Of a stretch of 64,000 nt of DNA, positions 1-64,000 are shown piece after piece. How positions within the stretch are numbered: the stretch's first letter is position 1; every line of letters begins with the position of its first letter. The position numbers were made by a program, and so were the translations under genes. Under the pieces are notes generated by a model. It ran no database searches, was not told where the DNA came from, and worked only from the letters and a program-made list of their open reading frames with translations. The stretch is from the NCBI RefSeq assembly GCF_013170825.1, contig NZ_CP033365.1, forward strand, positions 3,670,001-3,734,000, written 5' to 3'. The DNA comes from Mesorhizobium sp. NZP2298. GTDB lineage: Bacteria; Pseudomonadota; Alphaproteobacteria; Rhizobiales; Rhizobiaceae.

Positions 1-936
1 CTCTACCACATCCAGTGGAAGTTCCGTGACGAGGTGCGGCCGCGCTTCGGCGTCATGCGCTCACGCGAATTCCTGATGAAGGACGCCTATTCCTTCGACC
101 TTAACTTCGAAGGCGCGAGGGCCGCCTACAACAGGATGTTCGTGTCCTATCTCAGGACCTTCACGCGCATGGGCCTGCAGGCGATCCCGATGCGCGCCGA
201 CACCGGGCCGATCGGCGGCGATCTCAGCCACGAATTCATCATCCTGGCGGACACCGGCGAGAGCCAGGTCTATTGCGATCGCGATTATCTGTCGCTCCAG
301 GTGCCTGACGAAAACACCGACTTCGCCAATGACGCCGAGATATCGGACATCGTCAAAACCTGGACGACGCCTTACGCCGCTACCGACGAGATGCATGATG
401 AGGCGGCGTGGGACAAGCTCGGCGAAGCGGACCGGGTCTCGGCGCGGGGCATCGAGGTCGGCCACATCTTCCATTTCGGTGACAAATATTCCAAGCCCAT
501 GGGCGCCAAGGTGACCGGGCCCGACGGCAAGGACCATTTCGTCTCCGGCGGTTCCTACGGCATTGGCCCGTCACGGCTGGTCGCGGCGATCATCGAGGCC
601 AGCCATGACGAGAACGGCATCATCTGGCCCGACGCCGTGGCGCCGTTCGACATCGGCCTGATCAACATGAAGGTGGGCGACGCCGAGTGCGACCGCGTCT
701 GCGAGGAGCTCAATGCCGCCTTCACCGCCGCCGGCAAGGACGTGCTCTATGACGACACCGACCAGCGGCCGGGCGGCAAGTTCGCCACCGCCGACCTGAT
801 CGGCCTGCCCTGGCAAGTGATCGTCGGGCCGCGCGGCGTGGCCGCCGGCGAGGTCGAGATCAAGAATCGCAAGACCGGCGAGCGCGAAACGCTGCCGCTG
901 GCCGACGCGAAAAAACGCTTCGGTGCGGCCGCATGA
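1..936 (+). CDS. proS: Prolyl-tRNA synthetase, C-terminal part (cut by left window edge)
   Basis: Class II aminoacyl-tRNA synthetase that charges tRNA-Pro in the cytoplasm. The frame is open from base 1, leaving 311 residues; the short alphaproteobacterial enzyme has about 440, so roughly 130 N-terminal residues lie outside. Motif 2 is visible at the start ([17 protein letters not shown]), motif 3 is GIGPSRL, and the anticodon-binding domain follows ([20 protein letters not shown]). The length fits the type without the editing insertion. The stop overlaps the ATG of the next gene (ATGA), which fits the usual rhizobial proS-lolC-lolD order. Confidence 0.95.
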
Positions 937-2219
937 GCGAGGCGGCTGCGGCAAGATCGGCGGGCGCCGGGCCGTTCTCCATCTTCGAACGCATGGTGGC
1001 ATGGCGCTATTTGCGCTCGCGGCGCAAGGAGACGGTGATATCGGTGATCGCCTCGATCTCCTTCCTCGGCATCATGCTGGGGGTGGCGACGCTGATCGTC
1101 GTCATGGCCGTGATGAACGGATTCCGGGCCGAGCTTCTGACGCGCATCCTCGGCGTCAACGGGCATCTGATCGTGCAGCCGCTCGATTCGCCGCTTGAGG
1201 ACTACGCCCAGGTCGCCGGCCGCATCAATGGCGTGCCCGGCGTAAAATACGCCATCCCGCTGATCGACGGCCAGGTGCTGGCGCAAGGCAATGTCGGCGG
1301 CGGCACCGGCGCGCTGGTGCGCGGCATACGCGGAGAGGATCTCGGCAAGATCGCCATCGTCGCCAGCAACGTCAAACAAGGCACGCTCGCCGATTTCGAC
1401 TCGGGCGAAGGCGTGGCCATCGGCAAGCGCATGGCCGAGAATCTCGGGCTGACGCTCGGCGACACCATCACCTTGATCTCGCCCGATGGCGACGTGACGC
1501 CGCTGGGCACCACGCCGCGCATGAAGGGCTACAAGATCGCGGCGATCTTCGAAGTCGGCATGTCGGAATATGACAGCTCCATCGTCTACATGCCGTTCTC
1601 GGAAGCGCAGCTCTACTTCAACATGGATGGACGCGCGCAGACGATCGAGATCTATGTCGACAATCCCGACGATGTCGACGCGCTGAAACCGAAGGTGGAA
1701 GAGGCGGCGCAGCGGCCCATCGACATGGTCGACTGGCGCCAGCGCAACGAGACCTTCTTTTCCGCCCTGCAGGTCGAGCGCAACGTCATGTTCATGATCC
1801 TGACGCTGATCGTGCTGGTGGCGGCGCTCAACATCATTTCCGGATTGATCATGCTGGTGAAGGACAAGGGGCACGATATCGCCATCCTGCGCACCATGGG
1901 CGCGACGCGCGGTGCCATCCTGCGCATCTTCCTGATGACGGGGGCGGCGATCGGCGTCACCGGTACGCTCGCCGGCGTGCTGCTCGGCGTCGTCATCTGC
2001 ACCAACATCGAATCGATCCGCCAGTTTTTCTCCTGGATGACCGGGAAGGTGCTGTTCAACCCGGAGCTCTATTTCCTCAGCCAGTTGCCGGCAAAGATGG
2101 ATCCACGCGAAACGACCTATGTCGTCATCATGGCACTTGGACTGTCCTTCCTGGCGACGGTGTTTCCAGCATGGCGGGCGGCTCGCCTCGATCCCGTCGA
2201 AGCCTTGAGGTACGAGTAG
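933..2219 (+). CDS. lolC: Lipoprotein-releasing system permease, LolC/LolE family
   Basis: Inner-membrane subunit of the LolCDE ABC machine, which extracts outer-membrane lipoproteins and hands them to LolA. The protein has 428 residues. A membrane helix near residues 30-52 is followed by a long periplasmic MacB-like domain (about 53-280) and an FtsX-type three-helix domain at the C-terminus ([20 protein letters not shown] onward). The start overlaps the proS stop by 4 bases and the stop overlaps the GTG of lolD, so the three genes are probably translationally coupled. No second permease gene lies nearby, so it may act as a homodimer as single LolF-type permeases do. That last point is inference. 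Confidence 0.9.
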
Positions 2220-2899
2220 TGGCCGAGGTCATTATCGAACTGAAGAGCGTCGAGCGGCACTATGTGCAGGGGCCGCGCAAGCTCACCATCCTGAACGGCG
2301 CCGATTTCTCGCTGAAGCGCGGCGAGATGGTGGCGCTGGTGGCGCCGTCGGGCACCGGCAAGTCGACGCTGCTGCACACGGCCGGCCTGCTGGAGCGCCC
2401 TGACGCCGGCGACGTGATCCTGTCCGGCCGGGCCTGCGGACGACTGTCCGACGACGAACGCACGTCGATCCGCCGCAACGATGTCGGCTTCGTCTACCAG
2501 TTCCATCACCTGCTGCCGGAGTTTTCCGCATTGGAAAACATCATGATGCCGCAGCTGATCAAGGGCCTGTCGCGCAAAGAAGCGGCGGAGCGCGCCGCAC
2601 AGCTGCTCGACTATATGCAGATCGGCAAGCGCGCCTCGCACCGGCCGGCCGAATTGTCCGGCGGCGAGCAACAACGCGTCGCGATTGCGCGCGCGGTCGC
2701 CAATGCGCCGCTGGTGCTGCTGGCCGACGAGCCGACCGGCAATCTCGACCCGGTCACCGCCTCCTATGTGTTCGACGCGCTGGGCGCACTGGTCAAGCAA
2801 TCGGGCCTCGCGGCGTTGATCGCGACCCACAATCACGACCTGGCATCGCGCATGGATCGGCGCGTTACGCTCGCCGATGGCAAGGTGGTGCCGCTTTAG
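2219..2899 (+). CDS. lolD: Lipoprotein-releasing system ATP-binding protein LolD
   Basis: Cytoplasmic ATPase that powers the LolC/E permease. Walker A is APSGTGKST (about residues 42-50), the signature is LSGGEQQR, and Walker B is [13 protein letters not shown]. LolD-like features include [20 protein letters not shown] after the Q-loop. I chose the GTG at 2219, which overlaps the lolC stop TAG, giving 226 residues, the family length. An ATG at 2171 would add 16 unlike residues translated from lolC coding sequence. In many rhizobia dnaE follows; here it does not. Confidence 0.92.
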
Positions 2900-3010
2900 G
2901 GCAGGTCGATGTTCGGTGCCGGAGTGGGTCCAACCTGGACAACCTCCAGCGAGATTTCGCGAATATAAGTTGCCGTCAGGGATTCTGATATCTTCGACAG
3001 CCACTCAGGC

Positions 3011-3181
3011 TTAGAACCGCCAGTAAGCATTCAGCGCGATCAAGGTGGAAGAGATCGCGATCATCACCAGGATCAGCAGCCAGGTTACAAAGTTGCGCGA
3101 GAGGCGCCACCGGCGGCCCTGTCTCATACGCTTTCGCCAGCGATCAGCTTGATTGGCGCCTTCGTGTTGCCCCACGTCCAT
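3011..3181 (-). CDS. Small single-pass membrane protein, unknown function
   Basis: A 56-residue product from the ATG at 3181. A hydrophilic, strongly basic N-terminus (RWRKRMRQGRRWRLSRNF) is followed by one clear membrane helix (TWLLILVMIAISSTLIAL) and a short tail. The positive-inside rule predicts a cytoplasmic N-terminus. The open frame continues to 3313, but the extra residues look noncoding. No strong ribosome-binding site is visible. It converges on lolD. I do not recognise a family. Between lolD and this gene (2900-3010) I see nothing clear. Confidence 0.45.
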   Translation of the reverse strand: MDVGQHEGANQADRWRKRMRQGRRWRLSRNFVTWLLILVMIAISSTLIALNAYWRF

Positions 3182-3458
3182 CGCTCGGTAGTCGTACAGC
3201 TTGGCCACTATTGTCTCGACTGAGATTGAGTGCAAGCAGGCGTTACCACAGCTTGCCCTAGCCGAGGAACCGCAAGCTTGAAGCGCGCCAGGAGCCGCAA
3301 AAGGCTCATCCATACGCTACGGGAAGATGGCGTCGCCCACATCCTCCTGACCTGTTGATAGGTTTCGCGCCGTCAACCTTTCCTTAACCCTGCCGATTTG
3401 ATCGCTCGAAGATTCCGGCCGCGGGCGGATTCTGTGCGTTGACTTTGAAACAAAGTTA

Positions 3459-3473
3459 GAACAAATTGAGAAC
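3459..3473 (+). promoter_or_regulatory. LexA (SOS) box, alphaproteobacterial type
   Basis: GAAC at 3459-3462 and GAAC at 3470-3473 are separated by exactly 7 bases, and each is followed by A. This is the direct-repeat GAAC-N7-GAAC (equivalently GTTC-N7-GTTC) LexA site known from alphaproteobacteria. A TTGACT hexamer at 3439-3444 is a plausible -35 element, so the box would cover the -10/start region. The micro-gene at 3496 begins 22 bases downstream. The rest of 3182-3458 shows no gene. Confidence 0.7.
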
Positions 3474-3495
3474 ATATCAACAACAGGAGAGAGTT

Positions 3496-3582
3496 ATGAC
3501 CGATCTGGTTCAGGATGTCATCTCGCTGGTTTGCATGAGTGCGTTTCTCGTTTCCATGGCGATCTGGATCGGCGCCATGTGA
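3496..3582 (+). CDS. 28-residue membrane micro-protein under an SOS box (SidA-like candidate)
   Basis: A short gene with a strong ribosome-binding site (AGGAGAGAG, about 5 bases before ATG). The product starts MTDLVQD and then forms one hydrophobic helix containing SAFLVSMAIWIGAM, ending at TGA 3580-3582. It has 28 residues. A perfect LexA box ends 22 bases upstream and a stem-loop lies 4 bases after the stop. Caulobacter SidA, a 29-residue inner-membrane SOS-induced division inhibitor, has the same size, topology and control. I see no clear sequence identity beyond this, so shared function is inference. It could also be some other small stress membrane peptide. Confidence 0.65.
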   Translation: MTDLVQDVISLVCMSAFLVSMAIWIGAM

Positions 3583-3586
3583 TTTG

Positions 3587-3603
3587 GCGGCTCTCGCCGC
3601 TTT
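3587..3603 (+). terminator. Short stem-loop after the micro-gene
   Basis: GCGGC at 3587-3591 pairs with GCCGC at 3596-3600 around a TCTC loop and is followed by TTT. This could be a weak intrinsic terminator isolating the micro-gene transcript from the downstream SRPBCC gene. Confidence 0.4.
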
Positions 3604-3692
3604 GGTTTCCGCAGGTGAAAGCCGCTCCCCGTTAAGTCTTTCTTGCCGCAGCGACGCTAGGGTGCGCTTCCAAGGCAGGGAGCAATGTCGAG

Positions 3693-4232
3693 GTGTCGCC
3701 CATCGTCACGGCCCTTCTGGTGGCCAGCAATCTCGGGCTGATCTTTCTCTTGATGACCGCACCGCTCGGTTTGCGCACGGTCAGGATGAGCCGCTTGATT
3801 GCGATGGACCGTCAGCGCCTCTGGCAGGCGCTGTGGCCGCTTGGCAGCGATGCCGGCTGGTCCGGCGAGATCCTGTCGGTGCAGCCGTTGGAAGGGGACG
3901 GTGTGGCCCGCATCCTGCTGTCGTGGGAAGGCCGCGACGGCAAGCCGATCGAACGCAGGGCACGGTTTGACGATATCGTCGAAGGCAGCCGCTTCACGAT
4001 GCGTGTCGTCGAGGATACCGCGCTCGATGCCTCGTTCTGGACGGACTATCGCGAAACCACGGAGCTCGTTTCCGAAGGCGGCGGCACGCGGGTGACGCTC
4101 GGCCAGACGGATCGTTACCGCGGCGTTGCCTTCCTGGTGTTCCGTTACTTCGCCATGCGCCGCGAGTTGTCCAAGCTGCAACGCTGGGCGACCTGGCTGA
4201 GCGGATGCTCGAACCAGCCGCCCTTGCGATAA
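3693..4232 (+). CDS. SRPBCC-fold protein with N-terminal membrane helix; probably the front part of a broken gene
   Basis: A 179-residue frame from a GTG start. A membrane helix (residues about 5-27) precedes a START/polyketide-cyclase-like SRPBCC domain (RLWQALWPLGSDAGWSGEIL to GTRVTLGQTDRY). The last ~10 residues (GCSNQPPLR) look out of frame. From 4199 the +2 frame reads ERMLEPAALAIMTG, and from 4242 the original frame resumes with SGFAVLSALMLWPFFG directly into the metalloprotease sequence. Two compensating single-base changes would therefore join this to the next feature as one protein with an SRPBCC domain and a site-2 protease. The function is unknown. Confidence 0.55.
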   Translation: MSPIVTALLVASNLGLIFLLMTAPLGLRTVRMSRLIAMDRQRLWQALWPLGSDAGWSGEILSVQPLEGDGVARILLSWEGRDGKPIERRARFDDIVEGSRFTMRVVEDTALDASFWTDYRETTELVSEGGGTRVTLGQTDRYRGVAFLVFRYFAMRRELSKLQRWATWLSGCSNQPPLR

Positions 4233-4241
4233 TGACCGGTT

Positions 4242-4942
4242 AGCGGCTTTGCCGTACTGTCGGCATTGATGCTGTGGCCGTTCTTCGGCCTTCACCTCGG
4301 CGGGCTGGCGCTCGCCTCGATCCTTACCTCGGTCGTGGCCCTGCATGAACTCGGCCACATGGCGGCGTTCCGGCTGATGGGCCACCGCAAGGCGCGGATG
4401 ATCTTCATCCCGCTGCTCGGCGGCATCGCCATTGGCGGCCGGCCATACAACAGCCGTTTCGAAGTTGCCTTCGTGGCGCTGATGGGGGCTGGATTCTCCG
4501 CCTTCCTGGTGCCGATCGTCATTGCCCCCAGTGCGTTTCGGGCGGCGAGGGGCACAAGGCCGCGGCCGCGCTGCTGGCGGCGCTGGCGGGCTGCGCCGCC
4601 TTGTTCAACATCGCCAATCTGGTGCCGGTGTGGAAGTTCGACGGCGGCCAGGTGCTGCGCCAGATCTGCCCGGGGCCGATCGCGCTGGCGCTGGCTTCGT
4701 TTTTCCTGCTCTCGGCGTTCCTGGCGGTGGGGTGGCGGGCCGGCTTTTCCTCCGGCTTCCTGCTCGCGGCGGGGGCGGTCTTTTCAATCCTCAGCCTGCT
4801 GACCATGGGCAGCGGGATCAAGCCGCGTTACGAGCTGGAGCCGATCCGCACGGTCGACCGCTTCGCCATCGCCTGCGCGCTGCTGGCGGTGTTCGTCATC
4901 CATGGCTGCGGCGTCCTGTGGGCGTCGGCGCAGTTGCTTTGA
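4242..4942 (+). pseudogene. Site-2 protease (M50-like) membrane metalloprotease, frameshifted
   Basis: The zinc motif HELGH is clear in VVALHELGHMAAFRLMGH, and the second M50 motif NLVPVWKFDGGQ lies later but in another frame. Frame 1 (to about 4528) reads through GGIAIGGRPYNSRFEVAFVALMGAGFSAFLVP. From the run of five Cs at 4527-4531 the reading must shift by one base to give QCVSGGEGHKAAAALLA and then the frame ending at 4942. One missing C in the homopolymer would repair it. With the two shifts just upstream, this locus carries three lesions, so real decay is more likely than a single sequencing slip. Confidence 0.65.
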
Positions 4943-4963
4943 GCCATGTTGAACCCGAAGGGT

Positions 4964-5707
4964 TCAACCAGTCTTTCGGACTGGCTCGGTGGGTGCAGCC
5001 ACGGCGGGACCGAAAACATCCTCGAAGGCTGATTTCAGCGCCAGATCGAGGTCGGCCATGCCAATGGGAAGGCCGAGGTCGACGAGGCTGGTGACACCGT
5101 GGTCCTGCACGCCGCAGGGCACGATGCCGCTGAAATGGTCGAGATCCGGCTCGACATTGATGGCGATGCCGTGAAAACTCACCCAGCGCCGCAGCCGGAT
5201 ACCTATTGCCGCGATCTTATCCTCGGCCGGCGAACCGTCCGGCAAGGCAGGGCGATCGGGCCGCATCACCCAGACGCCGACCCGGTCCTCGCGGCGTTCG
5301 CCGCGCACGTTGAAGGCGGCGAGCGTGCCGATGATCCACTGTTCGAGCGCGGCGACGAAGGCGCGCACGTCCTCGCGTCGCCGTTTCAGGTCAAGCATGA
5401 CATAAGCGACCCGCTGGCCCGGTCCATGATAGGTGTATTCGCCGCCGCGACCGGCCGAAAAGACCGGGAACCGGTCGGGATCGATCAGGTCCTCGACGCG
5501 CGCGCTGGTGCCGGCGGTGTAGAGCGGCGGATGTTCGACCAGCCAGACCATTTCGCCGGCGGCGCCGCTGCGTATCGCCTCGGCACGCGCCTCCATGAAG
5601 GCAAGCGCATCGGGATAGGGGGTAAGGCCAGGCTCGATGCGCCACTCGACCGGTGCTGAACCGGGGAGCGGCAGGAACGACGTGGCGATCTGGCTGCGTT
5701 CTGTCAT
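4964..5707 (-). CDS. lipB: Octanoyltransferase (lipoate biosynthesis)
   Basis: Transfers octanoyl from acyl carrier protein to lipoyl domains of 2-oxoacid dehydrogenases and the glycine cleavage H protein. Family landmarks are [23 protein letters not shown], the lysine in [11 protein letters not shown] and the acyl-accepting cysteine in [15 protein letters not shown]. From the ATG at 5707 ([11 protein letters not shown]) the product has 247 residues, a normal length. The upstream in-frame ATG at 5776 would add 23 unlike residues. It stands alone between the degraded protease and the tRNA. Confidence 0.92.
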
Positions 5708-5933
5708 GGCTTTTCGTTTTTCACTTATGCCGCCGCGATCCGCTTGCACTTTCGGGCGGCATGCATCTGTCTCCATATGGCGTTATCAGCTGGAAACGTC
5801 CAGTTCCGGCCCTTCATTCCAATCCTGTGGACCGTTATGCCAATCGCTTGAGATTATTGCGTGTAGCGCACTTGTTTCACCGGAAACGATTTGCTACACG
5901 CCGCGAGCCGGTCGGTTCCGGCTCCTACCACGT

Positions 5934-6018
5934 GCGGTCGTGGCGGAATTGGTAGACGCGCAGCGTTGAGGTCGCTGTGGGGCAACCCGTGGAAGTTCGA
6001 GTCTTCTCGACCGCACCA
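5934..6018 (+). tRNA. tRNA-Leu (anticodon GAG)
   Basis: Acceptor stem GCGGTCG (5934-5940) pairs with CGACCGC (6008-6014), followed by ACCA encoded in the DNA. The D-loop contains AATTGGTAGAC. The anticodon loop TTGAGGT gives GAG, reading CTC/CTT. A long variable arm (GGGGCAACCC) marks a class II tRNA, and the T-loop TTCGAGT is present. The long open frame on the opposite strand over this tRNA is an artefact. Confidence 0.93.
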
Positions 6019-6142
6019 ACTCTCGATCCGTCGGCATCGCGATTGCCGCCATCCGAAGCCCAAACAGAGATCAGGTCTCGACGTCCAGCCGTATCTTGAG
6101 GTCGAGCAGCCGCGGGGCCTTGTTGCACACCCTTTTGGAGCC

Positions 6143-6209
6143 GGCAGTGCGCGGCGTAGAGGTCGCTGTGTGGCAACCCCGTGGAAGTCGATTCTTCTCG
6201 ACCGCGCCA
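6143..6209 (+). pseudogene. Decayed copy of the 3' part of tRNA-Leu(GAG)
   Basis: From GGCAGTGCGC to TCTCGACCGCGCCA this stretch matches positions 5951-6018 of the upstream tRNA-Leu, from the D-arm through the anticodon loop (TAGAGGTCGCTGTG), the variable arm and the acceptor 3' strand. It has a handful of substitutions and small gaps and no 5' half. A tRNA 3'-half copy just downstream of an intact tRNA is what integrases leave as an attachment site. The rest of 6019-6355 holds no gene that I can see. Confidence 0.7.
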
Positions 6210-6355
6210 TTTCGGTACAAAACCGGGCACTCCTGCCGGAGCCGTGCCGCCGCCCATCACCAGATTTCCAGAACCGTCTGCCTTCCGAGAGTACAGATTT
6301 CCGTGCCGTCCACCGTCGACGTTGTCGATCACCGCGCGGCCACAAGCGCGGGAGG

Positions 6356-7318
6356 TCAATCGACGACTTCTGCTTCCAGATCGTCCCCTTGCCTCCGGCC
6401 ACCGTCAGAACGGCGAAATGCTCGGTAGCGGCCAGGCGATAGGCCGTGATGTCGATGGAAAAGCTTCGAAAATGCGGTCGCGGTCTCATAGCCGACACGG
6501 GCCGCAATCCGTGCAATCGCCTCGTCGCTTGTTTCGAGCAGAAATGCGGCCTCCGACATCCGGCGCGCGATCAGATAGCGGTACATGGGCTCGCCGACGA
6601 GCTTGGTGAAGCGGGCCGAAAACGCCGAACGACCAAGTCCCACGCTTTGCCCGAGGTCGCCAAGCGTCCAGGGCCGATCCGGTCGTTCGTGGATCAACTG
6701 AAGGGCCGGTCCTATGTGCGGGTCCGCCATCGCCCCTAGCCATCCGCCTTCTCCGGGGCCGAGCGACTTGATCCAGCTCCGCAACACCTCGACGAACAGC
6801 ACTTCAGTCAGACGTGAGAGCGCGACGCCTTGTCCGGGACGCTCGAACGCCGCCTCGCTCACCATGCGTTGCAAAATCGCCGCGAGCCATCCTCCGTCTT
6901 CCGCCGGCTTCAGGAGAAGCAGGGGCGGAAGCAATTCCAAAACGCTGCCGCGCGAGGGCCGTGCCACAGTGAAATTACCACAGATCATCGTCGCGACAGG
7001 CTGCCCGCCGCCGCCGTGACGAATGAGGCCAAGACGCCCGGCCAGTCGATCGATGTCGACAATCGGTAACGGCTCCGTCCGGCTATCCGAGTAGATCACA
7101 TGGGGCTCGCCACGCGTGACGACGACAAAGTCGCCCTCGCTCATGTGGAGTTCTCGTCCCTCTTCGAGCGCGAGGGTAGCCGAGCCACGGCTGAGATAGT
7201 GGAACAGGGCGTAGGGGCGCTTTGGCAACGCGACATTCCAGGGATGGCCGAGCTCGAAGTGGAACAGCAAGGTTCCGCCAAGGCGAACGCGATCGAGCAC
7301 TTCAGCGAGGATGTCCAT
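6356..7318 (-). CDS. AraC-family transcriptional regulator with N-terminal cupin
   Basis: An N-terminal ligand-binding cupin (about residues 1-170, including FHYLSRGSATLALEEG and SEGDFVVVTRGEPHVIY) precedes a C-terminal AraC double helix-turn-helix (about 205-310: WTLGDLGQSVGLGRSAFSAR, then IARIAARVGYETATAFSKLF). The start at ATG 7318 (MDILAEVLDRV) gives 320 residues; the open frame upstream is less likely coding. It is transcribed away from the alpha/beta hydrolase at 7533 across a 214-base gap and probably controls it and the following genes. The inducer is unknown. Confidence 0.82.
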   Translation of the reverse strand: MDILAEVLDRVRLGGTLLFHFELGHPWNVALPKRPYALFHYLSRGSATLALEEGRELHMSEGDFVVVTRGEPHVIYSDSRTEPLPIVDIDRLAGRLGLIRHGGGGQPVATMICGNFTVARPSRGSVLELLPPLLLLKPAEDGGWLAAILQRMVSEAAFERPGQGVALSRLTEVLFVEVLRSWIKSLGPGEGGWLGAMADPHIGPALQLIHERPDRPWTLGDLGQSVGLGRSAFSARFTKLVGEPMYRYLIARRMSEAAFLLETSDEAIARIAARVGYETATAFSKLFHRHHGLSPGRYRAFRRSDGGRRQGDDLEAEVVD

Positions 7319-7532
7319 CCTCCCGATGCTAATACGACGGACGGTCCGACACAATATTCGGACGATTGAGGCCTAACGTCCAAATGACCCCCGTACTAGT
7401 TGATCGCAAGTCGAGCCGACAGGTCGCGCGGCAACCATCACCCGCAGCGGCGGATGGGAGAACCGCGACTTGTGCCGACACGTCTGTTCTTTCCTCGGAC
7501 CCCCTTCGTCCGTTATCTCAACAGGAGCACCA

Positions 7533-8303
7533 ATGCGAAATCTTCTACTCTCCGTCGCCACTATCCTCATGGCCGGAGCAGCAATTGCCGCCCCCGCCCA
7601 ATCGGCTCAGCTGCCCAAGGGGGCGGCTCACAATATCGTGCTCGTCCATGGCGCCTTCGTCGACGAGACGAGCTGGAAGCCGGTTGCCGACATCCTCACG
7701 AAGAAGGGCTACAACGTAACGCTCGTCGAAAACCCGCTCACCTCGCTTGCGGCGGACGTCGATGCCACCAAACAGGCGCTCGCCAAACAGAACGGCAGGA
7801 CCGTCCTCGTTGGCCACTCCTGGGGCGGTGTGGTCATCACGCAGGCGGGTAACGATCCCAAGGTTTCGGCGCTCGTCTACGTCTCCGCATTCGCGCCCGA
7901 CGTGGGAGAATCCCTGGCGAGCCTGGCCAAGAGCGGTCCGGCAACCGCGGGCGGCGCGGCGATTCATCCCGACGAAAAGGGCAACCTCTACATCGATCCC
8001 AAAGTGTTTCCTTCGGCAGTCGCGGCCGACCTTCCCGCGGAGATCGCCGAATCCCTGGCAAACCATCAGCTGCCGTTGAACCACACGGCGTTCGAGGCTC
8101 CCGTCGATACGGCAGCCTGGCATGACAAGCCGACATTCTATGTGATCAGCACGAAGGACAAGGTCATCGCACCCGAGGTCCAGAAGATATTCGCCGAAAG
8201 GATGAAGGCCCAGACGACGGAGGTCGCCGGTAGCCATGCCTCCCTGGTCGTCCACGCCAAGGAAGTCGCCGCGGTGATTGAAAAGGCTGCACTCGTGAAG
8301 TGA
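7533..8303 (+). CDS. Secreted alpha/beta hydrolase
   Basis: 256 residues from the ATG at 7533, preceded by AGGAG. A signal peptide (MRNLLLSVATILMAGAAIAA, cleavage near APAQSA) suggests periplasmic location. The alpha/beta-hydrolase fold is shown by NIVLVHGAFVDETSW (oxyanion loop), the nucleophile elbow GHSWGG (serine) and a late histidine in VAGSHASLVV. Related proteins are often annotated as salicylate-esterase-like or non-haem chloroperoxidase-like; the substrate cannot be read from the sequence. It is divergent from the AraC regulator and followed by a second hydrolase. Confidence 0.82.
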   Translation: MRNLLLSVATILMAGAAIAAPAQSAQLPKGAAHNIVLVHGAFVDETSWKPVADILTKKGYNVTLVENPLTSLAADVDATKQALAKQNGRTVLVGHSWGGVVITQAGNDPKVSALVYVSAFAPDVGESLASLAKSGPATAGGAAIHPDEKGNLYIDPKVFPSAVAADLPAEIAESLANHQLPLNHTAFEAPVDTAAWHDKPTFYVISTKDKVIAPEVQKIFAERMKAQTTEVAGSHASLVVHAKEVAAVIEKAALVK

Positions 8304-8452
8304 CGATACCGCTCCCGGCACCTTCGTGCCGGGAGCAACACGCGTGCTCGACGGACCACGGAATGCCTTGGACCGCGAGCGGCTCAGACCCAGCCAAAAC
8401 CGCGCCAGCTACTCCCATTCAATTATTCGATGCCAAGCATCCGGAGGATGAC

Positions 8453-9313
8453 ATGACTGAGTTCGACCCTGCGAGCCATGACGCCGCCACTCTAGAAACG
8501 GCGCCCACCCGTTACATCGAAGGCGGCGGAATCCGCTTCGCCTATCGCCGCCTCGGCCCATCGACCGGAACGCCGCTCGTTCTCCTGCAGCATTTCTCGG
8601 GCAACATCGATGCATGGGATCCCGCTGTCGTCAATGCCTTGGCCGCCGATCGCCCGGTGGTCGTTTTCGACAATGCCGGGGTCGGCCGCTCGACAGGCCA
8701 AACGCCCGACAATATCGCGGCGATGGCCCGAGACGCGGTCGCCTTTATCAACCAGCTCGGCCTCTCCCAAGTCGACCTTCTGGGCTTTTCCCTCGGCGGC
8801 TGCATCGCCCAGCAGATCGCCGCCGAGCACGCAACGCTGGTCCGCAAGCTCATCCTCGTCGGCACCGCTCCGAAAGGCGGAGAGGAACATCTGTTGGCGG
8901 TTCTGCAGGACGCGTTTTCCCAAACCGAGGCCCCGGACGTTCGCCTGCCGCTGTTCTTCACGAAGTCGTCCGCCAGCCAGTCGGCCGGCCTGGCGTTCCT
9001 GAAGCGGGCGAAGGTGCGTAAGGAAGATCGGGACACCGATAATGGCGGCGCGGTGACGGATCCACAGGCCAAGGCGCTTATTAGCTGGTGCGCCACACCT
9101 GATCCCGAGCAAGCCATTCTGCGCGCCATCCATCAGCCCGCCCTTGTGGTCAGCGGCAGCCACGACACCATGCTGCCGGCGGACAACGCCTACGCAATGT
9201 TCAAGGCTCTAAGCAACGCCCAGATGGTCCTCTATCCCGATTCCGGCCACGGCGCCCTGTTTCAGTACCACGAATTGTTCGTCAGCCACGTCCGGACCTT
9301 CCTGGAGGCGTGA
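8453..9313 (+). CDS. Alpha/beta hydrolase, cytoplasmic
   Basis: 286 residues from the ATG at 8453, behind the ribosome-binding site GGAGG. Family signatures are LVLLQHFSGNIDAWDP, the nucleophile elbow GFSLGG, a late aspartate region (VVSGSHDTMLPADNA) and the catalytic histidine in YPDSGHGALFQYH. No signal peptide is present. Such proteins resemble 3-oxoadipate enol-lactonase or peroxidase-type hydrolases, but the substrate is not determined. It lies 149 bases after the secreted hydrolase and 68 before the DUF302 gene, likely one transcript controlled by the AraC regulator. Confidence 0.82.
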   Translation: MTEFDPASHDAATLETAPTRYIEGGGIRFAYRRLGPSTGTPLVLLQHFSGNIDAWDPAVVNALAADRPVVVFDNAGVGRSTGQTPDNIAAMARDAVAFINQLGLSQVDLLGFSLGGCIAQQIAAEHATLVRKLILVGTAPKGGEEHLLAVLQDAFSQTEAPDVRLPLFFTKSSASQSAGLAFLKRAKVRKEDRDTDNGGAVTDPQAKALISWCATPDPEQAILRAIHQPALVVSGSHDTMLPADNAYAMFKALSNAQMVLYPDSGHGALFQYHELFVSHVRTFLEA

Positions 9314-9381
9314 CCGGCGGTGGCACCGTCCCGGCGCGATGGGTCGCACCTTTGTTCTTGAGAACTGTTGCGGAGAAAGAA

Positions 9382-9876
9382 ATGACAATCGCAAAGGTCG
9401 AGGTTGAGCGTTTCAGCCTGACGTGTTCCAAACCATTCGACGCCGTTGTGGCCGCGCTCAAGTCAGCGGTCGGGCAACCTGACATGGTCGGATTTTTCAA
9501 GGCGACGAGGGCTGCAAATTCCTTCTCGGATTTGGAGCGCGTTGTACAAAACGGCCTCGGCCGAACAGGTCTCATGCTTTTCGCGGAATTCGACCTGGGC
9601 GCCATTCTGCGTCGCGAAACTGGAACCGAGACTCCCAAGAGCATGCGGCTCCTGGTGGGCAATCCACTCATCATGAAAGAAATGGTCAAGCACGTTCCCG
9701 ATGCTGGATCTTACGCTCCGGTCACAGTCCTTGTTGATGAACGTCTCGATGGCGTTCATGTCTCCTACGACAAAATGGAGAGTTGTCTGCTCCCTTATGG
9801 CAGTTTGGAGGCTCTTGCCGTCGCTCGCGATCTTGATGCGAAAATCACAACCTTGCTACGCGAATGCGCGCGCTAA
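9382..9876 (+). CDS. DUF302-family protein
   Basis: 164 residues from the ATG at 9382 (MTIAKVEVERFSLTCSKPFD). The segment AEFDLGAILRRETG followed by MRLLVGNPLIMKEMVKHVPDAGSYAPVTVLV is the DUF302 core, a small alpha/beta fold of unknown function often found near redox or stress genes. Lower GC wording (for example AATTCC, TTCAAGG) than the flanking conserved genes is compatible with acquisition. The stop TAA at 9874 directly abuts a degraded dehydrogenase tail. Confidence 0.75.
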   Translation: MTIAKVEVERFSLTCSKPFDAVVAALKSAVGQPDMVGFFKATRAANSFSDLERVVQNGLGRTGLMLFAEFDLGAILRRETGTETPKSMRLLVGNPLIMKEMVKHVPDAGSYAPVTVLVDERLDGVHVSYDKMESCLLPYGSLEALAVARDLDAKITTLLRECAR

Positions 9877-10064
9877 CTCATGGTGACGCTTCAGGCGGCA
9901 GGTTACGCCCACGCATTTGGCCATGACATAGCATTGGCCCTGCTGCCGCTGGTCTTGGCACGCCCGGCACGGCGCTGGAGGTTTCAATTCTCGGCGAGCG
10001 GCGCCCGGCAGGGGTGATCGCCGACTCTCCCTATGACCCGGAACGATCGCGCGGGCGTAGGTGA
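9877..10064 (+). pseudogene. 3' fragment of a GcvT-type (dimethylglycine-dehydrogenase-like) gene, frameshifted
   Basis: Directly after the DUF302 stop the sequence reads VTLQAAGYAHAFGHDIAL and LLPLVLARP. After a one-base shift near 9962-9966 it reads GTALEVSILGERRPAGVIA and SPYDPERSRGRR, ending at TGA 10062. This is the typical C-terminal barrel ending of GcvT-domain flavoproteins; compare the tails GTSVEVEIFGDRFKAVV and WDPRNERLRA of the protein encoded at 39436-41889. The front 90% of the gene is missing, so this is a remnant. Confidence 0.65.
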
Positions 10065-10095
10065 GGGACACCCCCAGCGTCGAGAGGCCCGGAAA

Positions 10096-10995
<900 letters not shown>

Positions 10996-11010
10996 TTTTT
11001 GACCTCCCTA

Positions 11011-11059
11011 GAGCATGATGCCGAAAAGTGTGAAGCGGTTTTCGGACGACATCATGCTC
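11011..11059. repeat. Dispersed hairpin repeat between mtkA and mtkB
   Basis: GAGCATGATG (11011-11020) pairs with CATCATGCTC (11050-11059), and an inner CCGAAAA/TTTTCGG pair extends the stem. Elements of this wording recur in Mesorhizobium intergenic regions. It lies in an mRNA spacer and may affect message stability. Confidence 0.75.
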
Positions 11060-11087
11060 TATCTGTTTGATTTTAGGGACGGATTCA

Positions 11088-11114
11088 GATTTCAGGTCGA
11101 TTCGACCTGAAATC
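11088..11114. repeat. Perfect 13-bp inverted repeat
   Basis: GATTTCAGGTCGA (11088-11100) is perfectly complementary to TCGACCTGAAATC (11102-11114) with a one-base centre. It sits just downstream of mtkA on the coding strand and may act as a stability or attenuation hairpin, or be part of the adjacent repeat. Confidence 0.65.
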
Positions 11115-11122
11115 ATCCGGCT

Positions 11123-12307
11123 CTAGGCTGCTTTTTTCTTGGCGGCCGCGCGCCAGGCGGCGACGGCTTTTTCGGCGGCTTCGGCAAGCGTGTCGGCGAC
11201 GATCACCGCCTCGCCGGAATCGGCCAGGATGCGGCGTCCTTCCTCGGCCTTGGTGCCGGAGAGCCGCACCACCAGCGGTATGGTGACGCCGACCTCGCGT
11301 ATCGCCTTGATCACGCCCTCCGCGACCCAGTCGCAGCGGTTGATGCCGGCGAAGATGTTGACCAGGATGGTCTCGACATTCTTGTCGCCGAGCACGGCGC
11401 GGAAGGATTTCGCCACCCGCTCGGGCGAGGCGCCGCCGCCAATGTCGAGGAAATTGGCCGGCTCGCCGCCGGCGATCTTGATCATGTCCATGGTCGCCAT
11501 GGCGAGCCCCGCGCCATTGATGATGCAGCCGATGTTGCCGTCGAGGCCGACATAGGAGAGGCCACGGTCGCTGGCGAAGGTTTCGCGCGGGTCTTCCTGG
11601 CTCTTGTCGCGCAGTTCGGAGATTTCCGGCCGCCGGAACAGCGCGTTCTCGTCGAACGACATCTTGGCGTCGAGCGCGATCAGATTGCCGTCGCGGGTCA
11701 CCACCAGCGGATTGATCTCCAGCATCGAGGCGTCGTAGTCGCGGAACACCTGGTAGCAGCTGAAGATGGTCTCGGTCGCCTTGCCGATCAGGTCGTGATC
11801 GAGGCCGAGCCCGAAGGCGATCTCGCGGGCCTGGAAACGCTGCATGCCGACGCCGGGATCGACCGAGGTGCGCAGGATGGAATCGGGGGCCTTCTCGACG
11901 ATGTCCTCGATCTCCATGCCGCCGGCGGCCGAGGCCACGATCATCACGCGCTCTTCCTTGCGGTCGAGGACGAAGCCGACATAGAGCTCCTGCGCGATAT
12001 CGACCGCTTCCTCGAGATAGAGCCTGGAGATCAGCTTGCCGCGCGGGCCGGTCTGCTGGGTCACAAGCTTGCGCCCGAGCATCGCTTCGGCGGCACTGGA
12101 GATTTCCTCGTCATTGGCGCACAGCTTGATGCCGCCGGCCTTGCCGCGGGCGCCGGAATGAACCTGCGCCTTCAAGACCCATTTGCCGCCGCCGATCTCG
12201 CGCGCGCGGTAGGTCGCCTGCTCGGGGCTGTAGGCCAGCCCGCCGCGCGGCACATGCACGCCGTGCCGGGCGAGCAATTCCTTGGCCTGATATTCGTGGA
12301 TGTCCAT
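11123..12307 (-). CDS. mtkA: Malate-CoA ligase (malate thiokinase) alpha subunit
   Basis: 394 residues from the ATG at 12307 ([20 protein letters not shown]). It is the ATP-grasp subunit paralogous to SucC: the ATP-grasp domain covers roughly residues 1-240 ([33 protein letters not shown]), and the C-terminal ligase domain carries [18 protein letters not shown] and [11 protein letters not shown]. The in-frame start at 12382 adds 25 unlike residues and is rejected. Placement after mcl and before mtkB supports malate rather than succinate as substrate. Confidence 0.88.
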
Positions 12308-12326
12308 TCTCGTCCTCCCTGAACAG

Positions 12327-13283
12327 TCAATGCGTGGCGGTTTGGCCAGCACGTTCGATGGCTTCGTTGACCACCAGAACATTCCTCGCCATGCGTTCCG
12401 ACGCGGCGTCGATCATCTTGCCGTCGAGTGCGGCTGCGCCTTTTCCCAGAGCCTCGGCTTCCTTGAGCACCTCAAGGATGCGCCTGGCCCGCGCAACCTC
12501 CTTTTCCGGCGGCGAGAAGACGTCGTTGGCAAGCGCGATCTGCGAGGGGTGGATCGCCCATTTGCCTTCGATGCCGAGTGCCGCCGCGCGCCTCGCGCCG
12601 GCGATGTAGCCCTCCGGATCGGAGAAATCGCCGAATGGTCCGTCAATGGCGCGCAAGCCATAGGCGCGGCAGGCGACGGTCATCCGCGATAGCGCGAAAT
12701 GCCACTGGTCGCCGGGATAGTCGGGGTTGAGGCCACCAATGTTGACGGTGCGCGCCTTGCAGCTGGCGGCATAGTCGGCGACGCCGAAATGCATCGCCTC
12801 GAGCCGGCCAGGCGTCGCGGCGATCGCCTCGACATTGGCCATGCCGAGCGCGGTTTCGATCAACGCTTCGAGGCCGACACGGGTCTTGTAACCCTTGGCC
12901 ATCTCGATCTGGTTGACCATGGCCTCGACCATGTAGAGATCGGCCGGGACGCCGACCTTCGGCACCAGCATGGTGTCCAGCCGGTCGCCGGCCTGTTCCA
13001 TCACATCGACCACGTCGCGGTACATGTAGTGGGTGTCCAGCCCGTTGATGCGCACCGAGACGGTCTTGCCCTTGGCGCGCCAGTCGATGTCGTTGAGCGC
13101 CTGGATGATGTTCTTGCGGGCGCGTTCCTTGTCGGGCGGGGCGACCGCGTCCTCGATGTCGAGGAAGACGAAGTCGGCGGCGCTGTTGGCCGCCTTGTCG
13201 ATCATCTCCGGGCTGGAGCCGGGAACCGCCAGTTCGCTGCGCTGGAGTCTCAATTTCCTGAGGTGGTTGATGGTGTGGCTCAT
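12327..13283 (-). CDS. mcl: L-malyl-CoA lyase
   Basis: Cleaves malyl-CoA to glyoxylate and acetyl-CoA, the step that regenerates glyoxylate in the serine cycle. The 318-residue product belongs to the CitE/HpcH aldolase superfamily: [21 protein letters not shown] supplies a metal-binding acidic site, LVPKVG and [12 protein letters not shown] further core strands, and KWAIHPSQ the C-terminal signature. The start ATG 13283 ([21 protein letters not shown]) matches the family. It lies 11 bases downstream of sga and 19 bases before mtkA, so one operon. Confidence 0.9.
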
Positions 13284-13294
13284 CGTCGTATCCC

Positions 13295-14485
13295 TCAGGC
13301 GGCTTCGGCGACCGGCACGGCGGCCGAGGCGCGGAAATGCTGGATGGCTGCGCCGACGCCGGAGCCAGGCGCCAGCTTGACGCCGCAATCGAGCAGCGCC
13401 ATTTCGGCCGCCGACAGCGAGGCGAGCACCATCACCTCGTTCAGCCAGCCGAGATGGCCGATGCGGAAGACCTTGCCCATCACCTTGTTGAGGCCGCCGC
13501 CGAGCGAGGTCTGGTAGGTGCGGTAGGCGCGCTTGACGACGTCGCCGCTGTCGATGCCTTCAGGAACCAGAATGGCGCTCACCGTATCGGAATGCCATTT
13601 CGGCGCCCTGGCACACAGCTTCAGGCCCCAGGCGTCGACCGCCTTTCGTACGCCTTCGGCGAGCCGATGATGGCGGGCGAAGATGGTGTCGAGCCCTTCC
13701 TCCGCGATCAGGTCGAGCGAGGCGCGCAGGCCGCGCAAAAGCTGCGTGGCCGGCGTGTAGGGGAAATAGCCGGCATCGTTGGCGCGGATCATGTCCTCGA
13801 AGGAGAAGAAGCAGCGCCGGTGGGTGGCGCTTCGAGAAGCCACCAGCGCCTTCTTGCTGACCGAGAGGAAACCGAGGCCGGCGGGCAGCATGAAACCCTT
13901 TTGCGAACCACTGACGGCGCAGTCGACGCCCCATTCCTCCTGGCGGAAGTCGATCGAGCCGATCGACGACACGCCGTCGACGAAGAGCAGGGCAGGGTGG
14001 TTTGCGTCGTTGAGCGCGGCGCGGCAGCCGGCAACGTCGCTGGTCACGCCGGTCGCCGTTTCGTTCTGCGTGCAGAAGATTGCCTTGATGCGATGCGTCT
14101 TGTCCGCCTTCAGCCGTTCGGCATAGACCTCGAGCGGTACGCCGGTGCCCCATTCGCAGTCGATCACCTCGACCTCGAAGTCGAGGCGCTCGGCCATGTC
14201 GACCCACAGATGCGAGAACTGGCCGAAGCGCGACATCAGCACGCGGTCGCCGGGGCTGAGCACATTGGTCATCGCCGCTTCCCAGGCGCCGGTGCCGGAG
14301 GAGGGGTAGATGAAGACGCGGCCGGTCTCGTTCTTGAAAACGCGTTTGATATCCTCGAACAGCGGCAGAGTGAGATCGGGGAAGGACGCGGCGCGCATGT
14401 CCTCCATGGGCAGGTTCATCGCCTGCCGGACCTGTTCGGGGATGTTGGTCGGCCCGGGAATGAAAAGATGGGTGAAACCGGCCAT
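13295..14485 (-). CDS. sgaA: Serine-glyoxylate aminotransferase
   Basis: PLP enzyme that converts serine and glyoxylate to hydroxypyruvate and glycine. It has 396 residues. N-terminal THLFIPGPTNIPEQV and YPSSGTGAWEAAMTN bind the cofactor phosphate, FVDGVSSIGSID precedes the Schiff-base lysine in SGSQKGFMLPAGLGF, and FRIGHLGWLNEVMVLASL is the C-terminal family signature. It is the first gene of the sga-mcl-mtkA-mtkB operon. AGGAG before the ATG is a good ribosome-binding site. The regulator at 14609 is transcribed in the same direction just upstream. Confidence 0.92.
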   Translation of the reverse strand: MAGFTHLFIPGPTNIPEQVRQAMNLPMEDMRAASFPDLTLPLFEDIKRVFKNETGRVFIYPSSGTGAWEAAMTNVLSPGDRVLMSRFGQFSHLWVDMAERLDFEVEVIDCEWGTGVPLEVYAERLKADKTHRIKAIFCTQNETATGVTSDVAGCRAALNDANHPALLFVDGVSSIGSIDFRQEEWGVDCAVSGSQKGFMLPAGLGFLSVSKKALVASRSATHRRCFFSFEDMIRANDAGYFPYTPATQLLRGLRASLDLIAEEGLDTIFARHHRLAEGVRKAVDAWGLKLCARAPKWHSDTVSAILVPEGIDSGDVVKRAYRTYQTSLGGGLNKVMGKVFRIGHLGWLNEVMVLASLSAAEMALLDCGVKLAPGSGVGAAIQHFRASAAVPVAEAA

Positions 14486-14580
14486 GATACGAACTCCTCC
14501 TGATCCAGCAAAGCGGTGGGGGGAGTTTCGTTTCGAGGGCTAAAGCCAACAACACCTTGGCGGGTAAGATCTCGCCGCGC

Positions 14581-14603
14581 GCGGGTGGGAAAAGCCTACC
14601 CGC
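14581..14603 (-). terminator. Stem-loop between the LuxR-type regulator and sga
   Basis: GCGGGTGGG (14581-14589) pairs with CCTACCCGC (14595-14603), with one wobble, around AAAAG. It starts 6 bases after the regulator's stop in the direction of transcription but has no T-run, so it may be a weak terminator or an mRNA processing hairpin. Confidence 0.4.
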
Positions 14604-14608
14604 TCAGC

Positions 14609-15277
14609 CTACCCGAAAGGCTGCTTCTGGGTACGCCTCTCTCGCGCATAGAGCGCGACGGCCATCGCCCGGTTGCGGACGTCGAGCTTGTCGTAGAGGT
14701 TCTTGAGGTGATACTTCACCGTGTTCTCGGAAATGCCGGTCCGCGTGGCGATCTGCAGATTGGTCCAGCCGTCGGAAAGCACGGCCAGCAGCTCGCGTTC
14801 GCGCACGGTGAGCTGCGCCAGCGGCGTGTCATTGACCTTGTTGATGTCGATATAGGGGATGCAGATGCGGCCATGCGCGACCGCCAGTATCGTGTCGAAG
14901 ATGATGGCTGGTTCGTCGAACTGGAAACAGTAGCCCTGGGCGCCGAGCCGCACGCATTGCTTCAGGATGCCGATGTCATGGTCGTTGGAAAAGACGGTGA
15001 TGCGCACGTCAAGCTTGCGGCTCTGGACCTCGGCCAGCACATCAGCGCCGTCCATGTCGGCGAGCTTCCAGCCGATGACGGCGACGTCGAACCCGCCCTT
15101 TGCCGCCAGATCCAGGAATTGCCTGCCGCTCTGCACGGTGCTCAACAGGTCGAAACGGCCGTCGCATTCGAGCATTTCGCGCAGCGCCGATATGACGAAT
15201 GGGTTGCGCTCGGCGACGACAATGCGCATGCGCCGGTCGCCAACTGCCTTGCTCGTTTTCCCGGGCTTGCTGTTCAA
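14609..15277 (-). CDS. LuxR/NarL-type regulator with degenerate receiver domain
   Basis: Up to 222 residues; a start at 15229 (MRIVVAERNPFVISALREML) is also possible. The N-terminal part aligns with response-regulator receivers, but the strand that should carry the phospho-acceptor reads DVAVIGWKLADMDG, with Gly-Trp where Asp is expected. The usual lysine after the GYLLK-type turn is Gln (GAQGYCFQF). The C-terminal LuxR helix-turn-helix is intact (LTVRERELLAVLSDGW, then ISENTVKYHLKNLYDKL). It probably regulates the adjacent serine-cycle operon without phosphorylation. No sensor kinase gene lies nearby. Confidence 0.8.
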   Translation of the reverse strand: MNSKPGKTSKAVGDRRMRIVVAERNPFVISALREMLECDGRFDLLSTVQSGRQFLDLAAKGGFDVAVIGWKLADMDGADVLAEVQSRKLDVRITVFSNDHDIGILKQCVRLGAQGYCFQFDEPAIIFDTILAVAHGRICIPYIDINKVNDTPLAQLTVRERELLAVLSDGWTNLQIATRTGISENTVKYHLKNLYDKLDVRNRAMAVALYARERRTQKQPFG

Positions 15278-15564
15278 GGGCCGTTTTTGTCCTGGGCTGA
15301 TTGTGCCGCAACTCCGAGGCCAGGCTTCAGGCCTGGACCCGTATCATGACAATTCTGCCCCAATCGCGCCGGGGTGCTCTTTCCCCAGCGACATCGGCTG
15401 TCGCGCCGCCTGAAGCCGGGATTGGCTGGTTCTTGATGGGATAGGCATTGCCAGGTCAGGCATCCGCGATACACTCGCCGGGCGACGTGGAGCAGGCGTT
15501 TCGTTTGATATTCCGTACCTTAGAGCGATAAGTTCTCGAATCGAATCGCGTCTGTACGCGAGAT

Positions 15565-15609
15565 GCATCGGATTTCCGCGAAACCGGTTTCCGCTTTAGG
15601 GTCCGATGC
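15565..15609. repeat. Dispersed inverted repeat upstream of mgtE
   Basis: GCATCGGA (15565-15572) and TCCGATGC (15602-15609) flank a 29-base centre containing AAACCGGTTT, the architecture of a common rhizobial intergenic hairpin. The rest of the 376-base gap (15278-15653) shows no gene; the mgtE promoter should lie here. I could not identify a magnesium-sensing leader. Confidence 0.65.
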
Positions 15610-15653
15610 TCTAGACCTGAGGCACAATTTTTCCGGGATGGCAGGAGGCGCTG

Positions 15654-17066
15654 GTGGAGGACAAGCAGACGACCTCCGCCAAGGCGGCCGACGATGCCCG
15701 CGCCGATATCTATGGCGAGGACGGTGCGGTCCTTCCGTCTTTCCTTGCCCTGATCGGGGCGGCGATCGCCGATCGCGATACGCTGACCCTCAAGCATGAA
15801 GTCGACCATCTGCACCAGTCGGAACTCGGCGACCTGATCGAGGCGCTGCATCCCGAACAGCGGCAGGCCTTGGTCGAGCTGCTGGGCGCTGATTTCGACT
15901 TTTCCGCGCTGACCGAGGTCGACGAGGCGATCCGCATGGAGATCGTCGATCATCTGCCCAACGCGCAGATCGCGCAGGCGGTGCAGGAACTCGATTCCGA
16001 CGACGCCGTCTACATTCTCGAAGATCTCGAAAAGGAAGACCAGGACGAGATCCTCTCGCAGCTCCCGTTCACCGAACGGATCAGGCTGCGCCGCTCGCTC
16101 GACTATCCCGAGGAGACCGCCGGGCGACGCATGCAGACCGAGTTCGTCGCGGTGCCGCCGTTCTGGACCATCGGCCAGACCATCGACTACATGCGCGAGG
16201 ACAAGAACCTGCCTGAGCGCTTCAGTCAGATCTTCGTCATCGACCCGACCTTCAAACTGCTGGGGGCCATCGACCTCGACCAGATCCTGCGCACCAAGCG
16301 CGCGGTCAAGGTCGAGGATGTCATGCACGAGACGCGCCACGCCATTCCGGCCACCATGGACCAGGAAGAGGCGGCGCGGGAGTTCGAGCAGTACGATCTT
16401 TTGTCAGCCGCGGTCGTCGACGAGAATGAGCGGCTGGTCGGCGTGCTGACCATCGACGATGTCGTCGACGTCATCCAGCAGGAAGCGGAGGAAGATCTGC
16501 TGCGCATGGGCGGCGTTGGCGACGAGGAACTGTCCGACACAGTGTTTGCGACCTCGCGCTCGCGCGTTCCCTGGCTGCTGGTCAACCTTGTCACGGCATT
16601 TCTGGCGGCATCGGTGATCGGCCTGTTCGACCACACGATCGAGCGGATCGTGGCGCTCGCCGTGCTGATGCCGATCGTGGCCGGCATGGGCGGCAATGCC
16701 GGTTCGCAGACCATGACCGTCACCGTGCGGGCGCTGGCGACGAAGGACCTCGACATCTACAATGCCGCCCGCATCATCCGCCGCGAAATGGGTGTGGGCT
16801 TCATCAACGGCATCGTCTTTGCCGTTCTGATCGGCATCGTCGCCGCCGTCTGGTTTCGCGATCCCAATCTGGGCGGGATCATCGGAGCGGCCATGATCAT
16901 CAATATGTTCGCGGCCGCACTCGCCGGCATCCTGATCCCGCTGCTGCTCGACCGGTTCAAGATCGACCCGGCCGTGGCGTCGGCGGTTTTCGTCACCACC
17001 GTCACCGACTGCGTCGGCTTTTTCGCTTTCCTTGGCCTTGCAAGCTGGTGGTTCGGCGTAAGGTAG
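15654..17066 (+). CDS. mgtE: Magnesium transporter MgtE
   Basis: 470-residue inner-membrane Mg2+ channel. The MgtE N domain (about residues 35-135, with DLIEALHPEQRQALVELLG and DDAVYILEDLEKEDQDEIL) is followed by two CBS domains (about 140-265, IFVIDPTFKLLGAIDLDQIL and AAVVDENERLVGVLTIDDV). Five C-terminal helices follow, with the pore signature PIVAGMGGNAGSQTMTVTVR. The start is GTG, preceded by CAGGAGG. Gating by cytosolic Mg2+ through the N and CBS domains is known for the family. Confidence 0.93.
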   Translation: MEDKQTTSAKAADDARADIYGEDGAVLPSFLALIGAAIADRDTLTLKHEVDHLHQSELGDLIEALHPEQRQALVELLGADFDFSALTEVDEAIRMEIVDHLPNAQIAQAVQELDSDDAVYILEDLEKEDQDEILSQLPFTERIRLRRSLDYPEETAGRRMQTEFVAVPPFWTIGQTIDYMREDKNLPERFSQIFVIDPTFKLLGAIDLDQILRTKRAVKVEDVMHETRHAIPATMDQEEAAREFEQYDLLSAAVVDENERLVGVLTIDDVVDVIQQEAEEDLLRMGGVGDEELSDTVFATSRSRVPWLLVNLVTAFLAASVIGLFDHTIERIVALAVLMPIVAGMGGNAGSQTMTVTVRALATKDLDIYNAARIIRREMGVGFINGIVFAVLIGIVAAVWFRDPNLGGIIGAAMIINMFAAALAGILIPLLLDRFKIDPAVASAVFVTTVTDCVGFFAFLGLASWWFGVR

Positions 17067-17075
17067 TCGCCTCAA

Positions 17076-17095
17076 TTGACTTTTACGTAAATGCC
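17076..17095 (+). promoter_or_regulatory. Candidate LiuR-type operator
   Basis: The palindrome TTTACGTAAA (17082-17091) sits in the context TTGACTTTTACGTAAATGCC. Sites of this wording are associated with LiuR, a MerR regulator of branched-chain amino acid breakdown. It lies about 109 bases before the MerR gene start, fitting autoregulation. MerR proteins act on promoters with long spacers; TTGAC could be a -35 element. Confidence 0.55.
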
Positions 17096-17203
17096 GTGCG
17101 AGGCTCGCGCGGGGGCCATGTCGATTCCGGCGGCCAAGGGTTTGGTTCAGGACAGAAGGCGGCGCCGCGTGGCGGTCGCCCGGAATTCCGACTTGGAGTG
17201 ACA

Positions 17204-17590
17204 ATGCGGGAATATTATTCGATCACCGAACTGACCCGCGAATTCGACGTGTCGACGCGGACGCTGCGTTTCTATGAGGACGAAGGCCTGGTGCAGCCGG
17301 TGCGGCGTGGCCGAACGCGGCTGTTTCGTCCCTCCGACCGCCATCTCATCCGGCAGATCATGCGCGGCAAAAGGCTCGGCTTCTCGATCAACGAGATTCG
17401 CGAAATCATCCAGATGTACAAGGAGCCGCCGGGCGAGGTCGGGCAGCTCAAGCTGATGATCAAGCGCATCGAGGAAAAGCGCGAGGATCTGAGGCAAAAG
17501 CGCCGCGACCTCGAGGAGACGCTGGCCGAACTCGACCAAGCCGAGGAATCCTGCGTCGAGCGGCTCGTGGAGCTTGGCGTCAACACCTGA
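17204..17590 (+). CDS. MerR-family regulator, LiuR-like
   Basis: 128 residues from the ATG at 17204, preceded by GGAGTGACA. The N-terminal MerR winged helix-turn-helix is clear (YSITELTREFDVSTRTLRFY, then EDEGLVQPVRRGRTRLFRPS), followed by the dimerisation coiled coil (residues about 80-120, EEKREDLRQKRRDLEETLAELDQ). There is no C-terminal metal- or drug-binding domain. This matches the compact LiuR/MerR regulators of leucine and isovalerate catabolism; the target genes are not in the window. The frame upstream of 17204 is noncoding by composition and contains the candidate operator. Confidence 0.82.
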   Translation: MREYYSITELTREFDVSTRTLRFYEDEGLVQPVRRGRTRLFRPSDRHLIRQIMRGKRLGFSINEIREIIQMYKEPPGEVGQLKLMIKRIEEKREDLRQKRRDLEETLAELDQAEESCVERLVELGVNT

Positions 17591-17596
17591 CGCTGT

Positions 17597-18073
17597 TCAA
17601 ATCCAGCGCCGCACCCGCTTCGCGTAGTCGCGGTATTTCTTGCCGAATTTCGCCGCCAGTATCTTTTCCTCGCCCTCGATCGCCAGTTTCTGGGTGAGGA
17701 AGGCGGCGATGAAGGCAAAGAGCAGGAACCAGGCTATCCCCGAGACAAAGGCGACGCCGATCAACAGCAGTGTATTGGCCAGATACATCGGGTTGCGGGT
17801 GACGCCGAAGGGGCCGGTCGTGACGAGATGGTCGGGCACGGCGTTGGGATTGAGCGTTGTCCTGGCCCGCATCATGGTGCGGATGGCGGTGAACCAGAGC
17901 ACGGCGACGCCGAACAATGCCACCCAGCCCGCCGCGAACAGGATGTCGCCCAGGAGATCGCCGATCCAGGGCAGGGGATAGAGCATGCCGAGGATGACGC
18001 TGATGGCGATCGCCGCGGTGTAGATAACCGGCGGCCACGGGATCACCCCGGGCTTCGGCTGGGGCTCGGTCAT
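17597..18073 (-). CDS. Isoprenylcysteine carboxyl methyltransferase family membrane protein
   Basis: 158 residues with three to four membrane helices (for example VIYTAAIAISVILGMLYPL and FLLFAFIAAFLTQ). The conserved C-terminal block is GPFGVTRNPMYLANTLLLIG, then EGEEKILAAKFGKKYRDYAKRV, as in ICMT/PEMT-like bacterial proteins that use S-adenosylmethionine at the membrane. The bacterial substrate is unknown. Its start overlaps the stop of the acyltransferase gene upstream (18070) by 4 bases, so the two are likely co-transcribed. Confidence 0.8.
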   Translation of the reverse strand: MTEPQPKPGVIPWPPVIYTAAIAISVILGMLYPLPWIGDLLGDILFAAGWVALFGVAVLWFTAIRTMMRARTTLNPNAVPDHLVTTGPFGVTRNPMYLANTLLLIGVAFVSGIAWFLLFAFIAAFLTQKLAIEGEEKILAAKFGKKYRDYAKRVRRWI

Positions 18074-19068
18074 TGCGTTCCTCCCTCATCCATCTTGTCT
18101 TCGGTCTGGGCCGTGCAGCTGCCGGCCAGATCGCCCAGATGCGCCCGGAATTCCGCAGTCTGGTCGTTGTTCTCGAGCCGATCAAGAGAGGCTTCGCCCT
18201 CGAGCGTCGTCAGCATGCAGCCGCAATAGCTCGAACAGAAGGTTGCGTTGCGCGTCTGCTCGCACGAGCGCTGGCAGGTTTTGAGGAAATTGACCTGCGG
18301 GGTTTCGACCTGGGCCGGCATCAGTTGCGAGAACAGCCACACGCAGCCGATCAGCAACGGCTGGTGGATCAGGTAGAAGGCGAGGCTGTGGCGGCCAATG
18401 AAGACCAGCGGATTGGCCCAGCGGCCGGGTTCGAGGCTCGCAAGGCGGGCTCGCATGCCGAATGCGGAGGCGAGTTTCGCCACGCCGATGCCGACAAGCA
18501 CCGCGCCGAACCATGGAAACAGGGGCACATAGTCGTTGGATCGCGGATTGATCGCCGACAGGCCGATCCACCACAGCCAGGGATGATCCAGCGCCTGGAA
18601 GCGCAAGTAGATGGGCGCCGCGATGACCAGCGCGGCAATGACAAGCGTCAGCAGCGCGGGCAGCCGCAGGAAGGCGAGGCCGAGCAGGCTGGCGAGCGCG
18701 ATCTGGTGCAGGATTCCGAAGAAGATGAAGCCGTCAGGCGTGGCAATCCGCGTGACGACCGAAATGGCGATCGCCGCTCCGGCAACCATGGCGAACCGCT
18801 TCCAGAAGCCGTTCCAGCGGATTTGCCGGCCATGGGCGAGGTACAGGCTGACGCCGACCAGGAACAGGAAGGTCGAGGCGATGCAGCGTGCGTAGATCTT
18901 CCACCAGCCGAAGGCGGTGAGGCCCGGATCGGTGTAGCCGAAGAATTCCAGGTCCCAGGTGAAATGGTAGCTCGCCATGGCCAGCAGCGCGATGCCGCGC
19001 ACGATGTCGATGGCGACGATGCGCCTGGATGGCTCCGGAACGGGTGCGGTCGGCATATGGATGGTCAT
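18070..19068 (-). CDS. Heparan-alpha-glucosaminide acetyltransferase-like (DUF1624) membrane protein with cysteine-rich tail
   Basis: 332 residues from the ATG at 19068. About seven to eight membrane helices follow RRIVAIDIVRGIALLAMASY and YHFTWDLEFFG, the DUF1624/HGSNAT signature, with the catalytic-type histidine in that loop. GRHSLAFYLIHQPLLIG ends the membrane part. The last ~75 residues are soluble and unusual: CQRSCEQ, TFCSSYCGCML and GSCTAQ, seven cysteines in all. The family acetylates or acylates sugars across membranes; the substrate here is unknown. It forms a two-gene unit with the methyltransferase. Confidence 0.8.
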   Translation of the reverse strand: MTIHMPTAPVPEPSRRIVAIDIVRGIALLAMASYHFTWDLEFFGYTDPGLTAFGWWKIYARCIASTFLFLVGVSLYLAHGRQIRWNGFWKRFAMVAGAAIAISVVTRIATPDGFIFFGILHQIALASLLGLAFLRLPALLTLVIAALVIAAPIYLRFQALDHPWLWWIGLSAINPRSNDYVPLFPWFGAVLVGIGVAKLASAFGMRARLASLEPGRWANPLVFIGRHSLAFYLIHQPLLIGCVWLFSQLMPAQVETPQVNFLKTCQRSCEQTRNATFCSSYCGCMLTTLEGEASLDRLENNDQTAEFRAHLGDLAGSCTAQTEDKMDEGGTQ

Positions 19069-19275
19069 GGTCTCGCGATCTGATTCAGCCCGCCTGAGGA
19101 CTATCACGGTTGGACGGGACAGAAGAAGGCCAGGGGGTGGATCAAGCGACGCTTTAGGCCAGAGCCGGGAAGCCTTTGACCGGCTTCGCTTTTGGCCGGT
19201 AACGGGTCGGTTTCCTCTTAATCGCCCGGGAATGGCCAGGGCAGATTTGGCTGGTGATTCTGCTTTGGGGAAGCA

Positions 19276-20475
19276 ATGTCCACCCATGTGCGCCATCCGA
19301 TCTGGCTCCCGGCCCTCAAGGCCGCGGATGCGCGCACCTTCGCCTCGCTCTACGCGGTGGAGTCCTTTGCCCGCGCCACGGTGTCGAGCGTCATCCCGAT
19401 CCAGGCCTACGAGATCCTGCACAACGAGCAGATCGTCTCGATCCTCTACACCATCGTGGCGCTGCTCGGCCTGTCAGTGACCTTGTTCATGCCGATGCTG
19501 ATCCGCCGCTTTGCTAGGCGCTGGGTCTACACGGCGGGCGCCTGCCTGCTTGCCATCGGCTCGCTGTTCTTCGTCACCCATACGCTTGCCGGGCAACTGG
19601 CCGGGATGTTGTGCCGGGTGATGGGCGCGAGCGCTTTGTCGATCACCCTCAATCTCTACATCATGGACCACATCCGCAAGACCGACTTCATGCAGGCCGA
19701 ATCGCTGCGCATGGCGTGGTCGATGTTCGCCTGGACCGGCGGGCCGACGCTCGGCATCTTCCTCTATACACGCTTCGGCATCTACGCGGCGCATGGAGCG
19801 GTGGCGGTGTTCGCGCTGGCCTTGCTGGCGTTGTTCTGGACCTATCGGCTGGGCGACAACCAGTCGATCCGGCCCGGCAAGACCCGGCCGGCCAATCCGC
19901 TCGCCAATATCGGCCGCTTCATCGCGCAGCCCAGATTGAGGCTTGCCTGGCTGATCGCCTTTGGCCGCTCCTGCTTCTGGACGACGTTCTTCGTCTATGG
20001 GCCGCTGTTCATGGTGATCACCGGCCAGGGCGAGCTGGCCGGCGGCCTCTTGGTCTCCGCCGGCAATGCGCTGCTGTTCATGGCCATCTTCTGGGGCAAG
20101 GCCGGAAAACGCTTTGGCGGTCGCATGACCATGACCTTTGCCTATTTCGCCATGTCGGCAACGCTTATGGCGGCAGGCGCGGTGGGCGAGAGCGTGCCGC
20201 TGCTCACCGGCGCCTTCCTGTTGTGCGGCGCCTTCTTCACCATCGCGCTCGACGCCTTGGGTTCGACCGCCTTCATGCGTTCGGTACGATCTTATGAACG
20301 GCCGCAGATGGCTGCGGTCTACCGCACCTATCTCGATTTTTCCGAACTGACGCCGCCTCTGGTCTATTCAGTGGTGCTGGCTTTCTTCGGGCTGGGTTCG
20401 GTGTTCGTCACGCTCGGCCTGCTGGCGGCGGCGTGCGGCTTCGTGACCTGGCGCTATCTGCCGAAGTCACTGTGA
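19276..20475 (+). CDS. MFS transporter
   Basis: 399 residues with about 12 predicted membrane helices, beginning WLPALKAADARTFASLYAVE. Charged loops typical of the major facilitator superfamily include RRFARRWVY after helix 2 and GKAGKRFGGRMTM in the middle loop. No substrate-specific motif is recognised; efflux or sugar-type carriers are both possible. It stands alone and converges on the Rieske oxygenase with 3 bases between stops. The 19069-19275 gap holds divergent promoters but no further gene. Confidence 0.8.
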   Translation: MSTHVRHPIWLPALKAADARTFASLYAVESFARATVSSVIPIQAYEILHNEQIVSILYTIVALLGLSVTLFMPMLIRRFARRWVYTAGACLLAIGSLFFVTHTLAGQLAGMLCRVMGASALSITLNLYIMDHIRKTDFMQAESLRMAWSMFAWTGGPTLGIFLYTRFGIYAAHGAVAVFALALLALFWTYRLGDNQSIRPGKTRPANPLANIGRFIAQPRLRLAWLIAFGRSCFWTTFFVYGPLFMVITGQGELAGGLLVSAGNALLFMAIFWGKAGKRFGGRMTMTFAYFAMSATLMAAGAVGESVPLLTGAFLLCGAFFTIALDALGSTAFMRSVRSYERPQMAAVYRTYLDFSELTPPLVYSVVLAFFGLGSVFVTLGLLAAACGFVTWRYLPKSL

Positions 20476-20478
20476 GGA

Positions 20479-21648
20479 TCACGGCGAAAGCGTTGCGTGG
20501 TGTTCGCGCACCCAGTTGTGGAAGCGGTGCAGTTCATATTCCTCGGGCATCAGCACGCCGGCGGCGTGCCGCATCGAGCGCAGGCCTCTCTGGTTGACCT
20601 CGCAGATCGCCGCATCCTCCTCCAGCACCTGTGTGCCGAAGGCGATGATGTTGTCGATGTCGGTCGCGGCCAGCGCTTCGGGCGCGAACAGCCATTCGGA
20701 GACAAGTTCCGTCTGTTCCGGCCCGAGCGGCACCAGCCGAACGGTCCTGACATAGTCGACATGGCCGACGATGAACATCGAGGGCAGGCTGGTGGCGTAG
20801 GTCTGGCCGGCGGCGCGTTCGGCTGGTGTCAATCCCGAGAAGACCGGCCCATGGGTCTTGCCGTCGCTCGACCAGGTTTCGGCGCCCGCCCGCAGACCAC
20901 CGGAAAACTCCGGCGCGTCATTGTCGGCGTGGCGGGTCCATTCGGGGTCGTCATGCCGGCTCATCAGGCCGCGGCCATAGATCGGCACCAGCCGCGACAG
21001 GTCCTTGTGGACGCCCGGACAATGCAGGCACTCGTTGAAGTTCTCCCAAAAGATCTTCCAGTTGCAGTGCATCACCTTGCGCAGCACATGGCCTGCCACC
21101 AGCGTTTCCAGAGGCCAGTTGCCGAGATTGCCGGAGGCCGGGTCGAAGGATGCCTGCGCGGAGCCCGCCGCGTCCTCCTGCAAATTGATGAACACGAAGC
21201 CGCGCCATACCGAAAGTGCGACGCGATGGAGCGGATGGTCGGCCTTGTCGAAGCCGTCCGGCAATGATTTCGACGGCACGCGCACGAGGTCGCCGCGCAG
21301 CGAATAAGACCAGGCATGATAGGGGCAGGTGATCAGCCGCGCCTTCAGCCGGCCCTCGCTCTCCTGGCAAAGTTGGGAGCCGCGATGCCGGCACGTGTTG
21401 TGGAAGGCCCGTAACGCGCCGGTGTCGTCGCGCAGCACGATGATGTCCTGCGTGCCGATGCGGAATCGGCGAAAGGCCAGCGGTTGGGCCAGATCGGCCT
21501 CGCGGCAGACCAGCAGCCAGTTCTTGTACCAGATGGCATCGAGGTCCAGTTGATAGGCCGCTGCATCCCAATAGGCCGATGAGGGCAGGGTGGGTTCGGT
21601 TTGGGTCAGGCCGTTATAGGGATGGCGCTCGCTGGCAATTGGCTGCAT
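20479..21648 (-). CDS. Rieske non-haem iron oxygenase alpha subunit (glycine-betaine or related N-demethylase type)
   Basis: 389 residues. The Rieske 2Fe-2S ligands are in CRHRGSQLC and LITCPYHAWSY (CxH and CxxH). The mononuclear iron site is NFNECLHCPGVHKDLSRL, a form shared with choline monooxygenase, GbcA-type glycine-betaine demethylase, stachydrine and carnitine oxygenases. Expected reaction: oxidative N-demethylation of a quaternary amine with electrons from a partner reductase. No reductase gene is adjacent. Other genes in the window for dimethylglycine- and sarcosine-type substrates support the betaine idea, but the exact substrate is inference. Confidence 0.82.
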   Translation of the reverse strand: MQPIASERHPYNGLTQTEPTLPSSAYWDAAAYQLDLDAIWYKNWLLVCREADLAQPLAFRRFRIGTQDIIVLRDDTGALRAFHNTCRHRGSQLCQESEGRLKARLITCPYHAWSYSLRGDLVRVPSKSLPDGFDKADHPLHRVALSVWRGFVFINLQEDAAGSAQASFDPASGNLGNWPLETLVAGHVLRKVMHCNWKIFWENFNECLHCPGVHKDLSRLVPIYGRGLMSRHDDPEWTRHADNDAPEFSGGLRAGAETWSSDGKTHGPVFSGLTPAERAAGQTYATSLPSMFIVGHVDYVRTVRLVPLGPEQTELVSEWLFAPEALAATDIDNIIAFGTQVLEEDAAICEVNQRGLRSMRHAAGVLMPEEYELHRFHNWVREHHATLSP

Positions 21649-21804
21649 GGCTGGCTTCCTGTGAAGAGGCCAGCCGACACCCGGCCAGCATAATTGTCAA
21701 TTGTGGTGCCGATGACGGCGGATGTGGGCGGCATGGCGTAATCGCGCTGGTTACCGGCGGAATTTGGTTTGCCGGAGGCGATGATTCTGCCTATAGTCGC
21801 CGAT

Positions 21805-21990
21805 GTCGTCGGTTCCATTTTGGAGCCAAGAGGGAATGCGGTGCGGGCTGACTTGTTGCCCAATGCCGTTGCTGCCCCCGCAACTGTATGCGGTAGTCCT
21901 CTCCATATGCCACTGAAGATTTGTCTTCGGGAAGGTGGGGAAGGGCGCTGATCCGTGAGCCAGGAGACCTGCCGGCGACAGGAAACTGAC
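21805..21990 (+). ncRNA. Cobalamin riboswitch
   Basis: The leader of cbtB contains the class landmarks in order: GGTTCC near 21811, AGAGGGAATGCGGTGCGGGC, GCTGCCCCCGCAACTGTA, CCACTGAAG with CGGGAAGG, and the B12 box GCCAGGAGACCTGCC (21959-21973). The cbtB ATG follows at 22027 after GGAGGGTGAAAGGA, so B12 binding probably hides the ribosome-binding site and lowers cobalt uptake and cobalamin gene expression. End points are approximate. Confidence 0.93.
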
Positions 21991-22026
21991 TTCGATGCCC
22001 TCGGGTGGAGGGTGAAAGGACAAGAC

Positions 22027-22206
22027 ATGACTACCGCTTCCGTCTCTCTCGGCGCCTCCGTTTCCTCGCAGTCGCGCTTCATGCAGCTGGCGCTCGCCGC
22101 GCTGCTCGGCACCTTCATCATCGGCTTCGTCGGCTTCTCGCATATCGATGCGGTCCACAATGCCGGTCATGACAACCGGCATTCGATGGCGTTTCCCTGC
22201 CACTGA
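22027..22206 (+). CDS. cbtB: Cobalt transporter subunit CbtB
   Basis: 59 residues with one membrane helix (LALAALLGTFIIGFVGFSHI) and the histidine-rich C-terminus HNAGHDNRHSMAFPCH, which is the CbtB metal-binding signature. It works with CbtA in B12-controlled cobalt uptake. The start ATG 22027 lies directly behind the riboswitch and a purine-rich ribosome-binding site. cbtA starts 15 bases later. Confidence 0.92.
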   Translation: MTTASVSLGASVSSQSRFMQLALAALLGTFIIGFVGFSHIDAVHNAGHDNRHSMAFPCH

Positions 22207-22221
22207 CGAGGATCTGACATC

Positions 22222-23028
22222 ATGAATCTGTTTCGCAACGTCGTGTTCATCGCGGCGATCGCAGGGCTCGTGGCCGGCGTCGTTCTCGCCTGCATGCAGG
22301 CCTATGCCACCGTGCCGCTGATCCTCAAGGCGGAAGTCTACGAACAGGCCGAAGGCGGCCATAGCCATGACCATGCCACGGCGCCGGCTGATGCCGCCAG
22401 CGGCAACGCAATGAGTTCCGCCGCGCCAGCATCGAATGCCATGAGCGCTGCCACCCCGGCTCCGGCCGCAGCGGCTGTTCCGGCCGAGGACGAGGGCTGG
22501 GCGCCTGCCGACGGCTTCGAACGTTTTGCCTTCAACGTGGTGTCCAACGTCGTTACCGGCATCGGCTTCGCGCTGATCCTGGTCGCTGTTTCGGAATTCG
22601 CCGGAGGCATCGGCAATTGGCGCCAGGGCGTGTTCTGGGGCCTGGCCGGCTTTGCCGTTTTCACGCTGGCGCCCGGCCTCGGCCTGCCGCCGGAACTGCC
22701 GGCCATGCCGGCGGCCGACCTCACGCAGCGCCAGATCTGGTGGGTGGCAACGGTGGTCGCGACCGCCATCGGGCTTGGCCTGATCGCGTTCCGCAAGTCG
22801 TTGCCGCTTGCCATCCTTGCCGTGCTGCTGATCGTGGCGCCGCACATCGTCGGCGCGCCGCAGCCCGATAGCTTCGAGACACCGATCCCGGAAGGCCTGC
22901 ACCACCAGTTCGTGGTGGCGGTGACGCTGACCAATCTGGTGTTCTGGCTGATGCTTGGCGCCGTCGTCGGCGTGGTGCGCGGACGCTTCACCGGCACCGC
23001 GACCAGCCTGCGCGACAGCTTTGCCTGA
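22222..23028 (+). CDS. cbtA: Cobalt transporter subunit CbtA
   Basis: 268 residues with about five to six membrane helices. The first helix (NVVFIAAIAGLVAGVVLAC) is followed by a histidine-rich segment GGHSHDHATAP and a low-complexity alanine/proline linker (about residues 55-90), then helices such as FNVVSNVVTGIGFALILVA. This is the CbtA family (predicted cobalt transporter). It is co-transcribed with cbtB under the cobalamin riboswitch; its stop overlaps the proposed TTG start of cobU. Confidence 0.9.
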   Translation: MNLFRNVVFIAAIAGLVAGVVLACMQAYATVPLILKAEVYEQAEGGHSHDHATAPADAASGNAMSSAAPASNAMSAATPAPAAAAVPAEDEGWAPADGFERFAFNVVSNVVTGIGFALILVAVSEFAGGIGNWRQGVFWGLAGFAVFTLAPGLGLPPELPAMPAADLTQRQIWWVATVVATAIGLGLIAFRKSLPLAILAVLLIVAPHIVGAPQPDSFETPIPEGLHHQFVVAVTLTNLVFWLMLGAVVGVVRGRFTGTATSLRDSFA

Positions 23029-23536
23029 TCGCGGCAAGCTGAGCTTCATCATTGGTGGTGCGCGCTCGGGAAAGAGCGCGCACGCCGAAACCCTGGCGAC
23101 GGCGTTGCCCTCGCCATGGGCCTATATCGCCACCGCGCAAGCCTATGACGACGAGATGCGCGAGCGCATAGCGCTGCATCGGGCGCGGCGCGGCGCGGGC
23201 TGGACGACTATCGATGCGCCGCTCGACCTCGCCGGCGCGCTCGAGGCCTTGCCCGATAGCCACCCGGTGCTGGTCGACTGCCTGACGCTGTGGCTGACCA
23301 ATCACTTGCTGGCAGACCATGACCTTGGGTTTGAGTGCCGGCGGCTGGCGGATGTGTTGTCGCGACCTCGCGGGCCGTGGTTCGTGGTATCCAACGAAGT
23401 CGGGCAAGGCATCGTGCCGGACAATGCGCTGTCGCGCCGCTTTCGTGATGAGGCCGGTCGACTCAACCAGCAGATCGCGGCGATCGCCGATACGGTGCTG
23501 CTGATGGTGGCGGGGCTGCCACTCAAGGTGAAATGA
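23021..23536 (+). CDS. cobU: Adenosylcobinamide kinase / adenosylcobinamide-phosphate guanylyltransferase
   Basis: Also called cobP. It phosphorylates and then GMP-caps adenosylcobinamide late in cobalamin synthesis. The P-loop is IIGGARSGKSAHAE, with the family features TAQAYDDEMRERIALHRARR (guanylylated histidine in the HRxRR segment), LVDCLTLWLTN and VSNEVGQGIVPDNALSRRFRD. No ATG or GTG is well placed; the TTG at 23021 gives 171 residues, the family length, and overlaps the cbtA stop by 8 bases. The longer frame from 22955 would be translated cbtA sequence. Confidence 0.88.
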   Translation: MPDRGKLSFIIGGARSGKSAHAETLATALPSPWAYIATAQAYDDEMRERIALHRARRGAGWTTIDAPLDLAGALEALPDSHPVLVDCLTLWLTNHLLADHDLGFECRRLADVLSRPRGPWFVVSNEVGQGIVPDNALSRRFRDEAGRLNQQIAAIADTVLLMVAGLPLKVK

Positions 23537-23537
23537 G

Positions 23538-24167
23538 ATGACCGATATCGACGGCAAGACCACCGAAGACCGGGACGAAGAGCGCCACCGCGCCAAGATG
23601 GCCAAGCGCAAGGCGGTGCAGGACGCCGAGGTGGCGGCCAAGACGATCGAGAAGGGCCTGCTGATCGTCAACACCGGCCCGGGCAAGGGCAAGACGACAG
23701 CAGCGTTCGGTTTGGCGCTCCGCATGCTCGGCTATGGGAAGCGCGTCGGCGTCGTCCAGTTCATCAAGGGCAAGTGGCACACGGGCGAGAAGGATGCTTT
23801 CGCAACCTTCGGCGACCGCGTCGTCTGGCACGCGATGGGCGAGGGCTTCACCTGGGAGACGCAGGATCTGAAACGCGATATCGCCGCTGCCGAAGCCGCC
23901 TGGGCCAAGGCGCTGGAGTTGATGGCCGATCCGTCCATCAGCCTTGTCGTGCTCGACGAGCTCAATATCGCATTGCGCTACGACTATCTCGATCTCGACA
24001 AGGTGGTCGCAGCGCTGAAAGCGCGTCGCGAGGGACTGCATGTCGTCGTCACTGGCCGCAACGCCAAGCCGGCACTGGTCGAAGCGGCCGACCTGGTCAC
24101 CGAAATGGCCGTGACCAAGCACCACTTTTCGGCAGGCGTGAAAGCCCAGCAGGGGATCGAGTTCTAG
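23538..24167 (+). CDS. cobO: Cob(I)yrinic acid a,c-diamide adenosyltransferase
   Basis: 209-residue CobO/BtuR/CobA-type corrinoid adenosyltransferase that adds the upper 5'-deoxyadenosyl ligand from ATP. The P-loop is NTGPGKGKTTAAFGLALRML, the Walker-B-like strand LVVLDELNIALRYDYLDLD, and the C-terminus HFSAGVKAQQGIEF is diagnostic of the family. It starts 1 base after cobU and overlaps cobD (opposite strand) at the 3' end by 4 bases, a tail-to-tail junction. Confidence 0.94.
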   Translation: MTDIDGKTTEDRDEERHRAKMAKRKAVQDAEVAAKTIEKGLLIVNTGPGKGKTTAAFGLALRMLGYGKRVGVVQFIKGKWHTGEKDAFATFGDRVVWHAMGEGFTWETQDLKRDIAAAEAAWAKALELMADPSISLVVLDELNIALRYDYLDLDKVVAALKARREGLHVVVTGRNAKPALVEAADLVTEMAVTKHHFSAGVKAQQGIEF

Positions 24168-25138
24168 AACGCCAGAACCGCGACAACCGAGACCAAGCCG
24201 AACAGCGCGATCAGCAGATAGTCAGCGACGCGGTAGAGTTTCAGCGCCCGCCTGATGTCGCCGCTGTCGACGTCGCGGCGGCCGCCTTCACCCATGAAGA
24301 CATCATCGACCAGCACGCCGCCATAGCTGCGCGGCCCGGCCAGTGCCAGACCGAGCGCGCCGGCCATGGCCGCTTCCGGCCAGCCGGCGTTGGGCGAGCG
24401 ATGTTTTTTCGCGTCGCGCCACACCGCGTGCCAGGCGCTGCGGGGATCGGCGTCCCTGACCAGGAAAGCCGCCAGCACGATCAGCAGCGCCGTCAGCCGA
24501 GAGGCCGGCAGGTTGATCCAGTCGTCGAAGCGCGCCGCCGCCCAGCCGAAGGCCTCGTGGCGCGGGGTGCGGTGGCCGATCATCGAATCGGCGGTGTTGG
24601 CGGCCTTGTAGGCGGCGCCGCCGGCCAGCCCGCCGACACCGGTCCAGAAGGCGGGAGCGACGATCCCGTCGGAAAAATTCTCCGCCAGGCTTTCGATCGC
24701 CGCACGGCAGACGGCGGCGCGGTCGAGCGCTTCGGGATCACGGCCAACGATTCGCGAGACGGCGACACGGCCCATGGCCAGCCCGCCTGTATCGAGCGCG
24801 TCGGCGACGGATTCGACATGTTCGTAAAGGCTCTTCTGCGACAGAAGCGATGTCGCCAGAAGGGCGGCAACGATCAGTCCCAGGGGAACGAACCAGAGCA
24901 GGACAAGCTGTACGCAAAGGCCGATCGCCGCCGGCACCAGCACGATGACCAGAAGTGCCTGGACACCGCGTTGGCGACGTAGTGCGTCGGGATCAGTGGC
25001 GCGGTTGAGCCTGCGATCGAGAAAGGATATCAGCCTGCCGAACCACGTCACCGGATGGCCGATGGCGCGAAAGAGCCAATCCGGGTAACCGAGGGCGAAT
25101 TCGACGGCCAATGACAGGAAAGCGATCAGGACTGACAT
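24164..25138 (-). CDS. cobD: Adenosylcobinamide-phosphate synthase CobD/CbiB
   Basis: Inner-membrane enzyme that attaches the aminopropanol (phosphate) arm to adenosylcobyric acid. 324 residues from the ATG at 25138 (MSVLIAFLSLAVEFALGYPD). CbiB markers are GHPVTWFGRLISFLD, VESLAENFSDG-like AAIESLAENFSDGIVAPAFW, YKAANTADSMIGHR and SPNAGWPEAAMAGALG. The longer frame to 25243 overlaps cobC on the other strand and is rejected. Its start codon overlaps that of cobC head-on within a CATG. Confidence 0.92.
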   Translation of the reverse strand: MSVLIAFLSLAVEFALGYPDWLFRAIGHPVTWFGRLISFLDRRLNRATDPDALRRQRGVQALLVIVLVPAAIGLCVQLVLLWFVPLGLIVAALLATSLLSQKSLYEHVESVADALDTGGLAMGRVAVSRIVGRDPEALDRAAVCRAAIESLAENFSDGIVAPAFWTGVGGLAGGAAYKAANTADSMIGHRTPRHEAFGWAAARFDDWINLPASRLTALLIVLAAFLVRDADPRSAWHAVWRDAKKHRSPNAGWPEAAMAGALGLALAGPRSYGGVLVDDVFMGEGGRRDVDSGDIRRALKLYRVADYLLIALFGLVSVVAVLAF

Positions 25139-26183
25139 GAAGCTTCTTGAAGGAGCGGTGGACCATGGTGGAAGTCTCGGCCGGGCGAGGGTGCTTTTCC
25201 CCAACGCCGTATTGCCTTTCGTCGACCTCTCTACCGGTATCAATCCGCACTCCTACCCGCTTTTCGACCTGCCCGCCACCTCGCTGTGGCGATTGCCGGA
25301 AGCCGGGCGAGCGCGTGAGCTGACAGAGATAGCGGCCAGAACCTACGGCGCGCCGTCGCCAGCCAACGTCGTCGCGGCGCCCGGCACGCAGATCCTGTTG
25401 CCGCGCGTGGCGTCGCGGGTCAGGCCTGGCAAGGCGTTGGTGCTGGGGCCGACCTATGCCGAACATGCGCGTGCCGCCGCGATCGCCGGTCACGAGGTGA
25501 GCGAAGTCAGCGATTTCGCGGCGCTGGCGCAGGCTGACCTTGCCGTCATCGTCAATCCCAACAATCCCGACGGTCGCGTGATCGAGCGCGACCGGCTGCT
25601 GGCGCTGGCCGCCGGGCTGCGTGCAAAAGGCGGGCTGCTGGTCGTCGACGAAGCGTTCATGGATGTCGGCCCGCGCCAGCACAGCCTCGCCGGTGACGTC
25701 GATCAAGGCGGCATCGTCGTGCTGCGCTCGTTCGGCAAGTTCTTCGGCCTGGCCGGCCTGCGGCTCGGCTTCGCGCTTTCGGATGCAGCGACGGTGGAAT
25801 CTCTGGAATCGCAATTCGGGCCATGGGCTGTTGCCGGCCCGGCGCTGGAATACGGCATCCGCGCGCTTGCCGATATCGGTTGGCAGGAAACGATGCGGGG
25901 CTCCCTGGCGGACGCGGCGGCGCGGCTGGACACATTGTTCGATCGTTTCGGCGTGCCTGTCGTGGGCGGCACCACGTTGTTCCGCTATCTCAGCCTGCCG
26001 GATGCCGCTGGCCTGTTTTCAGCGCTTGGCGAGCGTGGCGTCCTGCTTCGGCATTTCTCCAGCCGGCCGCATGTCCTGCGCGCCGGCCTGCCGGGGAGTC
26101 AGGAGGAATGGCTGCGGCTCGAATCGGCCCTTGCCGGTTGGGCGACGCGGCACGAGGATCGATCAAAGGGTTCAACACCATGA
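25137..26183 (+). CDS. cobC: Threonine-phosphate decarboxylase / cobyric-acid aminotransferase-like CobC
   Basis: PLP fold-I enzyme giving (R)-1-amino-2-propanol phosphate for the cobalamin side chain. VDLSTGINPHSYPLF at the N-terminus, IVNPNNPDGRVIERD, VVDEAFMDVGP and the Schiff-base lysine in LRSFGKFFGLAGLRLGF are visible. The ATG at 25137 has AGGA five bases upstream; a GTG at 25158 preceded by AAGGAG gives a product more like family starts (DHGGSLGRA) but with very tight spacing. Length is 348 or 341 residues. The stop overlaps the phosphatase start (ATGA). Confidence 0.9.
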   Translation: MKLLEGAVDHGGSLGRARVLFPNAVLPFVDLSTGINPHSYPLFDLPATSLWRLPEAGRARELTEIAARTYGAPSPANVVAAPGTQILLPRVASRVRPGKALVLGPTYAEHARAAAIAGHEVSEVSDFAALAQADLAVIVNPNNPDGRVIERDRLLALAAGLRAKGGLLVVDEAFMDVGPRQHSLAGDVDQGGIVVLRSFGKFFGLAGLRLGFALSDAATVESLESQFGPWAVAGPALEYGIRALADIGWQETMRGSLADAAARLDTLFDRFGVPVVGGTTLFRYLSLPDAAGLFSALGERGVLLRHFSSRPHVLRAGLPGSQEEWLRLESALAGWATRHEDRSKGSTP

Positions 26184-26689
26184 TCCATGTCTGTTCGTTG
26201 TCGAAGATCGAGGAGACGGTGGCCAGGGCCGGTGCCGACCGCATGCTGTCGCTGCTCTCCGTCGGAACGGATGTGACGCGTCCGGCATCGATATCGAGAG
26301 AAAATCATCTGCACCTGGTCATGCACGATATCGCGGTGGCTCAGGACGGCATGACCATGCCGGGCGAGGAGCATGTGCGCAACCTGCTCGATTTCGCGCG
26401 CCGCTGGGACCGGGCGAAGCCCATGGTCGTGCATTGCTATGCCGGCATCAGCCGCTCGACGGCTTCGGCCTACATCATCGCCGCCGCGCTCGCGCCGAAG
26501 CGCGACGAGGTCGAACTGGCTCGGACGCTGCGGACACTGTCGCCATCGGCGACACCCAATCCGCGCTTGATTGCGGTGGCCGACGCGCTGCTGGAGCGCG
26601 ATGGCCGAATGATCGAGGCGATCCATTCGATCGGGCGCGGCGCCGACGCGTTTGAGGGCACGCCGTTCGAGCTGAAGATCGATATCTAA
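26180..26689 (+). CDS. Small tyrosine / dual-specificity phosphatase-like protein
   Basis: 169 residues from the ATG at 26180, overlapping the cobC stop. The P-loop CYAGISRST in VVHCYAGISRSTASAYIIAA has the C-x5-R catalytic signature of cysteine-dependent phosphatases; a general-acid aspartate probably lies in HDIAVAQDG. There is no signal peptide, so it is cytoplasmic. Rhizobial homologues are often called protein-tyrosine-phosphatase or dual-specificity proteins without known targets. Co-translation with cobC hints at a metabolite phosphatase, perhaps in the aminopropanol or nucleotide-loop branch. That last step is inference. Confidence 0.8.
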   Translation: MIHVCSLSKIEETVARAGADRMLSLLSVGTDVTRPASISRENHLHLVMHDIAVAQDGMTMPGEEHVRNLLDFARRWDRAKPMVVHCYAGISRSTASAYIIAAALAPKRDEVELARTLRTLSPSATPNPRLIAVADALLERDGRMIEAIHSIGRGADAFEGTPFELKIDI

Positions 26690-26694
26690 GCCGA

Positions 26695-27498
26695 TTATTT
26701 CAGCCAATCGGCTAGCTTTGCCTTGCGCACATCCCTGAGCAGGCTGATGAACCCGTCGGCTTGATGTTCCGCTGTCAGCCGGCCTTTTTCCGATGTCGCG
26801 ATGCTTGCATCGCCGACCACCCCGTTCGGGTTGAGATCGCCGGCGATCCAGGCAAAGGCGTGGGTGCCGGTATGGCGCAGCAGCGAGAATTCCTTCTCGG
26901 CCCCGGCGACGTTGGAAACGAAATTCTCGGCCTTGGCCATGTCGACGAGATCCGGCCGGAAATGCAGCATCAGCGAGGTCTCGACATCGCCGCCATGGAT
27001 TCCGTGACGATCCTCGAGTTCGGTATACATGCCGGCCGGCCGGCCAAAACGCTGCCAGCTCGTCTTCACCGCCAGCATCCTTTCGCGCACCCGCAATTCG
27101 CGCGTGATGATGCCCATGATCTCTTCGTTGCCGCCATGCGAATTGACGAAGATGAGCTTGCGCACGCCGGCGCGTGCGATCGACACGCCAAGTTCGGTCC
27201 AGGCCTCGACCAGAGTCGTTGCGGGCAGGGTGAGCGTGCCCGGCGCGTGCAGATGCTCATTCGACTTGCCGACCGCCTGGACCGGCAGGATGCGGATGTC
27301 CAGATCGTCGGGCAGGCGGGCGATCACCGTGTCGAGCATGCCGTTCATGATCGAGGTATCGGTCGAGACAGGCAGATGCGGGCCATGCTGCTCGATCGCC
27401 GCCACCGGCAGGACGGCGATCGTCGCCTCCGGATCGATCGAGGCGTATTCTGTGGTCCGGTAGTCACCCCACCAGACTCGTCTTTTGGCTACGGTCAT
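26695..27498 (-). CDS. Creatininase-family amidohydrolase
   Basis: 267 residues from the ATG at 27498, with AGAGG seven bases upstream. Metal-binding motifs of the creatininase family are present: VLPVAAIEQHGPHLPVSTD, NSHGGNEEIM and HGGDVETSLMLHF. The family includes creatinine amidohydrolase, lactone and formamide hydrolases and MftE-type peptidases, so the reaction is not certain. Cytoplasmic. It shares direction with ridA, with a repeat element between them. The sarcosine enzymes elsewhere in the window would fit creatinine breakdown, but that is inference. Confidence 0.78.
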   Translation of the reverse strand: MTVAKRRVWWGDYRTTEYASIDPEATIAVLPVAAIEQHGPHLPVSTDTSIMNGMLDTVIARLPDDLDIRILPVQAVGKSNEHLHAPGTLTLPATTLVEAWTELGVSIARAGVRKLIFVNSHGGNEEIMGIITRELRVRERMLAVKTSWQRFGRPAGMYTELEDRHGIHGGDVETSLMLHFRPDLVDMAKAENFVSNVAGAEKEFSLLRHTGTHAFAWIAGDLNPNGVVGDASIATSEKGRLTAEHQADGFISLLRDVRKAKLADWLK

Positions 27499-27532
27499 AT
27501 CATGCCTCTTCAATGCTCAGGGCAGAGAGCAG

Positions 27533-27629
27533 TTCACCGTTTCACGGAAACGACGAACCGCTCTAACTCTTTGTTTTGACGCAATTCCCTAGGGAAAACC
27601 GTTTCACACTTTTCCTGGAGTTGCTCTAG
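27533..27629. repeat. Dispersed intergenic repeat, copy 1 of 2 in the window
   Basis: The stretch beginning CACCGTTTCACGGAAACG, continuing CGCTCTAACTCTTTGTTTTG and ending CACACTTTTCCTGGAGTTGC is repeated with few changes at 52945-53046. CCGTTTCACGGAAACG is partly self-complementary. Such elements are frequent between rhizobial genes; function unknown. Confidence 0.8.
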
Positions 27630-27651
27630 CGCGGCATGGGCGGCCTGTCGA

Positions 27652-28035
27652 TCACCCGGCAGCGATGGCTTCGACCTCGACCTTGAATTCGGGCCGGGCA
27701 AAGCCGGAAACGATCATAAGTGTCGAAGCCGGCGCCGGGCTTGAAAACAGCCGATCGCGGACATCCATATAGGGCCGCAGATGCGCGCGGTCGGTGACGT
27801 AGGCGTTGATGCGCACGATATCCCCGAGTCCCAGCCCGGCCTCTCCGAGGATCGCCTCGACGTTGCGGAAGCAGAGCTCGGCCTGGGCGCCGGCATCCTC
27901 GGGGATCTGGTCGTCCGCCGTGATGGCGACCTGGCCCGAGCACAGCACCAGCCGCTTGCCGGCGGGCACTTCGACGCCGTGGCTGTAGCGGGCAAAGGGA
28001 GGCTTGATCGACTTGGGGGTGAGGAATCTGAACAT
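27652..28035 (-). CDS. RidA-family (YjgF/UK114) protein
   Basis: 127 residues. VLCSGQVAITADDQIPEDAG, AELCFRNVEAILGEAGLGLGDIVRINAYVTD and the C-terminal VEVEAIAAG are family signatures. RidA proteins hydrolyse reactive enamines/imines released by PLP enzymes; specialised members act on intermediates of pyrimidine or amine breakdown. The conserved arginine expected near the RDRLF segment is present. It is divergent from the ABC transporter operon at 28303, suggesting a shared control region (28036-28302, no other gene seen). Confidence 0.85.
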   Translation of the reverse strand: MFRFLTPKSIKPPFARYSHGVEVPAGKRLVLCSGQVAITADDQIPEDAGAQAELCFRNVEAILGEAGLGLGDIVRINAYVTDRAHLRPYMDVRDRLFSSPAPASTLMIVSGFARPEFKVEVEAIAAG

Positions 28036-28302
28036 GGCAATCTCCTGGATGCCGTCAGCCTAAGGCCGTATTCACTACAGCTTCAAGATGGCCTGGGATG
28101 TCGCTGGTGCGATTGTGGACAGGCGTTCAAAAAATAGGCACGATGCCTCCGGTGCAGCACGACCTATCCGGCTTTCGCAGATGGCTGTGGTGCAAGCCGG
28201 CGGGTCCCGGCGCGAGACGCCGGTGGCATGTGTCTTGCTTCTTGAATCTTTGGTGTCGAGCCTGGCGCGAGGCGCGCCGGAGCAAACAAAGGGTGGTTGT
28301 CG

Positions 28303-29307
28303 ATGTACGCAAAACAGAAGACCTCGGTGGCGGTGGTGGCCTTGCTTGCCGCCAGCACACTGGGGGCCGCGGCGAATGAAAAGGTGACCTTCGGCACCAA
28401 CTGGCTGGCCGAGCCGGAACATGGTGGATATTACCAGGCCGTGGCGGACGGCACCTATGCCGCTTGCGGCCTCGACGTCACGATCATGCAGGGCGGCCCG
28501 CAGGTCAGCGGCCGGCCGATGCTGCTGGCCGGCAAGATCGATTTCTACATGGGAGGCAACCTGTTGTCGGCCTTCGATGCCGTCCAGCAAGGCATTCCGA
28601 TGCGCGTCGTGGCCGCCGATTTCCAGAAGGACCCACAGGTCATCATGTCCCATCCCGGCGAGGGGCTCGACAAATGGGAAGACCTCAAGAACGCCGACCA
28701 ATACATTCTGGGCGATGAAGGCGTGCAGACCTTCTTCCAGTGGATGGTCACGGCACTTGGCTTCGACGCCGCCAAGCGCGCACCCTACACCTACAACACC
28801 GCTCCTTTCCTCGCCAACAAGAAGTCGATCCAGCAGGGCTACGTCACGTCGGAGCCGTTCGCGGTCAAGAAGGAAGGCGGCTTCGTGCCCAACCAGTTCC
28901 TGCTCGCCGACTATGGCTGGGACACCTACTCGACGACGATCGAGGTCATGCAGGACACGATCGACAAGAAACCGGAAGTGGTCCAGTGCTTCGTCGATGG
29001 CTCGGCCAAGGGCTGGTACAAGTACCTCTACGGCGACAACAAGGCCGCCAACGACATGATCAAGAAAGACAATCCTGACATGACGGATGAGCAGATCGCC
29101 TTTTCGATCGAGCAGATGAAGAAGTTCGGGCTTGCCGATTCCGGCGATACCGAAAAGCTCGGCATCGGCGCCATGACCGATGCACGGATCAAGAGTTTCT
29201 ACGACAAGATGGTCAAGGCCAAGGTCACGCCTGATGGCATCGACATCACCAAGGCCTACACGCTGGCCTTCGTCAACAAGGGTGTCGGGCTCGACCTGAA
29301 GAAATAG
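28303..29307 (+). CDS. ABC transporter substrate-binding protein, NMT1/THI5-like
   Basis: 334 residues from the ATG at 28303 (a TTG two codons earlier is possible). A signal peptide (KTSVAVVALLAASTLGAAA) directs it to the periplasm. VTFGTNWLAEPEHGGYYQAVADG and GKIDFYMGGNLLSAFDAV are typical of the NMT1/SsuA-like fold that binds pyrimidines, sulfonates or thiamin precursors. It begins an operon with ATPase, permease and a cytosine-deaminase-like enzyme, so a pyrimidine-like or other small N-heterocycle is the likely ligand. Confidence 0.85.
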   Translation: MYAKQKTSVAVVALLAASTLGAAANEKVTFGTNWLAEPEHGGYYQAVADGTYAACGLDVTIMQGGPQVSGRPMLLAGKIDFYMGGNLLSAFDAVQQGIPMRVVAADFQKDPQVIMSHPGEGLDKWEDLKNADQYILGDEGVQTFFQWMVTALGFDAAKRAPYTYNTAPFLANKKSIQQGYVTSEPFAVKKEGGFVPNQFLLADYGWDTYSTTIEVMQDTIDKKPEVVQCFVDGSAKGWYKYLYGDNKAANDMIKKDNPDMTDEQIAFSIEQMKKFGLADSGDTEKLGIGAMTDARIKSFYDKMVKAKVTPDGIDITKAYTLAFVNKGVGLDLKK

Positions 29308-29319
29308 GCCAGCCTGGGC

Positions 29320-30144
29320 ATGATAGGGGAAAAGGTGGCGCAAGCGCCGGCGTCGGACGTCGCTCCGGCCTTGCTGGCGCTGCGCGGCGTCGGCAAGGTG
29401 TTTTCCAACGGCGTGACGGCACTGAGCGCTGTCGACCTGACGATCCGGGAAGGCGATTTCCTTAGCCTGCTCGGGCCGTCCGGCTGCGGCAAGTCGACGG
29501 CGCTGCGGCTGATCGCCGGCCTGTCGACGCCGACCTCCGGCGTGCTCGACTGGCGCGGCGGTGGTTCGCTCGACCGCGCCAATATCGGCTTCGTCTTCCA
29601 GGAACCGACGCTGCTGCCCTGGGCCAGCGTCTTCGACAATGTCTGGCTGCCGCTCAGGCTGAAAGGCATTTCCCGCGCCAAGGCTGCCCCGGCGATAAAT
29701 GAGATGCTGGCGCGGGTCCACCTGACCGGCTTCGAGCACGCCGTGCCGCGCGAACTGTCGGGCGGCATGAAGATGCGTGTGTCCATCGCGCGGGCCATGG
29801 TAACCAAGCCGCGCGTGCTTTTGATGGACGAACCGTTCGCGGCACTGGACGAGATCACCCGCTTCAAGCTCAACAACGATCTGCTGGAGCTTTGGCAGGA
29901 CGAACGCTTCACCGTCGTCTTCGTCACCCACAGCGTCTTTGAGAGCGTGTTCCTTTCCAACCGCGTCGTCGTCATGGCGGCGCGGCCGGGCAGGGTGTTC
30001 GACGAGCTCGCCATCGAGGCTTCCTATCCGCGCGACGAGGCGTTTCGGACCTCGCCGGACTACGCGGCACTGTGCCGGCAAGCCTCGGACGTGCTGGTCA
30101 ATGCCATCAATTCAACAGCAGGCGCGCATCATGACGGTCATTGA
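29320..30144 (+). CDS. ABC transporter ATP-binding protein
   Basis: 274 residues of the NrtD/SsuB/TauB type. Walker A is LLGPSGCGKSTALRL, the signature LSGGMKMRVSIARAM and Walker B RVLLMDEPFAALDE. PTLLPWASVFDNVWLPL is typical of nitrate/sulfonate/pyrimidine importers. It starts 12 bases after the binding-protein gene and overlaps the permease gene by 14 bases, so the three are one importer. Confidence 0.9.
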   Translation: MIGEKVAQAPASDVAPALLALRGVGKVFSNGVTALSAVDLTIREGDFLSLLGPSGCGKSTALRLIAGLSTPTSGVLDWRGGGSLDRANIGFVFQEPTLLPWASVFDNVWLPLRLKGISRAKAAPAINEMLARVHLTGFEHAVPRELSGGMKMRVSIARAMVTKPRVLLMDEPFAALDEITRFKLNNDLLELWQDERFTVVFVTHSVFESVFLSNRVVVMAARPGRVFDELAIEASYPRDEAFRTSPDYAALCRQASDVLVNAINSTAGAHHDGH

Positions 30145-30982
30145 CGAAGGGGTGCTCAAACTCGACCCCGAGGAAGCGCGCCGCGTGCGCCAGGAGCGGC
30201 TCGAGCGGGTCGGCCGTTGGGTGCTGCCGCTGGCGATCATGATCCTGGCGATCTGGCTGTGGGACCGCATCTGCGTCTGGAACGAGATCCCGCAATATAT
30301 CCTGCCGCGCCCCGGCGTGGTGCTGCAGACGCTCTACAACGATGCCGGCCTGCTGTTCTCCTCGCTGCTGGTCACCTTGCGTATCACCTTTCTCAGCCTG
30401 GCCCTGGCCGTCATCGGCGGCGTTGGCCTTTCGGTGCTGTTCGCGCAGTCGAAATGGGTGGAGATGTCGTTCTTCCCCTTCGCCATCGTGCTGCAGGTGA
30501 CGCCGATCGTGGCGATCTTTCCGCTGATCAATATCTATGTGAACAACCAGACGACCAAGCTCCTGCTCTGCGCCTGGATCGTCGCCTTCTTCCCGATCCT
30601 GTCCAACACCACGCTTGGCCTCAACTCCGTCGACCGCAATCTGCGCGACCTGTTCAAGCTCAACGGCGCGACGCGCTGGCAGCAATTGCGATATCTGCGG
30701 CTGCCGGCGGCAATGCCTTATTTCCTCGGGGGCTTGAAGATCGCCGGCGGCCTATCGCTGATCGGCGCCGTGGTGGCCGAGTTCGTCGCCGGCGCCACCG
30801 GCCAGTCGTCGGGACTTGCCTCGCGCATCATCGAGGCCGGCTACCGGCTGAACGCGCCGAGGCTGTTCGCGGCGCTGTTCCTGATCTCGCTGACCGGCAT
30901 CCTGATCTTCCTCGTGCTGTCGCTGATTTCGCATCTCATTCTGCGGCGCTGGCACGAAAGCGCGCTGAAACAGGAGCGGTAG
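30131..30982 (+). CDS. ABC transporter permease (SsuC/TauC type)
   Basis: 283 residues with six predicted helices, starting GRWVLPLAIMILAIWLWDRI. The cytoplasmic EAA-like loop that docks on the ATPase is NGATRWQQLRYLRLPAAMPY. LKIAGGLSLIGAVVAEFVAG follows, as in nitrate/sulfonate/taurine permeases. The start ATG 30131 lies inside the ATPase gene end. It is the membrane channel of the importer encoded at 28303-30982. Confidence 0.88.
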   Translation: MTVIDEGVLKLDPEEARRVRQERLERVGRWVLPLAIMILAIWLWDRICVWNEIPQYILPRPGVVLQTLYNDAGLLFSSLLVTLRITFLSLALAVIGGVGLSVLFAQSKWVEMSFFPFAIVLQVTPIVAIFPLINIYVNNQTTKLLLCAWIVAFFPILSNTTLGLNSVDRNLRDLFKLNGATRWQQLRYLRLPAAMPYFLGGLKIAGGLSLIGAVVAEFVAGATGQSSGLASRIIEAGYRLNAPRLFAALFLISLTGILIFLVLSLISHLILRRWHESALKQER

Positions 30983-30986
30983 GTCC

Positions 30987-32288
30987 TTGATTCCGAACAC
31001 AGGTTCATACCATCTCGCCAACGCTCGCGTTCATGCGTCGCTGACGCCCGGACTTGCCGCGGCCTTTGACGGCGATGGCTTTGCGCTCGCCGATATTTCT
31101 GTCGCCGACGACAAGATTTCCAGCATCACCGCGCATGGCCGACCGAAGGCGCCCGCCGATGCTATCGACCTTCACGGCCGCATCATCTTGCCCTGTTTCG
31201 TCGACTGCCATACGCATATCGACAAGGGCCATATCTGGCCGCGAAAACCCAATCCCGACGGCACTTTCATGGGAGCGTTGAACGCCACCGGCGCCGACCG
31301 CGTCGCGCGCTGGAGCGCGCAGGACGTGGCGCGGCGCATGGATTTTTCACTGCGCTCGGCCTACGCGCATGGCACCAGGGCGCTGCGCACCCATCTCGAC
31401 AGTGTCGCGCCGCAGGAGGAAATCTCCTGGCCGGTGTTCGAGACGATGCGCGAGACATGGCGCGGCCGCATCGAGCTGCAGGGCGCCTGCCTTCTCGGCA
31501 TCGAGGGCGTGCGCGACAAGACATGGTTCGACAGGCTGGCAAAGCGGGTGGCTGCCGCCAAGGGCGTACTCGGCGTCGTCACCTATATGGTGCCGGACCT
31601 GGAAGAGCTGCTCGACCATGTCTTCGCGCAGGCGATCAAGCATGGGCTCGATCTCGATTTCCATGCCGACGAGACCGACGACATTGCTGCCATCTCGCTG
31701 AAGAAGATCGCCGAGGCAGCGCTTTGGAGCGGCTTCGAGGGCAATATCCTCGTCGGCCATTGCTGCTCGCTGGCACGGCAGCCCGATCTCGAGGTTCTGG
31801 ACACGCTGGACAAGGTGGCGAAGGCCGGGTTGGCGATCGTTTCTCTGCCGATGTGCAATCTCTATCTGCAGGACCGGCGTGTCGACGCCACCACGCCGCG
31901 CTGGCGCGGCGTCACGCTGCTGCATGAGATGAAGGCGAGGGGCATTCCGGTGGCAGTTGCTTCCGACAATACACGCGATCCCTTCTATGCCTATGGCGAC
32001 CTCGACGTGCTGGAGGTCTATCGCATGGCGACGCGCATCCTGCATTTCGACCATCCGGTCGCCGACTGGCCGCAAGCGGTCACCGCGACGCCGGCCAAGG
32101 TGATGCGGCTTGATGGCTTCGGCACGCTTGCCGCCGGCGGCGGTGCCGATTTCATTCTGTTCAAAGGTCGAAGCTGGACGGAATTGCTGTCGCGGCCCGA
32201 ATCGGATCGCATCGTCGTGCGCGCCGGACGCGCGATCGACCGGCAATTGCCCGACTATGCCGAGCTCGACGAACTGATGGTGGAATGA
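30987..32288 (+). CDS. Cytosine-deaminase-like amidohydrolase
   Basis: 433 residues from a TTG start 4 bases after the permease stop. Metal-binding and catalytic motifs follow the CodA pattern: CFVDCHTHIDKGHIW (HxH), DFHADETDD, NILVGHCCSL and VAVASDNTRDPF. CodA relatives deaminate cytosine, isoguanine or creatinine. Being in the same operon as the importer suggests it acts on the imported compound. The next gene starts inside its stop (ATGA). The exact substrate cannot be told from sequence. Confidence 0.82.
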   Translation: MIPNTGSYHLANARVHASLTPGLAAAFDGDGFALADISVADDKISSITAHGRPKAPADAIDLHGRIILPCFVDCHTHIDKGHIWPRKPNPDGTFMGALNATGADRVARWSAQDVARRMDFSLRSAYAHGTRALRTHLDSVAPQEEISWPVFETMRETWRGRIELQGACLLGIEGVRDKTWFDRLAKRVAAAKGVLGVVTYMVPDLEELLDHVFAQAIKHGLDLDFHADETDDIAAISLKKIAEAALWSGFEGNILVGHCCSLARQPDLEVLDTLDKVAKAGLAIVSLPMCNLYLQDRRVDATTPRWRGVTLLHEMKARGIPVAVASDNTRDPFYAYGDLDVLEVYRMATRILHFDHPVADWPQAVTATPAKVMRLDGFGTLAAGGGADFILFKGRSWTELLSRPESDRIVVRAGRAIDRQLPDYAELDELMVE

Positions 32289-33691
32289 TGGACGTCTCGG
32301 CGCTCAAACGCGATCTCGACGGGATAAAGCTCGACGACAATCCGGCCATCGTCCAGCAGAAGAGCCGCGACTTCTACTGGTACAGCCCGGTGCTGAAGCG
32401 GCAGCTCGACCATGTCACCGGCGACCTGGTCGTGACGCCGAAAACCGAGGCCGAACTGATCCGCGTGCTGGCCGCCTGTCATCGGCATGGCGTACCGGTG
32501 ACGCCGCGCGGCAGCGGCACGGGCAATTATGGGCAGGCAATGCCGCTGTCGGGCGGTGTCGTGCTCAACCTCGCCGAGATGAACGAGATCAAGTCGATCG
32601 CGCCGGGGCGCGTGGTGACCGGGCCGGGCGCGGTGCTGGCGGATATCGACAAGGCGACGCGGGCGCATTCCGGCCAGGAACTCAGGCTCTCGCCCTCGAC
32701 CTACAACACGGCCTCGATCGGCGGCTTCATCGCCGGCGGTTCGGGCGGCGTCGGCTCGATCAATTTCGGCGGGTTGCGCGATTTCGGCAATGTGCTTCGC
32801 CTGCGCGTGGTGACGATGGAGGCCGAACCAAAAGCGCTCGAACTCACCGGCGAGGATTTGCACAAGGTGACCCACGCCTACGGTACGAACGGCATCATCA
32901 CCGAAGTCGAGATGCCGCTGACCGCGGCCTATGACTGGGTCGATGTCATTGTCGGCTTCGATGCCTTCATGGGCGCGGCGCGCTACGGCAATGCGCTCGC
33001 TTGCCAGGACGGCATCCTGACCAAGCTTATCACCCCGATCGCCGCACCCGTGCCGCAGCTTTATTTCAAGCGGCATCAGAAGTTTTTCAGGGAAGGGCAA
33101 AGCATCTGCGTCGTCCTGGTGGCGCAGCATGGGCTGGATGCCTTCCTTGCCTTCACCCGGCGCGCCGGCGGCGAGGTTATCTTCAACGCGGCCACAGCGA
33201 CGCCGGAGGAGAAAAAGGGCCTGCCGCCGGCCTACGAGCTGGCCTGGAACCACACCACGCTCAGGGCACTGCGTGTCGACCCCGACATCACCTATCTGCA
33301 ATCGCTCTATCCCTTTCCCAACCAGCTGGCGCTGGTCGAGAAAATGGATGCAATGTTCCCCGGCGAAGTGTTCTCGCATCTCGAATTCGTGCGGCTCGAC
33401 GGCAACATCACCTGTTTCGGCCTGCCATTGGTGAAGTTCACCACCGAGGCGCGGCTCGACGAGATCGTGCGGCTGCATGAGGAGAATGGCTGCCCGATCT
33501 TCAACCCGCACCGCTATACGCTGGAAGAGGGCGGCATGAAGCAGACGGATGCCTTGCAGCTCGCCTTCAAGCGCGAGACGGACCCGCAAGGCCTTCTTAA
33601 CCCCGGCAAGATGATCGCCTGGGAAAATCCGGACTACGACTACCGCTCCGGGCGGACTTTTTTGTTCAAGGGGCTGCAAAAGGCAGGCTGA
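32285..33691 (+). CDS. FAD-linked oxidase, GlcD/VAO family
   Basis: 468 residues. The PCMH-type FAD-binding domain is marked by VTPRGSGTGNYGQAMPLSGG and GGFIAGGSGGVGSINFGGLR; a C-terminal FAD-oxidase domain ends in FNPHRYTLEEGGM and DPQGLLNPGKMIAWE, as in glycolate and lactate dehydrogenases. It probably oxidises a hydroxy acid produced later in the pathway started by the deaminase. It overlaps both neighbours by 1-4 bases. Confidence 0.83.
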   Translation: MMDVSALKRDLDGIKLDDNPAIVQQKSRDFYWYSPVLKRQLDHVTGDLVVTPKTEAELIRVLAACHRHGVPVTPRGSGTGNYGQAMPLSGGVVLNLAEMNEIKSIAPGRVVTGPGAVLADIDKATRAHSGQELRLSPSTYNTASIGGFIAGGSGGVGSINFGGLRDFGNVLRLRVVTMEAEPKALELTGEDLHKVTHAYGTNGIITEVEMPLTAAYDWVDVIVGFDAFMGAARYGNALACQDGILTKLITPIAAPVPQLYFKRHQKFFREGQSICVVLVAQHGLDAFLAFTRRAGGEVIFNAATATPEEKKGLPPAYELAWNHTTLRALRVDPDITYLQSLYPFPNQLALVEKMDAMFPGEVFSHLEFVRLDGNITCFGLPLVKFTTEARLDEIVRLHEENGCPIFNPHRYTLEEGGMKQTDALQLAFKRETDPQGLLNPGKMIAWENPDYDYRSGRTFLFKGLQKAG

Positions 33692-34272
33692 TGAACATCC
33701 TCGTCCTCTACGCCCATCCGGTCGAGACCAGCTTCAATGCCGGCCTGCACCAGTTGGTCGTCGAGCGGCTGATGGCGGCGGGCCATACGATCGATGATTG
33801 CGACCTCTACGCCGAGAATTTCGATCCAAGGCTGACGCGCCAGGAGAGGCTGGACTATCATGACCAGCGCGGCTCCGCAGACCCCGCGGCGCCCTATGTC
33901 GAACGTCTGCTGCGGGCCGATGCGCTGGTGCTTTCCTATCCTGTTTGGAACTACGGATTTCCGGCGATCCTGAAGGGCTTCTTCGATCGCGTGTTCCTGC
34001 CTGGCGTGTCGTTCAAGCTGGTCGACGGCAAGGTGCAGCCGTCCCTGCACAACATCAGGAAGGTCGCGGCCGTCACCACCTATGGCGGCAGCCGGTTTCG
34101 CGCCATGCTGATGGGCGATCCGCCACGCAGGCTGATCAAGCGCATGCTGCGCGCGACGGTAAAGCCAGGCGCGCCGGTCACCTACCTCGCGCACTACGCA
34201 ATGAACCTGTCGACCGACGAAACACGGAAGTCCTTCATGACGAAGGTTGCGGCGAGCATGGATGCGTTCTGA
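33691..34272 (+). CDS. Flavodoxin-fold NAD(P)H oxidoreductase (first of a tandem pair)
   Basis: 193 residues of the NQO1/MdaB-like quinone-reductase family. MNILVLYAHPVETSFNAGLH forms the FMN/FAD phosphate loop, and LVLSYPVWNYGFPAILKGFF with DRVFLPGVSFKL is the conserved middle block. Cytoplasmic. It starts on the last base of the FAD-oxidase stop and runs into a paralogue, so it may pass electrons from or to that oxidase. No substrate can be assigned. Confidence 0.83.
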   Translation: MNILVLYAHPVETSFNAGLHQLVVERLMAAGHTIDDCDLYAENFDPRLTRQERLDYHDQRGSADPAAPYVERLLRADALVLSYPVWNYGFPAILKGFFDRVFLPGVSFKLVDGKVQPSLHNIRKVAAVTTYGGSRFRAMLMGDPPRRLIKRMLRATVKPGAPVTYLAHYAMNLSTDETRKSFMTKVAASMDAF

Positions 34273-34859
34273 TGCGGGTCCTCGTGGTCTACTGCCATCC
34301 GGTGCCGGAGAGTTTTTGCGCAGCGGTCCGCGACACCGCTCTCGATGTGCTGAAGGCAAGAGGCTGGGAGGTGCGGCTGCTCGATCTCTATGCCGAGAAA
34401 TTCGATCCGGTGATGGGTTGTGACGAGCGGCGCACCTACAATGACCAGGCGCCGCGCGATCCCGCGCTGAAGCCGCATTTCGAACTGCTCGCCTGGGCTG
34501 AAGCGATCCTGTTCGTCTATCCGACCTGGTGGTACGGGTTACCGGCGATGCTGAAGGGCTGGCTTGACCGGGTGTGGGCGACCGATGTCGCCTTCAAGCT
34601 GCCGGCGGGCAAGGGGCGGATCACATCGCTGATGAGGCATGTCACCAAGGTCGGCGTCATCACCACCTGCGGCGCGCCGACCTGGTGGAGCGTCGTCGTT
34701 GGACAGCCCGGACGCAAGACCTTGCTGCGCGGCATGCGGGCACTGTGCGCGACGCGCTGCAAGACGTTTTTCCTGGCGCATTATTTGATGGATGCCTCGA
34801 CGCCGGCAACGAGATCGGCGTTTCTAGCAAAGGTGCGGGCGAAGCTGGAGCGGTTTTAG
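34272..34859 (+). CDS. Flavodoxin-fold NAD(P)H oxidoreductase (second of a tandem pair)
   Basis: 195 residues, paralogous to the preceding protein: MRVLVVYCHPVPESFCAAVR at the N-terminus and ILFVYPTWWYGLPAMLKGWL then DRVWATDVAFKL in the centre. The start codon shares a base with the previous stop. Divergence between the pair is substantial, so they probably form a heterodimer or have split substrates rather than being a recent duplication. It is the last gene of the operon, followed by a strong hairpin. Confidence 0.83.
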   Translation: MRVLVVYCHPVPESFCAAVRDTALDVLKARGWEVRLLDLYAEKFDPVMGCDERRTYNDQAPRDPALKPHFELLAWAEAILFVYPTWWYGLPAMLKGWLDRVWATDVAFKLPAGKGRITSLMRHVTKVGVITTCGAPTWWSVVVGQPGRKTLLRGMRALCATRCKTFFLAHYLMDASTPATRSAFLAKVRAKLERF

Positions 34860-34865
34860 AAGCAG

Positions 34866-34897
34866 CTTCCTTCGCCCCGTTTAAGGGGCGAAGGAAG
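34866..34897. terminator. Bidirectional hairpin between convergent operons
   Basis: CTTCCTTCGCCCC (34866-34878) and GGGGCGAAGGAAG (34885-34897) form a perfect 13-bp stem with a 6-base loop GTTTAA. It lies between the oxidoreductase stop (34859) and the dehydrogenase stop on the other strand (34901), so it can end both transcripts. Confidence 0.8.
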
Positions 34898-34900
34898 AGA

Positions 34901-37363
34901 TCACATCTTCACCCGTTCCGCCTTCGGGTCATACATCGGCTTCAGCGACGCTTCGGCCGCAAACCGCTCGCCGGCGATCTCGATCTCGTAGGTCGAAGCC
35001 AGCACATCCGCCTCGCTTTCGCCTGGGCAGGGCACATAGCCCAGCCCGATGGCGCCACCGAGATGATGGCCGTAATTGCCTGACGTGATTGGGCCGACGA
35101 TCTTGCCGTCGCGCAGGATCGCTTCGTTGTGGAAGAGCAGGGGTTGCGGGTCCTTCAGGCGGAACTGCACGAGCCGGCGGTTCAATCCGGCCTCCTTCTT
35201 CTTCAGGACGGCATCGCGGCCGATGAACTCGCCCTTGGCCGTCTTCACCGCGAAACCGAGACCTGCTTCCAGCACATTGTCCTCGTCGGTGATGTCGTGG
35301 CCGAAATGCCGGAAGGCTTTTTCGATGCGGCAGGAATCCAGCGTATGCAGGCCGCAGAGCTTCAGGCCGACATCGGCGCCGACCTCGTTGATTGCCTCGA
35401 AGACATGGGCCGCCTGGTCGGTCGAGACATAGAGTTCCCAGCCGAGTTCGCCGACATAGGTGACGCGGTGGGCGCGGGCGAGGCCCATGCCGATCTCGAT
35501 CTCCTGGAACGTGCCGAACGGATTGTTCTCGTTGGAGAAATCGTTGGGGCTGACTTTCTGGATCAGCTTTCGCGCATCCGGGCCCATCAGGCAGAGCACG
35601 CTTTCTGCAGCGGTCACATCCGTGATGACGACGAACTCGTCGGCCAGGTGTTTGCGCAACCAGGCCAGATCGCGCTGCAGCGTGGCACCCGGCACGACGA
35701 GGAAATAGGCCGTTTCCGAGAGCCTGGACACGGTGAGATCGCTCTCTATGCCGCCGCGCTGGTTGAGCATTTGCGTGTAGACGATCTTGCCCGGCGCCAC
35801 GTCCATGTCGTTGGCGCACAGTTTTTGCAGGAAGGCACAGGCATCGCGGCCCTCGACACGGATCTTGCCGAACGAGGTCATGTCGAACAGCCCGACCTTG
35901 TTGCGGATCGCCAGATGCTCGTCGCGCTGGTTGTCGAACCAGTTCTGCCGCTTCCAGGAATAGCGGTATTCGCGCTCCTGGCCTTCGCGGGCGAACCAGT
36001 TGGCGCGCTCCCAGCCGGCGACTTCGCCGAACACGGCACCCCGCGCTTTCAGATGCTCATGCAGGGGCGAGCGCCTGACATTTCGCGATGTCGCCATCTG
36101 CCGGTAGGGGAAATGGTCGGCATAGAGCAGGCCGAGTGTTTCTGAGACGCGCTCCTTGAGGTAGCGGCGGTTCTTCTGGAAGGGCTGGGCGCGGCGGATG
36201 TCGACTTCCCACAGGTCGAAGGGCGCTTCGCCATCGTTGATCCACTGCGCCAGCGCCATGCCGGCGCCGCCGGAAGAGACGATGCCGATCGAATTGTAGC
36301 CGGTCGCCATCCAGTAGCCCCGCAGTTCCGGCGCCTCGCCGAGATAATAGCGGTCGTCCGGGGTAAAACTCTCGGGGCCGTTGAAGAAGGTGTGGATGCC
36401 GGCGGTCGCCAGCATCGGCATGCGGTTGACGCCCATTTCGAGGATCGGCTCGAAATGGTCCATGTCCTCGGGCAACTGGTCGAAGCAGAAATCCTCGCGG
36501 ATGCCGTCCATGCCCCATGGCTTGGCCACCGGCTCGAAGGCGCCGAGCATCATCTTGCCGGCATCTTCCTTGTAGTAAGCGCACTCATCGGGGACGCGCA
36601 GCACCGGCAGGCGGGAGAGGCCTGGGATCGGCTCGGTGACGAGATAGAAATGCTCACAGGCGTGCAGCGGGATGGTGATGCCGTTCTGACGCCCGAGTTC
36701 TCGGGCCCACATGCCAGCGCAGTTGACGACGATGTCAGCCTCGATGGTGCCTTGGTCCTCACCTTGCGCCCACGACACGCCAGTGACGCGGCCGGCCTTG
36801 GTGTGGACCTTGGTGACCTTCACATTCTCGGCGATGGTGGCGCCGCGCTGGCGCGCGCCCTTGGCCAGCGCCATGGCGATGTTGGCGGGGTCGCACTGGC
36901 CGTCGAGCGGCAGGTGCACGGCGCCGACGACGTCGGACACGTTGAGATGCGGGTACATCTCTTTGACCTCGTTGGGGGAAATCTCGCGCACATCGACATC
37001 GAAGGCACGGGCGAGAGACGCCTGCCGGTAGATCTCGTGCTTGCGCTCCTCGGTCAGCGCCACGGTGATCGAGCCGACCTGGCGCATGCCGGTGCCGACT
37101 TCAGTCTCGGCTTCCAGCTTGACGTAGAGGTCGGCCGAATATTTCGCCAGCCGCGTCATGTTCTGCGAACCGCGCAACTGGCCGATCAGGCCGGCGGCGT
37201 GCCATGTCGTGCCCGAGGTCAGCTGCTTGCGCTCCAGAAGCACGATGTCGGTCCAGCCGAGCTTGGCCAGGTGATAGGCGACCGAACAGCCGGAAACGCC
37301 ACCGCCGATGATCACCGCCCTTGCTTTGGTGGGAATGGCCTTGGTGGGAATGGTCTTGGTCAT
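34901..37363 (-). CDS. Dimethylglycine/sarcosine-dehydrogenase-like flavoprotein (DAO + GcvT)
   Basis: 820 residues. The N-terminal DAO flavoprotein domain (about 1-400) has the Rossmann motif AVIIGGGVSGCSVAYHLAKLG and SGTTWHAAGL, where the histidine is the covalent FAD anchor in dimethylglycine dehydrogenases. An FAO-type bridging segment and a C-terminal GcvT/tetrahydrofolate domain (about 430-815) follow, ending YDPKAERVKM. Expected role: oxidative demethylation of an N-methyl amino acid, passing the methylene group to tetrahydrofolate. The start region repeats IPTKA twice. It is the last gene of the operon 42498-34901, overlapping the aminotransferase by 4 bases. Confidence 0.87.
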   Translation of the reverse strand: MTKTIPTKAIPTKARAVIIGGGVSGCSVAYHLAKLGWTDIVLLERKQLTSGTTWHAAGLIGQLRGSQNMTRLAKYSADLYVKLEAETEVGTGMRQVGSITVALTEERKHEIYRQASLARAFDVDVREISPNEVKEMYPHLNVSDVVGAVHLPLDGQCDPANIAMALAKGARQRGATIAENVKVTKVHTKAGRVTGVSWAQGEDQGTIEADIVVNCAGMWARELGRQNGITIPLHACEHFYLVTEPIPGLSRLPVLRVPDECAYYKEDAGKMMLGAFEPVAKPWGMDGIREDFCFDQLPEDMDHFEPILEMGVNRMPMLATAGIHTFFNGPESFTPDDRYYLGEAPELRGYWMATGYNSIGIVSSGGAGMALAQWINDGEAPFDLWEVDIRRAQPFQKNRRYLKERVSETLGLLYADHFPYRQMATSRNVRRSPLHEHLKARGAVFGEVAGWERANWFAREGQEREYRYSWKRQNWFDNQRDEHLAIRNKVGLFDMTSFGKIRVEGRDACAFLQKLCANDMDVAPGKIVYTQMLNQRGGIESDLTVSRLSETAYFLVVPGATLQRDLAWLRKHLADEFVVITDVTAAESVLCLMGPDARKLIQKVSPNDFSNENNPFGTFQEIEIGMGLARAHRVTYVGELGWELYVSTDQAAHVFEAINEVGADVGLKLCGLHTLDSCRIEKAFRHFGHDITDEDNVLEAGLGFAVKTAKGEFIGRDAVLKKKEAGLNRRLVQFRLKDPQPLLFHNEAILRDGKIVGPITSGNYGHHLGGAIGLGYVPCPGESEADVLASTYEIEIAGERFAAEASLKPMYDPKAERVKM

Positions 37364-38541
37364 GCGGCCTCGCGGCGATAAGTGGAAGCAAAACGGCGTA
37401 GCCGGGCCGCTGCTTCTTGCAGCACGGGCTCCGGCTGGCAGAGGCTGATGCGGATGTGGCCGGCAGCGGCTTCGCCGAAGCTGGACCCCGGCATCACGCC
37501 GACCTTCTCCTTGTCGAGGAAGGCGAAGGCGAATTTCTCGTCGTCAGGTTCGACCGCGGATATGTCGAGCATGACATACATGCCGCCTTCGGAGCCGCGC
37601 ACGCTGACGTCGTTCATGCCGCGCACGGCATCGAGGAGGACGGTACGGCGCGCCGCGTAGCGCTCGGCGATGTCTTTTACGCCGTAATGGTTCTCCAGCG
37701 CCTCGGCGCAAGCGACCGAAATGAAGGCCGGGAGGCCGTAGGTCGTCACCAGATTGAGATTGATGAGCAGTGTGATCATCGCTTCAGGACCGGTCAGCCA
37801 GCCCATGCGCCAGCCGGTCATGCCATGGCTCTTGGACATGGAATTGATGACCAGCGTGCGTTCGGCCATGCCGGGCAATGAGCGCGGCGAGATGTGCTCG
37901 CCGCCGCCCAGCGTCCAGTAGACCTCGTCCGACAGCAGCCAGAGGTCGTGCTCCCTGCAGATTTCGGCCAGCTGTTCGAGCCGCTCTCGCGAATAGACCG
38001 CACCGGTGGGGTTGTTCGGCGTGTTGATCAGGATGGCACGCGTGTTGGGCTTGAGTGCCGCGCGGATCATGTCGGCGTGCGGCTGGAAACCATCCTCGGC
38101 CGGCGTCTCGACGACGGTGAAACTGGCACCGGCGGCGCTGAACGTGTTGGGGTAGGTGGCGTAGTAGGGAGCAACGACGATGGCGTGGTCGCCCTGGTCG
38201 AGCACGGCCTGCACGGACGCGTAAAGGGCCGCCTGGCCGCCCGGCGTGGCAATCACCTGATCCGGCGTCGTCTCGACGCCGGTGCAGGCGCTGGAGGCTG
38301 CCGCCATCGCCTGGCGCAGGCGCGGCAGGCCGGGCAGCGGCGTGTAGTGGTGATTGCTGCCGCGGACTGCGGCGACGCAAGCCTCGATCGTTTGGGAAGG
38401 CGTGTCGAAATCATGGTCGCCGACCGACAACATGATGATGTCCTCGCCCGCTTCCTTGCGGGCCCAGGCGGCGGAATGGACTTCCCAGCCATCCTTGCCC
38501 GACGGGACAATGCCGGAAATGCGCGACGATGGTCTAGGCAT
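37360..38541 (-). CDS. Class I/II PLP aminotransferase
   Basis: 393 residues from the ATG at 38541. MLSVGDHDFDTPSQTIEACV, ATPGGQAALYASVQAVLDQGD, INTPNNPTGAVYSRERLEQL and the Schiff-base lysine in INSMSKSHGMTGWRMGWL are classical fold-type-I aspartate-aminotransferase features. The donor/acceptor pair is unknown. It sits between a homocysteine methyltransferase-like gene (8-base overlap) and a dimethylglycine-dehydrogenase-like gene (4-base overlap), so it likely handles an amino or keto acid in the same methylated-amine pathway. Confidence 0.87.
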   Translation of the reverse strand: MPRPSSRISGIVPSGKDGWEVHSAAWARKEAGEDIIMLSVGDHDFDTPSQTIEACVAAVRGSNHHYTPLPGLPRLRQAMAAASSACTGVETTPDQVIATPGGQAALYASVQAVLDQGDHAIVVAPYYATYPNTFSAAGASFTVVETPAEDGFQPHADMIRAALKPNTRAILINTPNNPTGAVYSRERLEQLAEICREHDLWLLSDEVYWTLGGGEHISPRSLPGMAERTLVINSMSKSHGMTGWRMGWLTGPEAMITLLINLNLVTTYGLPAFISVACAEALENHYGVKDIAERYAARRTVLLDAVRGMNDVSVRGSEGGMYVMLDISAVEPDDEKFAFAFLDKEKVGVMPGSSFGEAAAGHIRISLCQPEPVLQEAAARLRRFASTYRREAA

Positions 38542-39439
38542 GCAAAACTCCCGAAATTTCGTAACCATCCTGCTGCAGACGGTCGCGTAGCGCGGCAATG
38601 TGCGGCGGTCCGACTTCGCAGCAGCCGCCGACGATGTCAGCACCTGCCTCCACCCAGCCGATCGCCTGCTCGGCATAGGCGTCCGGGCCGAGGTCGTGGC
38701 GGGCATGCAGCACATCGACGGTGCCGCCGTGCTTGAGCGCCTCCGTGGAGGTGAAGCCATTGGCATAGGCGCCGACCGGGCCGCCAAGATCGATCAGTTC
38801 AGGCAAGGCGGCGGCGATCGCTTCCGGCCGGCAGCAATTGAGCAGCCGCGCCGCTATCGGCAAGCCATCAAGCGCGCTGGCCGCGGCGGTGATTGTTTCG
38901 CCGCTGCGCAGCCGCGGCGCGCCGTGATCGGCGAGCGTCCACGACACCCAGATCGGCTTGCCGCTCTCAGCGGCCGCGGTGACGGCCGCGCGCGCCTCAT
39001 CGGCCGAGGCCATGGTCTCGCAGAGGAAGAGATCGACGCCATCCGCCTGCTCGGCAACGATGCGGCGGTAGATGTCGAGCGTCTCCTGGTAGGAAATGGT
39101 CAGCGCCGGTGCGTAGCTGCCGAAAAGCGGCGACAGGCAGCCGGCGATCGCTGTGTCGCCGGCCTCGTCGCGGGCTTGCCTCGCAAGCTCGATGCCACGC
39201 TTCTGCAGCGGCTTGAACAGGTCCTCGGCACCCTCGCGCGCCAGGCGTTCGGGTGTCGCCGAATAGGTGTTGATGGTGATGACGCGGGCGCCGGCGCGGA
39301 TGAATTCGGCATGCAGGTCGCGCACCAGATCGGGTTCATCGATCAGCACCCTGGCCGACCACAGCGGCGTCGGCTCGGATTTGCTGCGCCGGACCAGTTC
39401 CTGACCCATGCCACCGTCGGTGAGGATGACTTTCTTCAT
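38534..39439 (-). CDS. Homocysteine S-methyltransferase family protein
   Basis: 301 residues of the pterin-independent methyltransferase TIM barrel. LTDGGMGQELVRR opens it; zinc ligands are the cysteine in RLLNCCRPEAI and the pair in IVGGCCEVGPPHIAAL. Relatives use betaine, S-methylmethionine or dimethylsulfoniopropionate as methyl donor for homocysteine. With two dimethylglycine-dehydrogenase-like genes beside it, a betaine-type donor would release dimethylglycine for the neighbours. That assignment is inference; no donor-specific residue could be read. Confidence 0.83.
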   Translation of the reverse strand: MKKVILTDGGMGQELVRRSKSEPTPLWSARVLIDEPDLVRDLHAEFIRAGARVITINTYSATPERLAREGAEDLFKPLQKRGIELARQARDEAGDTAIAGCLSPLFGSYAPALTISYQETLDIYRRIVAEQADGVDLFLCETMASADEARAAVTAAAESGKPIWVSWTLADHGAPRLRSGETITAAASALDGLPIAARLLNCCRPEAIAAALPELIDLGGPVGAYANGFTSTEALKHGGTVDVLHARHDLGPDAYAEQAIGWVEAGADIVGGCCEVGPPHIAALRDRLQQDGYEISGVLHA

Positions 39440-41889
39440 GCGCGCAGCCTCTCGTTCCTGGGATCCCAGAGCGGCTCGTCCTTCTGCACCACCGCCTTGA
39501 AGCGGTCGCCAAAGATTTCGACCTCGACTGATGTGCCGGGTTCGGTCAAATCGACGCGCAACATGCCGAGCGCGATCGACTGGTCGATGCGATGGCCCCA
39601 GCCGCCTGACGTGGTCTCGCCGACGATCTGGCCGTTATGCCACAGCGTCGACATGTAGGGTGCGTCGCAATCGCCGGGGTTTTCAACGACCAGTGTGACG
39701 AAGCGCTTCTTCACGCCTTGCTGCTTCTCGTTCTGCAGCGCGGCTTTGCCACGGAAGTCGGGCTTTTCCCATTTGACGAAGCGCTCAAGCCCGCCCTGCA
39801 GGATGGAATAGTCGGTCGAGAGATCGCCTTTCCAGGTGCGGTAGCCCTTTTCGAGCCGCAGTGAATCCAGCGCATACATGCCGAACGGCTTCAGGCCATG
39901 CTGTTGTCCTGCCGCACAAACGGCATCGAAGATGGCGGCTGTGTCGTCGACCCTGGTGTGGATTTCCCAGCCGAGTTCGCCGGCGAAGGAAACACGCACG
40001 AGCTTGGCCCAGCGGCCGGCGATCTTCGTTTCCTGATGCGTCAGCCACGGCAGCGTAAGGTCGGCGTCGCAGACTTCGGCGAGGATTTTTCGCGAATTGG
40101 GGCCGGCCAGGATTTGAGTGGAGAATTCCTCGGTCCGGTCGATCAGCTTGAATGGCGAGTCCTTGGGCATGCGCGATTTCAACCACTCGAAATCATGCCA
40201 TTGCGCGACCGCGGCGGTGATCAGCGTCATCACATTCTCGTCGTGGCGCACGACGGACATTTCTGTGACGATGCGGCCCTTGTCGTCGGCGAAATAGACG
40301 AGGCCGATGCGGCCGGGCTTCGGCACCAGTCCGGTGACCTGCAGGCTCAGCCATTCGGCGGCGCCCGGACCTTCGAGGTTGAAGCGTGAGAAACCCGGCA
40401 GGTCGAGGATGCCGGCGGCGTCGCGCACCGCCAGGCATTCCTCGCGCACGCGATGCTGCCAGGGCCCGTCGCGACGGAAGGTCAGCGTGGCTTCCTCGGA
40501 GATGTCGTCGCCGTCCTTCGCGTACCAGGTGGCGCGCTCCCAGCCATTATAGGCGTCGAAACGACCGCCGAACGCCTTGATGCGGTCGTGGATCGGCGAC
40601 AGTTTCCTGTCACGCCCTTCCGGCCAGGCATGGCGCGGGAACTGGATGGCATATTCATTGCCGTAGATTTCCAGGCCCTTGGCGACGCAGTAGTCGGGTG
40701 CGGCGGCGAAAGAGGTGAAGCGACGCGGATCGCAAGACCACATGTCCCATTCCGTCTGGCCTTGCGTGACCCATTCGGCCAGCACCTTGCCGGCGCCACC
40801 GCCCTGGGCGATGCCGAAGGTGAAGACGCAAGCCTCGAAGGCATTGGGCACGCCGGGCATCGGCCCGATCAGCGGATTGCCGTCCGGTGCATAGGGGATA
40901 GGTCCGTTGATAACCTTGGACAGGCCGGCTGTGCCGAGGATCGGCACGCGCGCGACGGCATCGGCCAGATAGTGTTCCAGCCGGTCGAGATCGTCGGGGA
41001 AGAGCTGGAAGGAAAAATCCTCCGGCATGGGATCGCCAGGGGTGGCCCAATGCGCGCGGCAATTGCGCTCATAGGGGCCGAGATTCATGCCGGCCTTTTC
41101 CTGACGCAGATAATAGGAAGTGTCGACATCGCGCAGCAGCGGCAGCTTCTTGCCCTGTTCCTTCGACCATGCGGCGAGTTCGGGGATTTCCTCGAACAGG
41201 ATGTATTGGTGGCTCATCACCATCATCGGCACCTCGCGGCCGAACATCCGGCCCACTTCAGCGGCGCGATAGCCGGCGGCATTGACGACGATCTCGCAGC
41301 GGATCTCGCCTTGCGGCGTGGCGACCACCCATTCATCCTTCTCGCGGCGCACGCCGGTGACGGGGCAGAAGCGGATGATCTTGGCGCCCATGTCGCGCGA
41401 GCCCTTGGCCAACGCTTGGGTCAACTGCGCCGGGTCGATGTCGCCGTCGCTCGGGTCGTAGAGCGCGCCTTCCAGATCGTGCGTCTCGATGAAGGGGTAA
41501 CGGCGCTTGATCTCGTCGACACCGACCACGTCGATGTCCATGCCCTGGTAGCGGCCCATGCCCTTGGCGCGCTGGAACTCCTGCATGCGCTCTTTCGAAT
41601 GGGCGAGACGCAGAGAACCGGTGACGTGATAGTTCATGGGATAGTCGACAGCGTCGGCCAGGCCCCGGTAAAGCTCGGTCGAATAGCGCTGCATGTTCAT
41701 CAGCGACCAGGACGAGGAGAAGGTCGGCACATTGCCGGCGGCATGCCAGGTGGAGCCCGAGGTCAGTTCGTTCTTCTCCAGAAGCACGCAGTCGGTCCAA
41801 CCCGCCTTGGCGAGATGATAGAGCGAGGAGGTGCCGACAACACCACCTCCGATGATCACCACGCGCGCCGTGCTCGGCAAACCCGCCAT
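39436..41889 (-). CDS. Dimethylglycine/sarcosine-dehydrogenase-like flavoprotein (DAO + GcvT), second paralogue
   Basis: 817 residues with the same layout as the 34901 gene: VVIIGGGVVGTSSLYHLAKAG, covalent-FAD type SGSTWHAAGN, a bridging domain, then GcvT from about residue 430 to the tail GTSVEVEIFGDRFKAVV. The two paralogues differ widely, so they probably act on different N-methyl substrates in sequence. It overlaps the methyltransferase gene by 4 bases and starts 21 bases after the regulator, the first enzyme of the operon. Confidence 0.87.
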   Translation of the reverse strand: MAGLPSTARVVIIGGGVVGTSSLYHLAKAGWTDCVLLEKNELTSGSTWHAAGNVPTFSSSWSLMNMQRYSTELYRGLADAVDYPMNYHVTGSLRLAHSKERMQEFQRAKGMGRYQGMDIDVVGVDEIKRRYPFIETHDLEGALYDPSDGDIDPAQLTQALAKGSRDMGAKIIRFCPVTGVRREKDEWVVATPQGEIRCEIVVNAAGYRAAEVGRMFGREVPMMVMSHQYILFEEIPELAAWSKEQGKKLPLLRDVDTSYYLRQEKAGMNLGPYERNCRAHWATPGDPMPEDFSFQLFPDDLDRLEHYLADAVARVPILGTAGLSKVINGPIPYAPDGNPLIGPMPGVPNAFEACVFTFGIAQGGGAGKVLAEWVTQGQTEWDMWSCDPRRFTSFAAAPDYCVAKGLEIYGNEYAIQFPRHAWPEGRDRKLSPIHDRIKAFGGRFDAYNGWERATWYAKDGDDISEEATLTFRRDGPWQHRVREECLAVRDAAGILDLPGFSRFNLEGPGAAEWLSLQVTGLVPKPGRIGLVYFADDKGRIVTEMSVVRHDENVMTLITAAVAQWHDFEWLKSRMPKDSPFKLIDRTEEFSTQILAGPNSRKILAEVCDADLTLPWLTHQETKIAGRWAKLVRVSFAGELGWEIHTRVDDTAAIFDAVCAAGQQHGLKPFGMYALDSLRLEKGYRTWKGDLSTDYSILQGGLERFVKWEKPDFRGKAALQNEKQQGVKKRFVTLVVENPGDCDAPYMSTLWHNGQIVGETTSGGWGHRIDQSIALGMLRVDLTEPGTSVEVEIFGDRFKAVVQKDEPLWDPRNERLRA

Positions 41890-41910
41890 GTTTCTTCTCC
41901 CAAACTGAAC

Positions 41911-42498
41911 TTAGTATACGGGTGGCGAAACCACCCAGATGATCACCGCGGGCTCGGTGCCTGGATTGCGCCAGCGATAGGGCTTGCCTTCGAAGCGGAA
42001 GGAATCGCCTTCGCCGAGCCGGTGCCAGACGCCCGCTATCTCGATTTCGAAAATACCCGAGGCGATATAGCCGGCTTCCTCGGTCGGCCGCAGTTGCTCG
42101 GTCTTCATCTCCGCGCCTGCCGCGAAGATCGAGCGCACCATCTCGAAGCTGCCACCGAGATCGGGCGATAGGAGTTCTTCCACCAGGCCGGTCTCGCTGG
42201 TGCCAAGCGTGCGGCGCCTGCCGGCGCGCACCACCACGCCGCGTTCGCTCTCGACAGGCACGTCGTGGCTGAAGAACAGGCTGATCGGCACGCCGAACAG
42301 CTCAGCGAAGGCCCTGAGATCGCTCAGCGACGGCGTCGATAGGCCGCGCTCGACCTGGCTGACCCAGCCGACCGAGCGGCCAAGTTTCAGCGCGATCTCC
42401 GCCAGGGTCAGCCCGCGCGCGCGACGCAGCGCCCTGATATCGCCGGCCAGAACGCGTTCGTCGGGTCCCTGCAATGTTCGTGCGGTGGTGGAGGGCAA
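41911..42498 (-). CDS. XRE-family regulator with C-terminal cupin
   Basis: 195 residues. The N-terminal helix-turn-helix (about 18-75) reads IRALRRARGLTLAEIALKLG then SVGWVSQVERGLSTPSLSDL. The C-terminal cupin (about 120-190) includes AGYIASGIFEIEIAGVWHRLGEGDSF and EPAVIIWVVSPP. This HTH_3-cupin design is common for regulators of polyamine and betaine catabolism. It heads the operon with the two dehydrogenases and likely autoregulates through inverted repeats at 42513-42542 just upstream. Confidence 0.87.
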   Translation of the reverse strand: MPSTTARTLQGPDERVLAGDIRALRRARGLTLAEIALKLGRSVGWVSQVERGLSTPSLSDLRAFAELFGVPISLFFSHDVPVESERGVVVRAGRRRTLGTSETGLVEELLSPDLGGSFEMVRSIFAAGAEMKTEQLRPTEEAGYIASGIFEIEIAGVWHRLGEGDSFRFEGKPYRWRNPGTEPAVIIWVVSPPVY

Positions 42499-42512
42499 AA
42501 CGCTCTCTTCGT

Positions 42513-42542
42513 GAAAATTTCATTCAGAATTTCATGAGAAAT
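42513..42542. promoter_or_regulatory. Candidate operator palindromes for the XRE-cupin regulator
   Basis: GAAAATTTC (42513-42521) and ATTTCATGAGAAAT (42529-42542; arms ATTTC/GAAAT) lie 14-44 bases upstream of the regulator start in an AT-rich pocket. Both share the half-site GAAAT/ATTTC, as expected for a dimeric HTH protein bound near its own promoter and possibly also controlling the divergent nitroreductase. Confidence 0.5.
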
Positions 42543-42678
42543 CAAGCTTATGAAAAAATCAAGTGGATTTTCACCAATGCTCAAGATTTGCTTGCAGGAT
42601 TTTGGCGGTTCATGCAAAGGCTCCGCCGCGAGCGGCGAGTGGGGACGTCCGATCGACAAAAAGGCTAAGGGACGGCCC

Positions 42679-43383
42679 ATGCTGGAAAAGAAGGCTCGAA
42701 TCGCGGGTGATGCCGAGATCGTCGACGAGGCGATCATGTCGCGCCGTTCTGTGCGCGCATTCCTGCCCGACATGATCGACGACGACACCATCCGGGACAT
42801 TCTGGCGGTCGCGGCGCGCGCGCCGTCCGGCACCAACATGCAGCCGTGGCGGGTCTACGTCACCAAGGGCGAGACCAAGCAACAGATCTCCGATGCCATC
42901 CTGAATTCCGGTATCCGAGCCGAAAAGGCCGACTGGGACGAGTATCGCTACTATCCCACCCAGTTCTTCGAGCCGTATCTTACCCGCCGCCGGGCGAACG
43001 GTTTCGGCCTCTACGGTGCGCTCGGGATCGGCCGCCGGGAGGTGGACAAGATGCGCGCCCAGCATGACCGCAACTTCGTTTTCTTCGACGCTCCGGTAGG
43101 CATGATCTTCACCATCGATCGCCGGCTCAACCAGGGCTCGTGGATCGACTACGGCATGTTCCTGCAGAACATCATGGTCGCGGCGCGGGGCAGGGGCCTG
43201 CACACGTGCCCGCAAGCCGCATTCGCGCCCTATCACAGGCAGATCCGCCCGGTGCTCAACATTCCCGACGAGGAGATCGTCGTCTGCGGCATGGCGCTTG
43301 GCTATGAAGACACGTCCAAGCCCGAAAACGCCTTTCGTACCGACCGTGTGCCGCTGGAAGAGTGGGTGACGTTCAGCGAGTAG
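42679..43383 (+). CDS. Nitroreductase-family protein
   Basis: 234 residues from the ATG at 42679, preceded by AAGGGA. VDEAIMSRRSVRAFLPDMID and AARAPSGTNMQPWRVYVTKG form the FMN site; DYGMFLQNIMVAARGRGL and IPDEEIVVCGMALGYEDTSK complete the fold. These FMN enzymes reduce nitro groups, quinones or other acceptors with NAD(P)H. The frame upstream to 42550 contains the operator-like palindromes and is less coding-like. It is divergent from the XRE-cupin regulator. Confidence 0.87.
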   Translation: MLEKKARIAGDAEIVDEAIMSRRSVRAFLPDMIDDDTIRDILAVAARAPSGTNMQPWRVYVTKGETKQQISDAILNSGIRAEKADWDEYRYYPTQFFEPYLTRRRANGFGLYGALGIGRREVDKMRAQHDRNFVFFDAPVGMIFTIDRRLNQGSWIDYGMFLQNIMVAARGRGLHTCPQAAFAPYHRQIRPVLNIPDEEIVVCGMALGYEDTSKPENAFRTDRVPLEEWVTFSE

Positions 43384-43409
43384 CCGCGCCAGCGGTTGAC
43401 TTTTCTCTT

Positions 43410-43458
43410 ATGCATGTCGTTGTCCCAAAACCGCTGCACACTTTTGGGCAACATGCAT
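43410..43458. repeat. Dispersed hairpin repeat at the nitroreductase/MFS junction
   Basis: ATGCATGT (43410-43417) pairs with ACATGCAT (43451-43458), with an inner CCCAAAA (43424-43430)/TTTTGGG (43442-43448) pair. This nested inverted repeat is a common rhizobial intergenic element. It lies between convergent genes and touches the first base of the MFS stop codon, so it may serve as a terminator. Confidence 0.7.
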
Positions 43459-44900
43459 TATTCCGTGTTCATCTGCATGCCGTGGCCGCTGACATGGGCG
43501 CCGTCCTGTGGCGTCAGCTTGAGGTAGGCGAGCAGCGCGCAGAGCGTGATGACGCCTTCGATCGCGAACAGGATCCGGAAATCATTGGTCACGGCCGGGC
43601 CGCCGCCGGCCAGGAACGACAGCATCGCCGCCGAAAGGCCGACGCTGATGGCCACCGCCAGCTGCCAGAGGATGTAATAGAGGGCGCTGAAGCGGGCAAG
43701 CTGTTCGGGGGCGATGTCGGAATAGGCGAGGTTTCCGGTCGAGGCCCACTGGATGGAGCGGAAGACGCCGAAAACAAAGATGTAGCCAAGCACGATCCAG
43801 ACCGGCGTCGTGGCCTGCATCAAGGCGAAGCCCGCGACCATCGCTGCCACAACAGGCGTGTTGAAGACCAGTACGCGGCGAAACCCGAACCTGTTGAGAA
43901 CGCGTGGCATGAAGAAACGCATGACCACCGAGCCGAGCGCGGCAACGAAGGTCAGCGATCCCGCCTGCACCGCGCTCATGCCGAAGCCGAGCTGGAACAT
44001 CAGCGGCAGCAGGAAGGCGACGGAACTGAGCCCGATCGTGTCCAGCCCGCCGCCGGTGAGGAACGAGATGCGGAAGGTGCGGATGCGCAGCAGCTTGAGG
44101 TCGAGCAGGGGATTGGCCACGCGCAGGCAGTAGAGCGAGGCAATCGACAGGATGACGACCGCCAGCGCCAGTTCACCGGCAATCATGCCGCCGGCGGCAT
44201 CCTTGGCGGCAAGCGAGTCCATGCCGAAGACAAGCAGGATCATGCCGCTGCCGACCAGCAGGAAGCCTGGAAAATCGAAGCGCGTGCGCACCGGCTTGGT
44301 CACTGTCGGGAACAGCGAGGCGGCAAGGATTGCCGCCGCCAGCGCGAACGGCACATTGATGAAGAAGATCCAGCGCCAGGAAATGTAGGTGGTCAGCGCG
44401 CCGCCGACGAGCGGCCCGACCAGCGGACCGGTCTGGCTGGCCACGGAGATATACATGTTGATCTTCAGCGTCCGGTTGCGCGGAAAGCTCGACAGGATGA
44501 CGACCTGGCCGAGCGTGCCCATCAGCGCGCCGCCAAATCCCTGCAGCGCGCGAGCGCCGACCAGCGTCCAGATGTCGTTCGACAGGCCGCAGAGCGCCGA
44601 GGAGGTGGCGAACACCAGCAAGGCAAAGCAGTAGACATTGCGCAGGCCGAAACGGTCGGCCGCCCAGCCGCCGAGCGGCATCGAGATGATCAGGCTGGCG
44701 ACATAGACGGTGATCAAGAGGCCGAGCTGGCTGGGCGGTCGAGCCAGGCTTTCGCCGATGCCGGGCAGCGCCGTCACCACGACATTCTGGTCGAGGCTGG
44801 TCATGAACACGCCGCAGGCGACCGTCAGCGGCAGCAGAAGCAAGGCTCTGGCCGACACCTCGGCGCGATCCGTGGCGCCGGCGGATATTTCTGCGGTCAT
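43458..44900 (-). CDS. MFS drug-efflux type transporter (14-helix, EmrB/QacA-like)
   Basis: 480 residues. VACGVFMTSLDQNVVVTALPGIGESL is helix 1 with the D1 motif of 14-helix exporters, MPLGGWAADRFGLRNVY is motif A, and GFGGALMGTLGQ with ASQTGPLVGPLVGG is motif C of antiporters. Likely a proton-driven exporter in the inner membrane; substrate unknown. Between its start (44900) and the sarcosine oxidase genes lie about 210 bases with an 18-bp triple repeat and no gene. Confidence 0.87.
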   Translation of the reverse strand: MTAEISAGATDRAEVSARALLLLPLTVACGVFMTSLDQNVVVTALPGIGESLARPPSQLGLLITVYVASLIISMPLGGWAADRFGLRNVYCFALLVFATSSALCGLSNDIWTLVGARALQGFGGALMGTLGQVVILSSFPRNRTLKINMYISVASQTGPLVGPLVGGALTTYISWRWIFFINVPFALAAAILAASLFPTVTKPVRTRFDFPGFLLVGSGMILLVFGMDSLAAKDAAGGMIAGELALAVVILSIASLYCLRVANPLLDLKLLRIRTFRISFLTGGGLDTIGLSSVAFLLPLMFQLGFGMSAVQAGSLTFVAALGSVVMRFFMPRVLNRFGFRRVLVFNTPVVAAMVAGFALMQATTPVWIVLGYIFVFGVFRSIQWASTGNLAYSDIAPEQLARFSALYYILWQLAVAISVGLSAAMLSFLAGGGPAVTNDFRILFAIEGVITLCALLAYLKLTPQDGAHVSGHGMQMNTE

Positions 44901-45035
44901 GGGGATGTTCGAACCAAACGAATGCGCCGACTCTTAAGACGGGATTTTTCTACCCCTTGGACCGTTTGGGCGGCCACGTGACTCCATCATGGGCGCCCGC
45001 GGCAGGATTCTCTAGCGACAGAACCGGCCGGCATT

Positions 45036-45089
45036 GAGGCCAGAAGCAACGGGGAGGCCAGAAGCAACGGGGAGGCCAGAAGCAACGGG
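45036..45089. repeat. Three perfect tandem copies of an 18-bp unit
   Basis: The unit GAGGCCAGAAGCAACGGG occurs at 45036-45053, 45054-45071 and 45072-45089 without any change. It lies 25 bases beyond the soxG stop. Perfect copies with no spacers point to recent slippage expansion, not a CRISPR. Confidence 0.9.
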
Positions 45090-45113
45090 CGAGCGACCAT
45101 ACGTCGCCACCGG

Positions 45114-45701
45114 CTATTGTACTTCGTAGCCGACCTCCTCGCTGGCATGGCAAAGCGCCTTCCAGAAAGAACGCGCGAAGGAGCGGAAGACATAGATGTC
45201 GAACTGGTCGGCACCGGTGCGCTGGATCTGGGCGAAGACGTCGTGATGGGTGGTCGAGCGGCCCGCGCCGATGGGGAAGGCCGGCAGCGCGAAGTCGATG
45301 GCGAAGAATTTCGCCAGCACCCACTCCGCTTTCGGTCCGGCGATGCGGATGGCGGTGCGGCCATGCGACAGGTCCGTCACCGTGCCGATGGCCGGCGTCA
45401 CCGCCTTGGCAAAGGAAGCGACCAACCCTTCGGCTTCGTCGGCCACGGTGAATTTTCCCGGTGCGAAGCCGAACACAGATTTCGTGCCCTCGCTCAGGCC
45501 ACCGCCGGCGCCATCGGGCAGCGCAAGCCCGGTGACGGCGCGGATGGCCGCGATCAACTTCTTCTCCTCCCCAGGCCAGGCGGCGAGCTGCACGATCGAA
45601 CCCGGCCGCGTTTCGGTCAGGAGGATCTCGACGCCGTGTTCGAAATTACCATGCGAGCCGACATGGAATTCCGGCTCGAGGGGGGATTGGCGCTCAACCA
45701 T
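45114..45701 (-). CDS. soxG: Sarcosine oxidase gamma subunit
   Basis: 195 residues from the ATG at 45701 (MVERQSPLEPEFHVG). LLTETRPGSIVQLAAWPG, LSHGRTAIRIAGPKAEWVLAK and DQFDIYVFRSFARSFWKAL match SoxG. It is the small structural subunit of the heterotetrameric enzyme that oxidises sarcosine to glycine, H2O2 and methylene-tetrahydrofolate. It overlaps the soxA stop by 8 bases. It completes the order soxB-soxD-soxA-soxG. The longer frame to 45938 lies inside soxA. Confidence 0.9.
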   Translation of the reverse strand: MVERQSPLEPEFHVGSHGNFEHGVEILLTETRPGSIVQLAAWPGEEKKLIAAIRAVTGLALPDGAGGGLSEGTKSVFGFAPGKFTVADEAEGLVASFAKAVTPAIGTVTDLSHGRTAIRIAGPKAEWVLAKFFAIDFALPAFPIGAGRSTTHHDVFAQIQRTGADQFDIYVFRSFARSFWKALCHASEEVGYEVQ

Positions 45702-48687
45702 GCATGCGGGTCCCTTCCGGATCGTAGAAATGGTTGGAGACGATCTCGACCGGCCCGAAGCGGTTGCGCAAGGGATCGGAGACATGGGCACGCGTGCCGT
45801 GCCGCGCCTTGCCGCCCTCGACCAGCGCCAGTGCGATATGCTTGCCGAGCGCCGGCGAATAGCAGCAGGCGGTGATGTGGCCGATCGAGCCGTGTGGATT
45901 GGCCTCGTCCAACGTCTCGACAATGTGCGCGCCGCCATTGAGCGGCCGGTTGTCGAGCGCGATCAGGCCGACCAGTTCCAGGCGGTCGGACGCGATCAGG
46001 CCTTCGCGGTCCATCATGGCCGAGCCGATGAACGGCTTCTTCTTCGACAGCATCCAGTCGAGATGCAGGTCGCGCGCCGTGGTGCGACCGTCGATCTCGG
46101 CGCCGGTGACATGGCCTTTCTCGATGCGCATCGTGCCCAGCGCCTCGAGCCCGTAGGTGACCAGCCCGAACGGCTTGCCGGCGTCGATCAGCGCTTGCCA
46201 GACATGCGTGCCATGGCCGGCACCACAATAGACCTCGAAGGCCATCTCGCCGGAGAAAGACAGTCGACAAATCATCACCGGAACGCCTGCTATCTCGCCG
46301 CGCACGATGCCCATGAAGGGCAGGGTCGCATTGTCGACGGCGGTGCCGGTGACACAGGAGGCCAGGATCTGCCTGGCCTTCGGTCCGCCGATCGCGGCAC
46401 CCGCCCATTCGTCGGTCACCGAAGTGACATGGACTTTCAGCTCCGGCCAGATCACGTCGAGGAAATATTCCAGATGCTGCATCACCTTGCCGGCATTGGC
46501 CGTCGTGGTGGTCATCAGGAAATCCTGTTCGCCGAGCCGCCAGGTGGTGCCGTCGTCGAAGGCAAAGCCGTCCTCGCGCAGCATCAGCCCGTAGCGCGCC
46601 TTGCCAACGGCGAGCGTCGAAAACATGTTGGTGTACACGCGGTCGAGGAAGGCGGCGGCGTCGGGGCCCTGCACGGCGATCTTGCCTAGTGTCGAGACAT
46701 CGACGATGCCAGCGCTTTCGCGCGTCGCCCTGGCCTCGCGCACATAGGCCTGCTCGACCGTTTCGCCTGAAAGCCCGTAGATCATCGGCCGGTACCAGAG
46801 GCCGGCGGAGTACATGGTCGCGCCATTGTCGAGGTGCCAGTCATGCATCGGCGTCAGCCGCTCAGGCTTCAGGTCGCCGAAGCGCTCGGCCGCGAGCGAG
46901 CCGATCGACACCGGCGCGAAGGGCGGCCGGAAGCGTGTCGTGCCGACTTCCGGGATCGGCTTGCCCAGCGCCTCGGCCATGATGGCAAGGCCGGGAATGT
47001 TGGAGCTCTTGCCCTGGTCGGTCGCCATGCCAAGCGTGGTGTAGCGCTTCAGGTGCTCGACCGAGACGAAGCCTTCGCGGTGGGCCAGCCGTACATCCTC
47101 AGCCGTCACGTCATGCTGGAAGTCGACGAAGCTCTTGCCCTTGGCCCTGATCTCGAAGACGGGCGCCGGATCGGGGTCGCCGCCCACAGCTTCCACAGTC
47201 GGCAATGCCGCGGGCGTGCCTGTTCCACCCGCGGCGGCAAGACCGGCGGCGCGGCCTTCGGCGATCGCCTCGGCCGTCGAAAAACTGCCTGTGAAAGCGC
47301 CGGCCCCGATCCATTTCTGTGTCGGCGTCGGTGGCAGGAAAGCCTGCCGGGCGGCATTCCATTCCGCTTTGGCGCCGGCCTGGCTGGCCAGATGGATGGT
47401 CGGCGACCAGCCGCCCGACATCAGCAGGCAGTCGGCATGGATGCTTCGCTCATCACCGGTGAGCGCCCCGGTGACCATGTCGAAACGCTGAACCTTGAAG
47501 CCGGAAAGCGCCTTGCCGCCCTCGGTGGCGACGACGGCGTGGCCGGCAAAGATCTCGGCTTCGGCCTCGGTGGCCAGCTTGCGCATCTCGGCCGAAAGCT
47601 CGGACCGGACGTCGACGATGGCGACGATTGCCGAACCCGCCTTTTTCAGGGCGATGGCCGCGCGATAGGCGCTGTCATTGTTGGTGAACAGGGCGATTCT
47701 CTCGCCTGGCAGCACGCCGAACTCGTTGGCGTAGCGCTCGGCGGCATGGGCCAGCATCACGCCCGGCCTGTCGTTACCCGGGAAGACTAGCGGCCGTTCG
47801 AAAGCGCCGGTTGCCAGCACCACGGATTTGGCACGGATTGCCCAATAACGATGGCGCGGCTCGCCCTTGGCGGGCTGTTCCTTGTGGTCGCTCACCCGCT
47901 CGAGCGCGGCCAGCGTGTTGTTGTCGTAGTAGCCCCAGACCGTGGTGCGCGGCAAAAGCCGGACATTGTCGCGGCCTTCGAGCTGAGTGACGGTGCGGCG
48001 GGCCCAATCGGCGGCCGGCGCGCCATCGATGGTTTCCTCGGACCAGTTGGTCGAGCCGCCGAAACGCGGCTCGAGATCGGCCAGCATGACGCGTGCCCCC
48101 TGATCGGCGGCGGCCTTGGCGGCCATCAGGCCGGCGGGGCCGGAACCGACCACCATCACGTCGCAGAAGGCGTTCATGCGCTCATAGCGAGCCGGATCCT
48201 TCGCCGATCCGGCGCTGCCGAGACCGGCGGCGCGGCGGATGAAATGCTCGCAGAACATCCAGAAACGCGTACCCTTGAGCGGACCGATCACCGGTCCCAT
48301 GAAGGTCTTGTAGTAGAAGCCGGCGGACAGGATCTTGCCGCCGAGCTGGTTGACGGCATTGACGTCCCAGGCCAGCGAGGGGAAGCGGTTCTGGCTGATC
48401 GCCACAAGCCCGTCGTGGATCTCGACCATGGTCGCCGGGATGTTGGGTTCGCGCACCTCGCCCTTCAGCACTGTCACCAGCGCGTTGGGTTCCTCCACAC
48501 CAGCAGTCAGCAGGCCGCGCGGGCGGTGGTACTTGAACGAGCGCCCGAAAAGCGTGATGCCCTTGGCCAGCAGCGCGGACGCCAGCGTGTCGCCGGCATG
48601 GCCGGTGTAGGCGACGCCGTCGAAGGTGAAACGGATCGTCTTCAGCCGGTCGACGCGGCCGCCAGTGTCGGTGCGGCGCGGACTCAT
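45694..48687 (-). CDS. soxA: Sarcosine oxidase alpha subunit
   Basis: 997 residues, normal for SoxA. An N-terminal 2Fe-2S-ferredoxin-like fold (about 15-110) precedes the NAD-binding flavoprotein-like domain (VVGSGPAGLMAAKAAADQG, then LVFPGNDRPGVMLAHAAERY) and a C-terminal GcvT-like folate domain (about 610-990, TPMHDWHLDNGATMYSAGLW). NAD+ is bound structurally; the folate domain captures the formaldehyde-level C1 unit. Its start overlaps the soxD stop (ATGA). Confidence 0.95.
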   Translation of the reverse strand: MSPRRTDTGGRVDRLKTIRFTFDGVAYTGHAGDTLASALLAKGITLFGRSFKYHRPRGLLTAGVEEPNALVTVLKGEVREPNIPATMVEIHDGLVAISQNRFPSLAWDVNAVNQLGGKILSAGFYYKTFMGPVIGPLKGTRFWMFCEHFIRRAAGLGSAGSAKDPARYERMNAFCDVMVVGSGPAGLMAAKAAADQGARVMLADLEPRFGGSTNWSEETIDGAPAADWARRTVTQLEGRDNVRLLPRTTVWGYYDNNTLAALERVSDHKEQPAKGEPRHRYWAIRAKSVVLATGAFERPLVFPGNDRPGVMLAHAAERYANEFGVLPGERIALFTNNDSAYRAAIALKKAGSAIVAIVDVRSELSAEMRKLATEAEAEIFAGHAVVATEGGKALSGFKVQRFDMVTGALTGDERSIHADCLLMSGGWSPTIHLASQAGAKAEWNAARQAFLPPTPTQKWIGAGAFTGSFSTAEAIAEGRAAGLAAAGGTGTPAALPTVEAVGGDPDPAPVFEIRAKGKSFVDFQHDVTAEDVRLAHREGFVSVEHLKRYTTLGMATDQGKSSNIPGLAIMAEALGKPIPEVGTTRFRPPFAPVSIGSLAAERFGDLKPERLTPMHDWHLDNGATMYSAGLWYRPMIYGLSGETVEQAYVREARATRESAGIVDVSTLGKIAVQGPDAAAFLDRVYTNMFSTLAVGKARYGLMLREDGFAFDDGTTWRLGEQDFLMTTTTANAGKVMQHLEYFLDVIWPELKVHVTSVTDEWAGAAIGGPKARQILASCVTGTAVDNATLPFMGIVRGEIAGVPVMICRLSFSGEMAFEVYCGAGHGTHVWQALIDAGKPFGLVTYGLEALGTMRIEKGHVTGAEIDGRTTARDLHLDWMLSKKKPFIGSAMMDREGLIASDRLELVGLIALDNRPLNGGAHIVETLDEANPHGSIGHITACCYSPALGKHIALALVEGGKARHGTRAHVSDPLRNRFGPVEIVSNHFYDPEGTRMHG

Positions 48688-48980
48688 GCCTTGTCCTCCG
48701 CCTTGCGGCGCGCGGTCGAGACATGGTCGCCGCGCACGAAGGCAACGCTCGAAATCTCATGCGTCAGCGTGTTGCGCACGACCCTGAGATGCGCGCGGCA
48801 GCCGCCGGAATGCTGCCAGATCTCATTGTGGTCGCCGGCCGGGTTCAGCCGGTCGTAGACATAGGCGTTCCATGCCTCGAAGTTCTGCGAGGCGGGGTCG
48901 GGGCGCTCGCGGTTGCCGTCACCTTGATAGGTGAACTCGATGACGTCGCGCGGGCCGCAATAGGGGCAAGTGATGAGCAC
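48684..48980 (-). CDS. soxD: Sarcosine oxidase delta subunit
   Basis: 98 residues from a GTG start at 48980, with AGGAAA six bases upstream. The zinc site is C5-P-Y-C8 with H57 and C61 (CPYCGPRD and WQHSGGCRAHL), the spacing known for the delta subunit. The longer frame to 49268 would be translated soxB sequence and is rejected. It lies 10 bases after soxB and overlaps soxA. Confidence 0.93.
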   Translation of the reverse strand: MLITCPYCGPRDVIEFTYQGDGNRERPDPASQNFEAWNAYVYDRLNPAGDHNEIWQHSGGCRAHLRVVRNTLTHEISSVAFVRGDHVSTARRKAEDKA

Positions 48981-48990
48981 AGGATGTTTC

Positions 48991-50253
48991 CTAATGGAGC
49001 CGCGGGTTCGCACCCTGGCCCTTGTCGTCGATGACGAGGCCGCGGTGGAAGCGGTCGAGGGTGAACGGCGCGTTGAAATCGTGCGGCTCATCCTTGGCGA
49101 TGGTCCAGGCGAAGGTCCACCCGGAAGCCGGCGTCGCCTTGAAGCCGCCATAGCACCAGCCGCAGTTGAGATACATGCCGGGCAGGGGGCCCGTGGTGAT
49201 GATCGGCGAGCCATCCATCGACATGTCGCATACGCCACCCCAGGAGCGCAGCATGCGTACACGCGCAAGGCCCGGGAACAGCGCCAGCATCTCGCTCATC
49301 ACCTCGTCGACGATGGGCAGGTTGCCGCGCTGGGCGTAGCTGTTGTAGCCGTCGATATCGCCGCCATAGACCAGGCCGCCCTTGTCGGACTGCGACATGT
49401 AGAAATGACCCATGCCGAAGGTCACGACCGTGTCGATGAAGGGCTTCAGCGATTCCGTCACGAAGGCCTGCAGCACATGGCTTTCGATCGGCATCGTCTC
49501 GATGCCGGCCAACCGCATGACGCGCCCGGTGCTGCCGGCCACCGCGACCGCCACCTTTTTGGCCCTGATATCGCCGCGCGACGTGGTGACGCCGGTGATG
49601 CGGTCGCCATCGCGCAGGAAGCCGGTGACCTCACAATTCTCGATGATGTCGACGCCGCGCCGGTCGGCGCCGCGCGCATAGCCCCAGGCCACCGCGTCGT
49701 GACGGGCGGTGCCGGCGCGTCGCTGCATCAAGCCTCCGACCACCGGAAATCGTGCATCGCTGGAAATGTCGAGTGCCGGGATCAGGCGCTTGATTTCGGC
49801 AGGCGTCATCAGTTCGGCGTCGACGCCGAGATGTCGCATGGCGTTGCCGCGCCTTGCATAGTCGTCGAACTGGGCAGGGGTGTGCGCCAGGTTCAGGCAA
49901 CCGCGCTGCGAGAACATGACGTTGTAGTTGAGCTCGTGCGACAAGCCCTCCCACAGCTTCATCGAATGTTCGTAGAAGCGGGTGTTGGCGGGCAGCAGGT
50001 AGTTCGAGCGCACGGCCGTCGTGTTGCGGCCGACATTGCCGGAGCCGAGCCAACCCTTCTCGAGTACGGCGACATTGGTGATGCCGTGTTCCTTGGCCAG
50101 ATAGTAAGCGGTCGCGAGCCCATGGCCGCCGCCACCGATGATGATGACATCATAGGAAGCCTTCGGGTCGGGCTTGCGCCAGGCCGGCTTCCAGTCCTTG
50201 TTTCCCTTGAGCGCGTTCGCGAGCAGCGAAAAGGCCGAGTACTCTGCCATCAT
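48991..50253 (-). CDS. soxB: Sarcosine oxidase beta subunit
   Basis: About 420 residues. DVIIIGGGGHGLATAYYLAK and NVAVLEKGWLGSGNVGRNTT bind FAD. The histidine in GTARHDAVAWGYARGAD matches the covalent FMN attachment site of SoxB. YLNCGWCYGGFKATPASGW is the C-terminal FAD-binding end. It holds the amine-oxidising site. Starts at 50250, 50253 or 50259 are all in frame; I took the double-ATG position 50253. First gene of the sox operon, divergent from the MscS gene at 50423. Confidence 0.94.
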   Translation of the reverse strand: MMAEYSAFSLLANALKGNKDWKPAWRKPDPKASYDVIIIGGGGHGLATAYYLAKEHGITNVAVLEKGWLGSGNVGRNTTAVRSNYLLPANTRFYEHSMKLWEGLSHELNYNVMFSQRGCLNLAHTPAQFDDYARRGNAMRHLGVDAELMTPAEIKRLIPALDISSDARFPVVGGLMQRRAGTARHDAVAWGYARGADRRGVDIIENCEVTGFLRDGDRITGVTTSRGDIRAKKVAVAVAGSTGRVMRLAGIETMPIESHVLQAFVTESLKPFIDTVVTFGMGHFYMSQSDKGGLVYGGDIDGYNSYAQRGNLPIVDEVMSEMLALFPGLARVRMLRSWGGVCDMSMDGSPIITTGPLPGMYLNCGWCYGGFKATPASGWTFAWTIAKDEPHDFNAPFTLDRFHRGLVIDDKGQGANPRLH

Positions 50254-50343
50254 TGTCATCCGGTTCGGGCGATGCGGCAGACTATAGAGCAGGCTGTATC
50301 CGCAAAGCCAATATTGCGCCATTGCCTTTCGACTGGCCGACGC

Positions 50344-50359
50344 TCGGATCGCGATCCGA
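50344..50359. promoter_or_regulatory. Perfect 16-bp palindrome in the soxB/MscS divergent region
   Basis: TCGGATCGCGATCCGA is self-complementary, and its right half (ATCCGA) can also pair with TCGGAT at 50366-50371. It lies 91 bases upstream of soxB and 64 bases upstream of the channel gene. It may be an operator for the sox operon, or a chance GC-rich palindrome. Confidence 0.4.
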
Positions 50360-50422
50360 ACGCGATCGGATGCGACGGCTTGCCCCAAGATATGGCCGTC
50401 TTTATCAAGGACAGGCTTTTGA

Positions 50423-52945
50423 ATGCCTTTGCCGCCCATGAGTCGCCAATACGTCATGCTTTTGAGATTGCTCCGCCTCATTCTGATCCTCGCGCTGGTT
50501 ATTTCGGCGCCGCCTTCGTTCGAGGCCATGGCTCAGGCGCTTGGTCAAGGCTCCGCCGGATTGATCACCGATCAGCAGAAGGTCATCCAGGGCCTGACGG
50601 CCAAGACCGACGATCTCGAGAAGAAAATACAGCAGGACAGTGACGACGATTCCTCGCTCGTGGATATCCGCCTGCAACTGGAGGATTTGTCGCGGGCGGC
50701 ATTAACCAGTGCGCTGGCGTTCCGTCCGCGACTGACCGATATCAACAATCGCATCGAGGTGCTGGGCCCGCCGCCGGCCGCCGGCCAGCCGCAAGAGCCC
50801 GACATCGTGACCGGCGAGCGCCAGGCACTGGAGTCGGAAAAGGCCGAGATCAACGCGGTCGTCGCGAGCGCGCAGAACCTGTCGATCCGTATCAGCGGGC
50901 TGATCGACAAGATCGGCAATATGCGCAGCGAGCTGTTCCGCAACCTTTTGACCAAGCGCTACGTCCTGTCGGACGCACTGAGCCCGCAGGTGTTTTCCGA
51001 CGCGCAGGACGAATACGCCAATTTCTACAAGGCGGTGTCGTCCTGGCTGAGCTTCGCTTTCAAGTTCAAGTTCCAGGCCATTCTGGCGGCAACCTTCGTG
51101 GCGCTCGGGCTGGCGCTGGTGCTGCTGGTCGGCGGCAGGCGCCTGTTCGGGCGCGTGTTCGAGGCAGACCCTTCCAACGAAGACCCGTCCTATCTCAGCC
51201 GCTTGTCGGTGGCCTTCTGGTCTACCTTGCTGCCGACGCTGGCGGTCGGCGCCTTTCTCGGCTCGACCATCTTCTTCTTCAATTATTACAATGTGTTGCG
51301 TGGCGACATTGGCCTCTTCCTCAATGCACTGGCGACCGCCATCGGGGTGGTGTTCTGCGTCAACCGGCTGACCAACGCGGCACTGTCTCCGCGGCTGCCG
51401 AACTGGCGTCTCATCCCGGTCGAAACCGGGCCGGCGCGCTGGCTGGTGCGCCTGGCGACCGCCATGGCCGTGGTCATCAGCGCCAACACATTCCTGTCTA
51501 TTATCAACGACAAGATGGGATCGCCGCTGTCGCTGACCATCGCGCGCAGTTTCGTCGCCACCATTGTCGTCGGCATCATCCTGATCCTCATGGCGATGCT
51601 GCGGCCGTTCAAGGCGCGTGACGGAAGCTGGCGACCGTGGCCCGCATGGCTGCGCTACCTGGCACTGGCGCTTGGCCTGTTCACCATTACCGCCGCCTTG
51701 CTCGGCTTCATCGGCCTTGCGCTGTTCGTCTCGCTGCAGGTCGTGGTCACCGGCACGGCGCTGATCACCGCCTATATCGGCTTCCTCTCGGCGCAGGCGA
51801 TCGGCGAGGAGGGGGCGTTCGCCAACACGACTGTCGGGCGCTGGCTGTCGACCAATTCCAGCTACGAGGACACTGCACTCGACCAGCTCGGCCTTGTCGT
51901 CAGTGTAGCCATCAATTTGTTGATCGTGCTGGTTTTCTTGCCGCTGATCCTGCTGATGTGGGGCTTCCAGCCCGGCGACATCCAGGCTTGGGGCTACAAG
52001 CTGGCGACTGGGATCAATATCGGGTCGGTGACGATTTCGGTCACCGGCATTCTTTCGGGCATCGTCGTGTTCGTCATCGGCTATTTCCTGACGCGCTGGT
52101 TCCAGGGCTGGCTCGACGGTTCCGTCATGGCGCGCGGCAAGGTCGATACCGGGGTGCGAAACTCGATCCGGCTGGCGGTCGGCTATGCCGGTGTCGCGCT
52201 GGCGGCGCTCGTTGGCATCTCGGCCGCCGGCATCGACCTCTCCAGCTTGGCACTGGTTGCCGGCGCGCTCTCCCTCGGTATCGGTTTTGGCTTGCAGAAT
52301 GTGGTGTCGAATTTCGTCTCCGGCCTGATCCTTCTGGCCGAGCGGCCGTTCAAGGTCGGCGACTGGATCGTCGCCGGCGACGTCAGCGGCACGGTCAGGA
52401 AGATCAGCGTGCGCGCCACCGAGATCGAGACTTTCCAGCGGCAGTCGGTGATCCTGCCCAACTCAAACCTGATTAACAACGCCGTCGGCAACTGGACGCA
52501 CCGCAACAAGCTCGGCCGTGTCGAGATCAAGGTCGGCGTCGCCTATGGCAGCGACGTCAGGCAGGTGCATGCCATCCTGCTGGAAATCGCGCGCAGCCAT
52601 CCGCTGGTGCTGAAGAACCCCGAGCCCTTCGTGCTGTTTTCCAATTTCGGCGCCGCCGCGCTGGAATTCGAGATCCGCGTGTTCCTGGCCGATATTATGA
52701 ACGGCAGCGCGGTGCAAAACGACATCCGCTTCACCGTTCTCGAAAAATTCGACGACCAGCATATCGAGATACCGTCGACGCCCCGCGCTGTCGTCGAGCC
52801 CAAGCATGCCACGGCCTGGCCTACCGACGACGACAAGATCGAGGCCGACTTTGCCGAACAGGAGCTGGCCAAGGCAGAAGCGGCGGCGGAAGCGAAAAAG
52901 CTGGCCAAATCAGGGCGCAAGCTGCGCAAGCCCGATCCCGACTAG
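50423..52945 (+). CDS. Large MscS-type mechanosensitive channel with DUF3772 periplasmic domain
   Basis: 840 residues. A signal peptide (about 1-38, LLRLILILALVISAPPSFEAMAQ) is followed by a coiled periplasmic DUF3772 region (about 40-200, VIQGLTAKTDDLEKKIQQD), then roughly ten to eleven membrane helices. The MscS pore and beta domain are near residues 590-790 (GALSLGIGFGLQNVVSNFVS, RPFKVGDWIVAGDVSGTVRK, VILPNSNLINNAVGNW). The tail is charged and alanine/lysine-rich. It protects against osmotic downshock. This size class is common in Rhizobiales. It stands alone downstream of the divergent sox promoter region. Confidence 0.92.
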   Translation: MPLPPMSRQYVMLLRLLRLILILALVISAPPSFEAMAQALGQGSAGLITDQQKVIQGLTAKTDDLEKKIQQDSDDDSSLVDIRLQLEDLSRAALTSALAFRPRLTDINNRIEVLGPPPAAGQPQEPDIVTGERQALESEKAEINAVVASAQNLSIRISGLIDKIGNMRSELFRNLLTKRYVLSDALSPQVFSDAQDEYANFYKAVSSWLSFAFKFKFQAILAATFVALGLALVLLVGGRRLFGRVFEADPSNEDPSYLSRLSVAFWSTLLPTLAVGAFLGSTIFFFNYYNVLRGDIGLFLNALATAIGVVFCVNRLTNAALSPRLPNWRLIPVETGPARWLVRLATAMAVVISANTFLSIINDKMGSPLSLTIARSFVATIVVGIILILMAMLRPFKARDGSWRPWPAWLRYLALALGLFTITAALLGFIGLALFVSLQVVVTGTALITAYIGFLSAQAIGEEGAFANTTVGRWLSTNSSYEDTALDQLGLVVSVAINLLIVLVFLPLILLMWGFQPGDIQAWGYKLATGINIGSVTISVTGILSGIVVFVIGYFLTRWFQGWLDGSVMARGKVDTGVRNSIRLAVGYAGVALAALVGISAAGIDLSSLALVAGALSLGIGFGLQNVVSNFVSGLILLAERPFKVGDWIVAGDVSGTVRKISVRATEIETFQRQSVILPNSNLINNAVGNWTHRNKLGRVEIKVGVAYGSDVRQVHAILLEIARSHPLVLKNPEPFVLFSNFGAAALEFEIRVFLADIMNGSAVQNDIRFTVLEKFDDQHIEIPSTPRAVVEPKHATAWPTDDDKIEADFAEQELAKAEAAAEAKKLAKSGRKLRKPDPD

Positions 52946-53046
52946 CGCATTTCACCGTTTCCCGGAAACGCGGCCAACCGCTCTAACTCTTTGTTTTAAC
53001 GCAACTCCGACGGAAAACCGTTCACACTTTTCCTGGACTTGCTCGA
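52945..53046. repeat. Dispersed intergenic repeat, copy 2 of 2 in the window
   Basis: Matches the element at 27533-27629: CCGCTCTAACTCTTTGTTTT, then CACACTTTTCCTGGACTTGC. Small indels separate the copies. It begins at the MscS stop and runs into the 3' end of the NmrA-like gene, whose last residues are encoded inside it. Confidence 0.8.
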
Positions 53047-53927
53047 GGCCTGCTCACGGTTGGGACCAGCGCCGACAGTGCCGTGCGCAGATCGGTCTTG
53101 CCGCGCCTGATCTCACCGACGCCGTGTTCCACATCTATGCGGCCGGCATTGTGGGCGTCGAACATCGCGGCGACCAGTTCGGCGTAGCTCGTACCGATGC
53201 CGCCGCCGACGAGGGCGGGAATCCAGTCCTGTCTCGGCAATTCGCGAGCGACAATCTCGCCGCCGGCAATCTCACCAAGTGTCCGCGCCACATCGCTTGC
53301 GCTGTAACGATCAGGCCCTTCGGCATGGACCACACGCAACGTTTCGCCGCCCGGCGAAAGAAGCAGATCGGCCGCCATCAGGCCGACATCGCCGGCCGAG
53401 ACGGTCGGGAAGGATTTGGACAGGGGATGATGCAGGCTCGGCAGCACGCCAGTCTCGATTGCCCTGCCAACCAGGCGGCTCCAGTTCTGCATGTGCTCGG
53501 CCGAGCGCAGCACCGTCAGCGCCGCCGGCATCTTTTTCAACCGCGATTCCAGATGATGGAAGGTCAGCGTGATGCCGGTGCCGGCGGCAAGCTGGGCCCC
53601 ATAATCCGAGATCGCCAGGATGCTTTCCGGCCTGGTCTGATCGAGTGCATCCATGATGGACCGGATGGTGGATTCCATCTCGGCTGCCGCACTGTCGGCG
53701 CGGACGCCAGTTGGGCAGATGACTTGCACCGCTGTCGCGCCCCTTGTTGCCCGGGCCAAAGCCGGCGCATCGCGCAGATCGGCGATTTCCGCGTCGCAAC
53801 CGAGCCCGCGGAATTCGTCGGCATGCGACGGGTTTCGCACCACGGTCCTTACCGGAACGCCATGTCGACGAAGTGCGCCAACCGTCGCCCGTCCGATCTT
53901 CCCGGCAGCGCCCAACACAACAAACAT
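53022..53927 (-). CDS. NmrA-like NAD(P)-binding protein
   Basis: 301 residues from the ATG at 53927, with AAGGA seven bases upstream. The Rossmann motif is VVLGAAGKIGRATVGALRRH; TVVRNPSHADEF and VICPTGVRADSAAAEMEST follow the atypical SDR NmrA/HSCARG pattern, which lacks the YxxxK catalytic pair. Such proteins sense NAD(P) state or reduce quinones. The last residues (RASPGKV) are read from the dispersed repeat, so the original C-terminus may have been replaced. It is co-directional with the AraC gene upstream. Confidence 0.8.
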   Translation of the reverse strand: MFVVLGAAGKIGRATVGALRRHGVPVRTVVRNPSHADEFRGLGCDAEIADLRDAPALARATRGATAVQVICPTGVRADSAAAEMESTIRSIMDALDQTRPESILAISDYGAQLAAGTGITLTFHHLESRLKKMPAALTVLRSAEHMQNWSRLVGRAIETGVLPSLHHPLSKSFPTVSAGDVGLMAADLLLSPGGETLRVVHAEGPDRYSASDVARTLGEIAGGEIVARELPRQDWIPALVGGGIGTSYAELVAAMFDAHNAGRIDVEHGVGEIRRGKTDLRTALSALVPTVSRPRASPGKV

Positions 53928-54066
53928 GCCCGTATCCTTCATTCTGGCCAATGGGATGTCAGGAATGCCGGATTGGTGGGCCGAGGTCGCCCAGATATGG
54001 ACGGCGGAAGACAAAAACGGATGATTGGACTCGAAGCCGCAGACGGCGAAAATGCCGGATCGCCTG

Positions 54067-54906
54067 CTATCGGCGCATACGGATTAGTGCGCCAGGCGTG
54101 GCGCCGAGGATGCGCTTCATGCTTTGAGCCATGTGGCTCTGATGCGCGAACCCTGCTTCCAGCGCGATCTGGCTGAGCGGCATTTTTCCCTGGTGCAGCA
54201 ACGCCTTGGCGCGCTCAACCCGCCGATGGATAACATATTGATGAGGCGGCATGCCGAATGTACGGCGAAACAGCACTTTCAGATGCGAGACGCTGATGGC
54301 AGCCACCTGCGCCAGCTCGTCCAGTGAAAGGTCCTGAGCGAGGTTGGCTTCGATGAAATCGGCCAGCCTGCGCTTCTGGCGGAAGGAAAGCGTTTGCCTG
54401 GCTGGAACGTCCGACTTCGACGCAGCACCCTGGATGATCTGTATCGCCAATGCCTTGGCCAGGCTTTCGAAATACAGCCGGTCGGATGGCACGTCCGGGC
54501 TGAGACCAGTCGCCAGCGCATGGGCGATATGTTCGATCCTCGGATCGCGACGTTGGAACTGGGGATGGACGACGATCCTGTCCGGATCGATCTCGAGATC
54601 CTCGGCCGCGCGCCGAACCAGCGCCGGGCTGACCCACAGCCGCAGGATGGTGCAATCCGCGTCGTCTTTCCAGTCGCCGTCGAGCCCTGCGGGTACAATA
54701 TCGATGTCGCCGTCCGACTGGACCCGCCGGTGATGTTTTCCATCGCAGTGGCACGACGCGTTGACCGGCGCCCCGACGTGGATTCCAAGCCGATGGTTGA
54801 TGGATGCAGGCACATAATGGGTCAGTCCAGCGGCAATCCTTCGCGTCTCAACTCCAACGCCGATCGTTTCCAGCCAATTGCGGTGCATTGTCTCGGTGCC
54901 GGGCAT
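54067..54906 (-). CDS. AraC-family transcriptional regulator
   Basis: 279 residues. An N-terminal sensor region (HVGAPVNASCHCDGKHHRRV, DIDIVPAGLDGDW) precedes the AraC domain (about 175-279): LSLDELAQVAAISVSHLKVL, FRRTFGMPPHQYVIHRRVER and LSQIALEAGFAHQSHMAQSM. It probably controls the NmrA-like gene 139 bases downstream in the same direction. The ligand is unknown. The frame up to 54906 has ATG and a plausible MPGTETMHRNW start; an internal ATG at 54888 is an alternative. Confidence 0.85.
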   Translation of the reverse strand: MPGTETMHRNWLETIGVGVETRRIAAGLTHYVPASINHRLGIHVGAPVNASCHCDGKHHRRVQSDGDIDIVPAGLDGDWKDDADCTILRLWVSPALVRRAAEDLEIDPDRIVVHPQFQRRDPRIEHIAHALATGLSPDVPSDRLYFESLAKALAIQIIQGAASKSDVPARQTLSFRQKRRLADFIEANLAQDLSLDELAQVAAISVSHLKVLFRRTFGMPPHQYVIHRRVERAKALLHQGKMPLSQIALEAGFAHQSHMAQSMKRILGATPGALIRMRR

Positions 54907-55134
54907 TGTCTTTCTTCGCGGTTGCCGCCTTCGGCATCATATTGTGCCGGTCGGGTAAATTAACAGGGCCCAGGCGTGTGCCGGGCAACCGGCATTGGAG
55001 AATGCCAAAACCAATTGCGGCATGAATACGGCATTCAGTTGCGGTTCAGCTTCCATCTCATATAAGCTTGCAAGCAAAGGGCGAAAATGCCTTGCGAAAT
55101 GCAACAGAGGCGGTGGGAACACCGATATTGCACC

Positions 55135-55398
55135 ATGTGGAAGTCTCTCGTCGCTGCCGTCGCCTTGCTCGCCGTGAGCGGCTCGGCTCATGCCGCCAGC
55201 GCGGTCAACAAGGACGCCGAGACCCGTACGCTGGTCGTGACGGAGGGCGGCAGCAAGACCGACCTTGCTCTGGCCGGCGGTGAAACCGTTGAATTCTGCC
55301 AGAACGGCTGCTTCGTCACCTTGCCGAACGGTGACCTCGAAGCCCTGACCGGTTCGGAAACCGTCGAAATTTCCGGCGGCGTCGCGCGCATCAAGTAA
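55135..55398 (+). CDS. Small secreted protein of unknown function
   Basis: 87 residues from the ATG at 55135. A signal peptide (MWKSLVAAVALLAVSGSAHA) precedes a 67-residue mature domain with two close cysteines in VEFCQNGCFVTLPNGDLEAL and repeating acidic/threonine strands (ETVEISGGVARIK). Likely periplasmic beta-rich protein; homologous small proteins occur in rhizobia without known role. A strong terminator follows. The frame upstream to 55087 is unlikely to be used. Confidence 0.7.
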   Translation: MWKSLVAAVALLAVSGSAHAASAVNKDAETRTLVVTEGGSKTDLALAGGETVEFCQNGCFVTLPNGDLEALTGSETVEISGGVARIK

Positions 55399-55416
55399 TT
55401 CTGGCGGTATCATTGG

Positions 55417-55443
55417 AAAGGCCGGGTATTTGCCCGGCCTTTT
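55417..55443 (+). terminator. Rho-independent terminator
   Basis: AAAGGCCGGG (55417-55426) and CCCGGCCTTT (55433-55442) form a perfect 10-bp stem around TATTTG, followed by T and an AT-rich stretch. It closes the small secreted-protein gene. 55444-55624 shows no gene and should hold the promoter of the next operon. Confidence 0.9.
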
Positions 55444-55624
55444 ATCGTTTCCAGTAGCCGTTGTTTAACAATGATGCCGGAAATACCGGTGCGGCAGCCG
55501 CCTGCAACCAGGCGTTTTAACGTTCGCTACGTCATCCCCCGCTATACCAGCATCAAGACGCCGAAAAGCGGCGCGCAACGGGATTCCGGTTTTCCGGATC
55601 ATACGCTGGCAAGGCAGGACGGGC

Positions 55625-57058
55625 ATGGATGCGCGGTCGGACAGGAACGCAATACCGCTTGCGGTCGATCTCGACGGCACGCTGATCGCTACCGACCTGT
55701 TGTGGGAAGGCCTGTTCCTCCTCCTCAAGAAGAATCCTCTCTATGTTTTCCTGGTGCCTTTCTGGGCGGCCGGCGGGCCGGCGCGGCTGAAGCAGGCGAT
55801 CGCGCGGCGCATCGACATCGATCCCGCGTCGCTGCCCTATCGCGCGCCGCTGCTCGACCGGCTTCGCACTGAACATGCCGAGGGACGCAAGATCGTGCTG
55901 GCGACCGGCACGCCGCGCAAGTTCGCCGACGCCATATCGGCCCATCTCGGCATTTTCGACCGTGTGCTGGCGACCGATGGTTTCGACAATCTTACCTCGG
56001 GCAAGAAGCGCGCCTCGCTGGTCGCGGCCTACGGCGATGGCGGCTTCGACTATGCCGGCAACAGCCGCCACGATCTCCAGGTCTTCGATGCCGCGCGCAA
56101 TGCAATCGTCGTCGCGCCCGACCGCCACGCCGCACGCTGGCAGGCGGCGAATGGCGCCGAAACCATGCCGGCGCCCAAGCCGACCTTGCGGACCATCATC
56201 AAGATGTTGCGCGTGCATCAGTGGCTGAAGAACTCACTGATCGCCGTGCCGATGGTGCTGTCGCACGAGTATTTCAACACCAACATGATCTGGCAATGCG
56301 TACTGGCCTTCATCTCGTTCAGCGCGGTGGCCTCGGCTATCTATATCCTCAACGATTTCTTCGACCTCGCGCTCGACCGCAAACACGCCACCAAGCGCAA
56401 CAGGCCGTTCGCCAGCGGCGCGCTGTCGATCCCGTTCGGCCTTGGCGCGATCGCGGTGCTGCTGGCGGTCGGCGTCGGCACCGGGCTGTTCCTGGCGCCT
56501 GAATTCCTGGCCGTCCTCGGCGGCTACATGGTCGTCACCACGGCTTATTCGCTGTCGTTCAAGCGCATGCTGCTGGTCGACGTGCTGACGCTTGCCGGCC
56601 TCTACACCATCCGCGTGCTCGCCGGTGCCGCCGCGACCGGTGTCGACGTCTCTTTCTGGCTGCTCGCCTTCTCGATCTTCTTCTTCCTGTCGCTGGCGCT
56701 GGTGAAGCGCTTTGTCGAACTGCGCACCACCGCCATTCCACCTGGTGAGCGCATCGCCGGCCGTGGCTATCGCACCGAAGACCAGGAGATCGTCGCCCAG
56801 GCCGGCATGGCATCGGCCTTTTCTTCGGCGCTGGTGCTGGCGCTCTACATGGACAGTGTCGCGGTGCGCGAGCTCTACCCGCATCCATGGCTGATCTGGC
56901 CGCTGCCGCCGATCGTGCTTTACCTCACCATGCGCGTCTGGATCCTGGCGCGCCGTGACGAAATGCATGACGACCCGGTCGTCTTCATCATCCGTGACTG
57001 GCGCAGCCAGATCGTGGTGCTGATCGGCGCGGTGCTGCTGGTCATCGGGGGCTGGTAG
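55625..57058 (+). CDS. HAD phosphatase - UbiA prenyltransferase fusion (DPPR-synthase-like)
   Basis: 477 residues. The N-terminal HAD domain (about 1-185) has AVDLDGTLIATDLLWEGL (DxDGT), TGTPRKFADAISAHL and DYAGNSRHDLQVFDAA. The UbiA membrane domain (about 195-477) has NDFFDLALDRKHATKRNRPF and AYSLSFKRMLLVDVLTLAGL, very close to mycobacterial Rv3806c, which joins phosphoribosyl pyrophosphate to decaprenyl phosphate. The HAD part could then remove the 5-phosphate, a job done by a separate protein in mycobacteria. The next gene, 2 bases on, is DprE1-like. Azorhizobium NoeC, in Nod-factor arabinosylation, is another relative by family. Confidence 0.85.
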   Translation: MDARSDRNAIPLAVDLDGTLIATDLLWEGLFLLLKKNPLYVFLVPFWAAGGPARLKQAIARRIDIDPASLPYRAPLLDRLRTEHAEGRKIVLATGTPRKFADAISAHLGIFDRVLATDGFDNLTSGKKRASLVAAYGDGGFDYAGNSRHDLQVFDAARNAIVVAPDRHAARWQAANGAETMPAPKPTLRTIIKMLRVHQWLKNSLIAVPMVLSHEYFNTNMIWQCVLAFISFSAVASAIYILNDFFDLALDRKHATKRNRPFASGALSIPFGLGAIAVLLAVGVGTGLFLAPEFLAVLGGYMVVTTAYSLSFKRMLLVDVLTLAGLYTIRVLAGAAATGVDVSFWLLAFSIFFFLSLALVKRFVELRTTAIPPGERIAGRGYRTEDQEIVAQAGMASAFSSALVLALYMDSVAVRELYPHPWLIWPLPPIVLYLTMRVWILARRDEMHDDPVVFIIRDWRSQIVVLIGAVLLVIGGW

Positions 57059-57060
57059 GC

Positions 57061-58410
57061 ATGGTTGACCGCTTCCGGAGCTTTGGCCTTGCCACGCCGC
57101 CCGCGCCGCATGCCATCCACGCCGATGACGCCATCGCGCTGTTGAAGGGCGGCCAGGCGAAGGAAGCATCGCTGCTGGCCTACGGCAATGGGCGTTCCTA
57201 CGGCGATTCCTGCCAGAACCACGCCGGCGCGGTCGTCGACATGCGGACGCTGAACCGCATCCGCGCCTTCAATGCCGAAACCGGTGTGCTCGAAGCGGAT
57301 GCCGGCGTGCTGCTGGCGGATATCATCGCACACGCTGCGCCCTACGGCTTCTTTCCGGCTGTCGTTCCGGGTACGCAATTCGTGACGCTCGGCGGCGCTA
57401 TCGCCAATGATGTGCATGGCAAGAACCATCATCGGCGCGGTACCTTCGGCTGCCATGTCGAAAGCTCCACGTTGCTGCGGTCCGATGGAAAGACCCATCG
57501 CTGCTCGGCATCAGACAATCCGCGCCTGTTCCGGGCAACCATCGGCGGCATGGGGCTGACTGGCCTCATCCTGTCCGCATCGATCCGGTTGATGCGGGTG
57601 CATTCGCTCGACATCGTCGAAAAGACGACACCGTTTCGCGACCTCGCCGAGTTCTTTGACCTCGCCGAAGCGGCGGACCAGGCCAATGAATATGCCGTCG
57701 CCTGGATCGATCAACTTGCCGGCGGCCGCAACAGCGGGCGTGGCCTGCTGTTTACCGGCAACCACGCCGAACACGGCTCGCATGCGGCCTCGCGCGCCGG
57801 CGGCAACCTGGCGATACCGTTTCAGCCGCCCTTCAATGTGCTCAGCCGGCCGTTCCTGACCGCTTTCAACGCCGCCTACCGATGGAAGAAGGGCCGGGCG
57901 ACCGTGCCGCGCCAGACCGGCTACCACGGTTTTTTCTTTCCGCTCGACGGTGTACGTGACTGGAACCGGCTTTATGGCCCCAGGGGGCTGTTCCAACATC
58001 AGAGCGTGGTGCCGGAAGAGGCTGCGCGCATCGTTGTGCCAGAGCTGCTGACAGCGGCCCGACAGGCCGGGCAAGGCTCCTTCCTCACAGTACTGAAGCG
58101 TTTCGGCGAGGTCCGCTCGCCCGCGCTGCTGTCGTTCCCGCGACCGGGCTACACGCTGACGCTGGATTTCCCCAACAAGGGGGCGGCGACGCTTGCCCTG
58201 CTTGGCGAGCTCGACCGCATCGCGATCGCGGCTGGTGGAGCTGTCAACCCTTACAAGGATGCGCGCATGAGTGCTGCAACCTTCGCTGCCTCCTTCGCCG
58301 ACTGGCCGAGGCTGGAAGCGTTGCGCGACCCTGCCTTCATGTCGGATTTCTGGGCGCGCACGGCCGGCAGCATCGATCTGCGGCGGCGTGGAGTCGAGGC
58401 AGCCGAATAG
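57061..58410 (+). CDS. DprE1-like FAD-linked oxidase (polyprenyl-phosphoryl-ribose 2-oxidase type)
   Basis: 449 residues of the VAO/PCMH flavoprotein family. LLAYGNGRSYGDSCQNHAGA, VVPGTQFVTLGGAIANDVHG then KNHHRRGTFGCHVESSTLL and NRLYGPRGLFQHQSVVPEEA align with mycobacterial DprE1, which oxidises C2 of decaprenyl-phosphoryl-ribose. The active-site lysine (Lys418 in M. tuberculosis) is kept at about residue 399 (PYKDAR). The Cys387 position, near residue 367, is Thr (YTLTLDFP). It follows the HAD-UbiA gene by 2 bases, so it is the next step of one pathway. Confidence 0.85.
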   Translation: MVDRFRSFGLATPPAPHAIHADDAIALLKGGQAKEASLLAYGNGRSYGDSCQNHAGAVVDMRTLNRIRAFNAETGVLEADAGVLLADIIAHAAPYGFFPAVVPGTQFVTLGGAIANDVHGKNHHRRGTFGCHVESSTLLRSDGKTHRCSASDNPRLFRATIGGMGLTGLILSASIRLMRVHSLDIVEKTTPFRDLAEFFDLAEAADQANEYAVAWIDQLAGGRNSGRGLLFTGNHAEHGSHAASRAGGNLAIPFQPPFNVLSRPFLTAFNAAYRWKKGRATVPRQTGYHGFFFPLDGVRDWNRLYGPRGLFQHQSVVPEEAARIVVPELLTAARQAGQGSFLTVLKRFGEVRSPALLSFPRPGYTLTLDFPNKGAATLALLGELDRIAIAAGGAVNPYKDARMSAATFAASFADWPRLEALRDPAFMSDFWARTAGSIDLRRRGVEAAE

Positions 58411-58533
58411 ATACAATTGGAATGAATCGTGGTTAGTGAATGATTAATCGCAGGATTTACTCAAAACATTCTTGTGAGTTCACGATATCTTTTCAGGTTT
58501 GTATTAGTCGATGACACGGGGTGGCGAGCTGGC

Positions 58534-58968
58534 ATGAAATATATCGTCTTCATTCTCTTTACGGTCATGACCAATGCCGCCGCGCAGCTCATGCTGAAGC
58601 AAGGCATGATGTCGCTTGGGCCGATCTCGTTCGAAGGCATCAATCCGCTCCTCAAATTGCTGCAGATCGTCTTCAGCCCCTGGGTGTTTCTTGGGCTCTG
58701 CACTTTCGTGATTTCCATGGCTTCGCATCTCTACGTGCTGTCCAAGGTCGAGCTTTCCTTTGCCTATCCGTTCCTCAGCCTCGCTTATGTCGCTGTCGCC
58801 ATCTTCGCCTACTTCGTCTTTCGCGAAGACCTCAATGGCTGGCGCATTGCCGGCATCGCCTTCATCTGCGTCGGCACCGTGCTGATCGCGCAAAGTGGGC
58901 GAGGACATGAAGACCAGACCGCTTCCATCACGCCCGACAAGATCCCTGCAAACGAGACCGTTCGATGA
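58534..58968 (+). CDS. SMR/EamA-like small membrane transporter
   Basis: 144 residues with four predicted helices (YIVFILFTVMTNAAAQLMLK, WVFLGLCTFVISMASHLYVL, SFAYPFLSLAYVAVAIFAYF and IAGIAFICVGTVLIAQ). The layout resembles ArnE/ArnF-like flippases of lipid-linked aminoarabinose and small multidrug-resistance proteins. In this locus it may flip a polyprenyl-phosphoryl pentose. A 123-base AT-rich gap with likely promoter (58411-58533) precedes it. It overlaps the SDR gene by 4 bases. Confidence 0.78.
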   Translation: MKYIVFILFTVMTNAAAQLMLKQGMMSLGPISFEGINPLLKLLQIVFSPWVFLGLCTFVISMASHLYVLSKVELSFAYPFLSLAYVAVAIFAYFVFREDLNGWRIAGIAFICVGTVLIAQSGRGHEDQTASITPDKIPANETVR

Positions 58969-59972
58969 GACATGTGATTTTCGGCGGTGACGGCTTCGTC
59001 GGCCGCCACCTTGCCCCGAAGCTTGTGGCCGATGGCGAAGAGGTTGTCGTCGCCGACATCGTCAAAAGCGATCTGGCGCACTACCGCAATGTCCGGTTCG
59101 TCCAGTGCGATGTCACCGATCCGGCCTCGGTCGCCGCTGTCGAGCTCAAGGCCGACGACATGGTCTACAATCTGTCGGCCAAGATGCTGTCGCCGATCCA
59201 GGTGCGGGCCAAGCGGCACGACTTCTTCTTCCCGGTCAATTTCCACGGCACCGAGCACATCATGCAGGCCATGGACAAAGCCGGCGCGCCCAGGCTTGTC
59301 CACTACACGACCGACATGATCTACGGCCACACGGTCACACAGCCCATGACCGAGGAGCACCCCGTCGCGCCGCTCGGCGAATATGGCTGGTCGAAGCAGA
59401 AGACCGAGGAACTCGCCGCCGAATGGCGCAAGCGCGGCATGTCGATCTCATTGTTCCGGCCGCGCCTGATCATCGGCCCCGGCCGGCTCGGCATATTGGA
59501 GAAACTGTTCAAGCTGATCGACTGGAACCTTCCGGTGCCGATGATCGGCTCGGGCAAAAACCCCTATCAGTTCATCTCTGTGTTCGATTGCGCGGAAGCC
59601 GCGCGTGCCGCCTGGAAGGTCGGCGTGCCCAACGAGGCCTATAATCTCGGCTCGCTCAATCCGCCACCGGTGAAGAAATTGCTCGGCGACCTGATCCGGC
59701 ATGCCGGTTCGAAATCGATCTTGATCCCGACACCGGGCTGGGCGGTCAAGCGCACGCTCGACCTGCTCGACCTCGTGAACATGCCGATCATGGACCCGGA
59801 GCAATATCTCATCGCCGACGAGGAATGTGTGCTCGACGTGTCCAAGGCCGAGCGCCAGCTCGGCTGGGTGCCGCAATATCGCGACGAGGACATGCTGATC
59901 GCCGCCTACAGCGAATACCGCGCCAAGAAGGCAGGGCACGCCGTCGCCACCAAACATGTGCCCGCCGAATAG
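58965..59972 (+). CDS. Extended SDR, NAD-dependent epimerase/dehydratase family
   Basis: 335 residues. FGGDGFVGRHLAPKLVADGE binds NAD(P); the catalytic tyrosine/lysine pair is in EYGWSKQKTEELAAEWRKRG, with a threonine pair in VHYTTDMIYGHT. FRPRLIIGPGRLGILEKLFK and NPYQFISVFDCAEAARAAW follow. It is larger than, and of a different SDR type from, the classical DprE2 reductase, so its job is more likely sugar epimerisation or reduction of another position. It starts inside the transporter stop and is followed 61 bases later by the aminotransferase. Confidence 0.83.
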   Translation: MRHVIFGGDGFVGRHLAPKLVADGEEVVVADIVKSDLAHYRNVRFVQCDVTDPASVAAVELKADDMVYNLSAKMLSPIQVRAKRHDFFFPVNFHGTEHIMQAMDKAGAPRLVHYTTDMIYGHTVTQPMTEEHPVAPLGEYGWSKQKTEELAAEWRKRGMSISLFRPRLIIGPGRLGILEKLFKLIDWNLPVPMIGSGKNPYQFISVFDCAEAARAAWKVGVPNEAYNLGSLNPPPVKKLLGDLIRHAGSKSILIPTPGWAVKRTLDLLDLVNMPIMDPEQYLIADEECVLDVSKAERQLGWVPQYRDEDMLIAAYSEYRAKKAGHAVATKHVPAE

Positions 59973-60033
59973 CGGGCTCGCCAAACAGTTTTATGGCGCA
60001 CGACGCTGGTCGTAGCGCGGACAGGAGATTGAA

Positions 60034-61506
60034 ATGACCGTCATGGCCAAGCCCGAACAGACCAATGCGCGCACCATGGTGAGCGCACCGGCGCTGTCGC
60101 CCGCCACCATCGCCAAGCCCGATCTGATCAGCGTCGAGCAGGCCAAGGCGATGGATGTCGCCCGCATGACCGACCTCTTCAAGGCGCATCTCAATCCCGG
60201 CCAGCTGCATTTCATGAAGCTGCTCGGCTTCCACAAGATCAAGATCGAGCGTGCCGAAGGCATGTTCTACATCGATCAGAACGGCCGCAAGATCCTCGAT
60301 TTCTTTGGCGGCTTCGGTTCGCTGGCCTTCGGCCACAACCATCCGCGCCTGCTTGAGGCGCGCAAAAAGTTCCAGGAGGAAAAGCGCCAGGAAATCGCCA
60401 TCGCCTTCATGTCGCAATATGCGGCGGCATTGGCGCACAACATCGCCAAATGCTCGCCGGGCGATCTCGACATGGTGTTTCTGGGCTCGTCCGGCTCGGA
60501 GGCGATGGAAGCGGCGGTCAAGCTCGCCGAGCGCGCCGCCGGACCGAAGCGGCCGAAAATCGTCTATGCCGAGAATTCCTTCCACGGCAAGACCAAGGGC
60601 GTGCTCGGCATCACCGACGGCCAGCTCTACCGCGCTGACTTCAAGATGGCCGAGAACACGGTCCGCATTCCGTTCGGCGACATCGAGGCGGTCGAGCGTC
60701 TGTTCCGCAGCGATCCCGAGGTCGGCGTCATCGTGCTCGAAACCATCCAGGGTGGCGGCGGCATCATCCAGGCGCCAGCCGAATACTGGCAGAAGCTGCG
60801 CGCGCTGTGCGACCAGCATGGCGTGCTGTGGGTGGCCGACGAAGTGCAATGCGGCTATGGCCGTTCGGGCCGCTTCTATGCCTTCGAGCACTACGGCGTC
60901 GTGCCGGATGTGACGGCACTGGCGAAGTCGCTCGGCGGCGGCAAGGCGGCGGTCGGCGCGATGATCGCCAGACGCGAAATCTACATGAAGGCCTATGGCA
61001 CGCCGAAGACCGCGATGATCCATGCCATGGCGACTTTCGGCGGCATGGGCGAGGCCTGCATCACCTCGATCGAGGCGCTCAACGTGCTCTATGACGAGGG
61101 GCTGATCGACAACGCCGCCGCCACCGGCGATTATCTGCTGCAGCGGCTGCGGGCGCTCAAGGACAAATACCCGAAGATCATCAAGGATGTGCGCGGCAAG
61201 GGTCTTATGGTCGGCCTGGAGTTCCACGACTTCTCGCAGACCTTGCCGATGGTGCTCAGGCCGGTCGTCAGCGTGCTCGACGACAAGCTGAAGGGTTCGC
61301 TGTCGGGTTTTGTCGGCGCGCTCTTGCTGCGCGACTACGACGTGCTCGTCGCCTTCACCGAGTACAACCGCAACGTCATCAGGCTCGAACCCCCGCTGAT
61401 CTGCCAGCGCGAACATGTCGACCGCTTCGTCGACGCCTTCGACAGCTTGCTGTCACGCGGCATCGTGTCGATCGTCAAGGACTTCGTCAAAAGCCAAGTT
61501 CGCTAA
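60034..61506 (+). CDS. Class III PLP aminotransferase
   Basis: 490 residues with an AGGAG ribosome-binding site. ILDFFGGFGSLAFGHNHPRL, LGSSGSEAMEAAVKLAERAA, ENSFHGKTKGVLGITDG, WVADEVQCGYGRSGRFYAFE and the Schiff-base lysine in TALAKSLGGGKAAVGAMI are intact. C-terminal VAFTEYNRNVIRLEPPLICQ is typical of acetylornithine/GSA-type enzymes; HpnO, which aminates a ribose-derived hopanoid tail, belongs to the same class. Expected role: put an amino group on a keto or aldehyde sugar or lipid made by this locus. The precise substrate is unknown. Confidence 0.86.
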   Translation: MTVMAKPEQTNARTMVSAPALSPATIAKPDLISVEQAKAMDVARMTDLFKAHLNPGQLHFMKLLGFHKIKIERAEGMFYIDQNGRKILDFFGGFGSLAFGHNHPRLLEARKKFQEEKRQEIAIAFMSQYAAALAHNIAKCSPGDLDMVFLGSSGSEAMEAAVKLAERAAGPKRPKIVYAENSFHGKTKGVLGITDGQLYRADFKMAENTVRIPFGDIEAVERLFRSDPEVGVIVLETIQGGGGIIQAPAEYWQKLRALCDQHGVLWVADEVQCGYGRSGRFYAFEHYGVVPDVTALAKSLGGGKAAVGAMIARREIYMKAYGTPKTAMIHAMATFGGMGEACITSIEALNVLYDEGLIDNAAATGDYLLQRLRALKDKYPKIIKDVRGKGLMVGLEFHDFSQTLPMVLRPVVSVLDDKLKGSLSGFVGALLLRDYDVLVAFTEYNRNVIRLEPPLICQREHVDRFVDAFDSLLSRGIVSIVKDFVKSQVR

Positions 61507-61529
61507 AAGAAAGCTCATTGGGCAGAACG

Positions 61530-62762
61530 ATGCTGACCAAGTCTCCCGCCGCGAAAAACCCGCTCGACCGGCTCGCTGAAACCGGTCTGGCCTGGGGCGA
61601 GGGGACCTATGCGCGGCTGGCCGCACCCATCGGCGCGGCGGCCTTCGCGCTCTATATTCTTCTGACCGCGTTCACGGCATGGGTAATGCCCGACGCCAAC
61701 TGGGACATGCTGCCTTACCTCGCAATATCAGAGGAAGGCACCTATCCCGATGCGCAGGCGCTGCATGATTACGCCTACGGCACGGTCAAAGCGGGTGTTT
61801 CGGTCGCCGATTACAAGACGCTGACCGATGATGGCGGCGGCTTCCGCAGCCACATGACGGAGAATGCCGCCGACTTCCATTCGCTGCTCGGCATGTATCG
61901 GATCAAGTTCCTCTATGCCGAGATGCTGTCGACGCTGAGCGCGGTGATGTCGCCGGTCGAGGCGATGCGCCTCGTACAGGTGTTTTCGGTGCTGCTGTTC
62001 GGCGCGATCGTGCTGCTCTGGCTGCGCTGGGAAAAGGCCTTGGCCTTGGCACCGGTGATCGGCGCGGTGCTGATCATGGCTGATTTCGGCGATGCGGCGC
62101 GTGCTTCGACGCCGGACCTGCTCACGTCGGCGCTGCTGCTCGGCGGGCTCTACGCCTATGTCAGGGGCCGCGAGGCGGCGACGGCGATCCTGCTCTTCCT
62201 CGCCTTCATGGTGCGGCCTGACAATATTGTCTTCCTTGCCATCCTTGCTGTGTTGCTGGTCTCCTTCCGGCAGCAGGCGTGGGGCGCGCTGGCCGGCTTC
62301 GCCGCGTCCTTCGTTGCCTATTTCGCCATTTCGCACTGGGCCCATCATCCCGGCTGGTGGCCGCATCTGTGGTTCTCCAGCATCGAACAGCACTACAATA
62401 TGGACGGGTTCGAGCCGGCGTTCTCGGTCACCGCCTATCTCAGGGCGTTTGCGACGTCGCTGCTGCGCGCCGTCAACCTGAACAGCTGGGTCGGGGTCTC
62501 CGTGCTGGCGCTGGCCGGCTGGTTTGCCGCCGGCCGTGCCGGGTTCCACCTCGAGCGCCGTGCCGGCATCCTGTTCGCGGCGCTGGTCCTCGGTGCGCTG
62601 GCGAAGTTCACGGTCTTCCCGATCCACGACACGCGCATCTATTTCCCACATCTGATCCCGCCATTCCTGCTGCTGGCGGCGCCCTTCATGGCGCTGTGGG
62701 CTGTATCGGTTCGTGGCCAACACCGCGCGGCCTTGCACGTCATTCCCGGAGACAAGCCATGA
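61530..62762 (+). CDS. Polytopic membrane protein, GT-C glycosyltransferase-like
   Basis: 410 residues from the ATG at 61530; about ten to eleven helices. After helix 1 (IGAAAFALYILLTAFTAWVM) comes PDANWDMLPYLAIS, an acidic first loop as found in GT-C enzymes that use polyprenyl-phosphate sugars. A second lumenal acidic/aromatic stretch is HHPGWWPHLWFSSIEQHYNM. No family name can be given with certainty; function as the pentosyl- or aminopentosyltransferase of the locus is inference from topology and neighbours. Its stop overlaps the FkbM gene start. Confidence 0.6.
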   Translation: MLTKSPAAKNPLDRLAETGLAWGEGTYARLAAPIGAAAFALYILLTAFTAWVMPDANWDMLPYLAISEEGTYPDAQALHDYAYGTVKAGVSVADYKTLTDDGGGFRSHMTENAADFHSLLGMYRIKFLYAEMLSTLSAVMSPVEAMRLVQVFSVLLFGAIVLLWLRWEKALALAPVIGAVLIMADFGDAARASTPDLLTSALLLGGLYAYVRGREAATAILLFLAFMVRPDNIVFLAILAVLLVSFRQQAWGALAGFAASFVAYFAISHWAHHPGWWPHLWFSSIEQHYNMDGFEPAFSVTAYLRAFATSLLRAVNLNSWVGVSVLALAGWFAAGRAGFHLERRAGILFAALVLGALAKFTVFPIHDTRIYFPHLIPPFLLLAAPFMALWAVSVRGQHRAALHVIPGDKP

Positions 62763-63517
62763 GTTCTCTATCCAGCCTGGCGCGCATCGCCTTGTCGCTC
62801 GGTCTTCCCTCCGGCCTGCTCGATCGCGGGCCGTCGCTGCGCGGCACGAAATTCCTCGCCAAGGCGGCGCTGAAAGCGCGCTTCGGTGGAGCAGGGCAGC
62901 CGTTCCAGATGGTCAATGTCGGCGCCTGCGACGGCGCGCTGTTCGACGATGTCACGCCGTGGCTGCACAGGATTGCCGGCGCCCGCGCCATGCTGGTCGA
63001 GCCGATTCCGTACAATCAGAAACGGCTGCGCGCCAATTATCCCGACATGGACCGCTTCATCATCGAGCCGGTGGCCGTCACAAAAACCAGGGGCACGATC
63101 ACCGTCCATACTTTCGACGCAGCCGCGCTGGAGGCCGGCACGCTGCCGATCGAGTTCATCGGTTGCTCGTCGGTCACCGACACCAATCTGATGTCGGGCA
63201 AGAATGCCTGGGGCGAGGCCGATGCCAATTTCAACAAATTCGCGCCGCACCTCAGGGATATCGAGGTGCCGTCGGAAACGCTGCAGACGCTGCTCGACCG
63301 CAATGGCATCAGCCATATCGACGCTTTCCTCGTCGATTGCGAAGGCGCGGACTGGATGGTCTTCGAGCAGCTCGACCTCAAGCGCTACCGCCCGGGCTTG
63401 ATCAAGGTGGAAGTCGGCGCGCTGCCGGCGCCCGAGATCGGCCAGGTCGTGGTCAAGCTGAAGACGGCGGGCTACCAGGTCGGCTTCCAGGCCGAGGATA
63501 TCTGGGCGTTCGCGTAA
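62759..63517 (+). CDS. FkbM-family methyltransferase
   Basis: 252 residues from the ATG at 62759. FQMVNVGACDGALFDDVTPW is the S-adenosylmethionine loop, AMLVEPIPYNQKRL and AFLVDCEGADWMVFEQLDL follow as in FkbM enzymes, which often O-methylate sugars in polysaccharides and glycolipids. It overlaps the membrane protein by 4 bases, so it is the last gene of the locus and probably methylates the finished sugar. Three bases separate its stop from that of the convergent AraC gene. Confidence 0.86.
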   Translation: MSSLSSLARIALSLGLPSGLLDRGPSLRGTKFLAKAALKARFGGAGQPFQMVNVGACDGALFDDVTPWLHRIAGARAMLVEPIPYNQKRLRANYPDMDRFIIEPVAVTKTRGTITVHTFDAAALEAGTLPIEFIGCSSVTDTNLMSGKNAWGEADANFNKFAPHLRDIEVPSETLQTLLDRNGISHIDAFLVDCEGADWMVFEQLDLKRYRPGLIKVEVGALPAPEIGQVVVKLKTAGYQVGFQAEDIWAFA

Positions 63518-63520
63518 GGT

Positions 63521-64000
63521 TTACCCATCAACGGCGGCAGTGGCTCCGCGTCGTTCAGCCATATAGCGGCCCGGCGAGGTACCGAACGCTTTTCGGAACA
63601 TCGTGACGAAACTGCCCGCGCTTTCATAGCCAAGGTCGAGCGCCACGCTCTGGATCGAGGCGCCCGCCGCCATCCACTGTAGCGCAAGCATGATCGTCAG
63701 TTGCTGGCGCCAGCGGCCGAAGCTCATGCCCGTCTCGCGCGTGAGAATGCGTGCAAACGTCCGCTCGCTGAGACCGGCGCGTCTCGCCCATGTCTCCATC
63801 GTGCCGCGATCGGCGGGGTCGGCCATCATCGCCTCGACGATCCGGCGCAGCCGATCGTCTCGCGGCATCGGCAGGTGCAGATGCTCGACCGGAGCCGCGG
63901 CGATCTCATCGAGCAAAAGCGTGCCCAGATGCGATTCTCGGCCGCCTTCGGGATAGTCCAGGGGAAAGCTGGCGGCGCGGATCAGCAATTCGCGCAGCAG
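63521..64000 (-). CDS. AraC-family regulator, C-terminal part (cut by right window edge)
   Basis: At least 159 residues are visible; the frame is open to the window end, so the N-terminus lies outside (a TTG at 63988 is not a convincing start). The AraC DNA-binding domain is clear: METWARRAGLSERTFARILT, ETGMSFGRWRQQLTIMLAL, SIQSVALDLGYESAGSFVTM and FRKAFGTSPGRYM. The visible front (HLHLPMPRDDRLRRIVEAMM) matches the linker of AraC regulators with an N-terminal cupin, such as RmlC-type ones. Target unknown. Confidence 0.88.
   Translation of the reverse strand: MLRELLIRAASFPLDYPEGGRESHLGTLLLDEIAAAPVEHLHLPMPRDDRLRRIVEAMMADPADRGTMETWARRAGLSERTFARILTRETGMSFGRWRQQLTIMLALQWMAAGASIQSVALDLGYESAGSFVTMFRKAFGTSPGRYMAERRGATAAVDG

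Follow-up and report, generated by a model that had tools for sequence, protein, structure and literature searches.

A 28-codon LexA-boxed gene of Mesorhizobium as a predicted ortholog of the Caulobacter division inhibitor SidA

Analysis of a 64,000-nucleotide stretch of Mesorhizobium sp. NZP2298 (contig NZ_CP033365.1, positions 3,670,001 to 3,734,000; hereafter the window) confirmed that a 28-codon gene preceded by a LexA box (Table 1) is real, and comparisons across related genomes make it most likely an ortholog of SidA, that is, a predicted SOS-induced inhibitor of cell division in the inner membrane. SidA, encoded in Caulobacter by CCNA_02004 (PMC10769358), is a 29-residue, SOS-induced inner-membrane protein that inhibits division through FtsW (PMC4211646). 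A preliminary description of the locus, made from its sequence alone, had proposed a SidA-like protein on the grounds of size, topology, control and isolation, and the family-wide comparisons described below support that idea.

Table 1. Coordinates, in the window, of the microprotein gene, its control elements and its upstream neighbors
Feature	Position	Strand	Basis
lolC/E-type permease gene, upstream neighbor	933..2219	+	ORF; relatives beside the peptide gene in other genera
lolD-type ABC ATPase gene, immediate upstream neighbor	2171..2899	+	Pfam ABC_tran
-35-like hexamer TTGACT, start of conserved block	3439..3444	+	TTGAC (3439-3443) invariant in 37/37
Decayed outer LexA half-site AAAC	3448..3451	+	Read from sequence and alignment
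LexA (SOS) box GAAC-N7-GAAC, GAACAAATTGAGAAC	3459..3473	+	Exact match; perfect in 37/37 genus members and 49/60 distant family loci
Ribosome-binding site AGGAGAGAG	3485..3493	+	Read from sequence; GGAG (3486-3489) invariant in 37/37
SidA-family microprotein gene (predicted), 28 codons + TGA, MTDLVQDVISLVCMSAFLVSMAIWIGAM	3496..3582	+	Purifying selection; same length in 37/37
Possible terminator hairpin	3586..3601	+	Pattern scan; weakly conserved

The block running from TTGAC at 3439 to the stop codon was found in all 36 other genomes of the genus that were searched, and in the alignment of the 37 sequences conservation climbs at TTGAC and drops directly after the stop. A scan of named genomes, in which 80 of 129 loci were kept, returned nearly exclusively Mesorhizobium (M. 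loti, M. ciceri, M. huakuii and M. amorphae among them). The preliminary description had looked to relatives for the box, the start and the helix, and had made its reading frame hang on a Ka/Ks ratio away from 1. Both expectations were borne out: the box is found in 37 of 37 genus members, as is an ATG followed by 28 codons and a TGA, and the dN/dS of 0.10 (mean pS 0.362, mean pN 0.048) is far from the refuting value near 1. The observed pN/pS of 0.132 compares with a mean of 0.87 and a minimum of 0.36 in 100 shuffles of the alignment columns, and variable columns fall on codon positions 1, 2 and 3 in 12, 3 and 22 of 27 cases each. The peptide sequence is under purifying selection.

The distance from the end of the perfect LexA box to the ATG is 21-23 nt in 34 of the 37 members, and the other three have the box one 11-bp step further upstream; in the window the ATG at 3496 follows the end of the box by 22 bases, as the preliminary description had it. 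Three GAAC motifs spaced at 11-bp steps are seen in 23 of the 37, the outermost of which has become AAAC in this genome. The bare GAAC-N7-GAAC motif is itself no evidence of control, with 2 occurrences in the window against 1.81 expected and, genome-wide, 90 and 89 on the two strands against 112 and 95 for a control motif; it is the conservation of the perfect box throughout the genus that places it beyond chance and rules out an accidental origin. The other occurrence in the window lies at 43887-43901 (GAACCTGTTGAGAAC), about two being expected by chance. The invariant TTGAC before the box may belong to a promoter; a sigma-70 scan of the locus gave no passing match. Given the box and its placement, induction of the gene by DNA damage is very probable.

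The encoded peptide has a single hydrophobic helix, with a Kyte-Doolittle mean of 2.25 over its best 19 residues, and this, together with the open reading frame and the invariant GGAG, upholds the earlier account of a 28-codon gene with a strong ribosome-binding site and a single hydrophobic helix. The stem-loop said to close the gene is the weakest part of the locus: the fold z-score is -0.84, and a stem of at least 6 bp occurs 3' of the stop codon in 30 of the 37 genus members against 17.1 expected from shuffles. The 28-residue peptide matched no family model in NCBIfam or Pfam, a Pfam search with 53 members of the family gave two single hits at chance level, and no copy turned up on plasmids when 72,556 records were searched at E<=1.

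A peptide of this kind could also be an SOS toxin comparable to TisB (29 residues) and DinQ of E. coli, which would make the membrane leaky and slow growth, as in persistence, with the divisome not its specific target. Both E. coli peptides are of the same size class, have a single helix and are LexA-controlled, and the peptide alone cannot decide between a toxin and a division inhibitor. They differ, however, in acting on the membrane potential, in having no relation to the present locus, which by locus tags is that of sidA (see below), and probably in their control: for DinQ, a 27-residue LexA-controlled inner-membrane peptide, and for TisB, antisense RNAs and leader processing are described as keeping the peptide in check (PMC3567139), whereas here a mere 22 nt separate the box from the ATG. 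No Rfam family matched between 2900 and 3800, a search that a novel antisense RNA would escape. On balance we regard such a toxin as unlikely and retain the division inhibitor as the preferred reading.

Beyond the genus, a profile built from 17 sequences matched in 229 of 297 genomes of the family at E<=1, a threshold that admits chance matches, and 60 distant loci in other genera were chosen among the places listed by it. From the start of the profile match, 53 of these 60 encode 28 residues, and 49 have a perfect box within 110 nt upstream, the figure for control windows taken from those loci being 2 of 1594; a perfect box is absent in 11 (L173, L182, L187, L190, L193, L199, L204, L205, L211, L213 and L215). 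Across 53 members of the family M1 and F17 are invariant and D7, V8, S10 and A22 nearly so, residues that could serve as constraints for mapping the predicted contact with the divisome. The profile A2 was made from 49 of the 60 loci, leaving out the boxless L173, L182, L199, L204, L205, L211, L213 and L215, the duplicate L195, and also L158 and L214; the later combined profile A4 further omits the order-level loci L240, L248, L254, L257 and L258. Membership in the profiles is thus partly box-guided. Divergent relatives of 29-33 residues occur at other places in some genomes (L199, 1738-1833, in G076; L205 in G247; L211 in G119; L213 in G110); they have no box within 110 nt, while the main copies of the same genomes do, and are possibly paralogs.

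The preliminary description had also taken the gene to be isolated, and this part does not stand: it belongs to a recurring neighborhood of the form lolC/E-lolD-[peptide]-dnaE in relatives. Upstream in the window lie a permease gene, which we take to be of the lolC/E type from its position and family, and an ABC ATPase gene, which is the best match in the genome to the LolD model, yet falls under the cut-off of that model, and whose true start is probably inside the tabulated ORF. Among the 60 distant loci, 37 have lolD upstream in the same orientation, and no lolD was found in the fetched flank of 22; downstream, part of the lolD-positive loci whose following ORF was read have dnaE (recognized by its PHP motif), and in others lipB adjoins the peptide gene instead. 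In this genome lolD has been kept beside the peptide gene and dnaE has been lost from the locus, with dnaE1 at G000:C1:4033251, about 360 kb away.

This linkage raises the idea that the peptide is made on DNA damage to regulate the LolCDE lipoprotein exporter as one of its subunits, as lolD is the frequent codirectional neighbor and stays where dnaE is gone, the window being a case in point. The distant loci with no lolD in the fetched flank argue against it, as do distances of 0.9 and 2.5 kb between lolD and the peptide gene in two Caulobacteraceae-like genomes and the reported action of Caulobacter SidA on the divisome (PMC4211646); we consider it very improbable. The least credible reading is a leader ORF regulating dnaE, a role proposed for sORF25 of S. 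meliloti, which is situated within the 5'-UTR of dnaE1 and named among possible uORFs (PMC10117765): dnaE is indeed the next gene in many relatives, but some adjoin lipB instead, and for this genome the reading is excluded by the remote dnaE1 and a peptide that is nevertheless under selection at the amino-acid level.

Returning to the predicted SidA family, a profile of 53 members gave weak matches in other families of Hyphomicrobiales, and the 20 order-level loci inspected have a perfect box in 16 cases (12 of 15 for those outside the family) and a recognizable lolD in 13. A class-level hit outside the order (L264) is a 44-codon ORF directly preceded by a box and followed by dnaE. Of 40 genomes of its family, f61, which belongs to another order, 36 carry the peptide, with 4 of 40 giving no match in one search and 3 of 40 in another; inspection of 30 f61 loci showed a perfect box in 29 and a recognizable dnaE downstream in 21, and the rhizobial and f61 profiles align with an hhalign probability of 95.6%.

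A class-wide search of 387 genomes used A4, which was built without Caulobacteraceae, and 24 loci were inspected, the known top six being set aside. Nine of the 24 have a perfect box and all nine adjoin dnaE (for L341 and L344 the dnaE evidence comes from separate analyses), whereas none of the 15 loci lacking the box does so. One hit, L340 in G1097 (E 4.9e-6; NFVQDVASFCSIAAFLIAF...), has neither a start codon in its frame nor a box or dnaE beside it, and is perhaps a decayed copy.

Approached from the opposite side, dnaE was found in 225 of 232 class genomes, and the regions upstream of it were examined for the best-scoring 110 of the 225, of which 107 were readable; L374, L375 and L377 were dropped for a missing PHP motif, and the region of L401 is clipped by its contig. 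A codirectional box lies within 700 nt upstream of dnaE in 22 of the 107, compared with a box on the opposite strand in 9 and the control motif, on either strand, in 1. All 22 have a hydrophobic ORF of 26-56 codons starting within 70 nt of the box, and such an ORF follows 49 of 840 positions drawn at random from loci without the box; three of the 22 (G672, G805 and G903) are from f61, the source of some profile members. The peptides of two box-plus-dnaE loci are not separable from shuffles by profile (in G753, 361 of 2000 shuffles reach the score, and in G788, 43 of 2000). No codirectional box was seen in the other 85 of the 107 regions, and in many lineages the gene must therefore be absent, lie elsewhere or be under different control.

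The place of sidA itself can be reconstructed from locus tags. In Caulobacter dnaE is CC1926 and lexA is CC1902 (PMC1839093), the latter also being CCNA_01979 (PMC11535069), and recN is CC1983 by the literature and CCNA_02062 according to PMC12700426. The offset between the two numbering schemes thus goes from 77 at lexA to 79 at recN, and, CCNA_02005 being a nucleoside hydrolase (PMC3667746), CCNA_02003 is left for dnaE; by this locus-tag arithmetic sidA would lie beside dnaE.

For comparison at the sequence level, peptides at the corresponding locus of Caulobacteraceae-like genomes stood in for CCNA_02004. The holdfast protein HfaD, which among 14 named control genomes matched in Caulobacter vibrioides only, scored over the cut-off in 2 of 232 class genomes, both of family f115, with six others matching below it; on this basis, the HfaD test having covered two of the three f115 genomes examined, f115 is taken as Caulobacteraceae. 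All three f115 genomes examined have lolD upstream (0.9 and 2.5 kb from the peptide gene in two of them), a peptide of 29-31 residues with a LexA box, and dnaE downstream. Scored with A4, the three f115 peptides exceed all 2000 shuffles of each (hhalign 94.8%), whereas a rhizobial-only profile sets them apart less clearly, its scores for the three being equalled or exceeded by 0, 1 and 14 of 2000 shuffles, with a weak hhalign probability of 73.1%. Against the orthology weigh this weak relation, the peptides of G753 and G788, the 85 dnaE regions and 11 distant loci in which the box is not seen, the hit L340, and the 0.9 and 2.5 kb between lolD and the peptide gene. The preliminary description had seen no clear sequence identity to SidA: the A4 scores qualify this, those with the rhizobial-only profile to a lesser degree. 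Its statements on size, topology and the LexA box all hold, with 28 residues against 29 and one helix. The Mesorhizobium protein resembles SidA in its predicted LexA control, length, single helix and, for the family and by locus tags, a place beside dnaE, and peptides at the corresponding locus of Caulobacteraceae-like genomes share a weak core with the rhizobial family; it differs in that its locus has lost dnaE, the sequence similarity is low, and its function is a predicted one.

By analogy with SidA, we propose that LexA bound to the direct-repeat box, which would overlie the promoter, keeps the gene off, and that DNA damage would free the promoter, giving a transcript with a short leader of perhaps about 20 nt that could be translated at once. 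The 28-residue peptide would then insert into the inner membrane as one helix and hold the late divisome (FtsW/FtsI/FtsN) inactive, as reported for Caulobacter SidA, so that division would be delayed until LexA is restored. Both the division block and binding to FtsW are here inferred from the Caulobacter protein. Caulobacter cells deleted for lexA are reported to filament owing to sidA (PMC12700426), and filamentation on lexA deletion is the phenotype to expect for the rhizobial gene too. By their descriptions, DidA, YneA and SosA are likewise small damage-induced membrane inhibitors of division, though DidA is SOS-independent and binds FtsN (PMC4211646).

The S. meliloti sORF25, reported as a novel small ORF in a study combining ribosome profiling and proteogenomics (PMC10117765), lies at the place of the family before dnaE1, and by position is probably an ortholog of the Mesorhizobium gene. 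A function would thereby be offered for it, where so far it has been mentioned as a possible upstream ORF. Taken more widely, we consider it likely that SidA is an ancestral alphaproteobacterial checkpoint microprotein, vertically inherited with its LexA boxes at lolD-[sidA]-dnaE and overlooked as too short, that in rhizobia, as in many other Hyphomicrobiales, it is the likely SOS division inhibitor, and that sORF25 is a member. If the orthology holds, the SidA brake would be older and more widespread than a Caulobacter speciality, and rhizobia have in this gene a concrete candidate for their SOS division brake. No rhizobial SidA was found in the titles, abstract openings and selected passages of the literature searched; the original SidA paper may discuss homologs.

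With respect to the SOS network of this genome, an AT-rich form of the box, GAACRWAWNNNGAAC, is enriched, with 20 matches as against 2 for a control. Nine of the 20 sites were taken, chosen because their ORFs resembled repair genes; beside them, matches over the NCBIfam cut-off identify DNA polymerase IV (twice), ssb, a repair radical-SAM protein and a dGTPase, and those under the cut-off are imuA-like (twice), parE-like (an ORF clipped by the end of the locus) and RecD2-like. Given the enrichment and the adjacent repair genes, the AT-rich motif very likely functions as the SOS box in this genome. The imuA-like and the DNA polymerase IV genes near such boxes, two of each (L216, L232, L223 and L227), amount to a doubled translesion outfit, and further AT-rich SOS boxes are present at L220, L222, L230 and L231.
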